Positions 1 through 64,000 of a stretch of 64,000 nt of DNA are shown piece by piece. A model generated the notes under the pieces. The model saw only the letters and a program-made list of their open reading frames with translations. It was not told where the DNA came from and made no database searches. The stretch's first letter is position 1, and every line of letters begins with the position of its first letter. This DNA comes from Reticulascus tulasneorum. Its lineage: Eukaryota; Ascomycota; Sordariomycetes; Glomerellales; Reticulascaceae. The DNA lies in contig LSAX01000005.1 in NCBI GenBank assembly GCA_001557505.1, forward strand, positions 3,534,001 to 3,598,000, written 5' to 3'. The translations under genes were made by a program, and so were the position numbers.

Positions 1-1310
1 TTAATTTTTATAAAGCTATTAAATTTAGAGTTATAATAATAATCTTAATATTCTTAAAGAGTAATAAAGTTATTAAAAGTTTTATTATGCTGACTAGTTA
101 AAGATTTATAATTTTAATATTTAAACTAGTTAAAATATTTATTTTAACTTTTTTATAATAAGCTAAAAAAATTTATTTATTAATAATAATTAAATTAGTT
201 TATTATTATAAAAGGTTAAGATATTTATAATAACCTTATTTAAACGATAAAAATATTAATAAATCTAAAAATTAAAAAATATAAAAGTTATAAAATAATA
301 AATAAAGTATATAAATATTATTTTAAAACGTTTATTATATAAAATTAGTTATAATATAACTTTTATAACCATTTATTATAAATAATTAAATCTTAAAAGG
401 TTATATAAACCAGCTTTAAGATATAAAGACTATTTTAAACTAATTAGCTTTAATATCATTATCTATCTAGCCTTTTACCATAATAATAAATTCCTAACCT
501 CTATATAGATTTAAATTAATTAAAAACTATTATTATTAAATATTTTTACCTTAAAATATTACTAATAAAAGTAGATAATTATTAATAATAAAGATATACT
601 TAATAATTAACGTCTACGTTCATAATCCTAACTATTTCTTTATAAAGAACTTACTTTTCCATACTCTTTAAGACTAAATTATTCTATTCAGCACTTTTAA
701 ATAACTTAATCTTATCTATATTCTAACAGTTAACTAATAAAATAACTTAGATAATAAGAATCTTAAAATATTAAAATCAAAGCTTAATAATAATAATTAT
801 AACTTTATTTATATAAACTAAATTAATAAGTTTTACTTATTATACCTTAACTAATAAATACCTCTATAAGAAAGTAAAAACCTATTACTTTTTAAATAAC
901 TAAAGGTCTTTATTAATATTAAGAATTTGTTAAACAAAGATCTTTAACATCTTATATAATAATAAAAGACCTAAGGCCGTTTAAATTATAACTTATTAAG
1001 CTAATAAGTCTTCTTAACTATTATCAAAACGTTATTACGATTTTACGGCCTACTTATATAATTTTAAGCTTATAATTCGGCCTTAGATAATAGCCTTTAG
1101 AATACCTAATTCTTTCGAAGCGGTTCGTATATTTACACCTCTTATAACAAATAAAATTACCTACGATATATTATATTCGGAATATTATTTCATTAGAAGA
1201 TTATATAGCTACTATGAAAATAGCTTTTTAATTAAAATTGAACTAGTTAAGAAAATTGACGTTAAGGGTAATAAGATTTAAAAGAGCGGTGTGGATTTTA
1301 GGTGGCCGGA
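1..1310. repeat. AT-rich RIP-like block
   Basis: Nearly pure A+T sequence dominated by TA steps, with no usable open reading frame on either strand. Scattered GC-containing words survive towards the right edge (about 960-1300). The composition changes abruptly to normal genic DNA at about 1290-1320. In Pezizomycotina this pattern is typical of repeats mutated by RIP (C-to-T transitions, preferentially at CpA). The original element cannot be recognised. The block continues past the left end of the window. Confidence 0.75.
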
Positions 1311-1537
1311 ATGGGGGTGCTTTGACTTAATTACCCATCTTAAGTTTCCCTATGTCCCTTTGTTTTCTTTTCCATGAGGGTCTTCAAGAGAAACGGATGA
1401 GTTATTTTACATAGTAATTCCCTTTGCCCTTCGCGACTGTCCGCTTTAACTTTATCGCAACTGTTGAGATTTGTGAGAACCCATATGATACAGTCAATGA
1501 ATCTCGCAGTTCTCTGGATATAAATAAGCTTGCTTGT

Positions 1538-3349
1538 CTAGTACATTTTATCCACAGGATGGACGGCATAAATCATTTGAACAAATCCAACAATAAGCTG
1601 CAGCAACGCCAGTAATACACCAAACCCTCCAACGATAAGTACGGCCCAGAATGTATACCATTGCAATGGATTGCGTCGATCTCGCCACAAATCAGTCATC
1701 TTGCTGGGCTGGTGCCGTGTGTTATAGCGTTGAAGGGCCAGCAGACGGTGCCCGAAGACAGGGAAGTCGTCTCGGGCAGAATAACTGTTAGACTCGATAA
1801 GTCTGTTGTGCATACTCAGAGCCGATATCGGAAAGATATCTCCCCGAATATGAGGCCCAGATTTCCTGCCCAGGTTCAAGCCAAGAAGGGTCTGTCGGGT
1901 GTGCAGCGGCATTGTGCATAACGTTCTGAGAAACCCGTCTACCCCGTCCGCATTGACAAGTCCGTTGTTTTCTGGTGTGTTCGGGCCGATCTCACTTCGT
2001 AAATCGTCGAGAATTCCCATAAGAAGCTTACGAGACTTGTGAGATTGGCCAAAGAGAAGTCGATAAGTGAGAAGAATTTCCCGATAAACTGAGGCTGGTT
2101 CATGCGGCAAATCTACGAACTGGGGAGGGAGAAGTTTCCCGGTGATACTACGAAGAATGTTAATCCAGCGCAACTGTGGATTATTGAAGGCATCAGACTA
2201 TTGGCCCAATCCTAGATCAAATCTCTGTGCAGCTAAGCAGATGGTACGCACCTTTCGAGAACCTCGACATTCTGCTCTGCGAGTACCTTAGCCACGCAGA
2301 AAGACGGATAACGATACACAGATAGTTCTCGCGTAGCACGAGCGAAGAAAAGGTGAGCTGTCAAGGTGTCTACCCATTTGATTCTGACCCTGCCAATCAT
2401 ATAGAGAGAAGCGTAGGTTAGACTCGGCTCATACAGCATATCTTCAGAGTTGATTCCAACAGGTTCAGGGACGAGACCCAGGGATGCATAGCCTTCCCCA
2501 TTGATATCGATCGGAGTTTGTAGGCGATACGTGTGGAACATTCGGCTCGCAGGACGGCGAAATTTATTTGACGAGTAGAGGCGGGAACAGTTCTTGGCAG
2601 AGAGAACGAATGTTTCATACAAAACGCTGTCTTCTCCGTTAGATGAGTTTGGAAGAGGTACTGGCTCGGACAGCTGCGTTGTATTTGTTCCAATTATGGG
2701 CTCCAGTGTCGCTGACGTCCAGCAGAGCACGGCAAATATGGCTTGTAACACGTGTTTCTTCTCGTTGTCATTCGGCCTTCTTTCAACACCCCTGTAGCTC
2801 ATTGCCTCCTTCGCTGTTTCCAACATCTTCTGGTAAATCTTGTCAATGCTTGGATCCGGGTCATCAGAGGACGTAAAAGCCTCGAGTACGAACAAGCACC
2901 AATCCCATACGCGGATAGAATCTGATGGTTGTTCTTGGTTAATAATCGTCCATATAAATGCAAAGCGAGGATCCAGCAGCTCTTTGAAACAGGCTTCAAT
3001 ATGGTGGAAGAACACGAGTAAGCCCTCCCATTCTGTCACCTGGGCTGGCGATAACCCAAAAAGGAAGTGTAGGGCTTGGCGGCGTAGTTCCAGATGAGAC
3101 GAAACCGCCTAATTGGAAAATATAGTAGTTAGAACATCAACGAATTTGAGTTAGTAGTATGCAGGTGTTATAACGTACCGAACTGTTCAACTCATGCGTG
3201 GTCTTCCTGTTTTTCAAAAGCAGCAGGGTCATCCGGCTCCTGGAAAACTTTGCACAGCTCCATCGCCACCCTGGGCGTTCCGGGAGTCTTGTGTTTAAGG
3301 CTTCAACCTGTTGTTCCAAGTCAGGGGGGGTAATGGATTCGGTGGACAT
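1538..3349 (-). CDS. Unknown protein with C-terminal membrane anchor
   Basis: Three-exon model, complement(1538..2197, 2248..3108, 3179..3349), about 563 residues. Exon 1 ends at a GTACGT donor (3178). Exon 2 begins after an AG at 3109-3110 and reads on in phase. The second donor is uncertain: GTGCGT at 2251 is the stronger site but breaks the frame, while GTACCA at 2247 keeps it. The protein is mostly helical and soluble-looking, then ends in a Trp/Arg-rich turn (around residues 520-530) followed by one hydrophobic segment of about 22 residues, a layout common in uncharacterised fungal proteins. No catalytic motif is visible. The ATG at 3349 is the first in-frame Met; a preceding 5' exon is possible because an intron-like acceptor lies just upstream (about 3372). 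Function unknown. Confidence 0.6.
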
Positions 3350-5039
3350 CCCGGAAAGCGTAGACCTTTCAGCAACTGCAGTCAAACATGTAAGCCTATT
3401 TTACATTGGCAGACAGCAGGGCACATGGGCTGAGAAGTAATGCAAAACTTCGGGTGGAAGAGGAGTTTTGTTGTAGGTCGACAAAATTCTACACCATTTG
3501 GAGGGCTGAGCAGGCAGTTATGCCGAGGTGCGGGAGGCGGCAGTGAGAATCGGAGCTCTGAGCTCGTTCCATAATTTGACGAGGATGCGCCAGCCTTATT
3601 CTGTACCGCGACGATCAAACAGTGGACTAAAGTTCGAGTATCTGATACTTTAAGTATCTTAATTTAGGTATGAACGCAGCGGCCAATAACAAGTACCTTA
3701 CTTAACCCTCGCGCCAGTTACACGCCGTACATTCCATCCCCCCGGCCACAAACCTGACATGTTTTAACACCATCGCAGCACCATCACTCAATCAGTTTCT
3801 GCTCCTGCAATCTGAATCAGCGCTGTGAAGTAGCAACTACATCAACTTTTTTAGCCTGCCTGGCTTAGGCAAAATCATACCTTGACAATTGGCTTCTCTT
3901 TCGCGGCTGCAAGATCCACCTGCCTTTTCCCCATCGCAGTTGTCCCTTGATTGCCACTGTTGTCGTCGCCGTTGTTCTCAAGGATTAGTGTACCATCGCG
4001 TACATCTGGGCGACTCGTTGGTTTCAGGTCTGCATACCAGTGCTTCCATGGTTGCACGAGGTTTGCAGCACGTTGCTGGGCTTCGGAAGGCATCTTAGGT
4101 GTTATGGAATGGATAAGATCTCGGCTATGGCAGAAAAGTAGGCTGGTCAATCAAGGCTTGTCGGCGAACAGGCTGTCGAGAGGTGGTAGTCCTCCCCCAG
4201 GTGGTAAGAGCTGGCCACACTTTATAACGCATCATCCTGTCTGAACGACAGGCCGAAGTTTGTATCAGCTGCCCCTTGTTAATGTATGCCTGCCAATGGC
4301 TAATTTAAGAATGGGTTGTGATATGCGCCGAGAAACGTTTCCAGTCTACACACTGTGAGCCCATAAGTGACCATAGACTGCACATGCTTGTCGTAGGCAC
4401 GGTGGCCTATGACAGAAAGAGAAGATGGTCGGATGGATGGATGCCCCCCATTTTTTAATTTGTCCGTGATTCTTTGGCAGAGTACACATTTTCAAAAGGT
4501 GTGCCCAAGTTCATTCACTTTCTCTTGGCGCCTTTCAATTCCAAGATTCTCCAGCCGCATCCCAGACCGGCCAGTTGCACAGTTTTTACTTATCACTAAT
4601 TGCACCACAAGATCAGCAACGTGCTCAATTGGTGGTTGCACTGCATAAGCCATCAGTTTCCTATGCTGATTGCAGGCATAAGATTGGCCAACGGAAAGTG
4701 ACGCTCGGCGGAATGGGGGCTCCGAAAGTGCACATTTCCTGTCAGATGATGTGCTCAACTACCCGGCAAACAGAAGCAGATAAGGCTCCGGGAACAGACG
4801 GTACAAGCCGACGAGAGAACAGAGACGGGTTGACGAGACACATTGAAACAAAAGGCCTAGTGTGACCACCCAGTCTAGTGCGCATCCCGTTAAGCATAGA
4901 AACATATAGCAAGTATGCATGAATGGATGAAAGTGGCTTTATAATCTCAGAAGTGTTTGTTCTGTTAGTTACAACATCCGCTTCGTCCACATCTTGGCCA
5001 CCAAACTATCTGCTACGTGTTGTTACATTGACATCGGCA
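3350..5039. other. Intergenic, no gene recognised
   Basis: Only short overlapping frames without conserved motifs or convincing splice structure. It serves as the shared 5' region of the divergent genes at 1538-3349 (minus) and 5040-6112 (plus). Confidence 0.5.
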
Positions 5040-6112
5040 ATGCAGACCTCAATACACTACATTGCTAGAACCTCGAACCTGAGGACGGAGAAGGCCTTCA
5101 TGACTGACTTTCCGGTGGACCACGTGGAAGGAGCCGTTCGACAAAACACCGTGGCGGATCATCGCCAGGTTACCGTGGCCGAGGTTGATGATCCAGACCA
5201 GTACAAACTTGACGTACACGGCTTTTGTTTTATACGTGGCCGTCACACCCATCTAGATCCTGAGAAAGCCTGTAAGGACAAGGCTTCGGTGCAGGAGGCG
5301 TACTGGTATGAGATTGAGGCCATTTTGCACGAGAAATTCCCCCAGTACTCCAGGATTGAATGCTTCGACATGACAGTAAGTCATTCGTGAGATTGATTGT
5401 TTATCAGTTGCGAGCATTCCGTTGAACTCCGCCGCAGGTAAGAAAGCGCGATGCCGACTACCCGGAACTTGTGAGGGTCTATCGTGCTGAGCACGAGCAG
5501 CCGTCACCGGTGGTCCATTGTGATTGGTCTAAGGACGGATCTCTTGATGTCCTTCGGTGGTGCTTCCCTGGAAATGACAGCTTCTGGAAAGGAAGGAGAT
5601 TCGACATGCTCAAGTACGTGACAATCAGATCGCACTCTCCTACTTCTAACAGAAGCCGCTTTTATCACGCGGCCGCTGACACTGCTCCGAGCTTTTAGCG
5701 TATGGCGCCCATTGAGGCAACCGACCGACGACTGGCCACTCGCAGTTTGCGATTATACAACTATCGACAAAGATCACGATATTCTACTCGAAGACGCCAT
5801 ACGACGAGATCGTGTTGAGGAAATTAGTTCGTTACACTATAACGAGAATCATAAATGGTACTATCTCAAAGACCAAGGAATGAATGATCTGCTGGTCTTT
5901 CGCAATGCCGATTCGCACGACCAAAAAGCACGTAAGTACAAAAGAATAACACATTTGAGGGTATCATACAGGAGTCTGATGTCTCTCTGTGGAATATCAC
6001 GGCTGACTTGTGGATGCAATATTTAGGTGCCTTTCATGCCGCTGTGCCTAATCCGCTGTCTCGCGGCCCTCGCAGAGAAAGTGTGGAGGTTCGGCTGGTG
6101 GCCATATACTGA
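5040..6112 (+). CDS. CmcJ/NvfI/EfuI-family hydroxylase/desaturase
   Basis: Four-exon model join(5040..5375,5438..5613,5699..5931,6027..6112), 276 residues, all junctions GT-AG and in phase. The protein carries the hallmark blocks of the fungal CmcJ/NvfI/EfuI family (also annotated as GA4-desaturase-like or AsaB-like): VRKRDADYP then VHCDWS in exon 2, FDMLNVWRPL across the exon 2/3 junction, DWPLAVCDYTT, LHYNENHKWYYLKDQ, DLLVFRN and the closing AFHAAVPNP. Family members are Fe(II)/2-oxoglutarate-type oxidative tailoring enzymes found in many fungal secondary-metabolite clusters. The length matches the family's usual 270-300 residues. The initiator at 5040 is chosen because upstream in-frame sequence lacks conservation. 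No backbone enzyme is next to it; a decayed gene follows and a solo LTR lies 0.8 kb downstream, so it may be an orphan of a dismantled cluster. The substrate is unknown. Confidence 0.85.
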
Positions 6113-6720
6113 TGGCTAGGCGTGTGAAGGAAGTCAATATCTCCAACAATAGGGACACCAGAGAGACCGCAGAGGTGGCTGTTGCGCTGAAGTCTGTTAC
6201 TTTGTTGAACCAGAAGTTCTCTAACTTATTGACTGACCTCTGGCCATGGCGTTCTGCCAAACCCCACATCTGATATTGCTCAAGGCTACGCTAAGCTCCG
6301 GCACAAATAGAATCAATGAAAATGCTACAGCTCATTACCGAGCACTTCTTTTCTTCCTGCCCATTGGACGAGCAGGACAAGGTAGTACATGCCGCCAAGC
6401 AGACCGAGACGGACGAAGAAGCCCAAACGATGTGTGGGCTGTTTCTTGTCGTGCAACCGCCAGGCTGGCGATAAGGATGGAAAAGATTAGGATCGTGAAA
6501 TCGCTGTGGAACTGGCCGAGGTCTTTGCAGAGACCAATCTGGATGATGGCCTTCTGCCATATGTCATTATGGTTACTATTATCCTAGAGGGGAAGCTCGC
6601 CCACCCCAATGCCTATAATATCGCTATTGGTATTTCATTCCAGCGCATGACGTGGTTGTTCACGGCAATGAAATATAGGCTCCTAGAGAAGAAAGTCTTG
6701 GGCAACAGGGGATCGCAGTA
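6113..6720 (+). pseudogene. Decayed gene fragments, family unknown
   Basis: Several coding-looking stretches follow one another in different frames with stops between them: one from 6113 to about 6260, one from about 6316 to 6475 (frame of the ATG at about 6323), and one from 6506 to 6721. The amino-acid composition is helical and protein-like rather than random, but no splice sites restore one frame. I do not recognise the family. It directly follows the stop of the upstream oxygenase. A small gene with unusual introns cannot be excluded. Confidence 0.35.
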
Positions 6721-6947
6721 GATGCCACAAGTATGCCACGTCAATGAGATGTTGAGTTCAGAGATGTGCCAAGACCACGGCGAACTTTGGTACCTTACGA
6801 AATGAACGGGACTGGTATGTGACTGGGCACATGCTAAACCTGGCCCATGGTTGAATTTTCCTACGTTAGTTTAATACCTAGCAACATTCTTGTGAACATC
6901 AGCATTCATGTGAATCTTTGACGTGTTGTCTCTTCGTGGCTTCTTTG

Positions 6948-7193
6948 TGTCAGGGCCAGCGCCCACAGGAGTCGTAGTATAGAGTGAAGGGGCACACGGC
7001 TAGGTCACTGTAGGCCTCTTGCTAGGTAGGTGTATGTAGATGCCCGTTTTTATCTCTGAACCCCTTAGGTCTATGGCGGTTGCCTCCTGCTCTATATAGT
7101 ATCAACCTTCGTGGTTCCTCTAGATGGTAGGTAACCAGGGTCCCCCTGGTCCCCTACTTCACCCCTTCTCCAGGGTCCTTACTAACCGTGACA
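6948..7193. mobile_element. Solo LTR (246 bp) with 5-bp target duplication
   Basis: The element begins TGTCA (6948-6952) and ends TGACA (7189-7193), giving the canonical TG...CA ends with a 5-bp inverted repeat. It is flanked by an exact 5-bp direct repeat, CTTTG, at 6943-6947 and 7194-7198, as expected for retrotransposon integration. A TATATAG box lies inside at about 7094. No second LTR, primer-binding site or pol sequence is found nearby, so this is most simply a solo LTR left by recombination between two LTRs. It is not AT-skewed, unlike the blocks at 1-1310 and 9190-11350. Confidence 0.7.
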
Positions 7194-7198
7194 CTTTG

Positions 7199-9189
7199 CA
7201 AACATGATAGAGCTAGTACAGCGGTTATCAATACAGTGGATACACCCGACCCCTTTTCCTTCTCACAATTGCTCTTTCTTCTTCCTTTCTACAAAACCTA
7301 GATTCACAAATCTTTAGCAAGCTTTACGCTCTCCACTGTTCAAAGTGACCATCGCCCACGGTAGGTTTAGTGGAGCTCATTGGAACATCCAAAATGACTT
7401 ATCCAGATTTCGTCCCACGTTGGTTATACTGCGTCTTAAAACTTTATTAGCAGTAATTTTCGCCATGGTAGTGCGTTTTCGGGGCTTAGGTAGGTTCCGG
7501 AATGAGGAAATTCTTCGGCCTTTAGTGGTGGTTTCGGCTTATCAATCAAAACTGAATACAATGCAAAACAAATTACATTTCAGTAGCCACGCTCCCATAC
7601 AGGAGAACATCTATATGCTGAAGAGGCACGGGGGTTTGGTCTCTTTACCGAACTCAAAATTGTGTATCGACATAAACACCGTACGGCTACGGATCAGAAA
7701 GTTCGGAACTTTGCCGGCAGATGCCGTTATATTGACTTCATCCAGAAATGTGGCATTTGCAATGTGTCATACTGAGTTGCTAAGAAGTTTTCAGTATGTC
7801 AAGAAAACGTGGAGTCTTTGGTGATCGCACGTTCTCATATGGACATCATTATAAGCATCGCGGGCTGTCAGCAGGCTCCCATTTCGATGCAATATCTTGT
7901 ATTTCTTAGCTGACCTCATTAGTTTGAACTTCCGCTACACAACATGGCATCAATCCTCGCTCTGGACGGTTCTAGAGAGAGTAATCAATTGTCTAAGGCG
8001 CGCAGCATCACTTTCTAGCCCCCGACCGTTCCAAATTGTCCCTTGATACAGCCCCCTTAATTTTGACTAAGGCTGCGGTATCGCGAACTCAGACATTGAT
8101 GCGGTCGTGCAGTTTCAAACTTAAGTTAGAGAGAATCATAGCACTTTAACTGCTTCTCGTTACAACGGATACGCGATAAGACTTGGCTGGGCTTCAGGAG
8201 TTAAACTTGCTCGGCGCGGATCGTATCGACAAACATCATGCCAGTAGATCTTCCAATACCTTAAAGTTAACGAAGGCAAGCCAGGCCTCCATGATAATGT
8301 TTTGTCCTTGACCAATACATTTCAAGACAGAGTAGTTTGGCTGATGTCAATCATTCGTTCAGTCTATCTTTATCTTTCATCACATTGCAATTTCTTACCT
8401 GGGGCCTCCGTTACAGGACCGGTAGGCTATCCATAGTTTGAATAAGTTTTCTTGACTAATGTTTGCCGACTTCTACCGTTGGGCTTAGCATGTCAGCGTT
8501 CAATCAAATAAAGTAGGACATTGCGAAAAGCTGATGGCATATTAGTTAATATAGTATGGCAAGTGGTATAGTTCCATATTTTCACTTGAAGACCGTGGTG
8601 ATTGTCTTGACGTCTTGCTGTCTGTGATCCGAGATTTTGCCCTAATGGCCGCTACTTAACAACTCACCGGCTGAACACTAGATTAGCTATCTTTGTGTGG
8701 CGTAGACGTATCATTTAACTACATAAAGAAACGAAGTGAAATAAGAACCACAATGCCACCAAATCTCTCTCCCGTACGTTGGTCATGGTATGCAGTAGCT
8801 TTGTCTGGACCAATGTTCAATGTGTGGGTCCAAGCGCTTTCATTGGCAGTGATTTGCCCGCATTTGTCTGAGATTGACCTAGCCGAGTCGCATTCTTCTT
8901 TCATATGCTAATGGATAGGTGCATTGGAATGCTTGATCAACATTGATGACGCGAGAGGTCAGCTGGATATAATGGTCACACGTATGAACATTGTGGTTCG
9001 AATCTTAGAAGGGGAGGTATTTGGGGAAATGGTGACTTGGTGGCGTAGAGAAGACCTCCACGTTTGGTATACTAATTGCTAATATATTGTCTATTAGCCT
9101 GTCGTACGCTAGACTGGCGCCAAACCATCAAATTTAGCATGACGCCTCTTTAATGTCAATTCGCTGGCACCCCACAAACGTGACAGCCG
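7199..9189. other. Intergenic, no supported gene
   Basis: Two kilobases of moderately AT-rich DNA. The longest frame (7345-7824, 159 codons) starts at GTG and has no recognisable motif. A tRNA-like A/B-box arrangement at about 8953-9015 fails to fold (see rejected items). Probably degraded repeat or spacer DNA. Confidence 0.5.
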
Positions 9190-11350
9190 TATTTAGGACT
9201 GATATTATTAATTTAGTACTAACAGAGAAATAAACTAATATATAATTATGACGACTTTCGTAGTCTAAACTATAAAGGATAAATATTACTTATATAATTA
9301 TCCTCTTAGGTCTCTGATCTGGCAAAACAAGCTCCTACGACTTAATCTAATTATTCTTATAAATTCTAAATAAGACTATATAACTATTTCTTACCATTAT
9401 ATCATTGATTATCTTCTAAGTTAATTTATTTGATTATTAATTATCTTTATTCTTTCTCTTTGATAATTTTAATAATCTTATTAATAAGGCTAGATAAAAT
9501 AAATAATATATAAGACAAGATTTTTTCTTTAAAACCGTTTATAATATCATCTTTAATAATGTTTTTTAAATCTATTTCTAATTTATTATTATTATATAGG
9601 TTAAAATTAAATTATAAGTTATTTCTCTTCTTAGTTAGTTTAAACACCTTAGGTGGTAGCCTTATCAAGGTATTAATTCGCTTTTTGCTTTCTAAGTTAA
9701 GAAGTTCTTTGTTTAATAAACTAGGTCTAATTGTTTAGATAATAATATTAAGGCTATATTTATAATCTAAAGAAAAGCCTTATTTATATTAAGCTTTAAA
9801 TGCTTGTTTAAACTGTTAAAGAGGTAAGAAATTAATATTCTTAATTAATAAGGTTTAGAATAGATAAGGTATACTAAATATAACCAGATTACCTTTAAGA
9901 TATAAGTTTATAACCTATTTTAGGTTATTAATAAGGCTTAATTCGGTAAGATTAGTTAATAACCAGTCTTTAATAATAAATAACTAAATTAATATTATAA
10001 AAAAAGATATTAATAATTTAAGATTAACTATTTTAAATATAAAAGAGACATTATTAATAACTAATTTCTTCTTTCATTTAAAAAACGATAATAACTTTTT
10101 TTATAAAACATAATAATATAAATATAATAAAGATATATCCTTTAAAAGCAAACTTAATTATAATTTTATTTACAAAATAATATATTAAAAGTGTTTACTA
10201 AGTTGATTTATAATATTTATAAACGTTGATAATAAGATATTACTTAAAACATAAAAATCTAAAATATTATTAAATTAATTATTTTTTAACAACCTAAAAA
10301 CATATTTGAAAAATCTTAAATAATCCTTCGTTTATAACAGTGTTTATATTAAGTTTAAACCTTTATATATAGCCTCTTTAGATTTCTTATATTCTATATA
10401 TAATATAAATACTAAATCTATCTCTTAAATAAGAATCTATAATATAACCTTATATATAATGTTAAATTTTAACTTTATTTTATAACTAAATATACTTTTC
10501 GAAAACCTAGTAGAACGTTTATATTCAAGCCTAGGGAACTTTAGCGTATATAGTTTTAATAATAAGATGAATATTACAAAAGTAAATATTATAAAAAAGA
10601 GGTAATAAAAGCTATTAAGAATAATAAAAGTCGAAATAATATTATAATCTTCGCTAAAAAAATATTTAAAAATTCGATATATTATCTAGGTTATTATAAG
10701 GTTTAAATTAACATTATTAGTTAATATCTATAATCAAAGCTTATAGATCTTTTTTTAAAACCTTAAGCCTACCTCTAAATATTAATAACTTATATATATC
10801 TAACATTAATATTATTTAAATTATTATTCTTATTATTACCTTTCCTACCTTTAGAATATATACACCATAGAGTGCTAAGTATATTTTATATACTTTCTTA
10901 TATATTATTAATCTTCTTTAGTTTTAATTAATAATTTAAACTATTATTATTCTTCTTCTTATATAAATATTAGCTTAATATCTTATTAAAATCATTAACT
11001 ATATTGAAATTAAAACTATAAAAATATCTATAAATATAACTATTTAATTATTTAGGTTTAATCATAATAATCATAATAATCTTTAATATACCATCTTTAT
11101 TAATATCAAATAGATATATCTATAAAGATATATCAAAGTTATTTCCCTATCTACTCCCTAATTACATCCTATTTACTAACGGTCCTCTTATAGAGAACTA
11201 GTCAAAAGAGAAAAGCATATTAACTATAAACAAATTATATATAACCTATCTCGCAGATAAGGATAAATCGTAAAAGTCCCACGGCCTTACGTACTTAAGG
11301 TGGTTATTTTCCTTGTTAGATATATCGCCGACGTCGACAAAGGTTAGATT
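9190..11350. repeat. AT-rich RIP-like block
   Basis: About 2.15 kb of extremely AT-rich sequence with sharp edges at about 9190 and about 11350, no open frames, and short T- and A-runs everywhere. Composition matches the block at 1-1310, suggesting both are RIP-mutated repeats, possibly copies of one family. No terminal repeats could be matched by eye. Confidence 0.75.
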
Positions 11351-12656
11351 CTCTAAAAAAGACTTTTACCTATTATAAGTGGATAGCGTAAGCACCCTAA
11401 GCGCCTGGCTAGCAACGATCGGCTTGCCGTTAGTCAGGGATAACGGTAGCTTGCTTCGACTTAGTAGTGATATCTACGGAGGTTCAGGTTATCAAGGAAT
11501 TAAGAGAGAGGAGCTTTTAAGAGAGATATCAATGTTAAGATCGGGACGGCGTCGTTACGAACGGCGACTGTTCTCAGAGGAGTACATAATCATAGTTACA
11601 CGTCGTCGTGAGGGGAGGTCGACTAAGGTTTTCTTTCACAACCAGGATAAAGTCGGAGGCGGAGACACACAATCTCGTTTGCGAGTCGCCATATACACAA
11701 GCCAATATAAATCTATACGCCACCTAGCAAAAAATAGGGACGAGGAGATAAGGATTGATCTTCGAGGTTACACTCTATAGGGTTAGGCAAAGATAGCACC
11801 CGCCGTGGGCGATCGTGTTTGCAAGGTGCGGCGAGGGAACTCAAGATCGGATATGTACGATGTGGTCACTGGCGGGCAACCCTATACTTTTTGTCCTCGG
11901 CGTCTGGGGATCGTCGACGAGCGGCAAAATGAGGGGGGGGGGGGGGGGAGGAGTGACAGATGTGCCTGGGGGACTCGGGACAAGGAGTGTTATTAGCTGG
12001 CAGTCTGCCAGGGTTCCTGAGGCACACAGGGTGTGAAGGAGAAGGAGGGAATGTTTTTTGTCCTTCCCAGCGCGAAGGATGAAACACAAATGGTCGAGAT
12101 AGGTAGTGGACGGCAAAGGGCAGCAAGGAATGTGGCAGGCAATGGTAGGGACATTGGCCGGCGAAGGGGACGTGGCGTTTCGTTCCTTGGAGTGGGAGGG
12201 GGTGGTGAAGGACTGAATGAATGTAAGTATGGATGAATGATAGAATGGATTATGCTAGTGCGATGCGATGCTTCCCGTGTTTGTGGGTGGTCGATGGATT
12301 TGGCGGATACCTTGGATGGTGTCAGGGAGAGATGCAGAACGAGCGGCAAATACACTGACAATAATAATACCACAACAGTCCGCGGGGTTATGACGGGTTT
12401 AGGCATACCTGTTGACTACTTCGGGAGCGGTAGTAGGGTTGCGGACTTATGCGAGATCGAATAACCGCCGATCAGAGATAAGTAGGGCATCATAGACTCT
12501 TGGCTTCCGTCACACACAGCAAGGAACTACGTACCCGACCTAATAAAGGTAATCATTTCATTGATCGTTCTTCTTGAAGACGACTGAGAAACAAAGAGAT
12601 TTCAAAGTTACATACCCCCCCCCTACGTTGATATTAGCGACAGGCATTCGTAGACA
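11351..12656. other. Intergenic with a 16-G homopolymer
   Basis: Transition from the AT block into normal DNA. It contains a run of 16 G at 11933-11948 followed by a purine-rich stretch. Frames at 11379-11780 (plus, GTG start) and 11993-12406 (minus, proline/serine-rich, ATG start) have no recognisable domain or splice support. It is the 5' region of the acyltransferase gene that starts at 12657. Confidence 0.45.
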
Positions 12657-13866
12657 ATGTCTCCATCAAAAGTTGGTTCGCCAGTAACCGTGCCCAAAAA
12701 GCTCCGTCTCACAGGCAGTCCACGCGAGGTAAGAGTTGTTCTGAATAACGTCAATAAAGCATTTCTCATCGGGGACTTCAGATCGGCATTCAACATGGCT
12801 ACCAACTCAAGAATGAGATTCGGTGCCAAATCCAAGTGTACGCCGACATGTTCCGCGTCACATCGAAACTCGATTGGCCCGCTGTCCGCGAGGTTTCCAA
12901 AGAGTATCGTTTAACGATCGAAAATTTGACCCCAGACATTTACGAGGAAATCGAGGGTATTGCAGAAGGTTCAGCTCTCGATGTTCTAGACATTGTCGCT
13001 CTGAACTGCCGCAGCGAGATTGCGTTGGGACTCTTCTCAGACGGATGCTCCTCCCTAGGCTGGGACTTGAAGGAGAACGGTGTTATTCTAGCACAGAATT
13101 GGGACTGGACAGCCCGGGTGAAGGACAACTGTGTCATGATGACGATCGAGCAACCAAGTAAACCGACGATACATATGATTACAGAGGTAAACTCTGACTC
13201 TCCTTTCCCTCGCGCAGACGCAGACATTGACCACCAAGTTAGGCCGGACTGGTCGGAAAAATCGGTTTCAACAGCTTTTCAGTCGGCGTATGCATGAACG
13301 CCATCAGAGCCAGCCCTACCAACTCTGGCAAGCTGCCCTTTCATGTGGCGGGTCGGGTGGCACTAAACAGCTCATCGGTAGAGGCGGCAATCTCGGAGCT
13401 GAAGAGACTCGGAAGCCTAGCCTCTACACAGCACCTGTTGCTTGCCGACATAAACGGGCCTGTTAGCTGCGAATTGTCCCCAATTGATGACGCGTACATC
13501 AAGCCCGATGAAGACGGAATAGTGTGCCATACGAATCATTTGCTTCGGAATCGTTCGGTGAATGAACCACCATGGCTCAAAGGGTCCCCCATCAGACTAG
13601 ACCGCATTAGGAAACTGACGCGTGAAATGGCTGATGGAGGTGGACCGGTCACAGCAGACGGACTCAGAGCAAGGGTGTTCTCTGACACGTTCAATGCGCC
13701 GCAAGCTATTTGCTGCCAGGAAGATCCGGCGAGACCCTACGAGACGAGGAGCAGCACATTATTCTGTATCGTCATGAAATTTGCGGCTGGCAAGAAACCC
13801 TGCGCTGAAGTGGTTTGGGGCCAGCCGGGAAGTGGTCTGGAGGGAGAGGTCTTATACTTGCCCTGA
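12657..13866 (+). CDS. Isopenicillin-N acyltransferase-like Ntn hydrolase (peptidase C45)
   Basis: Three exons, join(12657..12728,12782..13186,13243..13866), 366 residues, GT-AG junctions all in phase 0. It is homologous in layout to the fungal acyl-CoA:6-aminopenicillanate acyltransferase (PenDE/AatA): an N-terminal LTGSPREIG-IQHGYQLK block, the self-processing site D-G-C at Cys113 (family nucleophile, cleaved between Gly and Cys to give alpha and beta subunits), then ILAQNWDWT, GKIGFNS, GVCMNAIRA and LADINGP. Length is close to the 357 residues of the penicillin enzyme. C45 members transfer or hydrolyse acyl groups on amides. No isopenicillin N synthase or ACV synthetase is present, so penicillin synthesis is not implied. 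Its stop lies 52 bp from that of the convergent Zn2Cys6 gene. A role in amide or aryl-acyl metabolism is inferred from the CYP504-like P450 nearby. I looked for a C-terminal peroxisomal signal of the SKL type and do not see one (the protein ends Y-L-P). Confidence 0.88.
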
Positions 13867-13918
13867 GCCAGATATATGAATGCCCAGTAAAGAAGACAAT
13901 GTATCTCGTGCATAAATC

Positions 13919-16096
13919 CTATGAACCCATTGTATCCCAATCCATGTCCATATCCATAAATGCCACGTAATTGTCGTCTATTGGGCCCCAAAAGGTGGTA
14001 TCGTCGAAAGATGGATACTCCTCAGCTGCGTCAACGCCGCTCATGAAGCCCCCGCCGTCGAGACCGCGACTTGCTTCTGTTCCGCCGTTGCCATCTATAG
14101 TAGATAAACCGATCACTTGATTTAGAGTGTTTGCGGAGAAGGCTGCTCGAACCGTGGCGTTGCGACTGCGCTCAAATTCATCAACAATGACAGTACAAGC
14201 AGGCCAACGCCGAGACAGCAAACACTTTGAGATTATTGACATGTGAACAGGCAACCTTTTTGCACGGCTGAGTGAGGACTTACAAAAGCTTCGGAAAATT
14301 GATCGAGCAAACTCGTTACTCGAGCTTTCGAGTGTACTCTGGTGAATAGCGACGCGTTGTCCAGGACAAGCATTGCTAGCGGGTAGCAATGGTAGGCACA
14401 GTGCCAGTCAAACTTGAGAAACCCGGCTCGCATCATTCCGAGATAACCATATAAACTCGTCGTAGCAGCATCGAAACATATGAGTTTCGATGTATCGGAC
14501 GGAGTCGGGTTGCGCGGACATCGCATGTGCAGATAGAATTGGACGGTGGACATCACAAAATCGAACCAATCAGGGCCCGAGTCACTAAGGGCAATGACTG
14601 ATTCCTTCCATGACCGTAGACTATGATCCATACCTGTCATCCAGTGTGAATGGGACGAGGAGAGTAGGTCTTCATTTCTGAAGTTGACGGCATAGATTTC
14701 GGACTGCAGCTGGCGAATGCGAACATGATTGAGCCATTGCTGGCGAATCTTCAACGAAGACGCATCTTCAGTCGTTGTACCTAAAGGATAGCTTCTAGCT
14801 GTGAGGTGCAGAGGCACAGGTACATCGATGTGACGATCTAGAATACCGACCGATTTAAACGCCGGGATTGTAATTGACCGGTCCATGGAATAAAGCTAGT
14901 CTACTATTAGAGTGTCATGGGTCTGAAGAATGCTTGCTGTCGAAGCAAGAGCTGACTGAAAGGAAACTGAAAACTGCACAAAAAATACAGCAAGGTGTTT
15001 CTTTACGTACCACCCAGAAGACCTGTGCGCGAAGGCTCAGCTTGTCCTTGTCAACATCATGCCATGTCGGATCCGGCTGTCGATGGAGACCGAGAGACAC
15101 GGCCATTCTCATGGCAGTGTCTTTGGCGGCCAAGACGTTGGCAGTGCAAGGCCGAAAGTTGGCAAACTGGCAAATGAGCATGGTTGACTGAAGAGTCTCT
15201 AGGCAGTTTGGCTTCAGCTTCTCATACAGAGATATTGCAAATTGAAAAAGTGCGTCAGCGAAGGCCATAGGCTTCTCAATATGCGCGGCAGTGGAAGTCA
15301 TGGTGCTGATTGCCATGACCATGGCAGTACTAAAACAGCTTAAGGGGCATGGAGGTGCCTCGGGTAGGCCTGGATTCGGATATGCTTTTGCATAGTAGTC
15401 GTGAATCTGCGAGGCGAGGAGAAAGGGGTATTGAGGAAGAATCTTGTCCAGGTAAACTCCGGCCAAGACCTGGGCGACATGTCTAGGTACTGTGCTGAGG
15501 TCGACGGGCGCTGGCGTGGTACGAACCAATTCTGGGCCATGGTTTGCACGGTCTAATATTGCAGGACTGACAAGTGTTGCTGGAAGCTGAGAAGGTGTAG
15601 AAAGCGAGCGTGAGAGAAGCTTGCCAATAAAATTGGAGGAGCCGTGACTGGACTGCGGTGCCTCGCTGGCAAGTTGGCCTAAATATTCATGGATCTGTCT
15701 CTGGCGAGAAACTGCCAACCCCTGAGAAATCACAGGAATCTCGTCTAATCCATCACTAAGAGGAGGAGGTATAGTCAACTGTTGTTCCAGCAGCGGGATC
15801 GTCCGCTCCAGATGCTGCACAAGACTAAACACGCATTCTAGTCATTACTCCAGTCAACCCGCACAGTCCAATAAGATAGACACACCTTCGAGGCACTGGG
15901 GCAGCAGTAACACGATCAATGCCTGTACACTCGACACCAGCTTGGAGACATCTAGAGCACGACGGACTTCGGTTGTCACACTACAACAGGGTTAGCAGTT
16001 CATCCGTTTTCATTCGCCAGCCTGCGAGGAAGAGCACTTTGTTACCTTCCGCTTTTGTTTGAAGCATCGCGCACATGCGTATGTGGCACGATTCAT
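13919..16096 (-). CDS. Zn2Cys6 transcription factor with fungal-specific TF domain
   Basis: Five exons, complement(13919..14224, 14284..14895, 15011..15824, 15886..15980, 15981-16045 intron, 16046..16096), 625 residues. The binuclear zinc cluster is split by the first intron: Cys8-X2-Cys11-X6-Cys18-X6-Cys25-X2-Cys28-X6-Cys35. A coiled segment (LVQHLERTIPLLEQQL, residues about 50-65) follows. The central Fungal_trans region contains LPQYPFL, MRMAVSLGLHR and the family signature F-W-V-LYSMDRSI across the exon 3/4 junction. The C-terminus is acidic and Asp/Met-rich. It is likely nuclear and DNA-binding. It lies between the acyltransferase (tail to tail, 52 bp) and the cyanovirin gene, and is the obvious candidate pathway regulator of the 12.6-22.2 kb group. 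Start Met at 16096 is the only in-frame ATG just before the first cysteine pair. Confidence 0.88.
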
Positions 16097-17227
16097 CGCG
16101 TGTCATGGTTCGCATGGATGAAAGGATGAAGTTAATCGCTGTCGTGACGAGGTCACATGCCCGATAAGGAAAAGAGGATACGGCTGCGGCCGCGGCATTG
16201 AAGTGGTGATGAAAATGGAGCAAAGTGGACCCAGTTGACCCGCAAATGTTTACTCCAGGATCGCACAGGGTGACGAAGCCGGAGGCACTAAAAAGCCTCT
16301 CGTTGGCATCGCTATATTTACTATGAGCTCGATTCTCACTTTGAATTAGACACTTTATCTTGCTGTGAAAGTTGCCTGATGTTTTATCAGCCGGGATACG
16401 GACATCTACGCAAGTGTTGGTAATCATAATGGAGGATCCGTGGGTCTCATAATTAAACAATTATAAACTGTACCAGCCCGCTCGTCAAACTTTATGGGTA
16501 ATTAAGGCGTACCGTAGCTGATATCGATTAAGATACAAACGAGGGCAAGGACCTCCGACTGCGGTGTTGAATACACATGGGGAAAACGAATGAACTTGTC
16601 GATGCACGTGGATGTGTCGACCATGTTTGAAGTTCGAGGGCTCTCCACAATGTTGACGTTTTCTTTTGGGCCTACAACCTCCCAGTCTGGTAAAGGAATC
16701 TCAGGAGATAAATTGGAAGAGCCTAGGATTTCTGATTGTGGGTTCTACGGGAATCTTGGTACCGGAAAACTGTAATGAAGTATTTTGGTTTCAGCCCTGG
16801 TATGGTACTTGTACTGGATCGTGGATCTACTGCGTGACGGGCAATAGCTTATGGTAGGATATCTTTCCACTTGTGAGACACGAATCAAGACAACAGTTTT
16901 GTTCATGGAACGGTCTTGTTGAGATATGGTGGTTACTTTCTTGTCTCACTTCATGGTGCACGCACTACGTCCTGGGTTGCTCAAGAGCTACCTGCTATCT
17001 AGTATTATGGGAAGGCAAAACAGATTATTCTCTCTACCACTCATTCTGGTTGATCTTTTCTGTAAATGGGCCGATGAAACTATAAAGTTCCACGAGGCCT
17101 CCAGTTCATATCCAGTACCTACTCAAACGCATCCCATTTAGTAACCACCAGCGAGGCTTGCCTTTTTCTGCAAGTCCAAAATCATCCTCATATGAAGCTA
17201 TCAGCGTTTACACATCAAAAATATCAA
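16097..17227. other. Divergent intergenic region
   Basis: About 1.1 kb between the regulator (minus) and the cyanovirin gene (plus). Short frames only, none with motifs. It holds the promoters of both genes; no specific site can be assigned with confidence. Confidence 0.5.
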
Positions 17228-17942
17228 ATGAAGTTCTCTGCCGGTCTTCTCCAGTTCCTCAACGTCGCTGCTGGTAGTGCAGCCCTCATCTCGAGAAGTA
17301 ATGATGCTTCACTAGGCGCAACCTCTCTCGCTCAGTACGATGTCGAGAAGTTGCCAACACCAGATGTTACTCCCAAAGATATTGCAGAGACGTTACTGAA
17401 CGTCACTGATAACACGGATGCCACCAGACCCGGCACCCTCGAACATTTCCTCAAAACCTTCAGTCGCCGTGCCCATTGGCAGACCATCTTTTACACCTCT
17501 CAAGAGAAGGAACATCAAGTAGATTTCATCCTAAGCTGCAAAGAAGTCCACGGGGATGGCGGAAATGATGAAGTTGTCTGGGCATGCTGCAAGGATCGTA
17601 AGGGCGTCTATTGGCGAAACCGACTTGATCTGGACCTTTGCCTCGGCAATATAAACGGCAGTTTTGTGGCGACCACGAAGGGGCAAATGTCAAAGAGTTG
17701 CGAGGAGTGCAGCTTTCCAGATATTGATCGGCCCACCCTGTACACCTGCTGGTGCCTTCCGTACAAAATCGATGGCATACAGCCCGCCAGGCGGTACACT
17801 GAGATTGATCTGGTACGTTTTGGCCTGTGTATGGGCACGACTTGAATAGGACTAACATGTACAGAACCGCTTCGTGGGAAACGTCAATGGCCGGCTCAGC
17901 TGCTTTGGGATTGGCGATCTATGGCCACCCAGGCGTTGCTAG
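17228..17942 (+). CDS. Secreted cyanovirin-N (CVNH) domain protein
   Basis: Two exons, join(17228..17812,17865..17942), 220 residues. An ATG at 17192 is also in frame, but starting at 17228 gives a clean signal peptide (MKFSAGLLQFLNVAAGSAA). An N-terminal pro-like region of about 75 residues follows. The C-terminal half is cysteine-rich and shows the pseudo-symmetric CVNH repeats: LDLDLCLGNINGSF in the first and TEIDLNRFVGNVNGRL in the second. The intron falls exactly inside the conserved second motif, between the Leu and Asn codons (phase 0). CVNH proteins are mannose-binding lectins; fungal members include secreted and cytosolic forms. Binding residues cannot be judged by eye. It is likely extracellular. 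Confidence 0.75.
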
Positions 17943-18238
17943 TGCTCGCTGTGACATTGACATCCTGCTCGACGTGGGTGAGATACAACTTCATGTTTTG
18001 GTGCCGTACGTTGGCAGTAATCCAATTCGTCTGATATTACAGGGAGCTTAGAAACTATATTCGGTATCACAGAGAGGTTCACTTGGACTTCATCTTGCCT
18101 TTTGAGGTGGGCGTAAACTGTTTAGTTGTGATCCCTGGCTGTTCAGTGACGTTCCAAGTGCCAGCGTACATCTCCAGCTTACTCCAGGGACCAAACTACT
18201 GCAGGCATTGGAATCAAACTACACCCCTCCCGCAAGTT
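17943..18238. other. Convergent spacer
   Basis: About 300 bp between the ends of the cyanovirin gene and the P450 gene; no gene seen. Confidence 0.5.
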
Positions 18239-20124
18239 TTAGGGCTTCGCGCCGCATTTTAAATCCCCTTCTGCCTCCTTTTCACGAATCGCCGCCACTT
18301 GCTTCACCAGTCTCTCTTTGTTCCTCGGCACAAATCTTACTCCGAATAGCTTAGGTCCGTTAATTACGGTACTTGGTGTAGCGCCGAAGTCTTCATAACT
18401 CTTAGGAGGAGTGTTGCCTGGTTCCTCCTCCAACTTGAAGGCAAGGATCATTCTGAGCAGCAGACCGTACATGATGCGATTTGCTATCTGCCAAGCAGGA
18501 CAGATCCGTGATCCGATCCCATAGCTTGAATGCGGGACAGTCCCCAGATGATCAAGCTCCGGATTTTCAAGCCACCTTTCGGGGCGGAACTCGTGTGCGG
18601 TTGGGCCAAAAACAGCTTTGTCTAACTTCTGTTAGTAGAGGCGGAAGTGCAGCAGAAATACTTTTACTTGCCATGATTCCCAGCCTCCGAGTTCATGTAC
18701 AGAGTTGTACCCTTCGGTATAGTAATGCCAGACTTGAGGATAATGTCTGTGTTGGCCGCGTGCGGCAAAGAGATTGGAAGCACGACATAGTTGCGGAGAA
18801 TTTCCTTGTAAATGGCGACCATGTACGGCACCTTTTCTTCACGAAAGGCATGATCTATCGCATCGCCGTTCGGATATGCTTCGTTTATTGCAGCGAAAGC
18901 CGTCTCCTGCATTGCGGGACCGTCCCCTTGAACTAGGCCTCCCATTCCCGCAGTGAGATGACTCGGAATACTTTCCGTACCTCCCTGAAGCATTGAGATC
19001 GAACACTTCAGAGCGTTTGCTGTGTTGACGGATTAGTGGAAGCGGAGGAGAGGGAAGGGACATTTGTCTCACCGAGCGACAATTTACTATTCTCATCCGT
19101 CATGACTTGAGCGGCAACGCAGGACGGCGTTTCGCCCTGTGCAATTCGAGCCTTCAAATCCTTGAGAACCTCCTGAACCATTGCGGTTCTTTTCCGGGAT
19201 GCGGCCTGACCCTCCAAGCCCATCTTTCGAAATCTGGGGTGCCATCGCAAAATCGGGACAAAGTCGGACCAAGTATTGGAAGCACCGCGGACCTTGGTGA
19301 TAAGACACGCGTTGTCGATATAATCCCGCAACCAGGGGTCATTGTATTTGAACTCTTTGTCGAAGGTAATTGACCATCCGAGTGCCATAGCTACGAACTG
19401 CATGTACGGCAATGGGTTGATCGCTTTGGCGCCATAAGCACCTTGTTCAGCGAGATTTGCGATCAGCCTGTCGGCTTCGCGCTCAAGGCACGGGTAAAAC
19501 AATGACCAACTGCTGACCTTTACTGATCGAAGCGCTGCTGTTCGTTGAGCTTTGAAGTTCTCGTCGAGAGAATGCGATCCAAGATCATAGCCTGAATGAT
19601 CAGTTAGTGACAATGTCTGCTTTCTGGTCTAAAGGCACGATGTCATGTGCCGAGCAAAGATATACCAACGTATTTTTGGAACACATATTGCTGTGGGCGG
19701 CTGCTCGACCGTGCAGCATTGGTCACAAAGATTTCCTTGATGCTTTCGAAACTATTCGCAACAACGACTCGACGATTTCCAAACTTCACCTGCAGCAGGT
19801 CGGATCCAAGAGATTTTGAGCATGCTGCCCATACAGCAGCATCGTGCTTGCCCGATGCGCCTGCGTGTAAGTGGAGATGGCCTACGAAAGGCAAGGCAGA
19901 GGGCATCTCTGGGATGCCGGCGATCTTGGGTATGTCCGTCCCGTAGGCATACTAGTACTCAGTCAGTCTCGACAGTTGCATCAACATGTCGTTGACACAA
20001 TGTTCGTGCATACCTTGTATAGAAGTGAAAGTAGAGCAAAGAGCCCTACAGCAAGATAAAGGAAGCCTGGAACGCTGTGCCCAGAGCCAGCCACGAGGTG
20101 TGGCGTTTCTTCGAGTAAGCCCAT
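18239..20124 (-). CDS. Cytochrome P450, CYP504-like
   Basis: Five exons, complement(18239..18621, 18672..19019, 19073..19591, 19666..19951, 20014..20124), 548 residues. The N-terminus (from ATG at 20124) supplies one membrane anchor, residues about 20-36. Further features are the E-x-x-R motif (Glu378/Arg381, KEILR), the FRPERW block, and the heme loop SSYGIGSRIC with Cys462. The stretches GNRRVVVANSFE, EEKVPY...KEILR...LPISLP and YGIGSRIC...ANR resemble CYP504-type phenylacetate hydroxylases. The residue after the heme Cys is Pro rather than the usual Ala/Gly. Intron 4 uses a GC donor: G-GCAAGT at 18671, paired with TTAG at 18622. Only this junction restores the expected NHD-KAVFGP reading. 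It shares a 540-bp divergent promoter region with the MFS gene. ER membrane location and the aryl-acetate substrate class are inferences. Confidence 0.85.
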
Positions 20125-20664
20125 TTCGTCTTATTCGGTTGTCATGTTTGGTTGTGTGCTACTATCCCAAGGATGTGGAACGGCCTTTATCAGATAGACC
20201 CTGGGCTTGCCTCGCCCTATCTGTAGGCCACCTGAAGGCCTATCTGGCCAAATTCCGGTAATAAACGCCTAATTAGTCGGCTTTGCGATGTATGCGGATT
20301 TGGTCGAACCCGCAATGGAGTAGTTTGGCGTGCGGACTTGCGCGGACCCACCGATACATAGATCACTGATACATCATCGTTATCCGCCGGGACCACTCTT
20401 TCGGTATCTGGTATCTTTTCTATCTGATTCAGGTACAACGAAATTACACACCAGGCTTGGATAGCTCTCCACCTACGCGATACTGCGAGATAAGCTATCA
20501 CATCTGTCTCGACTATTTGAGATGCTCTTATGAAGGCGATCTATTTCGACTTTGATTCAGAGTGCCATCCGGAATTAGGAGGTCCTCGTGCACTTCATCT
20601 GATTTGACCTGTTCTTCCATCGGTGCAATAACAAGTTCGGACAGAAGTATAAAACTCTTTCGAC
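20125..20664. promoter_or_regulatory. Bidirectional promoter region of P450 and MFS genes
   Basis: A 540-bp spacer between divergent start codons. A TATAAAA sequence at about 20649 lies only about 16 bp from the MFS ATG, too close to be a standard TATA box for that start. Shared regulation of the two genes is inferred from the layout only. Confidence 0.4.
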
Positions 20665-22206
20665 ATGGGTTTTCTCACGCCTCTCCGGACTGTGATATGG
20701 GGCAAGCCAGCCGAGACGGCTGCAGAACGCCGCCTGATATTCAAACTCGACATCTTCATTCTCACGTCATGCTGCTTGCAATACTGGGTAAACTAGTTAG
20801 TATGTCGATATCTTCTGTTCTGCCTAACACTAATACCGAAGCCAGCCTTGACCGTGCCAATTTGAACAATGCCTACGTGTCGGGATTGAAGGAAGACCTC
20901 GGCATGGTCGGAACTGAGTTGAACCAGATCAACACCATCTTCTGGTGTGCATACTTCGTTGGCCAGATCCCCAACAACCTCGCCATGCAGTACATCCGTC
21001 CGCGTATCTGGATGCCGTTTTGCATGGTTGCGTGGGGGCTGTTGACGCTTGGGACGGGCTTCGTGCACAGTTGGAGGCACATCTGTGCTATCAGGGCTTT
21101 CCAGGCGCTGTTTGAGGGCAGCACCTTTGTCGGAACACACTACCTGCTGGGTAGCTGGTACAAAGATGAGGAATTGGGCAAGAGAACTGGCATTTTCACA
21201 TCCAGCGGCCTTGCTGGCACTCTATTTTCCGGCATCTTGCAGGGAGCCATCCAAACCGGGCTCGGTAAGTCTCATCTCATGCAATCTGATGAGCTTAATC
21301 TGACATGACTCCCCCCTAGACGGTCGTAACGGCCTTCGTGGCTGGAGGTGGCTATTCGTAATTGACTTTTTGATCACACTCCCGCTGGCATTCTACGTTT
21401 GGGCGTTCTTCCCCGACACCCCATCCACTACTCAGGCATTTTACCTGACCGCCGAGGAGAAGGTTCTCGCCGTGACCCGTCTCAACAGGGCCGAGCACGA
21501 GCACGGAGAAGTCACGAAGGGCACGTTTAAGCGCATCTTTTCCACCTGGCACATCTACGGATTCTGCTTCATCTGGACCATGGGTTCTAACTGCGAGATG
21601 TTTTCGACCAATGCCATCATGCAGCTCTATCTACGAGGGCTCGGCACATTCTCGACCGTCGACGTCAACTACATCCCCACTGCCGTTTCAGGCGTGGGAA
21701 TTGTTGCAACTCTAGTCTTCGGCTGGTATTCGGACTTCACAGGTCGATCCTGGCACGTGGGATTCCTGACATCCGCCACTGCCATCATCGCCGGCTCCAT
21801 CATGCTGAACCCGCCGTCTTTTGGGGGGAAGATGTTCGCATTGTTCCTGAACGGATGCCAATGGGCCAATCAGACGGTCATGTTCGCCTGGGCCAATCGC
21901 CTCATCAAAGATGACCAGGCCAAGCGTGCATTCGTCGTCGCTTCCATGAACACGGTGGCCGTCGTCTTTTATAGTTTCTGGTCCATATGCTTCTACGCGG
22001 CTAACCAAGGGCCCATGTGGACGCAGGGCAGCATCGCCATGATTGTTAGCGGATGTTGCATGGCTGTCGGCGTGGCAGCAGTCAAGTATCTCGAAGATCG
22101 AGATCGTAAATTAGCGGCGATAGAAACCATCAGCAACGATGAAAGCGGTGGAGAGCTGGAGAAGTCCGGAAACGGTGTTGTGGTTGTCGCGTCGCGGAGC
22201 GTGTAG
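20665..22206 (+). CDS. MFS carrier, anion:cation symporter type (DAL5/TNA1-like)
   Basis: Three exons, join(20665..20795,20846..21264,21320..22206), 478 residues. Exon 1 ends with a split Tyr codon; joining it gives LQYW-VNYLDRANLNNAY, the conserved first-helix signature of the fungal allantoate/nicotinate-type ACS family. Other family marks are GQIPNNLAMQ, RAFQALFEGSTFVGTHYLLGSWY, GRNGLRGWRWLFVIDF and FPDTP. About 12 membrane segments. Family members import organic anions such as allantoate, nicotinate or other vitamins across the plasma membrane. Divergent from the P450. In context, uptake of an aromatic or amide acid is plausible but unproven. Confidence 0.87.
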
Positions 22207-23740
22207 CGAGGTAATGAAAGCCAGTACCTCTTGATGATATAGATCTGTTGGCGCACGGGATCGTTTAATTTCTTTTTAAATAGCTGTGCCCACTACACTG
22301 CTTTTCTTTCAACATCGGGTAGTAGAGGCATTAGCCAGCAGGTTTCCAATACAATCTCTAATACTCGAACCCTCAAAAGATGGAATATAGACCTCAGCTG
22401 ATGATGACCATCGTTCGCTGGGCATTCACATCCCCCTCAACACCATGGAAACATTGCTCAGACCGAAGAAAGGTGATCCGCCCCGGCCAGGTACGTTTCA
22501 GGTCCAGGGGTGTACGATGGCGGACGATCGTCAGTGACCTGAAGTCTACAGGGCCCGCCCCGCCTTACAGTGGACGAGCCCACTAATCCGGCACCTTCTG
22601 AAATACACTCACTGTAAATATAGGCATCGAAGTGCTGTATTCCCCACAGTGCCGGTGCATAGTATGCGGTAGATTTTCGTACGTCATCATGAATTTTAGT
22701 TAAACTGGATGTGGAGCCCGCTCGTAGGGAGAGCACTCAACACTCTCTACCTATCCATGGTGTCACCTCATTACCCAGTGCGTAGGTGCCTCAGACGACT
22801 AAAGTAACTCCTGACATGAACTTGGGCTCTTAATGCGATGTCTCTGACGAATCACATGATGGGTCGCGTGACTTTGAGGCCCCTTTTCCAGCTGCGCCCA
22901 TCAACAAAACTAACACTGCACCGGACCTTAGTGCAGGTGAACCACAATCAGGCCATTCACTACTACCGTGCGTAGTAGGCGACTACGGGAAATTAATCTG
23001 TAAGGTACCGACCTAAGCAAGCGGATCGTAAAAGGAAACATCGCCCATTTGGAACTTGGATATTCAGGTAGTTATTCAGAGAGGTATTTATTGGAGTGAA
23101 GATTGCAGTGGGCATTGCAGTGATTATATGGTAAATTATTAGGATATTCAAGTAGCTATTTTCCCTTCGGAAGATCGGATAATAATGCGATGAATATTTT
23201 CAGCATGTTGTTCTTCGGGAAACGCGCCTTCAACAGCCACCACTTAAGGGGCACTGGTTTTTTTTTCTACGATCCACTAAGTTAGGTAGGTAGCTGAGGG
23301 AGACAGACGCCACATAACCTACTATTGGATTAATAATTGCCGTTTGCCGACCCCTATTGTGTTTACCACTCAGTGCCACCGCTCTAAACCAGCGGCTAAC
23401 TCTAGAAGCCTAGAACCGGTGGCTTTAAAGAGGGTCCGTGGAACTACGCGGGCCACGCTCATATCCGGTAGCCTCGCTGTCGGGTCGGGCAAGCGCCTAG
23501 CAGGCGGATGAAATTGCACATGCACTATTAGTCCAGAGACGGTCTCGGTCGCTATGACCTGACAAACCCGTCAACCCCCCAATTGGGCGCTATTCGCATG
23601 CTATGACTCGAGAAGCACGCTGTTTTCTCGACATCGCTCGCTCTGGGCAGGGGCGTTGTGGATCCTGGGCCGGTGGCCTCCGATCCGATTCACCGTTCCA
23701 CCGATTCACGATCTAGTTCCGGTGGCAGTAGGTAGGAATA
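22207..23740. other. Intergenic, no gene recognised
   Basis: About 1.5 kb with no convincing frame. Contains a T-run at about 23260 and GC-richer DNA from 23440 onward. It leads into the promoter of the WSC gene. Confidence 0.5.
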
Positions 23741-23748
23741 CGAAATTG

Positions 23749-23757
23749 CATATAAGA
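23749..23757 (+). promoter_or_regulatory. Putative TATA box of WSC gene
   Basis: A CATATAAGA sequence about 215 bp upstream of the ATG at 23968. This would leave a 5' leader of roughly 180 nt, normal for a fungal wall-protein gene. Recognised by sequence only. Confidence 0.35.
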
Positions 23758-23967
23758 CGGCAAATGGTTTATACCATGAGCAGCTCGTCTCTTGTTGTTT
23801 TACTTCCAGCTCACTCTCCTTCGAGCCATCACATTCGTTTTCACGTATCCAACCGCAACGCAAGGCGAGGTTCCCTAGACTGTCACATTCGTTACACCAT
23901 CCTTCATTAACCGTTGTTGCCATTGGTTGCAACCAACACACATTCGTTATCAAATCCGTTCGCCATC

Positions 23968-26317
23968 ATGTCCACCACAAGATTCGTAGCCGCCGCTCTG
24001 GCGGCCGTCAGCCTCCTTGGCCAAGCACAAGCCACGTTCTGGGAGCTGCCCGCATGCACCACACCCTTCCAGCCTTACGTCTACTCGGGATGCTTCCAAG
24101 ACACGAACACTTCCACTGCTCTGATCTACCGCTCCAACCTTGACTTCAACACCCTGACCGCTGAGAAGTGTGTGGCCGAGTGCAAAGGCAATGGCTATCG
24201 TTACGCCGGTCTTGAGTACTACGGGCAGTGCTTCTGCGGCCAGACCGTGAACGTTGCCTCCCAACTCGACGAGTCACAGTGCACTTTCCCTTGCAACGGC
24301 AACAAGACGCAGACCTGTGGCGGTTCCAGGAAAATGTCGATCTATCAGGACCCGACCTTCAAGGTCAAGGACAACACCACCATCTCAGACTACGTTTCCC
24401 TCGGCTGCTGGACGGATAACGCAGCGGGCTTGAGGGCTCTGAACACCCTCCAGAGCTCCGTGACTGGAGACACTTTGACCACAGAGAAATGTCTTCAGAC
24501 TTGCAAAGACGGTGGTTTCCCCTTTGCTGGTACCGAATACGGTCGTAAGTTTGCTTTCCCTTGGCGTTTTGTCGATTGTTATGTGCGTATGCTAACTCCG
24601 CATAGGTGAATGCTGGTGCGGTGTTGTTATTGGCAACGGCACAGCGGTTGCTCCCGACAGCGCCTGTAATATGCCGTGCAAGGGCAACAGTTCCCAGACC
24701 TGTGGTGGCTCTTCTCGCTTGAACTTGTATGTCGCCAAGGACCTTCTGTCTCTCGAGCCCTGCGGCTATGTCCCGCCTTCAAGCTCCTCGGTCATCGTTT
24801 CGACGGCCACCAGCTCGTCGTCGTCAGTCTCTTCGAGTGCCTCAACTAGCATCGCTCCAAGTGCGACGTCGACTTCTTCGATAGAGTCTACCAGCACCAC
24901 TGTATCGTCATCATCGTCGACCGCTTCGATTGATTTCACCACCTCTACCTCATCAGCAGAGGTATCAACATCGAGCGATGAAGCTACTACCACCTCGGTA
25001 GAGCCAACAACTTCGAGCGATGAAGCTACTACCACCTCGGCAGAGCCAACAACTTCGAGCGATGAAGCTACTACCATTTCGGCAGAGCCAACAACTTCGA
25101 GCGGTGAAGCTACTACCACTTCGGCAGAGCCAACAACGTCGAGCGATGAAGATACTACCACCTCAGCAGAGCCAACAACCTCGAGCGATGAAACTACTAC
25201 CTCAGCAGAGCCATCAACAACTTCTTCGAGCGATAAAACCACCACCACCTCGTCCACCTCATCATCGACCTCATCGTCGAGTGCTGTTGTTGGGCCAACT
25301 TCAAGCTCGACTCTCATCACTAGCAAGACAACCACCTCTACCGTTTACACACCACCTCCTACTTCAAGCACTAAAGGCATGGTCACCACGACCAGTTCGT
25401 CTGTCTGCACAACCACGACCGTGATCCCGCCCAGCTGTGAGTACAAGTGTGGCAACTGGTGCTCGTCTCCCCTCCCCGACTGGAATGACCAGACGGGCTG
25501 CCAAAGCGGCCACTCCAGCTGCGCCATCCAGATCGCTGCCTGCTTCAAGACCGCCGGGTGGCCCGGATCCATGACCTGCTTCGACTTTTCCGCCTGGTGC
25601 AGCGACGTCAAGAGCTACTGCAAGGCAAGCGGATCAAAGAGCAAGTCGGACTGTGTCAGACGAAACCCACCCAAGGGCGACAGCAAGCCAACCACCAGCA
25701 CCATCATCGTTCCATGCAAGGCCACTAGCACAACTGTCAAGACCACTACGTCGACGAAGTGCCCGATCCCAACGCCTACTGGCATCTGCGCCCAGCCGTC
25801 TAATAAGAAGTGGGGTTACAGCGTCGGCGACCCTGTGGGCGGCATCGAACTTGCCGTCGTCACATGTAACGACCTGAAGGGTGACTTCAGCAAGAACCCG
25901 TTCAAGGTGTACACCGATAGTGATAGCTCCAAGTGCGCATCATTTTCCCGTAGTTCCGTACCCTCAGCATGCGCCTCCGCCTGCAAGGCACAGTATGATC
26001 AGTGCACAGACACTTACGCCAAGGGTTGCCAGGAAAATCAGCAGAACGGTAAGAGCTGGGGCTGGGGTATCAGCACAGACTCTTCCAGCAGCAGCGCTCT
26101 CGGAAGCATCTGGGGTTTCCTGTCTGGCTTGTTTGGCCGCGACACCAGCTACTTTGAGTATGCTTCGTCGAGCGAGTCCAAGAAGCGCACTATTGGATGG
26201 TCTGACTCGTACAAGACGGCCAACAGCAAGTGCCAGGCGCAGTATAGCGACTGCTTGAGTGTCAATAAAGGTGTTAATGGAAATGGCAAGTGTGGAAGCT
26301 GGGGGAGCGGTTGGTAA
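23968..26317 (+). CDS. Secreted WSC-domain cell-wall protein with Ser/Thr repeats
   Basis: Two exons, join(23968..24544,24606..26317), 762 residues. A signal peptide (first about 22 residues, ending AQA) precedes two WSC domains. The first has YVYSGCFQDTNT, AGLEYYGQCFCGQ and CGGSRKMSIYQ. The second has YVSLGCWTDN, YG-R-ECWCG (spanning the intron) and CGGSSRLNLY. WSC domains bind carbohydrate. A Ser/Thr-rich spacer (residues about 260-480), likely heavily O-glycosylated, includes 14-residue repeats. A cysteine-rich C-terminal region of about 280 residues follows, and the protein ends G-S-G-W. No transmembrane segment or clear GPI signal is seen at the C-terminus, so it is probably secreted or wall-associated rather than a Wsc-type membrane stress sensor. 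The C-terminal domain is not recognised. Confidence 0.85.
24971..25219 (+). repeat. 42-bp coding tandem repeat in WSC gene
   Basis: Six units: five of 42 bp (24971-25012, 25013-25054, 25055-25096, 25097-25138, 25139-25180) and one of 39 bp (25181-25219). Each encodes about S-S-D-E-A-T-T-T-S-A-E-P-T-T. Unit lengths are multiples of three, so copy number can change without frame loss. High identity suggests recent expansion. Confidence 0.85.
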
Positions 26318-26690
26318 AAGACGGAGTGTAAGATTATAATGTCACAGTAGATTGGTCTGTTTTTTGATAAGATTGGGTTAGAAAAAGCAGTAATAATAAT
26401 GTCCTTGAAAATGCCAAACTCGTTCACTCGCCGACATTGGAACGAGGATACTCAAATGGCTGGATGTGCCACAACGGTTGGCATGTGCAGTTTATGAAAC
26501 ACGGGTTCGGAGGAATTAATGAAGAACAGCAAATAACTGAACCTCAGCCATATGCACCAAATTTACGAAGCAGGGGGTTTATTTCGCCAGTCAGCAAATT
26601 TTTGATCTTCCAGCACGCTGTCCACCACTGGAGACAAGGGCTATGTATATCTGAGAGTGCCCAGTTCTTCCACATATCAGGATCATCAGC
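26318..26690. other. Convergent spacer
   Basis: About 370 bp between the ends of the WSC gene and the zinc-knuckle gene; no gene recognised. Confidence 0.5.
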
Positions 26691-27830
26691 CTAAAGCCGT
26701 GGGTCGTTGGGAAAAGACACCGCCTCACTGGTATGTATCCTTCGATGCCTCTTGTTCCAGAGCGTCAGCCACCTGCCGAAGCGTGTGTGCCATGCGAACC
26801 CCGTTCCTACCACGTCCATGAGGCTTGGCCAATCTGTTTTCTTACCCCTCCCTCCCGACTTCGTTGCCCCATTTTGATTCCATTTCGGCTTCTTCACCTT
26901 TGGCTTGTCCCGGTTTGGGCAAGCCGCCTGCAGGTGGTCGGTCTTGCCGCAATGGTGGCAGTGTTTGGGCGCGATGTCTGCCGGAGGGCCAATCGCAGGC
27001 ATCGTCGAAGAGGCATGAGGAGGGTACGCGGCCGTTGCTTCGTTCCTTTTTTTCACTCTGGGTTTGTCTCGATTTGGGCAAGATGCCTGGAGATGGTCGG
27101 TTTGGGAACAATGGTGGCAGTGCTTGAGCGGGATGTCTGCCGGGCCAAGACCAATGGCAGACATCATCGAAGAAACGTGAGGAGGATAAGCGGTCGAAGA
27201 TACGTGAGAAGGGTAAGTGGTCATTGCTTTCTTCATTTTCTTCACTTTGGGCTTGTCTCGGTTTGGGCAAGATGCCTGGAGATGGTCGGTTTGGGCACAG
27301 TGATGGCAGTGCTTGAGCGGGGTTTCTAGCGGAGGGCTAGTGTCAGGCATCGTCGAAGAGACGTGAGGGAGGGTACGCTGTCGAAGAGACGTGAGGGAGG
27401 GTACGCTGTCGAAGAGACGTGAGGGAGGGTACCGGTCGAAGAGACGCGGGAAGGGTACGCGGTCGAAGAGATGTGATGGAGGGTACGCGGTCGAAGAGAC
27501 GCGGGAAGGGTATGCGGTCGAAGAATCATGAAGAGGATAAGTGACCGTTGCTCCCTTCCCTTTCACTTTGGGCTTGTCTCTGTTTGGGCAAGATGCCTGG
27601 AGATGGTCGGTCTTGCGAAAATGGTGGCAGTGCTTGATGAGGATGCCTGTTGGTCCAGGGCCAATGGCAGGCGTCGTCAAAGAGACACCATGAGGGTGGC
27701 GGTCGAAGAGACGTGGAGAAGCTACGCTGTCGAAGAGACGTGAGGAGGGTACGCGGTCGACGAGATCTGAGCATGGTAAGTGACCGTTGCTCCCTTTCTT
27801 CACCTTTGGCCTGACTCGGATTGGGTACAC
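26691..27830 (-). CDS. Tandem CCHC zinc-knuckle protein (possibly decaying)
   Basis: Open frame of 379 residues with four copies of a unit built round C-H-H-C-x4-H-x4-C, a retroviral-type zinc knuckle (CX2CX4HX4C). The intact knuckles are C175/C178/H183/C188, C238/C241/H246/C251 and C291/C294/H299/C304. The first copy (C68...C81) has Phe71 in place of its second Cys. Each knuckle is followed by P-N-R-D-K-P and Lys-rich sequence, and spacers are variable S/P-rich repeats. The frame opens without an ATG (a GTG codon); the first in-frame Met is about residue 161, so the 5' end is either an unseen spliced exon or lost. A decayed fifth unit lies just upstream. The C-terminus (TDWPSLMDVV...) is unlike any domain I know. 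Such knuckles bind RNA or single-stranded DNA. Confidence 0.5.
   Translation of the reverse strand: MYPIRVRPKVKKGSNGHLPCSDLVDRVPSSRLFDSVASPRLFDRHPHGVSLTTPAIGPGPTGILIKHCHHFRKTDHLQASCPNRDKPKVKGKGATVTYPLHDSSTAYPSRVSSTAYPPSHLFDRVPFPRLFDRYPPSRLFDSVPSLTSLRQRTLPHVSSTMPDTSPPLETPLKHCHHCAQTDHLQASCPNRDKPKVKKMKKAMTTYPSHVSSTAYPPHVSSMMSAIGLGPADIPLKHCHHCSQTDHLQASCPNRDKPRVKKRNEATAAYPPHASSTMPAIGPPADIAPKHCHHCGKTDHLQAACPNRDKPKVKKPKWNQNGATKSGGRGKKTDWPSLMDVVGTGFAWHTRFGRWLTLWNKRHRRIHTSEAVSFPNDPRL
27353..27524. repeat. 27/28-bp minisatellite inside zinc-knuckle gene
   Basis: Six units beginning TCGAAGAGA: 27353-27380 (28), 27381-27408 (28), 27409-27435 (27), 27436-27462 (27), 27463-27490 (28), 27491-27517 (27), then a partial unit. 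The 28-bp units shift the reading frame, so successive units are read in different frames of the minus strand (SRLFDSVPS, TSLRQRTLPH, HVSSTAYP types) while staying open. Confidence 0.8.
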
Positions 27831-27872
27831 TGATGATAGTGCCTGAGCGGGATGTCTGCTGGAGGGCTAGTG
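27797..27872 (-). pseudogene. Degenerate fifth zinc-knuckle unit
   Basis: On the minus strand this segment matches the start (PPADIPL then H-Y-H-Q-C) and end (RVRPKVKK) of a knuckle unit but lacks the middle. The missing piece lies between two CCCAA words in the intact units, as if about 28 bp were deleted by slippage between short direct repeats. This shifts the frame. An ATG-initiated frame from about 27947 on the minus strand runs into this break. Confidence 0.5.
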
Positions 27873-27960
27873 GTATCGTCAGAGACTTGTCTGATAACTT
27901 GCTGAGGTAGTTGAGGAGCTGTCCTGTGACTGTGTCGAGGTGCTGCATTTGTGTTGGCAA

Positions 27961-28926
27961 AGGACGTAAATCAGGAGATTAGACTTCGACTACCTTGACC
28001 TTGATACAGAATGTCAGGCGAAGGAGTAAGGAGCACTTGACTGTTTTGGAAGGGTTGGTGGGAGGATGGTAGAGCAGACAACACGTCAGAAATAAGTACC
28101 TAGTTAGGGAAGCAACAGCCTCGGTGTTTACTGTGATTCTGAATTCGTGTTTGTTATAAAGCCCAGTTTGAAGAAAGCTTCGTCCAAGAGGTCGTCCCGC
28201 TTCGATCGATATTATATTTTCTTCTCTGATCCAGAATTGGAACAATTAAGCTATCTATCTGGACCAACAACATCACAGCACAGACTCCAACCCCACGCTT
28301 CGGACGGATGCGAGACCTCTGAACAGACTAAAAATTTACATTTGATGCTTCTAGTTCCCCGTAGTCTCTCTGCTTTGCCAACCTTTTCACTGAACTTTTG
28401 CACTGCAGGGCCTTCTCCCGAAGCCACCGATGAAGTTAGCAAGAATCTCAAGTGTCGTCAAGGACTTTCTTACATTCTCTTGAAGATCGAGTCTTATCAG
28501 CCTGTTGCCTAAACAGCAGGACGCCTCTGCGCTGGCTCTGACATCACATTATAGGTGAAGCAGGTTCCCAGGTAACACCACGTGGAGGTGCAGAGTCCGA
28601 ATTTCGTCACCCTGACACGCGTGAGCCAAGCCCAGAAAGTCAAGCGCACACCTGGCCGGCGGATGTAGCAGTCCAACCAGCCTGCCCACGGAGCATGTCT
28701 CTGATCCGATCAGAGATAGCCGGGGAATTAGAGCAGAGCAAAAGCAGTGCAACCGAAGCCAGACGAATCACAGCGTTCAGCAACAGTGCCAAAGCCACAC
28801 GAATCACAGCGTGTTGCGATGGAAGAACGACTGATGGAAAGGTCCAAAAGCGCCGAACGATAAGGAACACACGTCGCAATGAAGTCTCGTTTGCCCTGTG
28901 ATTTCTCCTGTTTGTCTAGTGAATTG
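27961..28926. other. Intergenic, no supported gene
   Basis: Short frames only (for example 28147-28512 plus), without motifs. It contains a small duplicated phrase (CACGAATCACAGCG-like, about 28763-28812). Confidence 0.45.
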
Positions 28927-29628
28927 TCAGAAGCCTCCATCTACCAACAGGACGGAATACTCATATCGCTCGAGGAGGGCCTCTCTATCGGGCTTTCTCC
29001 ATTCTTTTCCGAATCTCACCATGGGATGATCGACATCGGCATAAGGATCTGGATCTGGCACAGCCGGGCCGCCATCACCTTCCCAACGCAACCCCCAGGG
29101 AGAATCAGGGAAGTAGAACCAACCTACGCGATTCTTCATCCATATTACCGCGTTCGTGGTCTCGTCTGCTGAATCTTTCTCAGGCGCGTTCAAGACCATG
29201 TCGCGGTTCTTCACCAATCCCTCAACTGTCCTTCGAGTTGTCACACTCATAGTTGCCCTATCGAGGGCTAACAGTTTTCGAGCTTGGTGAGTATTGCAAA
29301 GTGCCCGCATTCTAGCTTTGAGGTCCCGCCGTACCCCGAGACCACCATTGCTAGCACCTTTCAACCCACCGGTCAGTTCACGTTGCTTCCCACCGGACTG
29401 CAAGTATGGTTCCTGGCCCTTATGAGACATACCCTTGTTCTGCCTGACAGTGGGTATCTTTGACTCTTTTCTGATGGCCGCCAGATTGGGTCCGACTGAC
29501 GCATTTTGGGTATATGGCTCAGGCTCTGAGTCGCGATGCCTGGTCTCTCTAGCAAGCGCTCTTGGATCCCTGCCGCTTGTGATGGGTTCGATTGGGCTTG
29601 GCGTTTGGTTTGGTGTTTGGTTTGTCAA
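28927..29628 (-). CDS. Unknown protein, 233 codons or less
   Basis: A single open frame of 233 codons on the minus strand, opening at TTG. The first ATG is at about residue 67, giving about 167 residues if that is used. Basic and polar in the N-terminal half, Trp/Pro/Asp-rich in the C-terminal half (VGWFYFPDSPWG, PDPDPYADVDHP). No domain, signal peptide or membrane segment is recognised and no splice partner was found. It lies 140 bp from the tRNA-like gene. Could be a real orphan gene or chance. Confidence 0.35.
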   Translation of the reverse strand: MTNQTPNQTPSPIEPITSGRDPRALARETRHRDSEPEPYTQNASVGPNLAAIRKESKIPTVRQNKGMSHKGQEPYLQSGGKQRELTGGLKGASNGGLGVRRDLKARMRALCNTHQARKLLALDRATMSVTTRRTVEGLVKNRDMVLNAPEKDSADETTNAVIWMKNRVGWFYFPDSPWGLRWEGDGGPAVPDPDPYADVDHPMVRFGKEWRKPDREALLERYEYSVLLVDGGF

Positions 29629-29768
29629 GTTGCTTTATGGGAGGCTCTTGCCCTTCTCTTCACTGAGTTAATTTCATTTTGCTCAATTCTGCCACCCATA
29701 AAAGTCGCTCACTTTTTTCTGGACCTATATATACTATGTTAAGCCGTTTCTATCCCATTACCATCAAA

Positions 29769-29915
29769 GGCAAGATGGCCGAGCGGTCTAAGATAAGTCA
29801 CGCCAACCAAAGAAAAGAATGTTCAAGGAACTAACTTCATTGCCACGCGGTAGCTTCAGGCTTACTGAAAATGCTATTCTAGTAATAGGCGTGGGTTCGA
29901 ATCCCACTCTTGTCA
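29769..29915 (+). tRNA. tRNA-Leu-like gene with unusual insertion
   Basis: A 7-bp acceptor stem pairs 29769-29775 (GGCAAGA) with 29908-29914 (TCTTGTC, one G-U), followed by discriminator A, the leucine identity base. The A-box region TGGCCGAGCGGTCTAAG and the T arm GTGGG-TTCGAAT-CCCAC are perfect, and a long variable arm (CTATT/AATAG) fits class II. Total span is 147 nt, about 60 longer than usual. The D-stem 3' strand expected as GGC reads GAT, and the anticodon is not certain: CAG (29854 region) or CAA (29834 region) both sit in loop-like contexts. An intron longer than usual, or a disrupted gene, is possible. Confidence 0.6.
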
Positions 29916-29917
29916 GA

Positions 29918-29923
29918 TTTTTT
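29918..29923 (+). terminator. Pol III terminator (T6)
   Basis: Six T residues three bases after the tRNA discriminator base, the normal RNA polymerase III stop signal. A second T-run follows about 10 bp later. Confidence 0.65.
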
Positions 29924-30219
29924 GATCGAGTTTTTTTGACCACCCGCTCTTGGTCATTTCTTTTTTGGAGATTTGTTGCTCAGACCCGAACAATTTAGGA
30001 ACGAACACATGGGACGTCATGGAAGTCCGAAAAGCAGACAAAGTAAAGTCGATTATGAGATCTATATACCGGCCACCCAACCAGCTGGTCCCGTACCTGT
30101 ACTCTCCAGGTTAATAAGCGCGGCGAGTGCCACGTCCGGATAAATCGCCTGTAATGCTTCTAGCACCCAAACTCCGTGATATACAGTTTCCATTCTATGT
30201 ACAAAAGGGGACCGACGCG
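29924..30219. other. Spacer after tRNA gene
   Basis: About 300 bp between the tRNA terminator and the 3' end of the HMG-CoA reductase gene; no gene seen. Confidence 0.5.
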
Positions 30220-33200
30220 CTACCTGCGTGCGCGCTCTGCAGCTGCGGAGCCCACGCCCGACGAGGACACGGCCTTCTCGACGGCGCTGGTCATGGCCAG
30301 CCCGACGGGCGTCATGGTCCCGGTGGAGGGGGCGGGCGTGGTGGCGCGAGTGGGCGGGGCGGATCGGTTGTGCTGCATGTGTGCGCGCACGAGATGGCCG
30401 GCCGCCAGGGCACTACACAGCGACAGCTCACCTGCGAGGGTGGCAGCGGCGACGATGCGGGCAAGGCGCCTGGCGTTCTCGCCGGGGTTGGTTGGGTGGG
30501 GGCCGCGGACACCGAGCATCTCGAGCATGGCGCTCTGGGGCTCTAGGATGGTGCCACCGCCGAGGGTGCCGACCTCGATTGAGGGCATCGAGACGGAGAT
30601 TTGGAGAGAGCCGCGGAGACTGGCAGGTTAGCATGGCTCGGCAGAGAGGACACGGCAGACTTACTTCTTCATTATGGTGATGCAGTTAGCGCTCTCGACC
30701 ACCTGGGCGGGGTCTTGGCCGGTGGCGAGGAAGATGGCGGCGACCATGTTCGCAGCGTGGGCGTTGAAGCCGCCGACGGACGCGGCCATGGCGGATCCGA
30801 TCAGGTTCTTGTTGATGTTGAGCTCGACGAGGCTGTCGACGTCGCTCTTGAGCACGCTCCGGACCACGTCAGCCGGGATGATGGCCTCGGCGACGACGCT
30901 CTTGCCGCGGCCGTCGATCCAGTTGATGGCGGCTGGCTTCTTGTCGGTGCAGTAGTTGCCTGAAACCGAGACGATGTTCATGTCGTCGAAGCCGCCGTCG
31001 GTGGCCATGACCTCAAGCGCGTGCTCGACGCCCTTGGAGATCATGTTCATGCCCATTGCATCGCCGGTGGTCGTCTTGAAGCGGATGTACAGGTTGGTGC
31101 CTGCGAGCGCAGTCTTCATTGACTGGAGGCGGGCGAAGTTGCTGGTCGAGTTGAAAGCCTTCTTCATTGTCGCCTGGCCTGCGTCCGAATCGAGCCAAAG
31201 CTTGGCCGCACCGGCGCGCTCGAGCGTCTCGAAAGTAACGCAAGGCCCGCGGGTCATGCCGTCTCCGGTCAGGACTGTCACGGCACCACCACCAGAGTTA
31301 ATGGCCTTGCAGCCACGACTCGCGCTGGCAACGAGTACGCCTTCAGTCGTGGCCATGGGGATGAAGTAGCTCTGGCCATCGATGACAAGGGGCCCGGCCA
31401 CGCCGACGGGAATGGGCATGTAACCGATGACGTTCTCGCAGCAAGCGCCAAAGACGCGTTCCCAGTTGTAACCTTCGAATGGGAGCTTCGAGCGATCTAA
31501 CAAGCTGGTCACGTTGGCCGTGGCCTTGGTGCGCGAGATGATGGTCCGGCGAATCTTGACCGCGCGCGTAAAGTCCTTGAGCGTGCGCTCAAGGGCGTAA
31601 CCAGGGATCTTGCCGCGCATGGACATGGCCACAATCTCTTCGTCTGTCATGTCGGGGGCGCGCTTTTGCGCCAGGAGAGCCTCCAGCTCGGGGATACTGC
31701 GCTTCTCGGCGGGGCTTGACGGCTCTGAGGGCTTGATCGGCCGCATCGAGAGGGCATCCGACTCGTCGTCGGTGGACGCCGGCGTTAGCGGTTTGGGGGG
31801 TTGTGGCGGCGGCATGTACTCGCCAAGGGGGAGAGTGGCGGCGCCCGTGTCGTTGAACTTCTCGGCGCGCGCAAGTTCCCTGCGGTCGATAAGATGTTCG
31901 GGCATGTTGGGGTCCTTGATGCCCCAGCGAGCCACGTTAAAGAGATAGCCGTTGAGAGCGACGCTCATTGCCAGCGCCACGATGATCCACTTGGAGAGCA
32001 CGGGGTCCTCGAGGCTCTTCAGCAGGCTGCCGACCATACGGCCGCCCATGCCGTACCCGTCGAAGTCGTAATCGTCGCCTGCCCCGGAGCCTTTGCCGCC
32101 GGATGATAGTGCGTAGTGGATTGACGGGTATTCGAGCTCGTACTTGATGGGAGTGAGAATGGTAACGATGGTCGGTTGGTCCGCATGCCTTGCGCTGGCA
32201 AGGATCTCGTCAAGTCCGTTGGATGCGACTTTGAAAGGGTCCACTGGCGGCGCCGTGACGACTGCGCCGAGCCCGCCCGTCCAGGACGAGATGCTCGATA
32301 GAGAGTTCGCATTTCGGAAGGGGATGGTGCAGATGTTGACGGCATTGATGAGGACGAACCCCGAGACCATGAGCACCTTGAACTTGGGCACGCTGCTGCT
32401 CTTCATCTGCCGGCCGAAGAGCGAGGCGTCCTTGGGCTCGGCGCCGTCGGTGCGCGGCCAGTCATTGCTCTTGGCGACATTCTCTGCGACACGACGACTC
32501 ACGCCGTCGTCTTCAAGCGCACGGCGCATCTCGACATGGCGCTTGATGCGGTTGATCTCGAGCTTGATGCTGAGGATGGCGGTGTAGAATGAGAATAGGA
32601 GGATGCAGTCGAAGAAAAGGATCCAGGCGGCCAGGAAGCAAAACTGCTGGAGCCCTCCTTGCACGCCTGACGCGGCGCCGAGAATGAGAATGATAATCTC
32701 AATGACGTAGTCGCGCACAATCTCGTAGCCCTTGTCCTTGATCGCGGCTTGGACGGCGTACTGGATAACATTGGACGAGGCAACATCCGGCGACCGCTTC
32801 TTCTTCTTGCTGTCTTCCTGGGGGCGGCGGTGCTCGATGGCGTGCGAGAGGACGGCCCGCGTCAGCACAATGTTCTTCTCGAAGCCGATGGTGACGACCA
32901 AAAACGGCAGTCCCTCGGATAGGAGGACCATGGTGATGGGGACGCCCATCTTGGTAGTGACGATGAGGCCGAAGAGGAAAGAGAAGACGGACGAGAAGAG
33001 GACGTTGGTAAAGAGCCAAAAGTTGGAGCCCATGCGACGCATCGACAGGAAGAGGGAGACAAAAGTCAGATGCATCGACAGGTAGCCGAGCACCATGATG
33101 AAGATGTCGAGGGTCTCGGCGTTCTTGAGCAGGTCGAGGAACTCGGACCAGGCGTTAGCGGCCCAGTGGGCAATTGTGTTCCGGGTGTTGACTCTGGCAG

Positions 33201-33840
33201 CTTTCATAATCCACATCTTCTCCTCCTCCTTGCCGCCGTGGCCTGCCTCGCGCGTCTCATCGGCGGTCGCGTTGGGGATCTCCTGCGCGCCGGCTAGAAA
33301 CTCAGCCGCCTGGCTGTACGGGACTGCGAACGCCAGGGCGCTGTCCTGGGAGTAGGTCGTCAGGGAGTTGGAGGTCGACGGCAGCGGGATAATGGAGAGG
33401 TTCTGCGGGAAGGGCACCGTCTGAGCGTGGGGCGCGGTGTGCAGCGACTGGGTGGACTGCGAGTCTGGGAAAACGAGAGTCAGGAGGGCAAGGTGTTCGA
33501 GGTCGCCGGCGGAAGCGGCGGTGTCGGCCTCAACGCTCTGCCATTTCCAGGCGGTGTCGGGTCCGGTCCGCAGACATCTGCTGCCCTCGGCCAGGGACGA
33601 CCAGTCGGCCTTGCGCACAGTTGTCGTGGCATCGAAGATGCTCTCCTGCAGCAGGCCCACATATGATGTGCTCGCCAGCACGGCCACGATGACCACTGTG
33701 TGTATCGGGTGGGAGCATGCCACCTTGGAGAGGAACTGCAGGGTGGGCGAGATCTTCTTGTTCAGCCAGGAAGGGCTCGAAGCCTGGGCCGAGGGTTGCT
33801 GGCCGCGGAAGCGGAGGGGGAGTAAAGAGGCGGCGTTCAT
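30220..33840 (-). CDS. Class I HMG-CoA reductase
   Basis: Two exons, complement(30220..30619, 30666-side donor: exon 1 is 30665..33840), 1191 residues; the 3' intron (30620-30664) splits an Asn codon in [19 protein letters not shown]. The enzyme reduces HMG-CoA to mevalonate in the ER membrane, the committed step of sterol and isoprenoid synthesis. The N-terminal half carries several membrane helices with a sterol-sensing-type region (about residues 220-420). A linker is followed by the catalytic domain from about residue 740, with [18 protein letters not shown] (catalytic Glu, about 831), DAMGMNM (about 928), GQDPAQ (about 1045) and GHLVRAHM (catalytic His, about 1140). Length and completeness fit the normal housekeeping enzyme; whether another copy exists elsewhere cannot be seen. 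It is 15.4 kb from the PKS, which raises but does not establish a resistance role. Confidence 0.95.
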
Positions 33841-35034
33841 GTTGAGGTGTATGGAGTGTTGGAGGTTGACCGGCTATGGACGCATCGGGGAATCCCGAGT
33901 CGGTCTGTGGTTTCTATATGTGAGTTAGGCACTTGGTTGGTTCCTTGCGAATGGTGGCAGCGGATGGAATACAACTGGCAGAGGGAATCTGAATTGGAGG
34001 TTGTCTTACCAGGTACTCGTACTACGACGTTAACGTTCTCGTACTCGTTTTCGCGAACGTTGAAGGTCAGCTTCGATAAGTCGGGGAGAGGGTTGCAGGT
34101 AAGCCAATGTGCAGAATCGTGAAAGGCGGTGGCGGGTCGCCGAGGTCGCAGGGAAAGTGTTGACGTCTCAATTGAGGCGACGGGGAGATGTTTTAGTACC
34201 ACGAGATGCCTTCTTGAACTGCGAGGAGATGTTTCAAGCAAGGACTTGCCGTATCGAGAGGCTACGAGGTGGGGGAGGAGGATCGAGAGCGGTCGAGGTG
34301 GGAAGAAGGGACCCTGAAAGGGATAAGAAGGAGAAATTGAGGTGGATGGATGATGGCTAGTAGTAAAAAAAAAAGTTGGTGAGAGATTCCCCCGATGTTG
34401 AACCGTGCACGCTGCACCGGGGGAAACTCCTTTTTACGTCGTAGTTGGGTACTGGTTATTAGTGATCTTCCTTTAGTGGGGTTGCACACTGTGGCGATGG
34501 CGGGTTTAGTGGGTGTCGTCACCCCAAAGAGGCTTGGATCCCACCTGATTTCCATTATTCAGAAGTAACTTATACCTAATTACTCGCTAGATTTTCTTTG
34601 GGTACTTATCCCAATACTTAGCTACTCATAATTGGATCCCCCCCCCCCTTCCCCGGAGCTGTGCGTACATGCCACACCCCGAGTGAGTGCCTCCTCTCCC
34701 CGCCGCACACATACATCCATGGTCCCCAGGATCTTGTTTGTTCGACTCGGGATGGACAATACCCGCATCTTGGTATTGTTCCCCCGTTTCCCTCTTTCCC
34801 TTGGTTTCGAGGCGGACGGGCATATGACCAAGGCGGAACCTCCTGCTCGAAACAAACAAAAACCAAGCTTTTGGGGAGCTGGCCCGTCCTCGTTGCGCCT
34901 GGGTCCCAGATTGGCACTATGGTTGCATTTGGCTAAGTTATTGTGATTGCGGTGGAGCTGTCTACCCTAGCTTCGTGGAGCCGCGGAAACTCCTTATCTT
35001 CCTTATCAACTGACAGGACGGTTAATCCGCCCCT
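33841..35034. other. 5' region of HMG-CoA reductase and spacer
   Basis: No gene recognised. Contains an A-run at about 34366, an 11-C homopolymer at 34638-34648 and pyrimidine/purine-skewed tracts, typical of fungal upstream regions. Confidence 0.45.
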
Positions 35035-35054
35035 GCAGCAGCAGCTGCTGCTGC
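35035..35054. repeat. Perfect CAG/CTG palindrome next to AATG microsatellite
   Basis: Three CAG units directly followed by three CTG units, flanked by a G-C pair, forming a 20-bp perfect inverted repeat with no loop. It is immediately followed by AATG tetranucleotide repeats (35060-35075, 35097-35110). Confidence 0.75.
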
Positions 35055-35437
35055 TGTAGAATGAATGAATGAATAATAAATCAATGAATCTCATCAATGA
35101 ATGAATGACATGTCTTTGGAGCACTCCCCATCTCATTTCACCATTCACACCATCATGTGCAAGTCACTTCGTAGCTCTCTGCCGCTGGGCGGTGGGTGAG
35201 TCTACGGCAGTGAGACAACCCTCGTTCGGCAATTGGGTGAAACTGCCCCAATTCACCATATCCGTTCCCGGGAGCTGACGGGAAGTGCCCGACGCTCGGC
35301 GGATTGATCGTCTCTGAATTCTAAAGTTTATGTCTTTTGCGAAAGCTGTCTGTCTGTCTGTTTGTCGGGGGCCTTCATGAAACGCCACCTTCGCATCGCC
35401 ACGTCCACAACGGGAAATGCACTAGAACACCCAAAAC

Positions 35438-36264
35438 CTACTCGACGTGCCCGGCCCCTCGAACACGTCGGACTTCCGGGCCCTCCACACTGACAACCTG
35501 CACCCCGCTGCTCTCGATCTCAGCCCTGCATGCCTCCCACCCGTCAGGATCCACGGCACGAGTGCCTTCCTCGAGGATGTATGCCCGGAAGCCCTCCCTC
35601 ATCGCGTCCAGGGCCGTGAACTTGACGCAGTAGTCCGCCGCCAGCCCGACCACGAAAACGTCGGTGATGCCCTGCTGCCTCAGCCTTGCCGCCAGCCCGC
35701 TGTCGGACACGTGCGGCTCCACGAACGGGTCGTAGAATGCGCTGTACATCTCCACCTCCTTGCGCGTACCCTTCTCGACAACGGTGTCGATCTTGGCCAG
35801 GTCCAGCTCCGGTACCAGCTGCGCTCCGGGCGTTCCCTGCACGCAGTGGACGGGCCAGAGGCGCGTTGTGTACGTCTCGGCGGCGTTGTGCGGGTTGACG
35901 ACGGTGGCTTCGTCGGTAAAGGGCTGCTTGGAGCCGTGGTTTGAAGCGAAGGAGATGTGGTCTTCCGGGTGCCAGTCTTTGGTGGCGATCCTAGTGACGA
36001 AGGGGAGGGCTAGTAGATCGTTAATGATGCCGTGGATGTCGCGCCCATTGGCAACCGCCAGCGCTCCGTGCTTGGATTGTGTCAGCGGCACTTCTTCGCC
36101 AAAGATCGCCAAATGGCGTACGATGAGAGGGGGGTGGAAGTGGGATGTGTTGAGAGGTGGGGCATTTCGGGGGTGTCAGATCAACTCACGGGCGGGCAGA
36201 AATCTTCTTGGAAGTCCACGACGATCAGAGCCGGTCGGAACTCGTCTTGCGTTTCTTGCGCCAT
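35438..36264 (-). CDS. Nicotinamidase (isochorismatase-like)
   Basis: Two exons, complement(35438..36070, 36190..36264), 235 residues; joining gives VVDFQEDFCPP-HGALAVANGRDI, the family N-terminal block. It deamidates nicotinamide to nicotinate in the NAD salvage pathway. Catalytic triad residues are visible: Asp17 (VVDFQ), Lys125 (VVEKGT) and Cys173 (AADYCVKFTA). The metal-binding set is Asp57, His59 and His63 in DWHPEDHISF. Length is typical (Pnc1 of yeast is 216). Start ATG at 36264 directly precedes the conserved block. The DAL5/TNA1-type carrier at 20.7-22.2 kb belongs to a family that includes nicotinate importers, but the two are not adjacent. Confidence 0.92.
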
Positions 36265-37241
36265 AGTGGCTTTTAGAAGAAAGTATGTGTGATGGGTTCT
36301 TCTCAACTTTGCCTGGTGATTGTGCCGGCCGGCGCGATGACTTTTTGAGATGGTTGCGAGATGAGGTCATCCACCTCTTATCGGGTGCTTATCTTCCCAT
36401 CGACTTGAGCGCGCTGAAGAAATACGCGTTCAATCATTTACAGAAATGATAGGTACATGGCTCAGCGATAATTAGTATGTCGAGTGCACTAACTAAGGCA
36501 GTCTGGCATTGAAGATCTGTGGGCACTGAACACCTGTCAGAACAACCTACCTACTAAACTCGGCGGCCGACAGGTGTCTGGTTCCAGCGCTGGGGTCCAC
36601 TAACATAGACCTACAGTAGCAACTGTCTCAGCGGGGTGTAACCAATTCCAGCGCCACATGGGACCCTCTTCGGCGAAATTAGTGACTGCTAGGGTCAACA
36701 AGCCATAGGTAAATTATGTTGGGATTGGAGAACGTTGATACGGAAGCCGACTGATGAGTACTTGACCGAGACGCGGCGATTAATATGAGCTCCATCCACG
36801 CCTGAACAACTCGACTTCTGCTACCAAAGTCGGGCCATCGAGTAGTTCCAGAAGATCTGCCGCCAGTTCTCTGGAACATCGTCTCGGAAAGCTTAAAATC
36901 AACTGCTTCGAACTCAAAAGGTTCGTAGTGTAAATGAACTGCTCCAATATCTTGGCGATGTGATCAATTCCTCTCAGTATTAGGACCCACCTAGCCGTAT
37001 TTAGGTCGACAGCAGGGCTGCTGTGCTGTTGCTTCATAAGAGCCCGTGCTCTGCTGAATTGAATTCTTTCCCTCTCCTATTCCCGACCTCGCGGCTTGCT
37101 TTAATATTCATGCTTTTGCCTCCTGGTTTTCCGAGCTCAACCACAGTTCGCTATCTGTCGTGACAAGTAGAGGCACTGTTTGTGTCTCCCATCAATTCAA
37201 TCGCTGAAGGCTATCCCGACCCCGTCCAATTCATCCCGACA
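36265..37241. promoter_or_regulatory. Divergent promoter region (nicotinamidase / Dabb protein)
   Basis: About 1 kb between divergent starts. No gene recognised and no specific site can be assigned. Confidence 0.4.
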
Positions 37242-37772
37242 ATGGCATCAAGGCACCGCCCCACAGCGGTTCTCGGCATCACAGGCCTTGCCCTGCTCGG
37301 CTGGCTCTTCCTCCCGTCCCTGTACACATCGCATGGCGCGCAGGATGGAATCACCCATGTCGTGCTATTCAAATACAAGGAGAGCGCTGATCCCGACGCC
37401 GTGGCATCTGTGAGTTTGCCATCCACTATGTCGCGCAGGCAATTGACGCGTCCAGGCGAACAAGCGTATGCTGGCGCTGCAGAATGAGTGCGTCCACCCC
37501 AATACGGGCAAGACGTACATCAGGAGTGCGAAGGGAGGGAGGGACAATTCCCCAGAGGGTCTCCAGGTATGTCAGCCGCGCATCTCTCGCATGCAGTTTG
37601 CTGAAAGGTTCAACAGAACGGCATCACTCACGGATTTGTGGTCGAGTTTGGCTCGGCAGAGGACCGGAACTACTACATTGAGACGGACCCTGCGCACAAA
37701 GCCTTTGGGAAGAGCATCGGAGGCATTGTGGACAAGGTGATCGTCGTGGATTTCACACCCGGAGTACTCTGA
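37242..37772 (+). CDS. Membrane-anchored Dabb (stress-responsive A/B barrel) protein
   Basis: Three exons, join(37242..37409,37456..37566,37617..37772), 144 residues, all junctions phase 0. A hydrophobic N-terminal segment (residues about 9-24, VLGITGLALLGWLFLP) precedes a single Dabb domain: ITHVVLFKYKE at the first strand, then ITHGFVVEFGSAEDRNYYIETDPAHKAF and GIVDKVIVVDFTPGVL at the end. Dabb proteins form ferredoxin-like barrels; plant and some bacterial members act as polyketide cyclases, while many fungal ones are uncharacterised stress proteins. The anchor suggests membrane association. The stop is 66 bp from that of the convergent MFS gene. Confidence 0.85.
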
Positions 37773-37838
37773 CACGTTGCACGGCTGATAGAATAATAAT
37801 GCTCAATGTAATTACGGCTAGGCTACAGTTTCATAGTC

Positions 37839-39661
37839 TTACTCGCCCGCCATCTTCTTCTCGTCCCGCCCTTGGTGCAGTGTCGCCGCAACCCGGTTAG
37901 TCATGTACTTGTCCACATTCGGGAGCAGCAACGCGCAGATGATGGCAACGCCAGAAAAGGCAATGTTGGCGAAGAAGACCGTCCGGTACGCGTCAGCGTT
38001 GGCTACCTGGTACGCGCGCCTGCCCACGGCCAGTATGTTGTCTGTAAGCCCTGGCACGTCTGCAAACGACCCGGTTGTGAAGCCGCCGAGGAACTGTGCC
38101 ACACTCGACTCAGGGAGGCCGGCACCGATGATGGCGGCCGGGACCTGCGAAGGGATCGTTTGGCCAAGCCGATTCGTCAGGATAACGCTGTAGATGGTAG
38201 CCGCAATGGAGCTGATGAGGAAGCGGATGCTGCCCGCGATTCCGCTTGCACTACCCAGATGGGCCTGATCCGGAGCGCAGAGCGTGACGATGGTGATGGC
38301 GGCGCCCTCGGTCCAGCCGATGAAGAAGACACCGAAGGATAGGAGGACCGACGCGCGGATGCGCGTGTCTGGCCCGCAGGTCGCGATAGAGGCAAAGCAG
38401 ATGGCGCCGAGGCACATGTTGATGACGCACTGCCACTTGAGGTGCCCAATCGGCTTGCCTAAGAAGCCGCCGACGACCTGGCCGGCGACGATGAAGAGGC
38501 CGACAAAGGACGACAACCAAGCCCCGTATAGCGGATCGTTGGCGTCACCGTACATGACGGCGACCATATTCGGCCAGACGATGGCAAAGGCATAATAGAC
38601 ACTGGCACCGAGGCCCGTCAGGATGACGGAAGCAACCCAGTCGCGGTTGCGGAAGTAATGCATCGGCACCAGGGGTTCCTTGAGCTTCGCGAAGCACTCC
38701 CACAGGACGAAGATTACCAGCGCCACGAATCCGACGATGATGGTGGCGATGACATGCGGCGAGCCCCATGGGTAGACGCTGCCTCCCCAGTTGAGGCCCA
38801 TCATGAAGATGAGCAGGCCGCCCGTGTACAGCGTCGTGCCGATGTAGTCGAAATTCTTGACGTATTTGAGCATGCTCGCATCGCCGTGCTTCATGTGGAA
38901 TGTGGGCGGGTGGTAGAAGAAGAACCAGCAGAGGAAGCTGGCCGTGTTGATGGCGATGAGGATGTAGTAGCCCCCACGCCAGCCGATGTTCGGGTGGTTC
39001 TGGATAAACGACTGGGAGATGACCGGCGCGACCCCGGATCCGGGGATGCAGAACAAGTAGCAGAAGCCGTTGCCGACGAGGCGGTACTTCATGGGCACCA
39101 GCTCGCCCATGACATAAAAGTACGATAGCTGAGTGGCCGCCGCGACGCCGATGATGGTCGTGCCGCCAATAAGTGTGTTCACGTTCTGCGCCGTCGCGCA
39201 GACGACGCTACCGATAACGCCGAGCCCGGCACCACCCACAAACATCCACCGCCGTCCGAAGATGTCACTCACGCGGCCGATGATGGTTAAAGTGACGGCA
39301 CTGGTCAGGGTGTAGACCAGCGCTACCCATATGATGTTGGCGTCCTGCAACGAAGTGTCAGTCAAGAGAAACACACCCGACGAAGAAGAAGTCTACATAC
39401 CGGCCCGATATCCGCGTTGATGATTCCGAGGATGGGCGCTGCGTAGCCGAATCCGGCCACACCTGCCATGAGCCCGAGACCGATGGCCATCATAGTCCCG
39501 ACGAAGAACTTGCTGGTGAAGTAGCCAGGGGGCAGTTGGCCCTCCTCCACTTCGAGGTTTGCGCTTTCCGTCTCGCTGATGGGGTCGATACGGTCGATCC
39601 TCTCGTCGTGTGCCTTCTCCATGTCGGACGATGAGGCATTGTGTCTGTGGTGGATATCCAT
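37839..39661 (-). CDS. MFS efflux pump, TRI12/siderophore-exporter-like
   Basis: Two exons, complement(37839..39344, 39401..39661), 588 residues, about 14 membrane helices. Layout and motifs match the fungal trichothecene-efflux-pump (TRI12) branch of the drug:H+ antiporter family: IGRVSDIFGRRW between helices 2 and 3, the long FHMKHG...FDYIG loop after helix 6, and a charged C-terminal tail. The intron falls after ADIGP, joining to DANIIWVALVYT. Members export toxins or siderophores across the plasma membrane. It is 9.6 kb from the PKS with a glycosidase and an ATPase between, so cluster membership is uncertain. Confidence 0.85.
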
Positions 39662-41944
39662 GTTGGCGGTAGTCCAAGGGAGGTGGGGGTATCAATGGAC
39701 AAGACGAGTTGAACGGCTTGGAAGAGAACAAGGGCCAGAAGTGAATGGGATCCGTCGTGGTTTAATAAAAGTCCTTGGGCTGCAAGGCTCGATGAGCTCC
39801 GGGGTGTACACTGGGGTGAATTACGGAAATCCGCGCTGCGCTAGTGCCGTCCATGAGATCTGGAGAACTTGCGGCAGACCTTTTCCGCGCTGCGGAGTAC
39901 CTCAACCTCACCTCAATTCTGGGGACCCCAGGGAGGAGGGGATGATTCAGAATGGCGTCGCAGTCCCCGCCATGGGCTCCATATCTCCCCATAATGATTC
40001 ATTTCTAATCCAATCCCCAGAATCAATGGGCTGAGGCTAGCCGGCGCGATGCTGAATCTGGAGCGCCGGTCGCCCGTAGGTTCAGAAGCCCAGGCCCTCC
40101 CGGCCACATGGCTGGAGGTCAATCTCGATGCTCGTGATGTTATCCTAGACCTGTTTCAGCCTGGGCTGGGTCTTCGTTGCCTCGTCCGGTTAAGCTTCCC
40201 GGCATGTCGAGTCCACGTCAGTACCGCAGCGCTGGGACGACCATAGCTGCGGAGGGCTGTGCGCTCGCCCCTGTGAGATCATGGGTTCACGATCCGGGGT
40301 AAAGGCCTCACGAGTCTGGGCCTCTCTAGGGCTGGAAAGACGTGTGGTGAGCAGTAGGCAGGGAAAACTCCACCCGGGGCTGGATGAAGCTATCACGAGT
40401 TTGGGCATCGTCTGTGGTGGCACGAACCTCCGCGCTTCATGTGCTCGAACCGCAACTTTATCATATTGCAATGAATGGCTTCCGATCAGGACATGAAGGT
40501 ACACAGAGCGCCGAAAGGAAATACGAGGGCAGTGACGAAGTTTCTCGAACGGGATAGTTAGATTAACCCTGCACTCTCATTACAGACGAAAGTCTGGCAA
40601 CCTTGCTATGCGGAGATTGGCTGCTGCAACTGGTGCAAAGCCATAGGAGTGCCTATAATACCCTCCTGGATATGAAATGCTTAGAGAAAGCACCACATCT
40701 GTGGCAATGCCTGGTCATGTGGTGTGCCATCATTTCACTGGATTCCCTTTGTTGGTGTTTTTAAGGATTCTTGGCACTGGGACCCAAATCAAATTGAGGT
40801 GCTTGTGAAGTGAAAGAGATTGCCATCCGTAAAAACGCACCACCATTATGCTCACAGCATCCCTGCTCTAATTACGGGATGAAAATGGGCGCATGACTAC
40901 CGGCATAGGGATACGTAATTTATAGTTGGTCTTAGAATGTTGAAGATGATACACAAAACTGGTTAATACTCAATACTAGGATGTCAAAAAGTTGGAATGC
41001 CATCAGTCAATATCAACATGAGCAACGTACTTCATATGCCAATCAACAATGACTTCCTCTACGTTTACTTCTCTCCCCCATCGGTCGGATAAGAGCTTGT
41101 TTTGAAGCTACGAGTCTGGAGGATAAAGACTTGCATGATCTGCGCACCTGCTTGGGGGCTTGGCTCTCTAGGTTTAGTTACGGGCTACATTTAGGTATGA
41201 TCGTGGGGCAGGTCGCACGCCTCACTCAAGCCCCGCGACACTCCGCTGCATCTTTCTAGCACCCCGCTCACCCCCTGGTCTTCTTTATTAGAGTCTCCCC
41301 GGCCGCGAATTAAGCATCGGTTCAGGTACGGACCAATCCTGCGACCGCTACCTAGGGGGTTTGCACTACCCAAGTTGCCAACTTGCAGAGAGAGCTATTA
41401 AAACTGGCATTTGTACACTAACTTTCGATAATATAGACGAGATTTCCTCCCGTCCCCAACACCTGAAGTGATACAACGCGGTGAACCTCATGGAGTTGTG
41501 CAAAATGAGCTAATTATGATCTGGACATTTATTTGCCCAGGCTGGATTCAGGGCCGCGATATGCTCCAAACTTGGTTAAAATCATCGCTGTGCCGCCGCC
41601 ACACTAACCCCGCCTTCAGTTTGGGTGTGTGCAGACGTACCAAGTCAGCAGCCTCACACCACCAATCCAACTCTTTGAAACACGTCTAGCTTGCGAAGAA
41701 TATACCGGCTGCCTATCCTCATCACACCTGACTCTTGCCATATCGCAGCACGATTGATTGTTACACTCATCTTGACAGCAGCTTATAAGCAGCTCGAAGA
41801 CGCTTGATTCTTTGCCCATGCGACTCCTCCACAACAGGGTGCGAGGGAAGTTGTTGACATCGAAACCGAGCCACCGCTGATGAGTGTATGCTGCGCTTCC
41901 TGTCGAGTCATTGAATGGCCAAGTTGGCTTAGCGGAAGTTGATC
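39662..41944. other. Intergenic, no gene recognised
   Basis: A 2.3-kb divergent spacer between the MFS pump and the GH31 gene. Only short frames without motifs (for example 41191-41373 minus). Normal base composition, not RIP-like. It could hide a non-coding RNA or small spliced gene that is not visible by eye. Confidence 0.45.
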
Positions 41945-44900
41945 ATGGACTTTCGGATCAATAGCAGCCCTGCCTGGGCTGGATCTATATATGAGCCGGC
42001 ATCTGGGTGGGAGTTTGGATGCTTTCAGTCGAGTGCGCTGCTCTTTGGCCTTTGTGCTTGGATGGTTTCTCTTGGCTTGCTCTACCACACCAGATCCCGG
42101 TACCATGCAGTCGAGAAGTACACAATTCTCGGCCAGGCCGCTGTCATTCTCCTCGGACTCAGCTTCCTTGCGTACGAGAACATCATCCAGCATGGCCGTC
42201 CCACTCCACTTCGAGACCTGGCACCGTCAAGCACAAGCAACGAACACTCTCCGTTCACACTTCTCGATGATGCCAACGAGGGAGCGACACTTCTCCCCAA
42301 TGTTCAGGATCCGGAGGCGGTAAATCCTCAGAATGTCTGCCCAGGTTACGTAGCGTCAAACGTCCAGGCAACGTCACACGGATTCACTGCCGATTTGGAT
42401 CTTGCTGGAACTGCTTGCAACGTATATGGTACCGATGTTGCCGAGTTGTCGCTTATTTTTGAGTACCAAGCTAGCGATCGAATCCACCTTGAGATTCTGC
42501 CCCGTTACATAGGACCTCGGAACTACACTTGGTTCGTCCTGCCGGAGGAACTGATTCCAAAACCAGTCGCCGCCGAGGCAGGAGGAAATGCTGATACCTT
42601 AGACAATGAATTCGAGTTTATGTGGGACAACTCGCCTACGTTTGCGTTCACGGTATTGAGGAAACTGACCGGCGACGTTCTGTTTTCTACGAATGGTAGC
42701 AAGCTTGTATTTGAGGATCAGTTCTTCGAGTTTGGCTCGCCTCTACCGGAGAACTACAATCTGTACGGGCTCGGGGAAGTAATCCATAGTTTCCGCTTGG
42801 GAAACAATCTTACCAGTAAGTCACATGAGAAGAGAACGAAACTCAAAGCTGACATTTCCAGGGACGCTATTCACGGCGGATGTGGGCGATAACATAGACG
42901 CCAATATCTATGGTTTTCATCCCGTCTACATCGATACCAGATACTTTGAACTCAACCCAGACAATGAAGCGATTTACGCTGCAAATGCAACAAACACTTC
43001 CGCAAAGTACGAATCCTACACGCACGGTGTCTTCCTGCGTAATGCCCATGCCCAGGAGGTTCTCCTTCGGGAGTCCAACATCACCTGGAGAGGCCTCGGC
43101 GGCACAATCGACTTGTACTTCTATGCTGGGCCAACAGCAGAGAAGGTCATGAAATCATACCAGCACAGTACCATCGGCCTCCCCGCAATGCAGCAATACT
43201 GGGCACTGGGGTACCATCAATGTAGGTGGGGCTATACAGGCTGGGAAACACTCCAGGAGGTCGTTGACGACTTTGCCCGGTCCGAGATCCCGCTAGAGAC
43301 AATTTGGGGTTAGTACTCGTTCATGCCAAGACGGCGAGCTATGGCTGATGATGATCCATAGCCGATATCGACTACATGTACCAGTACCGCGACTTTACAG
43401 GCAACCAGAAAAACTGGAGCTATACTGAAGCAGCTAAATTCCTCAGCAGACTACACGAGAACGGTCAGCATTTCGTGCCGATCGTCGACTCGGCCATCTA
43501 CGCTCCAGACCCCAAAAATTCAAGCGACATATACCCAACTTACGACCGCGGCATCGAGGCCAACGCCTTCATTCTCAATCCGGATGGATCTCTCTACGTG
43601 GGTGAAGTTTGGCCCGGGAGTACTGGTATGTCTCTTTCCATGTTCCATTAGCCCGCCTAACATCCTGAAGTCTTCCCCGACTTCATCGGCGCCGTCCTAA
43701 ATACTAGCCGGACTTTTGAATGGTGGACAGGCGAACTCTCTACCTGGCACGCTAATATCCCGTACGACGGCATCTGGATCGACATGTCCGAAGCCGCCTC
43801 TTTCTGTATCGGGAGCTGCGGGACACGCAGCCAAACCATCGACCTCGCGCACCCGCCTTTACTCCCGCATGGCGAGCTGCGCGACAGGGCCTCAAGCTAT
43901 CCAGAAAGCTTCAGCTCCATCCTCGCTAGCAAGATAGCCACCACAGCACCCGCTTCCTCCACCGCAACCACCACCTCCTACCTCCGCACCACCCCGACCC
44001 CTGGTATCAGAAACGTAAACTACCCACCTTACGTGATCCAGCACTTCAGAGGCGACCTGGCCGTGAAGGCCGTGTCCCTTAATGCAACTCACCACGGCGG
44101 CACGCAAGAATACGACTTCCACAACCTCTTCGGTCACCAAATCCTCAACGCGACCTACAATGCCCTCCTGTCCGTCTTCCCCGGCACGAGGCCCTTCATA
44201 ATCGGGCGTTCGACGTTCGCCGGTTCTGGAAAGTACGCCGGTCACTGGGGCGGCGACAACTACTCCTTGTGGGCATTCATGTTCTTCTCCATACCGCAGG
44301 CTCTAAGCTTCTCCATCTTCGGCTTCCCCATGTTCGGCGTCGATACGTGTGGCTTGGACGGCAATGTCGACATGGAGCTGTGCGCGCGGTGGATGCAGTT
44401 GAGCGCCTTCTTCCCGTTCTACCGCAACCACAATAATTTCGGTCGAAGGTCGCAGGAGCCGTACAGATGGCCTGAGGTTGCGGAAGCGAGCAGGGTGGCA
44501 ATGCGGATAAGATACACGCTGTTGCCGTACATGTACACGGCGCTTTACAAAGCACACACGCAAGGCGAGACGGTGATGCGGGCGCTGGCATGGGAGTTTC
44601 CCGGCGAGCCGTGGCTTGCGGCGGCGGACAGGCAATTTCTCCTGGGCGATGCGATCATGGTTACGCCGTGCTTGGTGCAAGGTGCCACGAGCGTCAATGG
44701 GGTCTTCCCTGGCGTGGGAGTTGGGACCGTGTGGTATGACTGGTATAACCAATCTGCCATCACGGGCGTTGGCTCGGGGGAGAATGTTACTATCGCGGCG
44801 CCCTTGGGGCATATTCCTGTCTACATTCGCGGCGGACATGTCATACCCACGCAGGAGCCTGGTATGACGACCAAAGCGAGCAGGGCTAATCCGTGGGGGC

Positions 44901-45285
44901 TGTTGGTGGCGCTGGATGGCCGAGGACAGGCCGTTGGGAGCCTCTACGTGGATGACGGGGTGAGCTTGGTGCCGAAAGAGACACTAACTATCGAGGTCTG
45001 GATCCCCTTCCTCTTGTTGACTAATAGCAAACTAACGAGATTCAGCTCTCCGCTGCGAATGGCAGCCTCACAGCCCTGCCGTCTGGGAAGTACAAGGACT
45101 CGAATCCGCTAGCTAACATTACAATCATGGGTATTCAAAGGGCTGTGTCTGAAGTAGTGCTCAACGGCCAAGTATTGCTTGGTAAGTCCTGGGGCTGGGA
45201 TGCTCGGACTTTAAGCATCACAGGCCTGCAAAATTCTAGTCTGGATGATGCGTGGGGTCGGGCTTGGACGCTTACCTGGAAATGA
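41945..45285 (+). CDS. Glycoside hydrolase family 31 (alpha-glucosidase-type)
   Basis: Five exons, join(41945..42815,42862..43308,43362..43625,43671..44995,45046..45285), 1048 residues. GH31 marks: YNLYGLGE, LGYHQCRWGY, IPLETIW-ADIDYM, the nucleophile signature W-I-D-M-S-E (Asp565), and the acid/base region GHWGGDNYS. C-terminal beta-sandwich sequence ends TLSITGLQNSSLDDAWGRAWTLTW. These enzymes remove terminal alpha-linked glucose or xylose and are usually secreted. The N-terminus is odd: from the ATG at 41945 there are two hydrophobic stretches (about residues 30-47 and 61-76) before the mature-like segment that starts near DPEAVNPQNVCPGY, so either a downstream start provides a signal peptide or the protein is membrane-anchored. 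The donor of intron 4 (GTCTGG) is weak. Confidence 0.9.
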
Positions 45286-46292
45286 GCGTTACCCTGTTCG
45301 GGCTAGAAAAGTCATGCAGCTCTGTAAATCTAAAATCAAGGTCCCGTCATCCAACAGGGGGTATACCCAATGTGGGCGACGCTGAGAGACGGGACGCCTT
45401 TGATGGGAACATATATTACGGGGAAGTCGGCCTGCGACCGTTGTCTGTCTGCACGTGACCAGGCAGATTTCAGGCTCCCACCGCTGCCTAGGTAGGTACC
45501 TAGGTGCCTTTGCCTTAACGTGCCTAAGGTAAGGTACCTAATTGGCAGTTGCCGCCACACACCCTTGTTGGCTGGTGGCAAGTGTGGCTGACTCTCTAAC
45601 CACGCACAATACAAAGTAAGGATCTCCTTTGATCCATCCCCCATCATTCAATCCTCCTCCCCAAGTGCCATGCTACTGGAGCCTGCATGAAAGATTCTGT
45701 CCCTTTCTCAAGCAATCCGTGGACATGTAAATGTAGTCCAGAGTTATTAAAGCAAGCAAATATTACACACCGTGGAGTTCGGTGCAGCAAATCAAATAGT
45801 GCCCAGGGGTCAGTCTTGGAAAACCCCCACGATGGATTATTCCGCCGTTGCGTTTTCCGCCGAGGCTCAAAATTTTCTATTGGGTGAATCGTAGAGGCAG
45901 CACCTGCTGCCGATCATGTTTGCAGGGGGCTTGGGGCTTCGGTATCGACACTGCATAACGAACGGTACAGGATTCGGAGTTCTCACGGTAGAGTTACGGG
46001 CGACCATGGCTCGGCGACAGGCATTAAACGCGTATCCAATCCTCCCAGGCGGGGTGACGAGGCAACCAGTGCCTATCACAGAGCCAATCACGGTTAGATA
46101 TAGACGCCGCCGTATATTGACTCATACCGTTCGTAACATACCCGGTTCCGGGCAGTTTGTAGAATCGGATGGCTCCCAACGGAGGATGAAGTGGAGTCTT
46201 CGCCGCGGCTGCCTGCAGCATGCTAGGCGGCCAGAGGAGTCAGAGCTTGCGAACCACCGTGACAGCTGATTGGAACATAGACTCCAAGCCAC
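45286..46292. other. Intergenic upstream of AAA ATPase
   Basis: About 1 kb without a supported gene. Contains short repeats of CCTAGGTA/TACCTA type at about 45488-45540. It leads into a TATA-containing promoter. Confidence 0.45.
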
Positions 46293-46298
46293 TATAAA
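46293..46298 (+). promoter_or_regulatory. TATA box of AAA ATPase gene
   Basis: TATAAA 73 bp upstream of the ATG at 46366. With usual fungal spacing, transcription would begin about 30-40 bp downstream, before 46366 but after the other in-frame candidate start (46270). This supports 46366 as the true initiator. Confidence 0.55.
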
Positions 46299-46365
46299 GG
46301 CTGGGCTATGGATCTCTAGACTTCACATCATTCCACATTCCGTTACAGAATCTCACACTGCAACA

Positions 46366-48435
46366 ATGGCCCGAACAAAACAAACAGCCCGCGCGCATAA
46401 CACCGCGAATGACGCCGTGGTGGATGAGGAGGACCAGATGGAAATCAATGGACAGGTCACAGAGGAGGAAAAGCTCCGCCGTGAGGCCCTGGAACAGGCC
46501 CCCATGCAGCCCGAGCTCAAGCACCTCGAGAAACGCTGGACCAAAAAGGGTCGCGGCTATATCACCGAGCCCAAGGAGGACGAGGATGTCCTCGAGGAAA
46601 AGACGAACTGGTATGAGAAGTTTGCCCTCTGCGTAAGTTTCCAACGCCACATGTGACACTGGTCCCGGCCTAACAATCCCCAGATCACCCGCCAGTATGA
46701 CAGCCAAAACCAGTACGTCTGCAGGACCTCCCTGCAGATCAACTCGCCTTTCCTCAAGGACATTCTGAAGGAGGTTATCGGCGCCGTCTACCCCGGACAG
46801 TCTTACATGACCTCCGACATCTCAGTCGACTTCCCGGCTCGGAGCCTGTACCACTACCGCCACGAGCTTCGAGATGTCCTACCCACCCTGGAAGCGGACT
46901 CGGAGGCCGCGGCGCATCTTCCCCTCCTGCTCAGTTTCATCGAGGAACAATTCCAAGACGCCATCAAGGGCGGAGAGAACCTCCTTGAGCAGGGTCTTGT
47001 AAGCTACGAGCACCTGTGGACCATCTTCCGCCCGGGAAGCCTGGTGTACGCGACTCGCCTCGGACAACGGCGCGCCTACAATCTCACCCAGTATCAATAC
47101 GTTTGCGGCGAAAACCCTGGCTTGCAGCTTTCAGTGGAATACGTTGACTTCGACGGTGACGAGTTCGGCAAACGCCACGAGTACCTCCTCGTACCCCAGT
47201 TCGCAGGCGCCATCCAGATCGCCGACCTTAACGCCCTCCCTTTACACCTCCACCCCGATGCCGAGCGCATCACCGCCTTCCTCATCGAGCGTGGCCGTCG
47301 ATGGGAGTCACTCGCTGGCCAAAACTTTCGCGAGTACACGGGTGTAGCTGTGGCTCCGCGTGGCGGCCGGTACAACATTGACGGCCGTGTCATGGTCGAC
47401 GCGCGAACATTCCACCGGATTAAGGCCGACTACGCGTTCGATGTCACCGCATTCCCCAAGTCGGCTGGCGAGAAGCGCAAGCAGGCAATGGATAGCAGCG
47501 AGACAGACCTCGTGCCGAAGCAGTCGGGTGAATTTCCACCCCTAACCGACGAACAAGCGCTGCTCGCAAGCCCCATGGTCCGCGGGTTCAGTTTCACCGA
47601 GAAGAAGTTCATGGACTTCTTCGTGGACCGCCTGCGCGCAATAGAATGGAATACAAAGTGCTTCGAGCAGCTCGTGCTACCCGAATCGCAGAAGGAGCTG
47701 GTCCAGGCACTCGTGGCGGAGCACACAGCCCGTGCCACCGACCCCAACGCCGGAGGGTTTGACGACATTGTCAAGGGCAAGGGGCTGGGTCTCATCCTAG
47801 TGCTGCATGGACCGCCCGGCGTTGGCAAGACGCTGACGGCCGAGTGCGTGGCCGAGTTCTCCCGCCGGCCGCTTTATATTGTGTCCTCGGGCGACCTAGG
47901 CACGTCGTCCACTGTGCTCGACGAGCGGCTCAGCCAGACTCTTGATCTTGCCAGCACCTGGAAGGCAGTCCTTCTGATTGACGAGGCTGATGTCTTCCTC
48001 GAGCGCCGCTCATTGCACGATATGGAACGCAATAGTCTCGTATCCATATTCCTGCGCACTCTCGAGTACTACAGTGGCATCCTTTTCATGACGACTAACC
48101 GCGTCCGCACATTCGACGACGCATTCAAGAGCCGAATCCATGTGCCGCTCAAGTACGTCGACCTGCCACGAGAGAGCCGGCTCAAGGTCTGGAAGAACTT
48201 CCTCGGTCACATCGAAGGCGGCGTCGATATTGACGAAGCGGGCTACAAGGCCCTCAGCGAGGGCCGGCTCAACGGGCGACAGATCAAGAATGTGGTTCGC
48301 ACGGCTAAGAGTCTCGCCGCACACAAGAAGCGGCGGCTGGACTGCAACCAGCTCCAGCAGGTCATGGACATCCAGATGGCCTTTGAAGAGGATCTCGACC
48401 AAGTGGACGCGGAGATCGACATGGTCCAACGCTGA
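46366..48435 (+). CDS. AAA+ ATPase with histone-H3-like N-terminus
   Basis: Two exons, join(46366..46632,46684..48435), 672 residues. The AAA module is complete: Walker A GPPGVGKT (about residue 465), Walker B LLIDEADVF (about 520), and the second region of homology TTNRVRTFDDAFKSRIHV. It is preceded by a domain resembling the DUF7025 region of fungal AAA proteins (about residues 180-300, with GSLVYATRLGQRRAYNLTQYQYV). This family is widespread in filamentous fungi and functionally uncharacterised. The start is in a strong context (CAACAATGGC) with a TATA box 73 bp upstream. After Met, the first eight residues are A-R-T-K-Q-T-A-R, identical to histone H3 residues 1-8, then diverge (A-H-N-T) into an acidic stretch. 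Met-Ala starts are normally trimmed, which would expose the H3-like end. The PKS follows on the same strand after 858 bp. Substrate and location are unknown. Confidence 0.92.
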
Positions 48436-49293
48436 GGCGGAAATGCATGCCGTCGGGCTACATAACTAGCATTATTATTTCATAGAAACAACGCGCAAAG
48501 GCTTGTTATTGTGTTCATGCCTCGTTGCACTATATTCGTGTGCCTGAGACCGGTCCCTCATGTCCAATTGTCCATTTTAAAGTCGACATTGGTCTTCTTC
48601 AACTTTGCCATATTTCCATATCACGCCAATCAAATCCCGGTGCTCTTACAAATCATGCGCCAAGAGCTATGTACTAAAATCAAACTGCTGACGAGAGACG
48701 CCCTAATCTGGGGTCCAAGCTTTTTGCAAGATGTAAGCAATGGAAGCCCATGTCTATCGTTGTCGGCCTTATCAGCGCTATCCCACTCCTGTCCTAATAT
48801 TGAGACAATTAGAAGATCCTTCAAAGACTTCACTTGCGTAGCGGGCAGTTGCGTCTGAGTCAGATTTTGAGCGGGCCGCTTGTCTGAAGAAACCACTCAC
48901 GGCATCTGCAAGCTGGTGGCCAAGATCAGCGAGCTTCAACATTGCCCAAATACGCGTGTAAGCAAGTTGTATACAGATATAAAGTCCCTTTCAGCCCTGT
49001 CGCTTTCTGTGCCTGAGTGGCACGTAAAACTAAATGCTGACCACCCCCACAGAATAAGCCCAAGTAGCGTTGCAACGGCCAAAATGTCTCAGGGTAACAA
49101 GCGGTTACGATATCCCCCTGTTCGATTGGACTCGGAATCTCCCAACGCTCTCGGCATCTTGGTACGTGCGTCTTTGTACGTACGAGTTTAGAAACTCATT
49201 TGTAGCCTGTCTTCCTGTATCTGTATATAGCTTTGGTCGTGTCGTCCATCGATCTCCTTCATACAAGGCATCTAGTATTGTACAGCACATCCG
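48436..49293. other. Spacer and 5' region of the PKS
   Basis: About 860 bp between two plus-strand genes. A small frame with an ATG at 49084 followed by a donor-like GTACGT at 49162 could be an upstream ORF or an alternative first exon of the PKS. No other gene seen. Confidence 0.45.
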
Positions 49294-52200
49294 ATGGCGC
49301 CATATCTCGATCCGTCCCGCGCACCTTCATTAGTGGGCACTGTAAGTTCCATAACGGTGCTCTCTCGAGCCTCAAAAAGCTAAAATCTTTATCTAGACGG
49401 GAACCACTTCACCAACGGCCTGGGCCAACGATGACCTCTCCGGGCTGGCAGAGCCGATTGCTGTCTGCGGCATCGCCCTTCGGCTCCCTGGTGGCATTTC
49501 GAACCCTGAAGATTTGTGGGAATTTTTGATCAACAAACGCGATGCACGGAGCCTCATCCCGGAGACGAGGTTCAAGGCCTCGAGTTATTACTCCAAGGCT
49601 GGCAAGCCGGGCCATATCCAGTCCGAGCATGGCTACTTCCTGGACGAATCGGTGGATCTCGGTGCTATCGACACAACCTTCTTCACCATGCCAAAATCCG
49701 AGGTGGAGCGGGCCGATCCTCAGCAGCGGTTGTTGCTAGAACTGACGCGCGAGTGCCTCGAGAGCGCAGGCGAGACCGACTATCGCGGCAAGCCCATAGG
49801 AACATATGTCGGTTCCTTTGGCGAGGACTGGCTGGAGACATTTGCCAAAGACCAGCACGTCTTTGGCTTGTATAAGATCACAGGCTACGGCGACTTCGTG
49901 CTCTCCAACCGACTCTCCTACGAATACGATCTCAAAGGACCAAGCATGACCATCCGAACGGGCTGCTCGTCAGCGCTCATCGGCCTCCACGAAGCGTGTT
50001 TGGCAATACGCGCTGGTGAATGCAGTGGCGCTCTCGTAGCTGGTTGCAACCTCATAATGGCGCCGGGCCTTTACATTAATATGTCAGAGCAGGGAGTTTT
50101 GTCGCCATCGGGATCCTCCCGCACATTTGACGCAGACGCTGATGGATATGCACGAGGCGAGGCGATCAATGTACTCTACATCAAAAAGCTCTCTGATGCT
50201 ATACGTGATGGGAACCCGATCCGCGCGGTCATCCGTGCGACGTCCAGCAATGCAGACGGCAAGACGACCGGCATTAGCGTGCCAAGCTCCGAGAGTCATG
50301 AAGCCATGATTCGCAGGGCCTACAAAGTTGCTGGCATCACGGACTACTCTGGCACCGGCTTCGTCGAGTGCCACGGCACGGGCACTCGCACGGGCGACCC
50401 GATCGAGGCGACGGCTATCGCCAATGTGTTTGGTGACAAGGGCGTCTACATTACGTCGGTGAAACCAAACGTGGGTCATTCGGAGGGTGCTTCGGGCATC
50501 ACCTCGCTCATCAAATCGATCCTCGCGCTTGAGCACCAGATCATTCCGCCGAACATCAAGTTCGACAAGCCCAACCCCAAGATTCCGTTCGCGGAACGCA
50601 AACTAACGGTGCCTATCGACTCGGTCCCATGGCCGGAAGACCGCTGCGAGAGAGTATCTGTCAATTCGTTTGGTATCGGTGGCGCCAATGTCCACGTCGT
50701 CATCGACTCGGCGAGGAGCTTCTTAAACACATCGTCCACAGAAGCCGCGGCAACTGGACCGCATCTTTTGATCTATTCCGCTAATACGGCCGATTCTCTT
50801 CGACGGCAGGTGGTAAACCACCAGAAATATATCGAGGACCACCCGCTGTCTTTAGCTGACGCGGCGTACACTTTGAGCGTTAGGAGGCAGCACCTCTTGC
50901 ACCGCGCGTTTTCGATCGTTGGGGACGACGTAGAAGCCAACACGTCAGCTTTTACGAAGACGCCATCCTCAGCCCCTGAGGTCGTCATGATATTCACTGG
51001 CCAAGGAGCCCAGTGGCCGCAGATGGGTGCCGAGCTTTTGCAATCGAACACCACTTTTTCGGCATCCATTCGGCGAATGGATAAGGTACTTGGCACCTTG
51101 CCCGACAGGCCAAGCTGGTCGATCGCCGACGAGCTCGCAAAGGCGGCACCACTGAGCAACCTGCACAGTGCCGCAATCTCCCAGCCACTTTGCACTGCTA
51201 TCCAGGTGGCGCTTGTCGACACGCTAGCAGCGCTTGGAATCCGACCTTATGCTGTGGCTGGCCATTCGTCGGGTGAGATGGCTGCGGCGTACGCCGCGGG
51301 AAAGCTTACAGCAACAGAAGCTATCATCGCAGCGTACTACCGGGGTATCGTTTCAGGCGAGGTGGTAAGGCAGGGAGGTATGGCAGCTGTTGGATTGGGG
51401 CGAGAGGCTACGTCGGTATACCTAGTTCCCGGCGTCGTCGTGGCCTGCGAAAACTCGCCGTCCAGTGTCACTATATCCGGCGATCAGAATCGCGTCGACG
51501 AGGTCCTAAGTGCAATCAAAGCTGCCCACCCTACTGTGCTGGCACGGGCGCTCAAAGTTGACAAGGCCTACCACTCCCATCACATGAAAGAAGTTGGATC
51601 CCGGTACCATGCTCTGGCCTCAAGCCATGTCCACGGTACCGGCGAAGGGTCCGGGCCCCTCTTCTTCTCCACCGTCACAGGCGAACAACTAGGTCCGTCC
51701 GACCGGACAGGTGCCGCCTATTGGCAAGCCAATCTCGAGTCGCCCGTCTTGTTTGGCACCGCCATCACTAACCTGCTCGCCCACCACCGGGCCGGATCGT
51801 CTGCGAATCTGCTCTTCCTTGAAGTCGGGCCACATTCTGCGTTAGCTGGACCGCTGCGTCAAACGCTAGCTGTTTCTTCGACGACGAGTCCATATGCCTC
51901 GTGTTTAATACGCTCCAAAGACGCAAGGGAGTCCTTACTTTCTGCTCTCGGCACCCTCTGGCTGCACGACATCCCCGTTGACTTCAATGCACTGACAAAC
52001 CCGCACGCAACAGCCAGTGTGCTCACCGACCTGCCGACATACCCCTGGCATCACGATCACAGCTATACATTTGACGTCCGACTCGCTCGAGAATGGCGTT
52101 TCCGCCGTTTCCCTAAGCACGAGCTTCTCGGAGTTCGAGTGGCCGAAAGCACAGACTCTGAGCCGTCGTGGCGCAACGTTCTCGTTCTCGACCACGTCCC

Positions 52201-55200
52201 CTGGCTACGGGACCATAACATCAAAGGCGACGTCATCTTCCCTTGCGCCGGGTATCTTGGCATGGTCGGCGAGGCAGTCCGACAGCTCTGTGTCATCGGT
52301 CAAGACGAGTATGGCGGGTACGCTGTGAGGGATGTTGTCATCGGCACGGCCATGGTGCTGAGCGAAGGCAAGAACACCGAGGTAATCACGAGCGTGAAAC
52401 GGTCAAAGTTGACAGATAGCCTGGACAGCAGCTGGTGGGAGTTTGTGGTGAGCTCGCACAACGGGACAGCTTGGACAAAGCATGCGACAGGGCAGGTCTG
52501 TGCAAAAGCCATGGGTATGGGAGATAGCAGATCCTACCCGACACTACCGAGAAAAGTCGACGCACCAAAATGGTATCAAGCCCTCCGTACCGTCGGGGCT
52601 AACTATGGGCCATACTTTCAAGGTCTGCAGGAGGTCTCCTGCTCGGCCAACGAGCCCCGCGCGATGGGAGTCGCCGTGCCTACAATCAGTGATGAGGAGG
52701 AGCTTTATGCGATCCACCCCACAATGATTGATTTCTTCTTACAACTGTTCAGTGTGACGAATCACCAGGGCCTCGGTCATAAAGCGGACGTGATGCACGT
52801 GCCAACTTTTATTGCTCGCTTGGATATCGGCGTATGCGACGGAGCCCTATCGATGATGGTTGAGTCGACGCGAACGCCGCTAGGCGTCATTTCTGGTGGA
52901 GGCGAGGGTGTTGGAACCGATGGCCATGTCGTTCTCCGCCTCAGCGGAGTTCGGCTCAGTCCCCTTGAGAGGGATGTTGTTTTAGATTCGCACGCCGGCG
53001 CGAGGATCTACTGGCAACCTGATGTTGACTTTCTTACAATGGCATCCCTTGTCAAGCCGCACGATCAGCAGCAAAAGCACCTGCAATCATGCCACAATCT
53101 CAATCTCCTCTGCATCAAGGAGGCACTCCACCGCCTGCAGGGTGTGCAGACCGCTATCCCGCATCTCGAGCGGTTCCGGTCATGGATGGCAAAACAGCCG
53201 GCACCTGAGACCGACGCGACTATACTCTCGCTGGTTCGAGATTTATCGGGCACGTCAGCAGAGCCGCTGGTGGTCGGTGTCAATAAGGTGCTTGAGCACA
53301 TCGTACCCATTTTTCGTGGCGACATCGAGCCTCTCGAGGTCTTGATGCCGGACAACATTCTTGCCAACCTCTATGATTTCCTCAATCTGTCAGACCGAAC
53401 TGCCTACTTCCAGGCTCTCGGCCACAGCAAGCCGAACCTCCGCATTCTCGAAATTGGCGCCGGTACAGGTGGCACTACTAACAAGGTCCTCAGTAGTCTC
53501 GTTTCACCCAATGGACAACCGTTATACTCGAAATATACGTACACGGACGTATCAGCTGGTTTCTTTGCAGCCGCCCAGGAGCGATTCAAAGATTATCCCA
53601 ATTTGACCTTCCAGGCGCTCGACATTGGTCGGGACCCGCTGGAGCAAGGGTTCGAGGCGGAGTCATACGATCTCGTGCTTGGGGCGAACGTGCTTCACGC
53701 GACGCCTAGCCTGACTGAGACATTGCGCAATGTGCGACGACTACTGCATGCCGAGGGTCGACTGTACATGGAGGAGTTATGCTGCGATGTCAAGCCGATC
53801 AACTTCATTATGGGTGTGCTTCCGGGCTGGTGGCTGGGAGCGGAGGATGGTAGGCCTGAGGAGCCGTATGTGTCCCCAGGTGTTTGGAAGCGGCACCTTC
53901 ACGAAGCGGGATTTGCGGGTATCGACGACTTTGCGCTCGATTGTGCCCGTCCAAATCATCTCATGGCGTTCATCACGGCCAAGCCTGCTAGAGTTGCAAG
54001 ACACAAAACCGCGACTTTGCTCCACGATCTAGACTCCCTAGATATCGCTACCTCTTTGGGATCTCACCTAGTCTCATCAGGCTTCGAAGTTGTCTTGCAC
54101 AACTTGGACACGTCTTTGCCGCCAACAGACAAGGATATCATATCCGTGTTAGACGTGAAAAGGCCATTCTTTGATGGCATTGGCCCAGTAGCGTTTGAAA
54201 GATTCCGTGCCCTGATGGAGGTGATATCAGGGTCCGACGCTGGCATTTTGTGGCTTACTCGCTCTTCTCAGCTCCAGTGTCCGGATCCACGTTGGTCCCA
54301 GGTCGTTGGTGCGGCACGTACCATCCGCGGCGAACTCAGTATCGACCTTGCCACATGTGAACTTGATACTCTTGGCAGCACAGCATACGAAGCGGCCGCA
54401 CGAGTTTTCGAAAAATTCCACATGCGACATGGTGGGGACACGATGCTGCCTGACTACGAGTATGCAGTTGAGAATGGTGTTGTGCATGTGCCCAGGCTAT
54501 TTCCAGTCGTGGTCGACGATGAGCTGGCGGCAGCCGTGCAAGAACACCGACCAGGACCGAACAACTTGACAATTGAAAAGTATGGGCGACTAAATACACT
54601 AAAGTGGACGTCGCGGCCAGTGCGGGAGCTGGTTGATGACGAGGTCATTGTCGAAGCCAAGGCCGTTGGCCTCAACTTCAAGGATGTTCTCATTGCAATG
54701 GGCATCGTCGCATCTACCACGAGCAACTTCGGGCTGGAAGCTGGCGGCGTCGTTACCCAAATTGGCCCTGCCGTTAAGGATCTCGCCGTCGGTGACCGCG
54801 TGTTCGTTCTCGGGGGCGGCTGCTTCTCCACGGGCTTGATCATTTCGGCCAAGCTCTGCGTCAAGATTCCTGACAAATTGGGCTTCGAAGATGCAGCCAC
54901 GATGCCCTGTGTCTTCTCCACTGTCATATATGGCCTCCTAGACGTCGGACGGCTCCGCGCAACTGATACAGTGCTTATCCATTCTGCATGTGGCGGTGTT
55001 GGGTTGGCAGCGATACAGATTTGCGGGATGATTGGCGCCGAGATCTACTGCAGCGTGGGGAGCGAGGAGAAGGTGCTTTACCTCGAGTCATGGGGCATTC
55101 CGCGCGACCACATCTTCAATTCGCGTGACGCTTCTTTCTTGCCAGCCGTGAAGGAGGCGACAGGCGGGCGTGGCGTGGACATTGTACTGAACTCGCTCTC

Positions 55201-56842
55201 GGGTGAGCTGCTTCATGCGTCATGGGAATGTGTGGCTGAGTTTGGCAAGATGATTGAAATCGGGAAGCGTGACCTCATCGGTCACGGTAAGTTGGCGCTC
55301 GACGTCTTTGAGCTGAACAGGAGCTATCATGGCGTTGATCTTGGACATCTCATTGATCTGAAACCAGAGGAGGGCAATCGGTACGTAGGCGTTCGTTGAC
55401 GAAGGAGTGAAGCTGACCTTGATAGATTGCTAAACAACATTATCCAATACTACGAGGAAGGTCACATCCAACCCCTGCCGATGAAAGCATTCCGCGCTGG
55501 ATCCGTGGAGGATTCTTTCCGGTACATGCAAAAGGGCCAGCACATCGGAAAAATTGTCGTGTCGATGGAGGAGACGCCAGTTACAGCACAACCAGCCAAG
55601 GGCGTTAGTTTCAAGAGCGGCGTATCGTATCTCTTAGTTGGCGGCCTAGGCGGCTTGGGCCGAGTCGTCTCTAACTGGATGGTCGAGCACGGCGCACGTC
55701 ACCTCATTTTCTTATCTCGCCGTGCCGGCGAGGGCGAGAGCGACCAACAATTCTTCGCGGAGCTGCGAAGCCAGGGATGTGAAGTGACAGCAGTCAAGGG
55801 CAGTGTCACTGTGGCGGCCGATGTCGAGAGGGCGTTGGCAGTGGCACCAGTCCCGGTGCGTGGTGTTTTGAACGTCTCGATGATTCTCCGAGACCAAAGT
55901 TTTGCCAAAATGACGCATGAGGAGTGGAGGGCCGCTGTGGACCCCAAGGTCCTGGGGACATGGAACCTGCACGCGGCGTGTCTGGCGAAGGGCATCCCGC
56001 TCGACTTCTTCCTGCTCTTTAGCTCCATTTCGGGCATCGTCGGTCAGCGTGGCCAGGCCAACTATGCCGCTGCCAACGCCTTCCTCGATTCGTTTGTGCA
56101 GTATCGCCATGGTCTCAATCTCGAGGCCGCAGCTGTGGATATCGGGATGATGCTTGACCACGGCTACGTTGCCGAGAACGAGATGCTGCGAGAACGACTC
56201 ACATCGCAGGGCCTCTATGGTATCAGAATACCAGAGCTTCTCGACGCCCTCACAGCCGTAATTGCAGCGCCGCTACAAGGCAGAGCCAGTTCAGGGGCTT
56301 TCGTGGAGCAGTCTCAGCTCATCATCGGGCACCGAAGCATCACTTCGTTGTCGGACCCCTCGAACCGTGTCATCTGGAAGGGTGACCGGCGCATGGCCGT
56401 CTACTTGAACAACGAGGCCGCAAGTGAAGCATCCACTAGCAAGGCCGGGTCGAGTGGCGCGCTCCTTTCCTTCGTGGCAACCGCCATGGGCGACCCGTCG
56501 ATCCTTCGATCGCCCGACACGGCGGCCTTTGTCGCCAGAGAGATCGCGGTGCAGCTATACGACCTCCTCTTGAGGCCGGTCGAGGAGGGAGATGAAATTG
56601 ACGTGTCACGCTCTCTGCAAGACATTGGCCTTGACAGCCTCGTCGCCATAGAGATGCGCAACTGGTGGAAGAGCACGTTCGGGTTCGACATTAGCGTCCT
56701 GGAGATGCTAGGCATGGGGAGCGTGCTAGCGCTGGGCGAGCGGGCCGTGGAGGGCTTGGAACGGAGATTCGCCGACGTCGAGGGGGAAGACGGTCCGAAG
56801 AAATTCTCGGTCGAGCAGATCATGGCGACAAAAATGCCTTGA
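49294..56842 (+). CDS. Highly reducing polyketide synthase (KS-AT-DH-MT-ER-KR-ACP)
   Basis: Three exons, join(49294..49341,49397..55380,55426..56842), 2482 residues. Domains in order: KS, active Cys206 in RTGCSSA, with CHGTGTRTGDPIEA and KPNVGHSEG; AT, GHSSGEMAAA with Ser about 640; DH, DHNIKGDVIFP (H-x3-G-x4-P, His about 954) with IHPTMIDFF Asp; C-methyltransferase, LEIGAGTGG (about 1366); ER, GLNFKDV (about 1773) and CGGVGLAAIQ (about 1880); KR, LLVGGLGGLGR (about 2080) with SSISG...NYAAAN; ACP, IGLDSLVAIE (Ser about 2414). Every visible catalytic motif is intact, so it should build a fully or variably reduced, possibly methylated chain. There is no thioesterase or other release domain, so a partner in trans is expected. 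The short first exon (ATG 49294) is chosen because its GTAAGT donor and TCTAG acceptor join in phase to the KS leader. Confidence 0.95.
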
Positions 56843-57269
56843 CGTCTTCCAGCAAACAATCGCTATATTTTCTCTGGGCTCTCAGATATGTCTTGCCAAG
56901 AATCGTGGCTGCTCAATAAAACTAAAATACTTTCAGCAGCCCCCAATCTGACTCTCGACCTAGTTTTATCTGCGCTTGCAAGAATGGGGATAATCACTTA
57001 TTCCCCCCGTATCAGAGAAAGATACCATGGTGAAACAGAATCTACACGTTGGACCGCTTATCCCTCGTGTGTTAAAGAGGATCGTACACAGTCGCCATGC
57101 ACATGAACTGATGCTATGTACTATCGGTAAAGCTTGATCATGTTATGTCGACTACCATAATCCCATCGAGAATTCATTCTTTGCTTGTCTTCCTATTATG
57201 TAACCTTAGCTCGGTAACCACTCAGATCTTAGAGCCATTATCGGGCCAAGTTTCTGATACATTTCTCGG
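56843..57269. other. Convergent spacer
   Basis: About 430 bp between the PKS and protease stops. No gene seen. An AATAAAA-type polyadenylation word lies at about 56916. Confidence 0.5.
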
Positions 57270-58202
57270 CTATGGATACAACTTGAGTGCCGCCGCGTAT
57301 CCCGCTACAAGAGAAGGACCCCCCGCAGCGGCCGTTATTTCGCTGTTACTTCCAACGATTATGCCGTACAAAAATCGAGATCCGTTTTCGTTGATCCAGA
57401 GCGGCCCTCCGGACTGCCCGCCCTCACAGTCGGCGTCTATTATGACTGGAGACCCTCTATCGCAATAGCTAGCTGCCGACGCCGTAATGGCTTCCTGGCG
57501 ATAAGGTCTCCTGCCGCCTTTATCTCCCGGATATCCATAATGGAAGAACATGGCTCGGTTCAGCTGCGTGTCGGGGTTGACTACCTTCAGACCGAGGCTA
57601 CCAAGCCGAGTGGACTCACCCAGCCGGTCGTTGATAACGAATATGGCCCAGTCGTACGCATTAGCACACCATCCCGTCTGCCCGTAATCCGGCCGGTAAA
57701 TATGGATCACATCGGAGTAGCCCAGGACCTCTCCGTTATCATAAGCCGGCTGAAAGCGAATACTGATTCCATCCCCGGGGATACAGTGGCGCGCTGTGGC
57801 AACATGCCGAGGGCCGATGAGAGCGCCGCTGCAGACGAAGCCATTACTCGTCTCAATTCTACCCATAGCTCGGTAGGGGAAGTCTCGGTTGGTCCACAGG
57901 ACGCGGTTGTCCACCCCACCAATGATTCCGCGTTTGGATAACTCGGGTGGTCCTATGATGGATGGAGGAAACTCGGTTACATTACTGTTAAGCAATGCGG
58001 AAATATCGAGAGTCTCAATTGTAGGGATTGGTCTCGCTACTTTTGACTTTGCGTTGGCGGAGAGGACACTGGGGTCGAACCCTATGGGCTGCGTCAAAGT
58101 ACTTGGATCATGTCTTTTGACTTCTTCAGCGGCTGGGGCGGCCAAGACGGCAGCGCAGAAAGAGAGGATTGCGGTAGCCGCGAACGTATTAAGGTGAACC
58201 AT
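57270..58202 (-). CDS. Secreted trypsin-like serine protease (S1 family)
   Basis: Intronless, 310 residues. Signal peptide (first about 21 residues, ending AA-AP). A propeptide ends at the dibasic K90-R91 (SKR-GIIGG), a Kex2-type site; new N-terminus GIIGG resembles trypsin activation. Catalytic triad: His139 (TARHC), Asp184 (AYDWA), Ser264 (GGQSGGPLW). The spacing and the VCSGALIG and FHYGYPG blocks resemble the glutamyl-endopeptidase/V8-like branch of S1. Extracellular. Convergent with the PKS; no functional link is evident. Confidence 0.9.
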   Translation of the reverse strand: MVHLNTFAATAILSFCAAVLAAPAAEEVKRHDPSTLTQPIGFDPSVLSANAKSKVARPIPTIETLDISALLNSNVTEFPPSIIGPPELSKRGIIGGVDNRVLWTNRDFPYRAMGRIETSNGFVCSGALIGPRHVATARHCIPGDGISIRFQPAYDNGEVLGYSDVIHIYRPDYGQTGWCANAYDWAIFVINDRLGESTRLGSLGLKVVNPDTQLNRAMFFHYGYPGDKGGRRPYRQEAITASAASYCDRGSPVIIDADCEGGQSGGPLWINENGSRFLYGIIVGSNSEITAAAGGPSLVAGYAAALKLYP

Positions 58203-59765
58203 GTTGAACGCAGGGAATCGATGGGTAATGTCTAGGCTAAGAACTAGTTGAAGGTCCGCTCCTGTTTGGCTCTGACCTCTGCGACAACTTCCAATCTTCT
58301 GGGCCCAAGTCTGAATTTATAGTTTGGCAAGTCACCTGTTCTGATACTAGATATTCGTTCTTAGTCTAAGTCGCTTTTCTCATCAAGGGGAGGGAGCCTC
58401 ATTGGGCTTTCCATCCAGAGACCTTGCTCCGAGGTCCCCATGCCGGTGCCTAAACCTGCATCAAAAGATGAGCATGCATTGCTAATCGTAAACTAGTTTT
58501 GTCCGCCACAACGATGTGAAATCGTCGCCGGCTCTTGTGTAATGCAACGTCGGGTTGCACTAAAGGGCCGAAAAATGAATCCTTATTTCACTTTGCACTG
58601 GATCACGGTTCAAGCGGAGTGAACTAGCAAAAAATTGCCAGTCATCCATGTACTTCCATTGGTGCGAGCCAAAGTCCGCAAGATACGAAGGCTGCAGAGC
58701 AGGCATACCTAAATTTATACCCCTTCAGCTTCATGACCCTTGCTGTAGGTTAACCGCAACCCCACAAAAACTTGGAGGATGCACTACCTCGCCACCTCGC
58801 TAGTCGCGTCAGACTCGGACTCTCCTTGCGCACTCCTGATTCCATGCATTGCTGAGGATTGGTGATCCTAGCATGTAAAGAATGTGACCTTAGCAGGCTT
58901 ACAGGTCATGTACGTCAAGTCCGAGCATTCGCGAATCCACCATTGCGACTATGCTTTCGTGTTGTCAGACCACCCTAAAATTACCTTGCTTGCAGCTTAT
59001 CAACGCAAAACTGTCAGACAGTAACTAAACTTCCATATTCAGACTAACATCCAATAGACCCGTGTCGTCATCTTCGTGCCACCGTCTACCTCCAATCCGT
59101 GTCTCTCCTCAAGCGGGCCAGTGTCGCATCGTCTGCAAGTTTCGTACTGCAACGGCTGGTGACCGTTCGACTGGACGATGAGGTCGCTCAGCACATCTGG
59201 ATACGTACGGGGAATGGAAGAAAGCTTATGTTGACGATTGCTTTTATTGACTGTGAATACGGCGGATGGATCTGCTTTGACAAAGCCCGCAGTGCGGCAG
59301 AGAAATTTTGCGATATGATTACTTCGACTGAGTCGAGGCACTCAACACTTGCACCCATTTGCCCCTGGACCACCAGTTAGTAGGCGACAACTGATGCGTC
59401 CAACCAGTCTTTCAGCGCACGTGCCCGCCGAACCAGTTCAAGTTCCACTGCAGGTTAGTGTTAAAATGTTCAACTTAATGCCTAACTCCACCGACCAGCC
59501 TTCCACGCCTATTGTCGCACTTTGGAAGTGTGAATTCGCACTGGGCTCGTAGGCTCTCGTCTGATGTATCCAAGTGATCCGGCTCAGGAAGCGGGAGGGC
59601 TGTGTCTGGAACAACTACCTATTGAAATCTTATTCCAAAGCCAACTTGTACTTCTGTGTCAGTCCCCCACTCGATTTGTGCCTCGTTCGAAAGGCCCAGC
59701 CTTTGGGCACGACTCGCTTGGTACGCTTGGTACGTTCGTTCGTCAGCATTGCCTGGCTTCTCGTG
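58203..59765. other. Intergenic, no gene recognised
   Basis: A 1.5-kb region including the protease promoter. Frames at 59039-59341 (minus) and 59099-59380 (plus) overlap each other and lack motifs. Confidence 0.45.
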
Positions 59766-61302
59766 ATGGACCATTCGCGTGATCAGATCCGGGTTCTCAA
59801 CATCCTCGATCTCCCTATGGAGATCCTTCGCGACATTTTCGACTACCTGCAGCATTTGGAGGTCGCCAGATATGGCAGAACCCTTTGGAATCACACCAGC
59901 AGGGATGCCACCGCTTGACCATCCAGAACGCACGCCTCGTGTGCCATCGCTTCTGCCAACTCGCGCTGCCCCTCCTGGTGCCACTCCTTCAAGTCCGCCT
60001 CGAACAAGGGTCCATCGATCGTATCGATGGGCTCTCAAGGAATCCTTTCATTGCCGCCGGCATTCGCGCCGTCGAGGTCGTACTTCACTACCGCCCGAAG
60101 GAGCTCGCCATGGATTTGGGACGGTTCTGTGACAATCGCCTGTAAAACCTAGAACACACATTTAATCTATGCAGCTACTTTGCGCAGTCATGGGAACTAG
60201 GCGGCCAGAGCCTAGACTACGACCCGGCCTGCCCGCAGCCGTACAAGGTGTATAAAAAAGCGAGGAGTAATTTTTTGTCTATCCGCTACGCTTGGAATGA
60301 TCCCACGAGGCAAGCAAATGAGAACGTCGAAGATGAGACGAGCTTCAAGTACCAGCGGATTCTCCTTGAATGTCACAATGCGTATCGGCAACGGCACGAG
60401 GAGCAGCTGCGACTCATTGTAGACAGATCCTTCGTCGATAGCAGCGCCTCCGCCATGTTACGCATGCCACACGCGGGCTCCCTGCGTTTCGTCGACAATG
60501 TGGGTTCCTTTCGTGATGCAGCTTCCAAAGATGCAAACCTCGTATTGAGAGATATGGAGGTGCTTTCTCAATTCTTGGTGGCCCCGCACCGGTGGAGGCG
60601 ATTGAGGAGATGGAAGGAGGACCAGAGCTACTCCCGGCTATTGCTCTCTCGGAACTGCCAATTGCCATTCGCAAGACAGGGCAAACGCTGCGAGAGGTGC
60701 AGCTCGATTGCTTTCCTATGGGGAGCAATTATTCTGCCATCTGTCCTGGCAGCAAAGATTGTCCGACTGCAGCTTGGGAATCCTTCTACGCTGCGTGCCA
60801 GAGCCTCGAGGTATTCGGATTTGGTTTTGGAAGCATGAGCAATCAAATGATCCGGCATGAACACCTCCTGGCCAACGAACAATGCCACCTCGACGCATAC
60901 TTCAAAGGTATGATATCCGGTGAATGCCTCCGTGAAGTTCATATTGACTTCTTGGCCTTCGGTATCAACGACGGCAGGGGAGACAAAGAAGAGGATGCCT
61001 GGTATCACATAGGCTCGGTCCTCGACTCTGCCAACGGGCGACAACTTAGGCGACTTGACTCCATGAGCAGCGTGGATTTGCTGAGCGGGAGCTGGGTAGG
61101 CATTCTAGACATAATGCACCAGAAGGCCGGGCCAAGATGCTTGGAAGGGAAATGCGAAGTTAATTTCAGCAACCTCAGCGGGGGAGAGCTTAAGAAGGAT
61201 AAAAAGAAGCGCCTGAAGTGTTTGGTTTCTCTCTTTGGAGGATTTAGATTAGGACGAGCCGTTACTCGTAAAGCAGGTGATGAGTTACGTCTCGGCTCTT
61301 GA
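59766..61302 (+). pseudogene. Broken F-box protein gene
   Basis: An F-box-like start (LDLPMEILRDIFDYLQHLE, from ATG 59766) is followed in another frame by TIQNARLVCHRFCQLALPLL...GIRAVEVVLHYRPKELAMDLGRF, typical of a large fungal F-box family. Lesions: a frame change at about 59870-59900, a TAA at 60143-60145 inside otherwise continuous coding sequence, and a one-base type frame change at about 60570-60600 before GPAPVEAIEEMEGGPELLPA. After that the last 236 codons stay open to 61302. The apparent introns that would bypass the first two lesions are only 33-38 bp, shorter than fungal introns usually are. The region between DSMSSV and LLSGSW also looks shortened. Intact relatives act as substrate receptors of SCF ubiquitin ligases. 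Confidence 0.65.
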
Positions 61303-61671
61303 AGGGTCGGAGAATCCGCTAAAGGGGATGCCACCAATTAAGGATACAATCTAACTCTGGTGTCAAAGGCACCCTTTTGACCAGATCAAATTCAAGGTGA
61401 TCATATGAATTGGCTAGCCGCAGATGATGTCGCCAGAGACACTCCCTGCTTCTTTGCAATATGGCAGTGAGCCGTGACTACCTGGTACCTCACTCACCTT
61501 CGGTTCCACAAGCTCACTGGGAATCCTTCGGTCTACTTTGTACCTTTATAGAGCGTAGTGCTAAGAGTTTCCCATCCAATCTCAAGAGAAGGCGACCTAG
61601 ATCCGGCTTGGGAGCTTCAAATCAAGCTCCATTTCACTCGTAACTGAAGCGAAGTCATGAACGTCTCTGAA
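61303..61671. other. Convergent spacer
   Basis: About 370 bp; no gene seen. Confidence 0.5.
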
Positions 61672-62604
61672 CTAGTCTTTCTCCAAGGGCGACACCACCC
61701 ATTCCACCTCTCCTCTTGGCTCAGAGCTCAGCTCTGCTACTTGCGGATGTGCATACCCGTCCCCAATCTCATGTGCTTCTGATCCCGTGCTCATCTCGAC
61801 CACACCTTTGCCGCCCAGTTCGGGAATCGGCCTCGGGTCTGCGCCTAGCTCTGCAACTTGAGACGCGTCTGTTCGTGCGGCGTCTTTGCCCCTGCGGTAG
61901 AAGAAGATAGCGCAGGCTCCGAGGAGTGACAGTACTACTGTTGTGACGCCGACACATATTCCAGCTTTTGCGCCAGCAGTTAGGTCAGATGATATTTCGG
62001 GGTCGGAGCTTGGTGTGGAAGTTGTCGATGTGGCGGGAGAGGGCGTCGAGGTTGTGCTCGTGATTGTGGTTGTTGTCTTCGTCGTCGATATAGGCAAGAG
62101 AAAGGAGGCCGACACTGAAGTCTGAGAAAGATTAGTATTTTTAATTGTCTCTCGGTCTTGAAAGCAGATTCTCGGATTTTCAGAGCCGCGATCGCCCACG
62201 AAAGGTCTCACCGTGGCTGCGTCAAACTGCCATTTCAACGAGATATCTATGGCATTAGATTCGTCCTCGATCACGAATGCGTAACTATCAGTCTTCAAAT
62301 CGCCGGGAGGCGTCCATGCGAACGAGCTGCCCGATATGTCCGCTGTCAGGTCTCAATGTCAGATGTCGCCCGCTCTCGGATCTAGTAAATTTCATGCCTT
62401 ACAAGCAATATCTGCCGCAACCCTAAAGTTCGTATCTGAGCCCTTCACAAGCGATAGCTTCACCTTGCCGATATTATCCTTCCAACCAAGTGTGAAAGGT
62501 CTCCCAGGTTGGATAGCGTAGTCTCGATTTGTAAACATGACAGCATAACATGGTTTTGTAGTCAACAAAGCTGTCAGGGCCCGTACCCAGACATGATATT
62601 TCAT
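61672..62604 (-). CDS. Kre9/Knh1-like single-pass surface protein
   Basis: Two exons, complement(61672..62342, 62403..62604), 290 residues; the join gives VAADIA-S-DISGSSFAWTPPGDLKTDSYAF. A short hydrophobic N-terminus (ending PCYA) looks like a signal peptide. A single immunoglobulin-like Kre9/Knh1-type domain follows: MFTNRDYAIQPGRPFTLGWKDN...VKLSLVKG...FAWTPPGD. Next come a Ser/Thr-rich stalk (TTTTITSTTSTPSPATSTTST), one membrane helix (GICVGVTTVVLSLLGACAIFF, about residues 190-210), and an RRGKD-initiated cytosolic tail of about 75 residues. Domain relatives are linked to cell-wall beta-glucan. Topology suggests a plasma-membrane wall-facing protein, possibly a sensor. Confidence 0.78.
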
Positions 62605-64000
62605 TATCTGCATTTCGTCGGGGTTTTCCGTCACACATATAAATTTAGACTGCGGAGCATCGGAGGAGTGAACTTGGACAGTCTTGCCTTTTTCTATTTC
62701 TTGACAGCAAGCAGCTCCCCCGCATCTCAGCGCTGAATACAATGACTCTACGATTTGGCAGATGGCTGAAACAGTCCGGTCTCAATACTGTGGAGGTCAA
62801 GTGCGGTTGTCTCGGCGTTGCTCTGCACCAAGGGATGTCTCAGTGACTCGAAGACAACTGGATACTTTTCAGCAGTCCGCTTGTGCTACACACGAATGGG
62901 TCGCTGCAAGTGGTGGCCAAATCTACACAAGCTAAACAATCGCGTGGACCGTGGTTGGTAAACTATCAGCATAACTAGCATGGGGAGGTAAGGGGCTGAT
63001 GTCAGAGCTTCCAGAAGTCACAGCATGGGCATCATTCATCTTCTGGACAGTTATGATTATGGTCGAAAGTATCATGGAAGTCCACCGTAAAAAGTGTGAT
63101 CCCGTTCTATGACTGGGGCAAAATCCGTTGGATAATACTGAACTCCGGTCCGCTCAGTTAATGCCGAAGAGTGGCTGATGCAGGTGCGATGTAGAGTCGC
63201 CTCCACAATAGACGGTTTTGTAGACTGAGCAGACCAAAAGTGTATTCGATTTTCTTCGGAGCCCGTCTATTTACGAAGGAGCAGAATCCTCAACTCGATC
63301 TGAACTGGGGCTGCTGGGCAAAGAATCGCATCACATACCTCACCGATGTAGCTCAGAGGACTAGTCGAGGAAACCCTGCCCGACCAACCACAAGGTTTCC
63401 TGGATGGTTTATATATTGCTCTGGGAAATGCCGTCCTCCTCTGTTCTTTGCCTTAATTATGGTTAGAGGACAGCCTCAAAGTTATACCAAGCTATAGAAC
63501 GGCCTCTGGCCCCATGAATCTTCACTATACTGCGTTGTTTCACACATCGAATCCTTGTTATTCTGCCGCAACTGGGGCTACATCGCGCACGGGGGCTATG
63601 AGTTTACTCTCTTCACCTTTCGAGATCGATGACCTTGCGTCAAATGATAGACTAGATTCTTAAGCTGCGTTCGTACCTTACTGCGAGGCAGAGTGATAGC
63701 TATCTGATCAAAGTTTGTATGCTGCCTCCACCCACTCATTTACTACACAGCGACGGTTAATGGTTTGCTAGCAAGTCATCCGTCCCGTGATAGCAATCGC
63801 GAGCAAGACGCTCTGCCAAATAATGACGAACGAGAACGCCACAAAAACGCCACCCCCTTTAATCATACGCGTTCTTTCTTTTTTACTTTTTCTGGCACAG
63901 AGATGTTCAAGAACCTTGACAGTGATGAAACTCTACGTAATCCTGTCTCTTAACCCTTGAGAGACGATCCAGAAATGTCGAGTCACAGCTTCAAAGCGTA
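62605..64000. other. Intergenic to window end, no gene recognised
   Basis: About 1.4 kb with only short frames (63240-63497, 63765-63953) lacking motifs. A gene may begin beyond the right edge. Confidence 0.45.

What the first reader, a model, noticed from the sequence alone, without database searches (positions are those of the whole stretch)
46366..46404. Histone H3 tail mimic at the N-terminus of an AAA+ ATPase
Seen: residues 2-9 of the predicted ATPase are A-R-T-K-Q-T-A-R, an exact match to histone H3 residues 1-8 including R2, T3, K4 and R8; at the H3 K9 position it has Ala and then diverges. The start codon has a strong context and a TATA box 73 bp upstream. Known: Met before Ala is normally removed, so the protein would expose the same free end that H3K4 methyltransferases, demethylases and PHD-type readers recognise; short histone mimics are known in other proteins (for example G9a and influenza NS1). 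Inferred: this ATPase may be methylated at Lys4 or recruit H3-tail readers, linking an AAA machine to chromatin, possibly that of the adjacent PKS. I am not aware of a described AAA ATPase with an exact 8-residue H3 end.
Basis: partly seen in the sequence, partly recalled or inferred. Interest (0 to 1): 0.88.

Follow-up and report, generated by a model that had tools for sequence, protein, structure and literature searches.

The report
Histone H3 tail on fungal ATPase
A family of fungal motor proteins begins with the same amino acids as the tail of histone H3, a likeness kept across three classes of fungi, which suggests that these motors dock onto chromatin proteins by imitating the histone.

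Summary
Confirmed, and larger than reported. The gene at 46366-48435 (+, one intron, 672 aa, DUF7025 plus AAA) starts M-ARTKQTAR. Of 121 sequences with a readable N-terminus (window included), 39 have exactly ARTKQTAR and 81 match H3 residues 1-8 at five or more positions; named members lie in Sordariomycetes, Eurotiomycetes and Dothideomycetes. In 15 rows, all in the Dothideomycete part of the tree, the likeness runs on towards residue 20 (MARTKQTARKSTGGKAPRK-LA). Forty of 121 lack the tail, scattered over the tree, so it is often lost. Within the tail R2 (80/81), Q5, A1, T3 and A7 are kept best; K4 (57/81) is kept worst of the eight and about as well as an average body lysine. That argues against conserved K4 methylation and for a free H3-like end that docks on an R2-anchored, K4-tolerant H3-tail binder (WDR5/Swd3-like or KDM1/LSD1-like). 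The partner, Met removal and ring form are inferred. The AAA module resembles p97 D1; DUF7025 is weakly Tudor/SH3-like. A link to the neighbouring PKS has no support here.

The parts
46293..46298 (+). TATAAA, possible TATA box 73 bp before the ATG
   Evidence: motif match only
46366..46632 (+). exon 1 of the ATPase gene (89 codons)
46369..46392 (+). H3-like tail A-R-T-K-Q-T-A-R (residues 2-9 of the unprocessed protein)
   Evidence: conserved in homologues
46417..46506 (+). acidic linker behind the tail (residues 18-47)
   Evidence: in 81 tail-bearing rows the median net charge is +4 over the first 11 tail residues and -7 over the next 25
46633..46683 (+). 51-base intron, GTAAGT ... CAG
   Evidence: reading frame and homology continue across it
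46684..48435 (+). exon 2 with stop codon
46978..47256 (+). DUF7025 (PF22942), residues 188-280; predicted beta barrel, weakly Tudor/SH3-like
47800..48141 (+). AAA domain (PF00004), residues 462-575
47809..47832 (+). Walker A GPPGVGKT
   Evidence: same letters in 145 of 153 homologues
47971..47994 (+). Walker B LLIDEADV
   Evidence: LLIDEADV in 118 of 153 homologues, a close variant in 31, not matched in 4

Best explanation
The gene encodes an AAA+ ATPase of the fungal DUF7025 family, with a p97-D1-like motor, whose first residues are a selected imitation of the histone H3 N-terminus. Shown by sequence: the tail, its conservation in three fungal classes, slower change in residues 1-8 than behind them, and intact Walker motifs. 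Inferred: Met is removed; the free, disordered end A1-R2-T3-x-Q5-T6-A7-R8 docks on a protein that normally binds the H3 N-terminus, with R2 as anchor and little need for K4 or its methylation; the ring, if hexameric like its relatives, shows up to six such ends and so brings a remodelling motor to that chromatin protein, or competes with H3 for it. Partner candidates by footprint only: a WDR5/Swd3-type WD40 protein, or KDM1/LSD1.
Against: No binding or localisation data at all. 40 of 121 rows lack the tail, and its presence needs 27 changes on the tree (500 shuffles: mean 33.5, minimum 27), so it is dispensable in many lineages. Tail rows were chosen by likeness, which lifts retention of the tail positions; the columns behind the tail are unaligned, which lifts their rates. 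The footprint is an argument from analogy with animal proteins. Presence of candidate partners in one genome does not discriminate between them.
Confidence: 0.5

Rival explanations
1. One reading: Lys4 is methylated by Set1/COMPASS and the protein recruits H3K4-methyl readers.
For: ARTKQTARK is a good in vitro substrate of the human enzyme MLL4 (PMC12551112, passages); K4 is present in the window and in 57 of 81 tail-bearing rows.
Against: K4 is the least kept of the eight positions, while Q5 and A7, which the MLL4 motif leaves free, are kept.
Confidence: 0.13
2. Autoinhibition in cis: the H3-like tail sits on the protein's own Tudor-like DUF7025 barrel until a real H3 tail or another ligand displaces it, as reported for Swi6 and its H3-mimic sequence.
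For: The barrel at residues 195-278 matches Tudor, chromo and SAWADEE domains, several of them H3 readers, in the second look; Swi6 precedent (Canzio 2013 as cited in PMC7192584, passage).
Confidence: 0.12
3. Neutral relic: the 5' end of an H3 gene was once fused to this ATPase gene and is simply decaying.
For: The likeness is longest in one clade, shorter elsewhere, and lost many times.
Against: Residues 1-8 are kept at 68-80 of 81 outside K4 in rows whose bodies are down to about 50-55% identical, while the letters behind them change fast.
Confidence: 0.1
4. Mitotic docking: haspin phosphorylates T3 and the BIR protein Bir1/survivin binds the end, as with H3T3ph and the H3-like end of Sgo1.
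For: A1 and T3 are kept at 77/81 each; BIR matches and a haspin-like kinase occur in the genome; Sgo1 precedent (PMC9253516, passages).
Against: Q5, A7 and R8 are kept too, beyond the four-residue peptide described for Sgo1.
Confidence: 0.06
5. Nuclear import signal: the tail is read by a Kap123-type importin as the H3 import signal.
For: H3 residues 1-28 are an import signal in yeast (PMC5677370, passages).
Against: Kap123 reads K14 and K23; position 14 is K in 4 and R in 14 of 81 tail-bearing rows (K14R was reported to have a minor effect), and it is Asn in the window, with Gln at 23. I did not count position 23 in the family.
Confidence: 0.05
6. Chance or gene-model artefact.
For: Seven homologous models carry wrong-looking upstream extensions and three start inside the tail, so N-termini of models are not fully reliable.
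Against: In the window tail and body are one uninterrupted frame of 89 codons; 39 of 121 are exact.
Confidence: 0.01

Closest known systems
PAF15 (PCNA-associated factor), N-terminal VRTK bound by the UHRF1 PHD finger
   Same: H3-like sequence at the very N-terminus of a non-histone protein, used to recruit an H3-tail binder (review PMC8034647, passages)
   Different: short and loose likeness on a small animal protein; here an exact 8 to about 20 residues on an ATPase. Pfam's PAF model touches P0104 and P0113 at residues 1-30, below its cut-off (14.1 and 12.5 bits against 23.4)
Sgo1 H3-like N-terminal tail (AKER) bound by the survivin BIR domain
   Same: free N-terminal Ala end that imitates H3 (PMC9253516, passages)
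   Different: four residues only, one of them identical in place; no ATPase
SNAG-domain factors (Snail1, GFI1) that recruit LSD1
   Same: N-terminal H3 imitation that docks on an H3-tail enzyme (PMC12612597 and PMC11388019, passages)
   Different: transcription factors with a diverged sequence, not an exact H3 end
Swi6/HP1 autoinhibition by an internal H3-mimic sequence
   Same: H3 mimicry in a fungal chromatin protein (passage in PMC7192584)
   Different: internal mimic, acts in cis, not at the N-terminus
p97/Cdc48, Rix7, fidgetin-like and related AAA ATPases
   Different: one AAA domain with a DUF7025 N-domain; an H3-like start is not known to me in those (recalled, not searched)

Membership tests
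Fungal DUF7025-AAA ATPases | DUF7025 (PF22942) above its cut-off | tested here: met
   89.1 bits against 27
Fungal DUF7025-AAA ATPases | AAA domain (PF00004) above its cut-off with Walker A and B | tested here: met
   62.5 bits against 21.2; GPPGVGKT and LLIDEADV in the frame
Fungal DUF7025-AAA ATPases | fungal AAA lid (PF23232) | tested here: inconclusive
   23.3 bits, below the cut-off of 27
ATAD3 (name given to some homologues by a source) | ATAD3-type N-terminal domain in Pfam (recalled as part of that family) | tested here: not met
   not among the five Pfam families found at E 0.001
Histone H3 | histone fold (PF00125) | tested here: not met
   no histone domain at E 0.001
N-terminal H3 mimics | H3-identical residues starting at residue 2 of the reading frame | tested here: met
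   8 of 8
N-terminal H3 mimics | likeness kept among orthologues | tested here: met
   81 of 121 at 5/8 or better, 39 exact, 40 without
N-terminal H3 mimics | free Ala-1 end after Met removal | not testable with these tools
   needs peptide data
N-terminal H3 mimics | binding to an H3-tail reader or enzyme | not testable with these tools
   needs binding data
PAF15 family (PF15715) | PAF domain above its cut-off | tested here: not met
   window protein: not listed at E 0.001; P0104 14.1 and P0113 12.5 bits against 23.4
Kap123-type H3 import signal | Lys at H3 positions 14 and 23 | tested here: not met
   window protein has Asn and Gln there; rule
Tudor/SH3-like H3 readers (for DUF7025) | clear fold match of the barrel | tested here: inconclusive

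The most novel reading that the evidence does not exclude
A ring ATPase dressed as a nucleosome: six H3 N-termini on one AAA+ hexamer act as a multivalent bait that captures H3-tail enzymes or readers, and the motor then pulls them off chromatin or apart. Since K4 (and, in the long tails, K14 and K18) is often replaced by Arg, Leu, Met or other residues, the bait would be read in a form that the usual lysine marks cannot switch. The tail would date back to the ancestor of leotiomyceta, or have spread since.
Probability: 0.2. Interest if true: 0.92.

Novelty: new variant of a known kind. Interest (0 to 1): 0.76.

Why it matters
The N-terminal H3 mimics that I could cite from papers are short or loose. 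Here a family of ATPases keeps the H3 end over three classes of filamentous fungi, in its longest cases at 21 of the first 22 positions. That is a natural mutagenesis series of the H3 end (81 tail variants in my set), freed from the needs of the nucleosome, and a direct way to ask what reads it. It also gives a first handle on DUF7025 ATPases, for which the held papers have no entry under that name.

Tried and rejected
Chance: rejected by conservation. Gene-model artefact (an H3 exon spliced on by a predictor): rejected for the window, where tail and body are one frame for 89 codons. Capture of the present H3 gene's first exon: not supported; the own H3 gene breaks inside T6 and the MARTKQ codons agree at 14 of 18 bases.

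Other H3-like starts in the genome: with up to 3 mismatches the pattern gives 12 sites against 8 for the reversed control; MARTKQTSA in L035 stops after 15 codons. A scan of 27 loci for Met-led frames with 5 of 9 matches hit L007 and L027 (the window gene), L001 and L005 (exon 1 of the own H3 gene) and one 5/9 frame in L010 that I did not follow. Among the paralogue loci L008-L026 several do not reach the N-terminus of their gene, so absence is shown by reading only for L008, and for uninterrupted tails by the genome-wide pattern.

'Lysines are avoided' as proof of a decoy: tempting (15 long tails keep 34/60 lysines at positions 4, 9, 14, 18 against 194/210 other residues at positions 1-17; Fisher p 9e-10; positions 19 and 20, which are poorly kept, were left out). 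But the rows are not independent, and lysine columns of the body are as loose (mean retention 0.63), so I keep it only as a speculation.

Search for any H3-tailed protein of about 385-1225 aa: 694 hits, 120 listed: 2 DUF7025 ATPases and 118 records that, as I read the listing, carry the histone domain PF00125. The other 574 could not be seen, so further H3-tailed proteins are not excluded. Statin-type self-resistance by the nearby HMG-CoA reductase: rejected, it is the only match in the genome. Fold search with the whole homologue saw mainly the AAA part, so I folded and searched the N-domain apart. Repeats around the start: none found.

Paper searches, open-licence papers only, listings seen: 'ARTKQTAR' 40 of 175; histone mimic + ARTK 9 of 9; DUF7025 none; histone mimic + fung + H3 tail 6 of 6; any of five H3-mimic phrases 16 of 17; two of ARTKQTAR, AAA ATPase, fungal 15 of 280; PAF15 set 1 of 1; SNAG/LSD1 set 10 of 105; WDR5 set 9 of 9; four of histone mimicry, ATPase, fungi, N-terminus, H3K4 20 of 62. 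No title or abstract start that I saw describes an H3-tailed AAA ATPase.

Full report
What is there. The frame that begins at 46366 reads M-A-R-T-K-Q-T-A-R-A-H-N. After the preceding in-frame stop no other Met comes before this one; the ATG has a good context and a TATAAA 73 bp upstream. Exon 1 (46366-46632) joins exon 2 (46684-48435) across a 51-base intron with GTAAGT and CAG ends. The 672-aa product has DUF7025 (188-280), an AAA domain (462-575) and a fungal AAA lid below its cut-off.

More than chance? The first homologue search found 664 proteins and listed 120. Of these, 38 contain MARTKQTAR in the first 90 residues, 33 of them at residue 1, and 70 begin with MART. A second full-length search from the Dothideomycete member P0110 found 996 and listed 120, 33 of them new. 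Of the 153 homologues plus the window protein, 124 reach the first conserved block and 30 are truncated. I set aside 7 gene models with an upstream extension before a near-perfect tail and dropped three more (P0035, P0080, P0249), which leaves 114 rows for rate work. Adding the 7 back, trimmed, gives 121 rows: 39 exactly ARTKQTAR, 81 with 5 or more of 8, 40 without (P0240, whose model lacks the Met, was placed by hand).

How far it reaches. Tail-bearing rows include Colletotrichum chlorophyti, Lithohypha guttulata and Zymoseptoria tritici, all three exact, which the taxonomy puts in Sordariomycetes, Eurotiomycetes and Dothideomycetes, all within leotiomyceta. Many rows are unnamed metagenome proteins. 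In the Dothideomycete part of the tree 15 rows carry a long tail (at least 6 of the 12 H3 positions 9-20), for instance P0113 MARTKQTARKSTGGKAPRKVLA and P0107 MARTKQTARKSTGGMAPRKQLAS. P0104, P0107 and P0113 each match H3 at 21 of the first 22 positions, Met counted. Outside that clade P0019 and P0028 still have MARTKQTARKSTGG. The window copy, which leaves H3 after R8, thus looks like a shortened form of something longer. One source names P0113 'Putative histone H3/CENP-A, AAA+ ATPase domain', so an automatic annotation has seen the likeness; I found no paper on it (searches and what was seen of them are given under Tried and rejected).

What is conserved inside the tail. On a tree built from the body alone the site rates are A1 0.56, R2 0.93, T3 0.95, K4 1.77, Q5 0.98, T6 1.37, A7 1.02, R8 1.68, K9 3.48, S10 1.77, against a body mean of 0.52; columns 11-21 stand at 4.17, the highest value. 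Those columns are not properly aligned, so their rates are overestimates. Choosing rows by the other seven positions only (at least 4 matches), R2 is kept in 72/73, A1 69/74, T3 69/75, Q5 70/77, A7 69/78, R8 64/75, T6 62/78, K4 50/78. Among 81 tail-bearing rows K4 becomes R 8, L 4, A 3, S 2, T 2, and V, M, I, Y, Q once each. Three further models begin with Met where K4 should be (MQTAR or MQSAR; P0039, P0092, P0112), perhaps K4-to-Met forms with a wrongly chosen start. Control: in 80 of these rows, 43 body columns with lysine as the common residue keep it in a mean of 0.63 and a median of 0.57 of rows. So K4 at 0.70 behaves like an ordinary lysine, while R2, Q5, A1, T3 and A7 (0.95-0.99) exceed 66-80% of body columns; these tail figures are somewhat flattered, because the rows were chosen by likeness. 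Result: R2 and its neighbours are constrained, K4 is not specially so.

Losses. Presence of the tail (74 of 114 by the rule) needs 27 changes on the tree against a shuffled mean of 33.5 and minimum of 27. It is a patchy character. Pyricularia grisea, Podospora didyma, Colletotrichum karsti, Baudoinia and the eight Aureobasidium rows with a readable N-terminus lack it. Some apparent losses may be start-codon errors of the models, but not all of them. So the tail is useful rather than essential, or its function can move elsewhere.

Only this gene. In the genome (42.8 Mb) the uninterrupted coding pattern is found once. With up to three mismatches there are 12 sites against 8 for the reversed control, and the one that reads MARTKQTSA stops after 15 codons. 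The genome holds 63 matching stretches of related bodies, by my count at 25 to 30 places, some of them general AAA proteins. The best-scoring other place, L008 (39% identity), starts MSGSDHLDED. The own H3 gene is interrupted within T6.

How it may work. Established elsewhere, passages seen in each: H3-like N-terminal ends recruit chromatin proteins (PAF15 and UHRF1, PMC8034647; Sgo1 and survivin, PMC9253516; SNAG factors and LSD1, PMC12612597 and PMC11388019). WDR5 takes H3R2 into its pocket and leaves K4 at the surface (PMC11754111). An H3 21-mer with K4 replaced by Met inhibits LSD1 with Ki 0.04 uM (PMC6320820). The motif of the human H3K4 methyltransferase MLL4 needs K4 and leaves positions 5-7 free (PMC12551112), the reverse of what the family keeps. 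So the footprint fits an R2-anchored, K4-tolerant binder better than a K4 writer or K4-methyl reader. Import by Kap123 is unlikely, since it reads K14 and K23 (PMC5677370); position 14 is K in 4 and R in 14 of 81 rows. The genome encodes a SWIRM protein with a FAD motif in the same frame, BIR matches and a haspin-like kinase, so such partners can exist; that does not single one out. Met removal, the ring form and the partner are inferences.

Verdict. As an N-terminal H3 mimic it belongs to a known kind; its exactness, breadth and place on an AAA+ ATPase are new as far as these searches show.

Noticed in passing
window 49397-56842: Highly reducing PKS (KS, AT, DH, MT, ER, KR, ACP by Pfam). The frame is broken by a stop at 55397-55399, but a GTACGT...TAG stretch around 55381-55427 reads as a short intron, so probably no lesion.
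   Followed up: partly
window about 30364-33873: HMG-CoA reductase on the - strand, some 15 kb from the PKS. It is the only HMG-CoA reductase match in the genome, so self-resistance of a statin-type cluster is unlikely.
   Followed up: partly
window 37839-39392: TRI12-type efflux pump frame on the - strand near the PKS.
   Followed up: no
window 43661-45112: Glycoside hydrolase family 31 frame just upstream of the ATPase gene.
   Followed up: no
homologue P0240 (Elasticomyces elasticus), residues 18-37: A near-complete H3 tail (ARTLQTARKSTGGKAPRKQL) preceded by 17 residues and no Met of its own: a wrong gene model or an internal tail.
   Followed up: no
homologue P0102 (Teratosphaeriaceae sp.), residues 1-28: H3 residues 1-7, then a Gly/Arg-rich insertion, then GGRAPRKQL: the two halves of the H3 tail kept on either side of an insertion.
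   Followed up: no
homologues P0039, P0092, P0112: Models that start MQTAR or MQSAR, as if K4 had become Met and been taken as the start.
   Followed up: no
homologues P0117 and P0249: Labelled Quercus suber but placed among or beside fungal homologues; probably fungal contamination of a plant assembly (inference).
   Followed up: no
L010, - strand, frame 2, codon 201: A Met-led frame MARFKQSIL with 5 of 9 H3 matches in a paralogue locus, probably chance.
   Followed up: no
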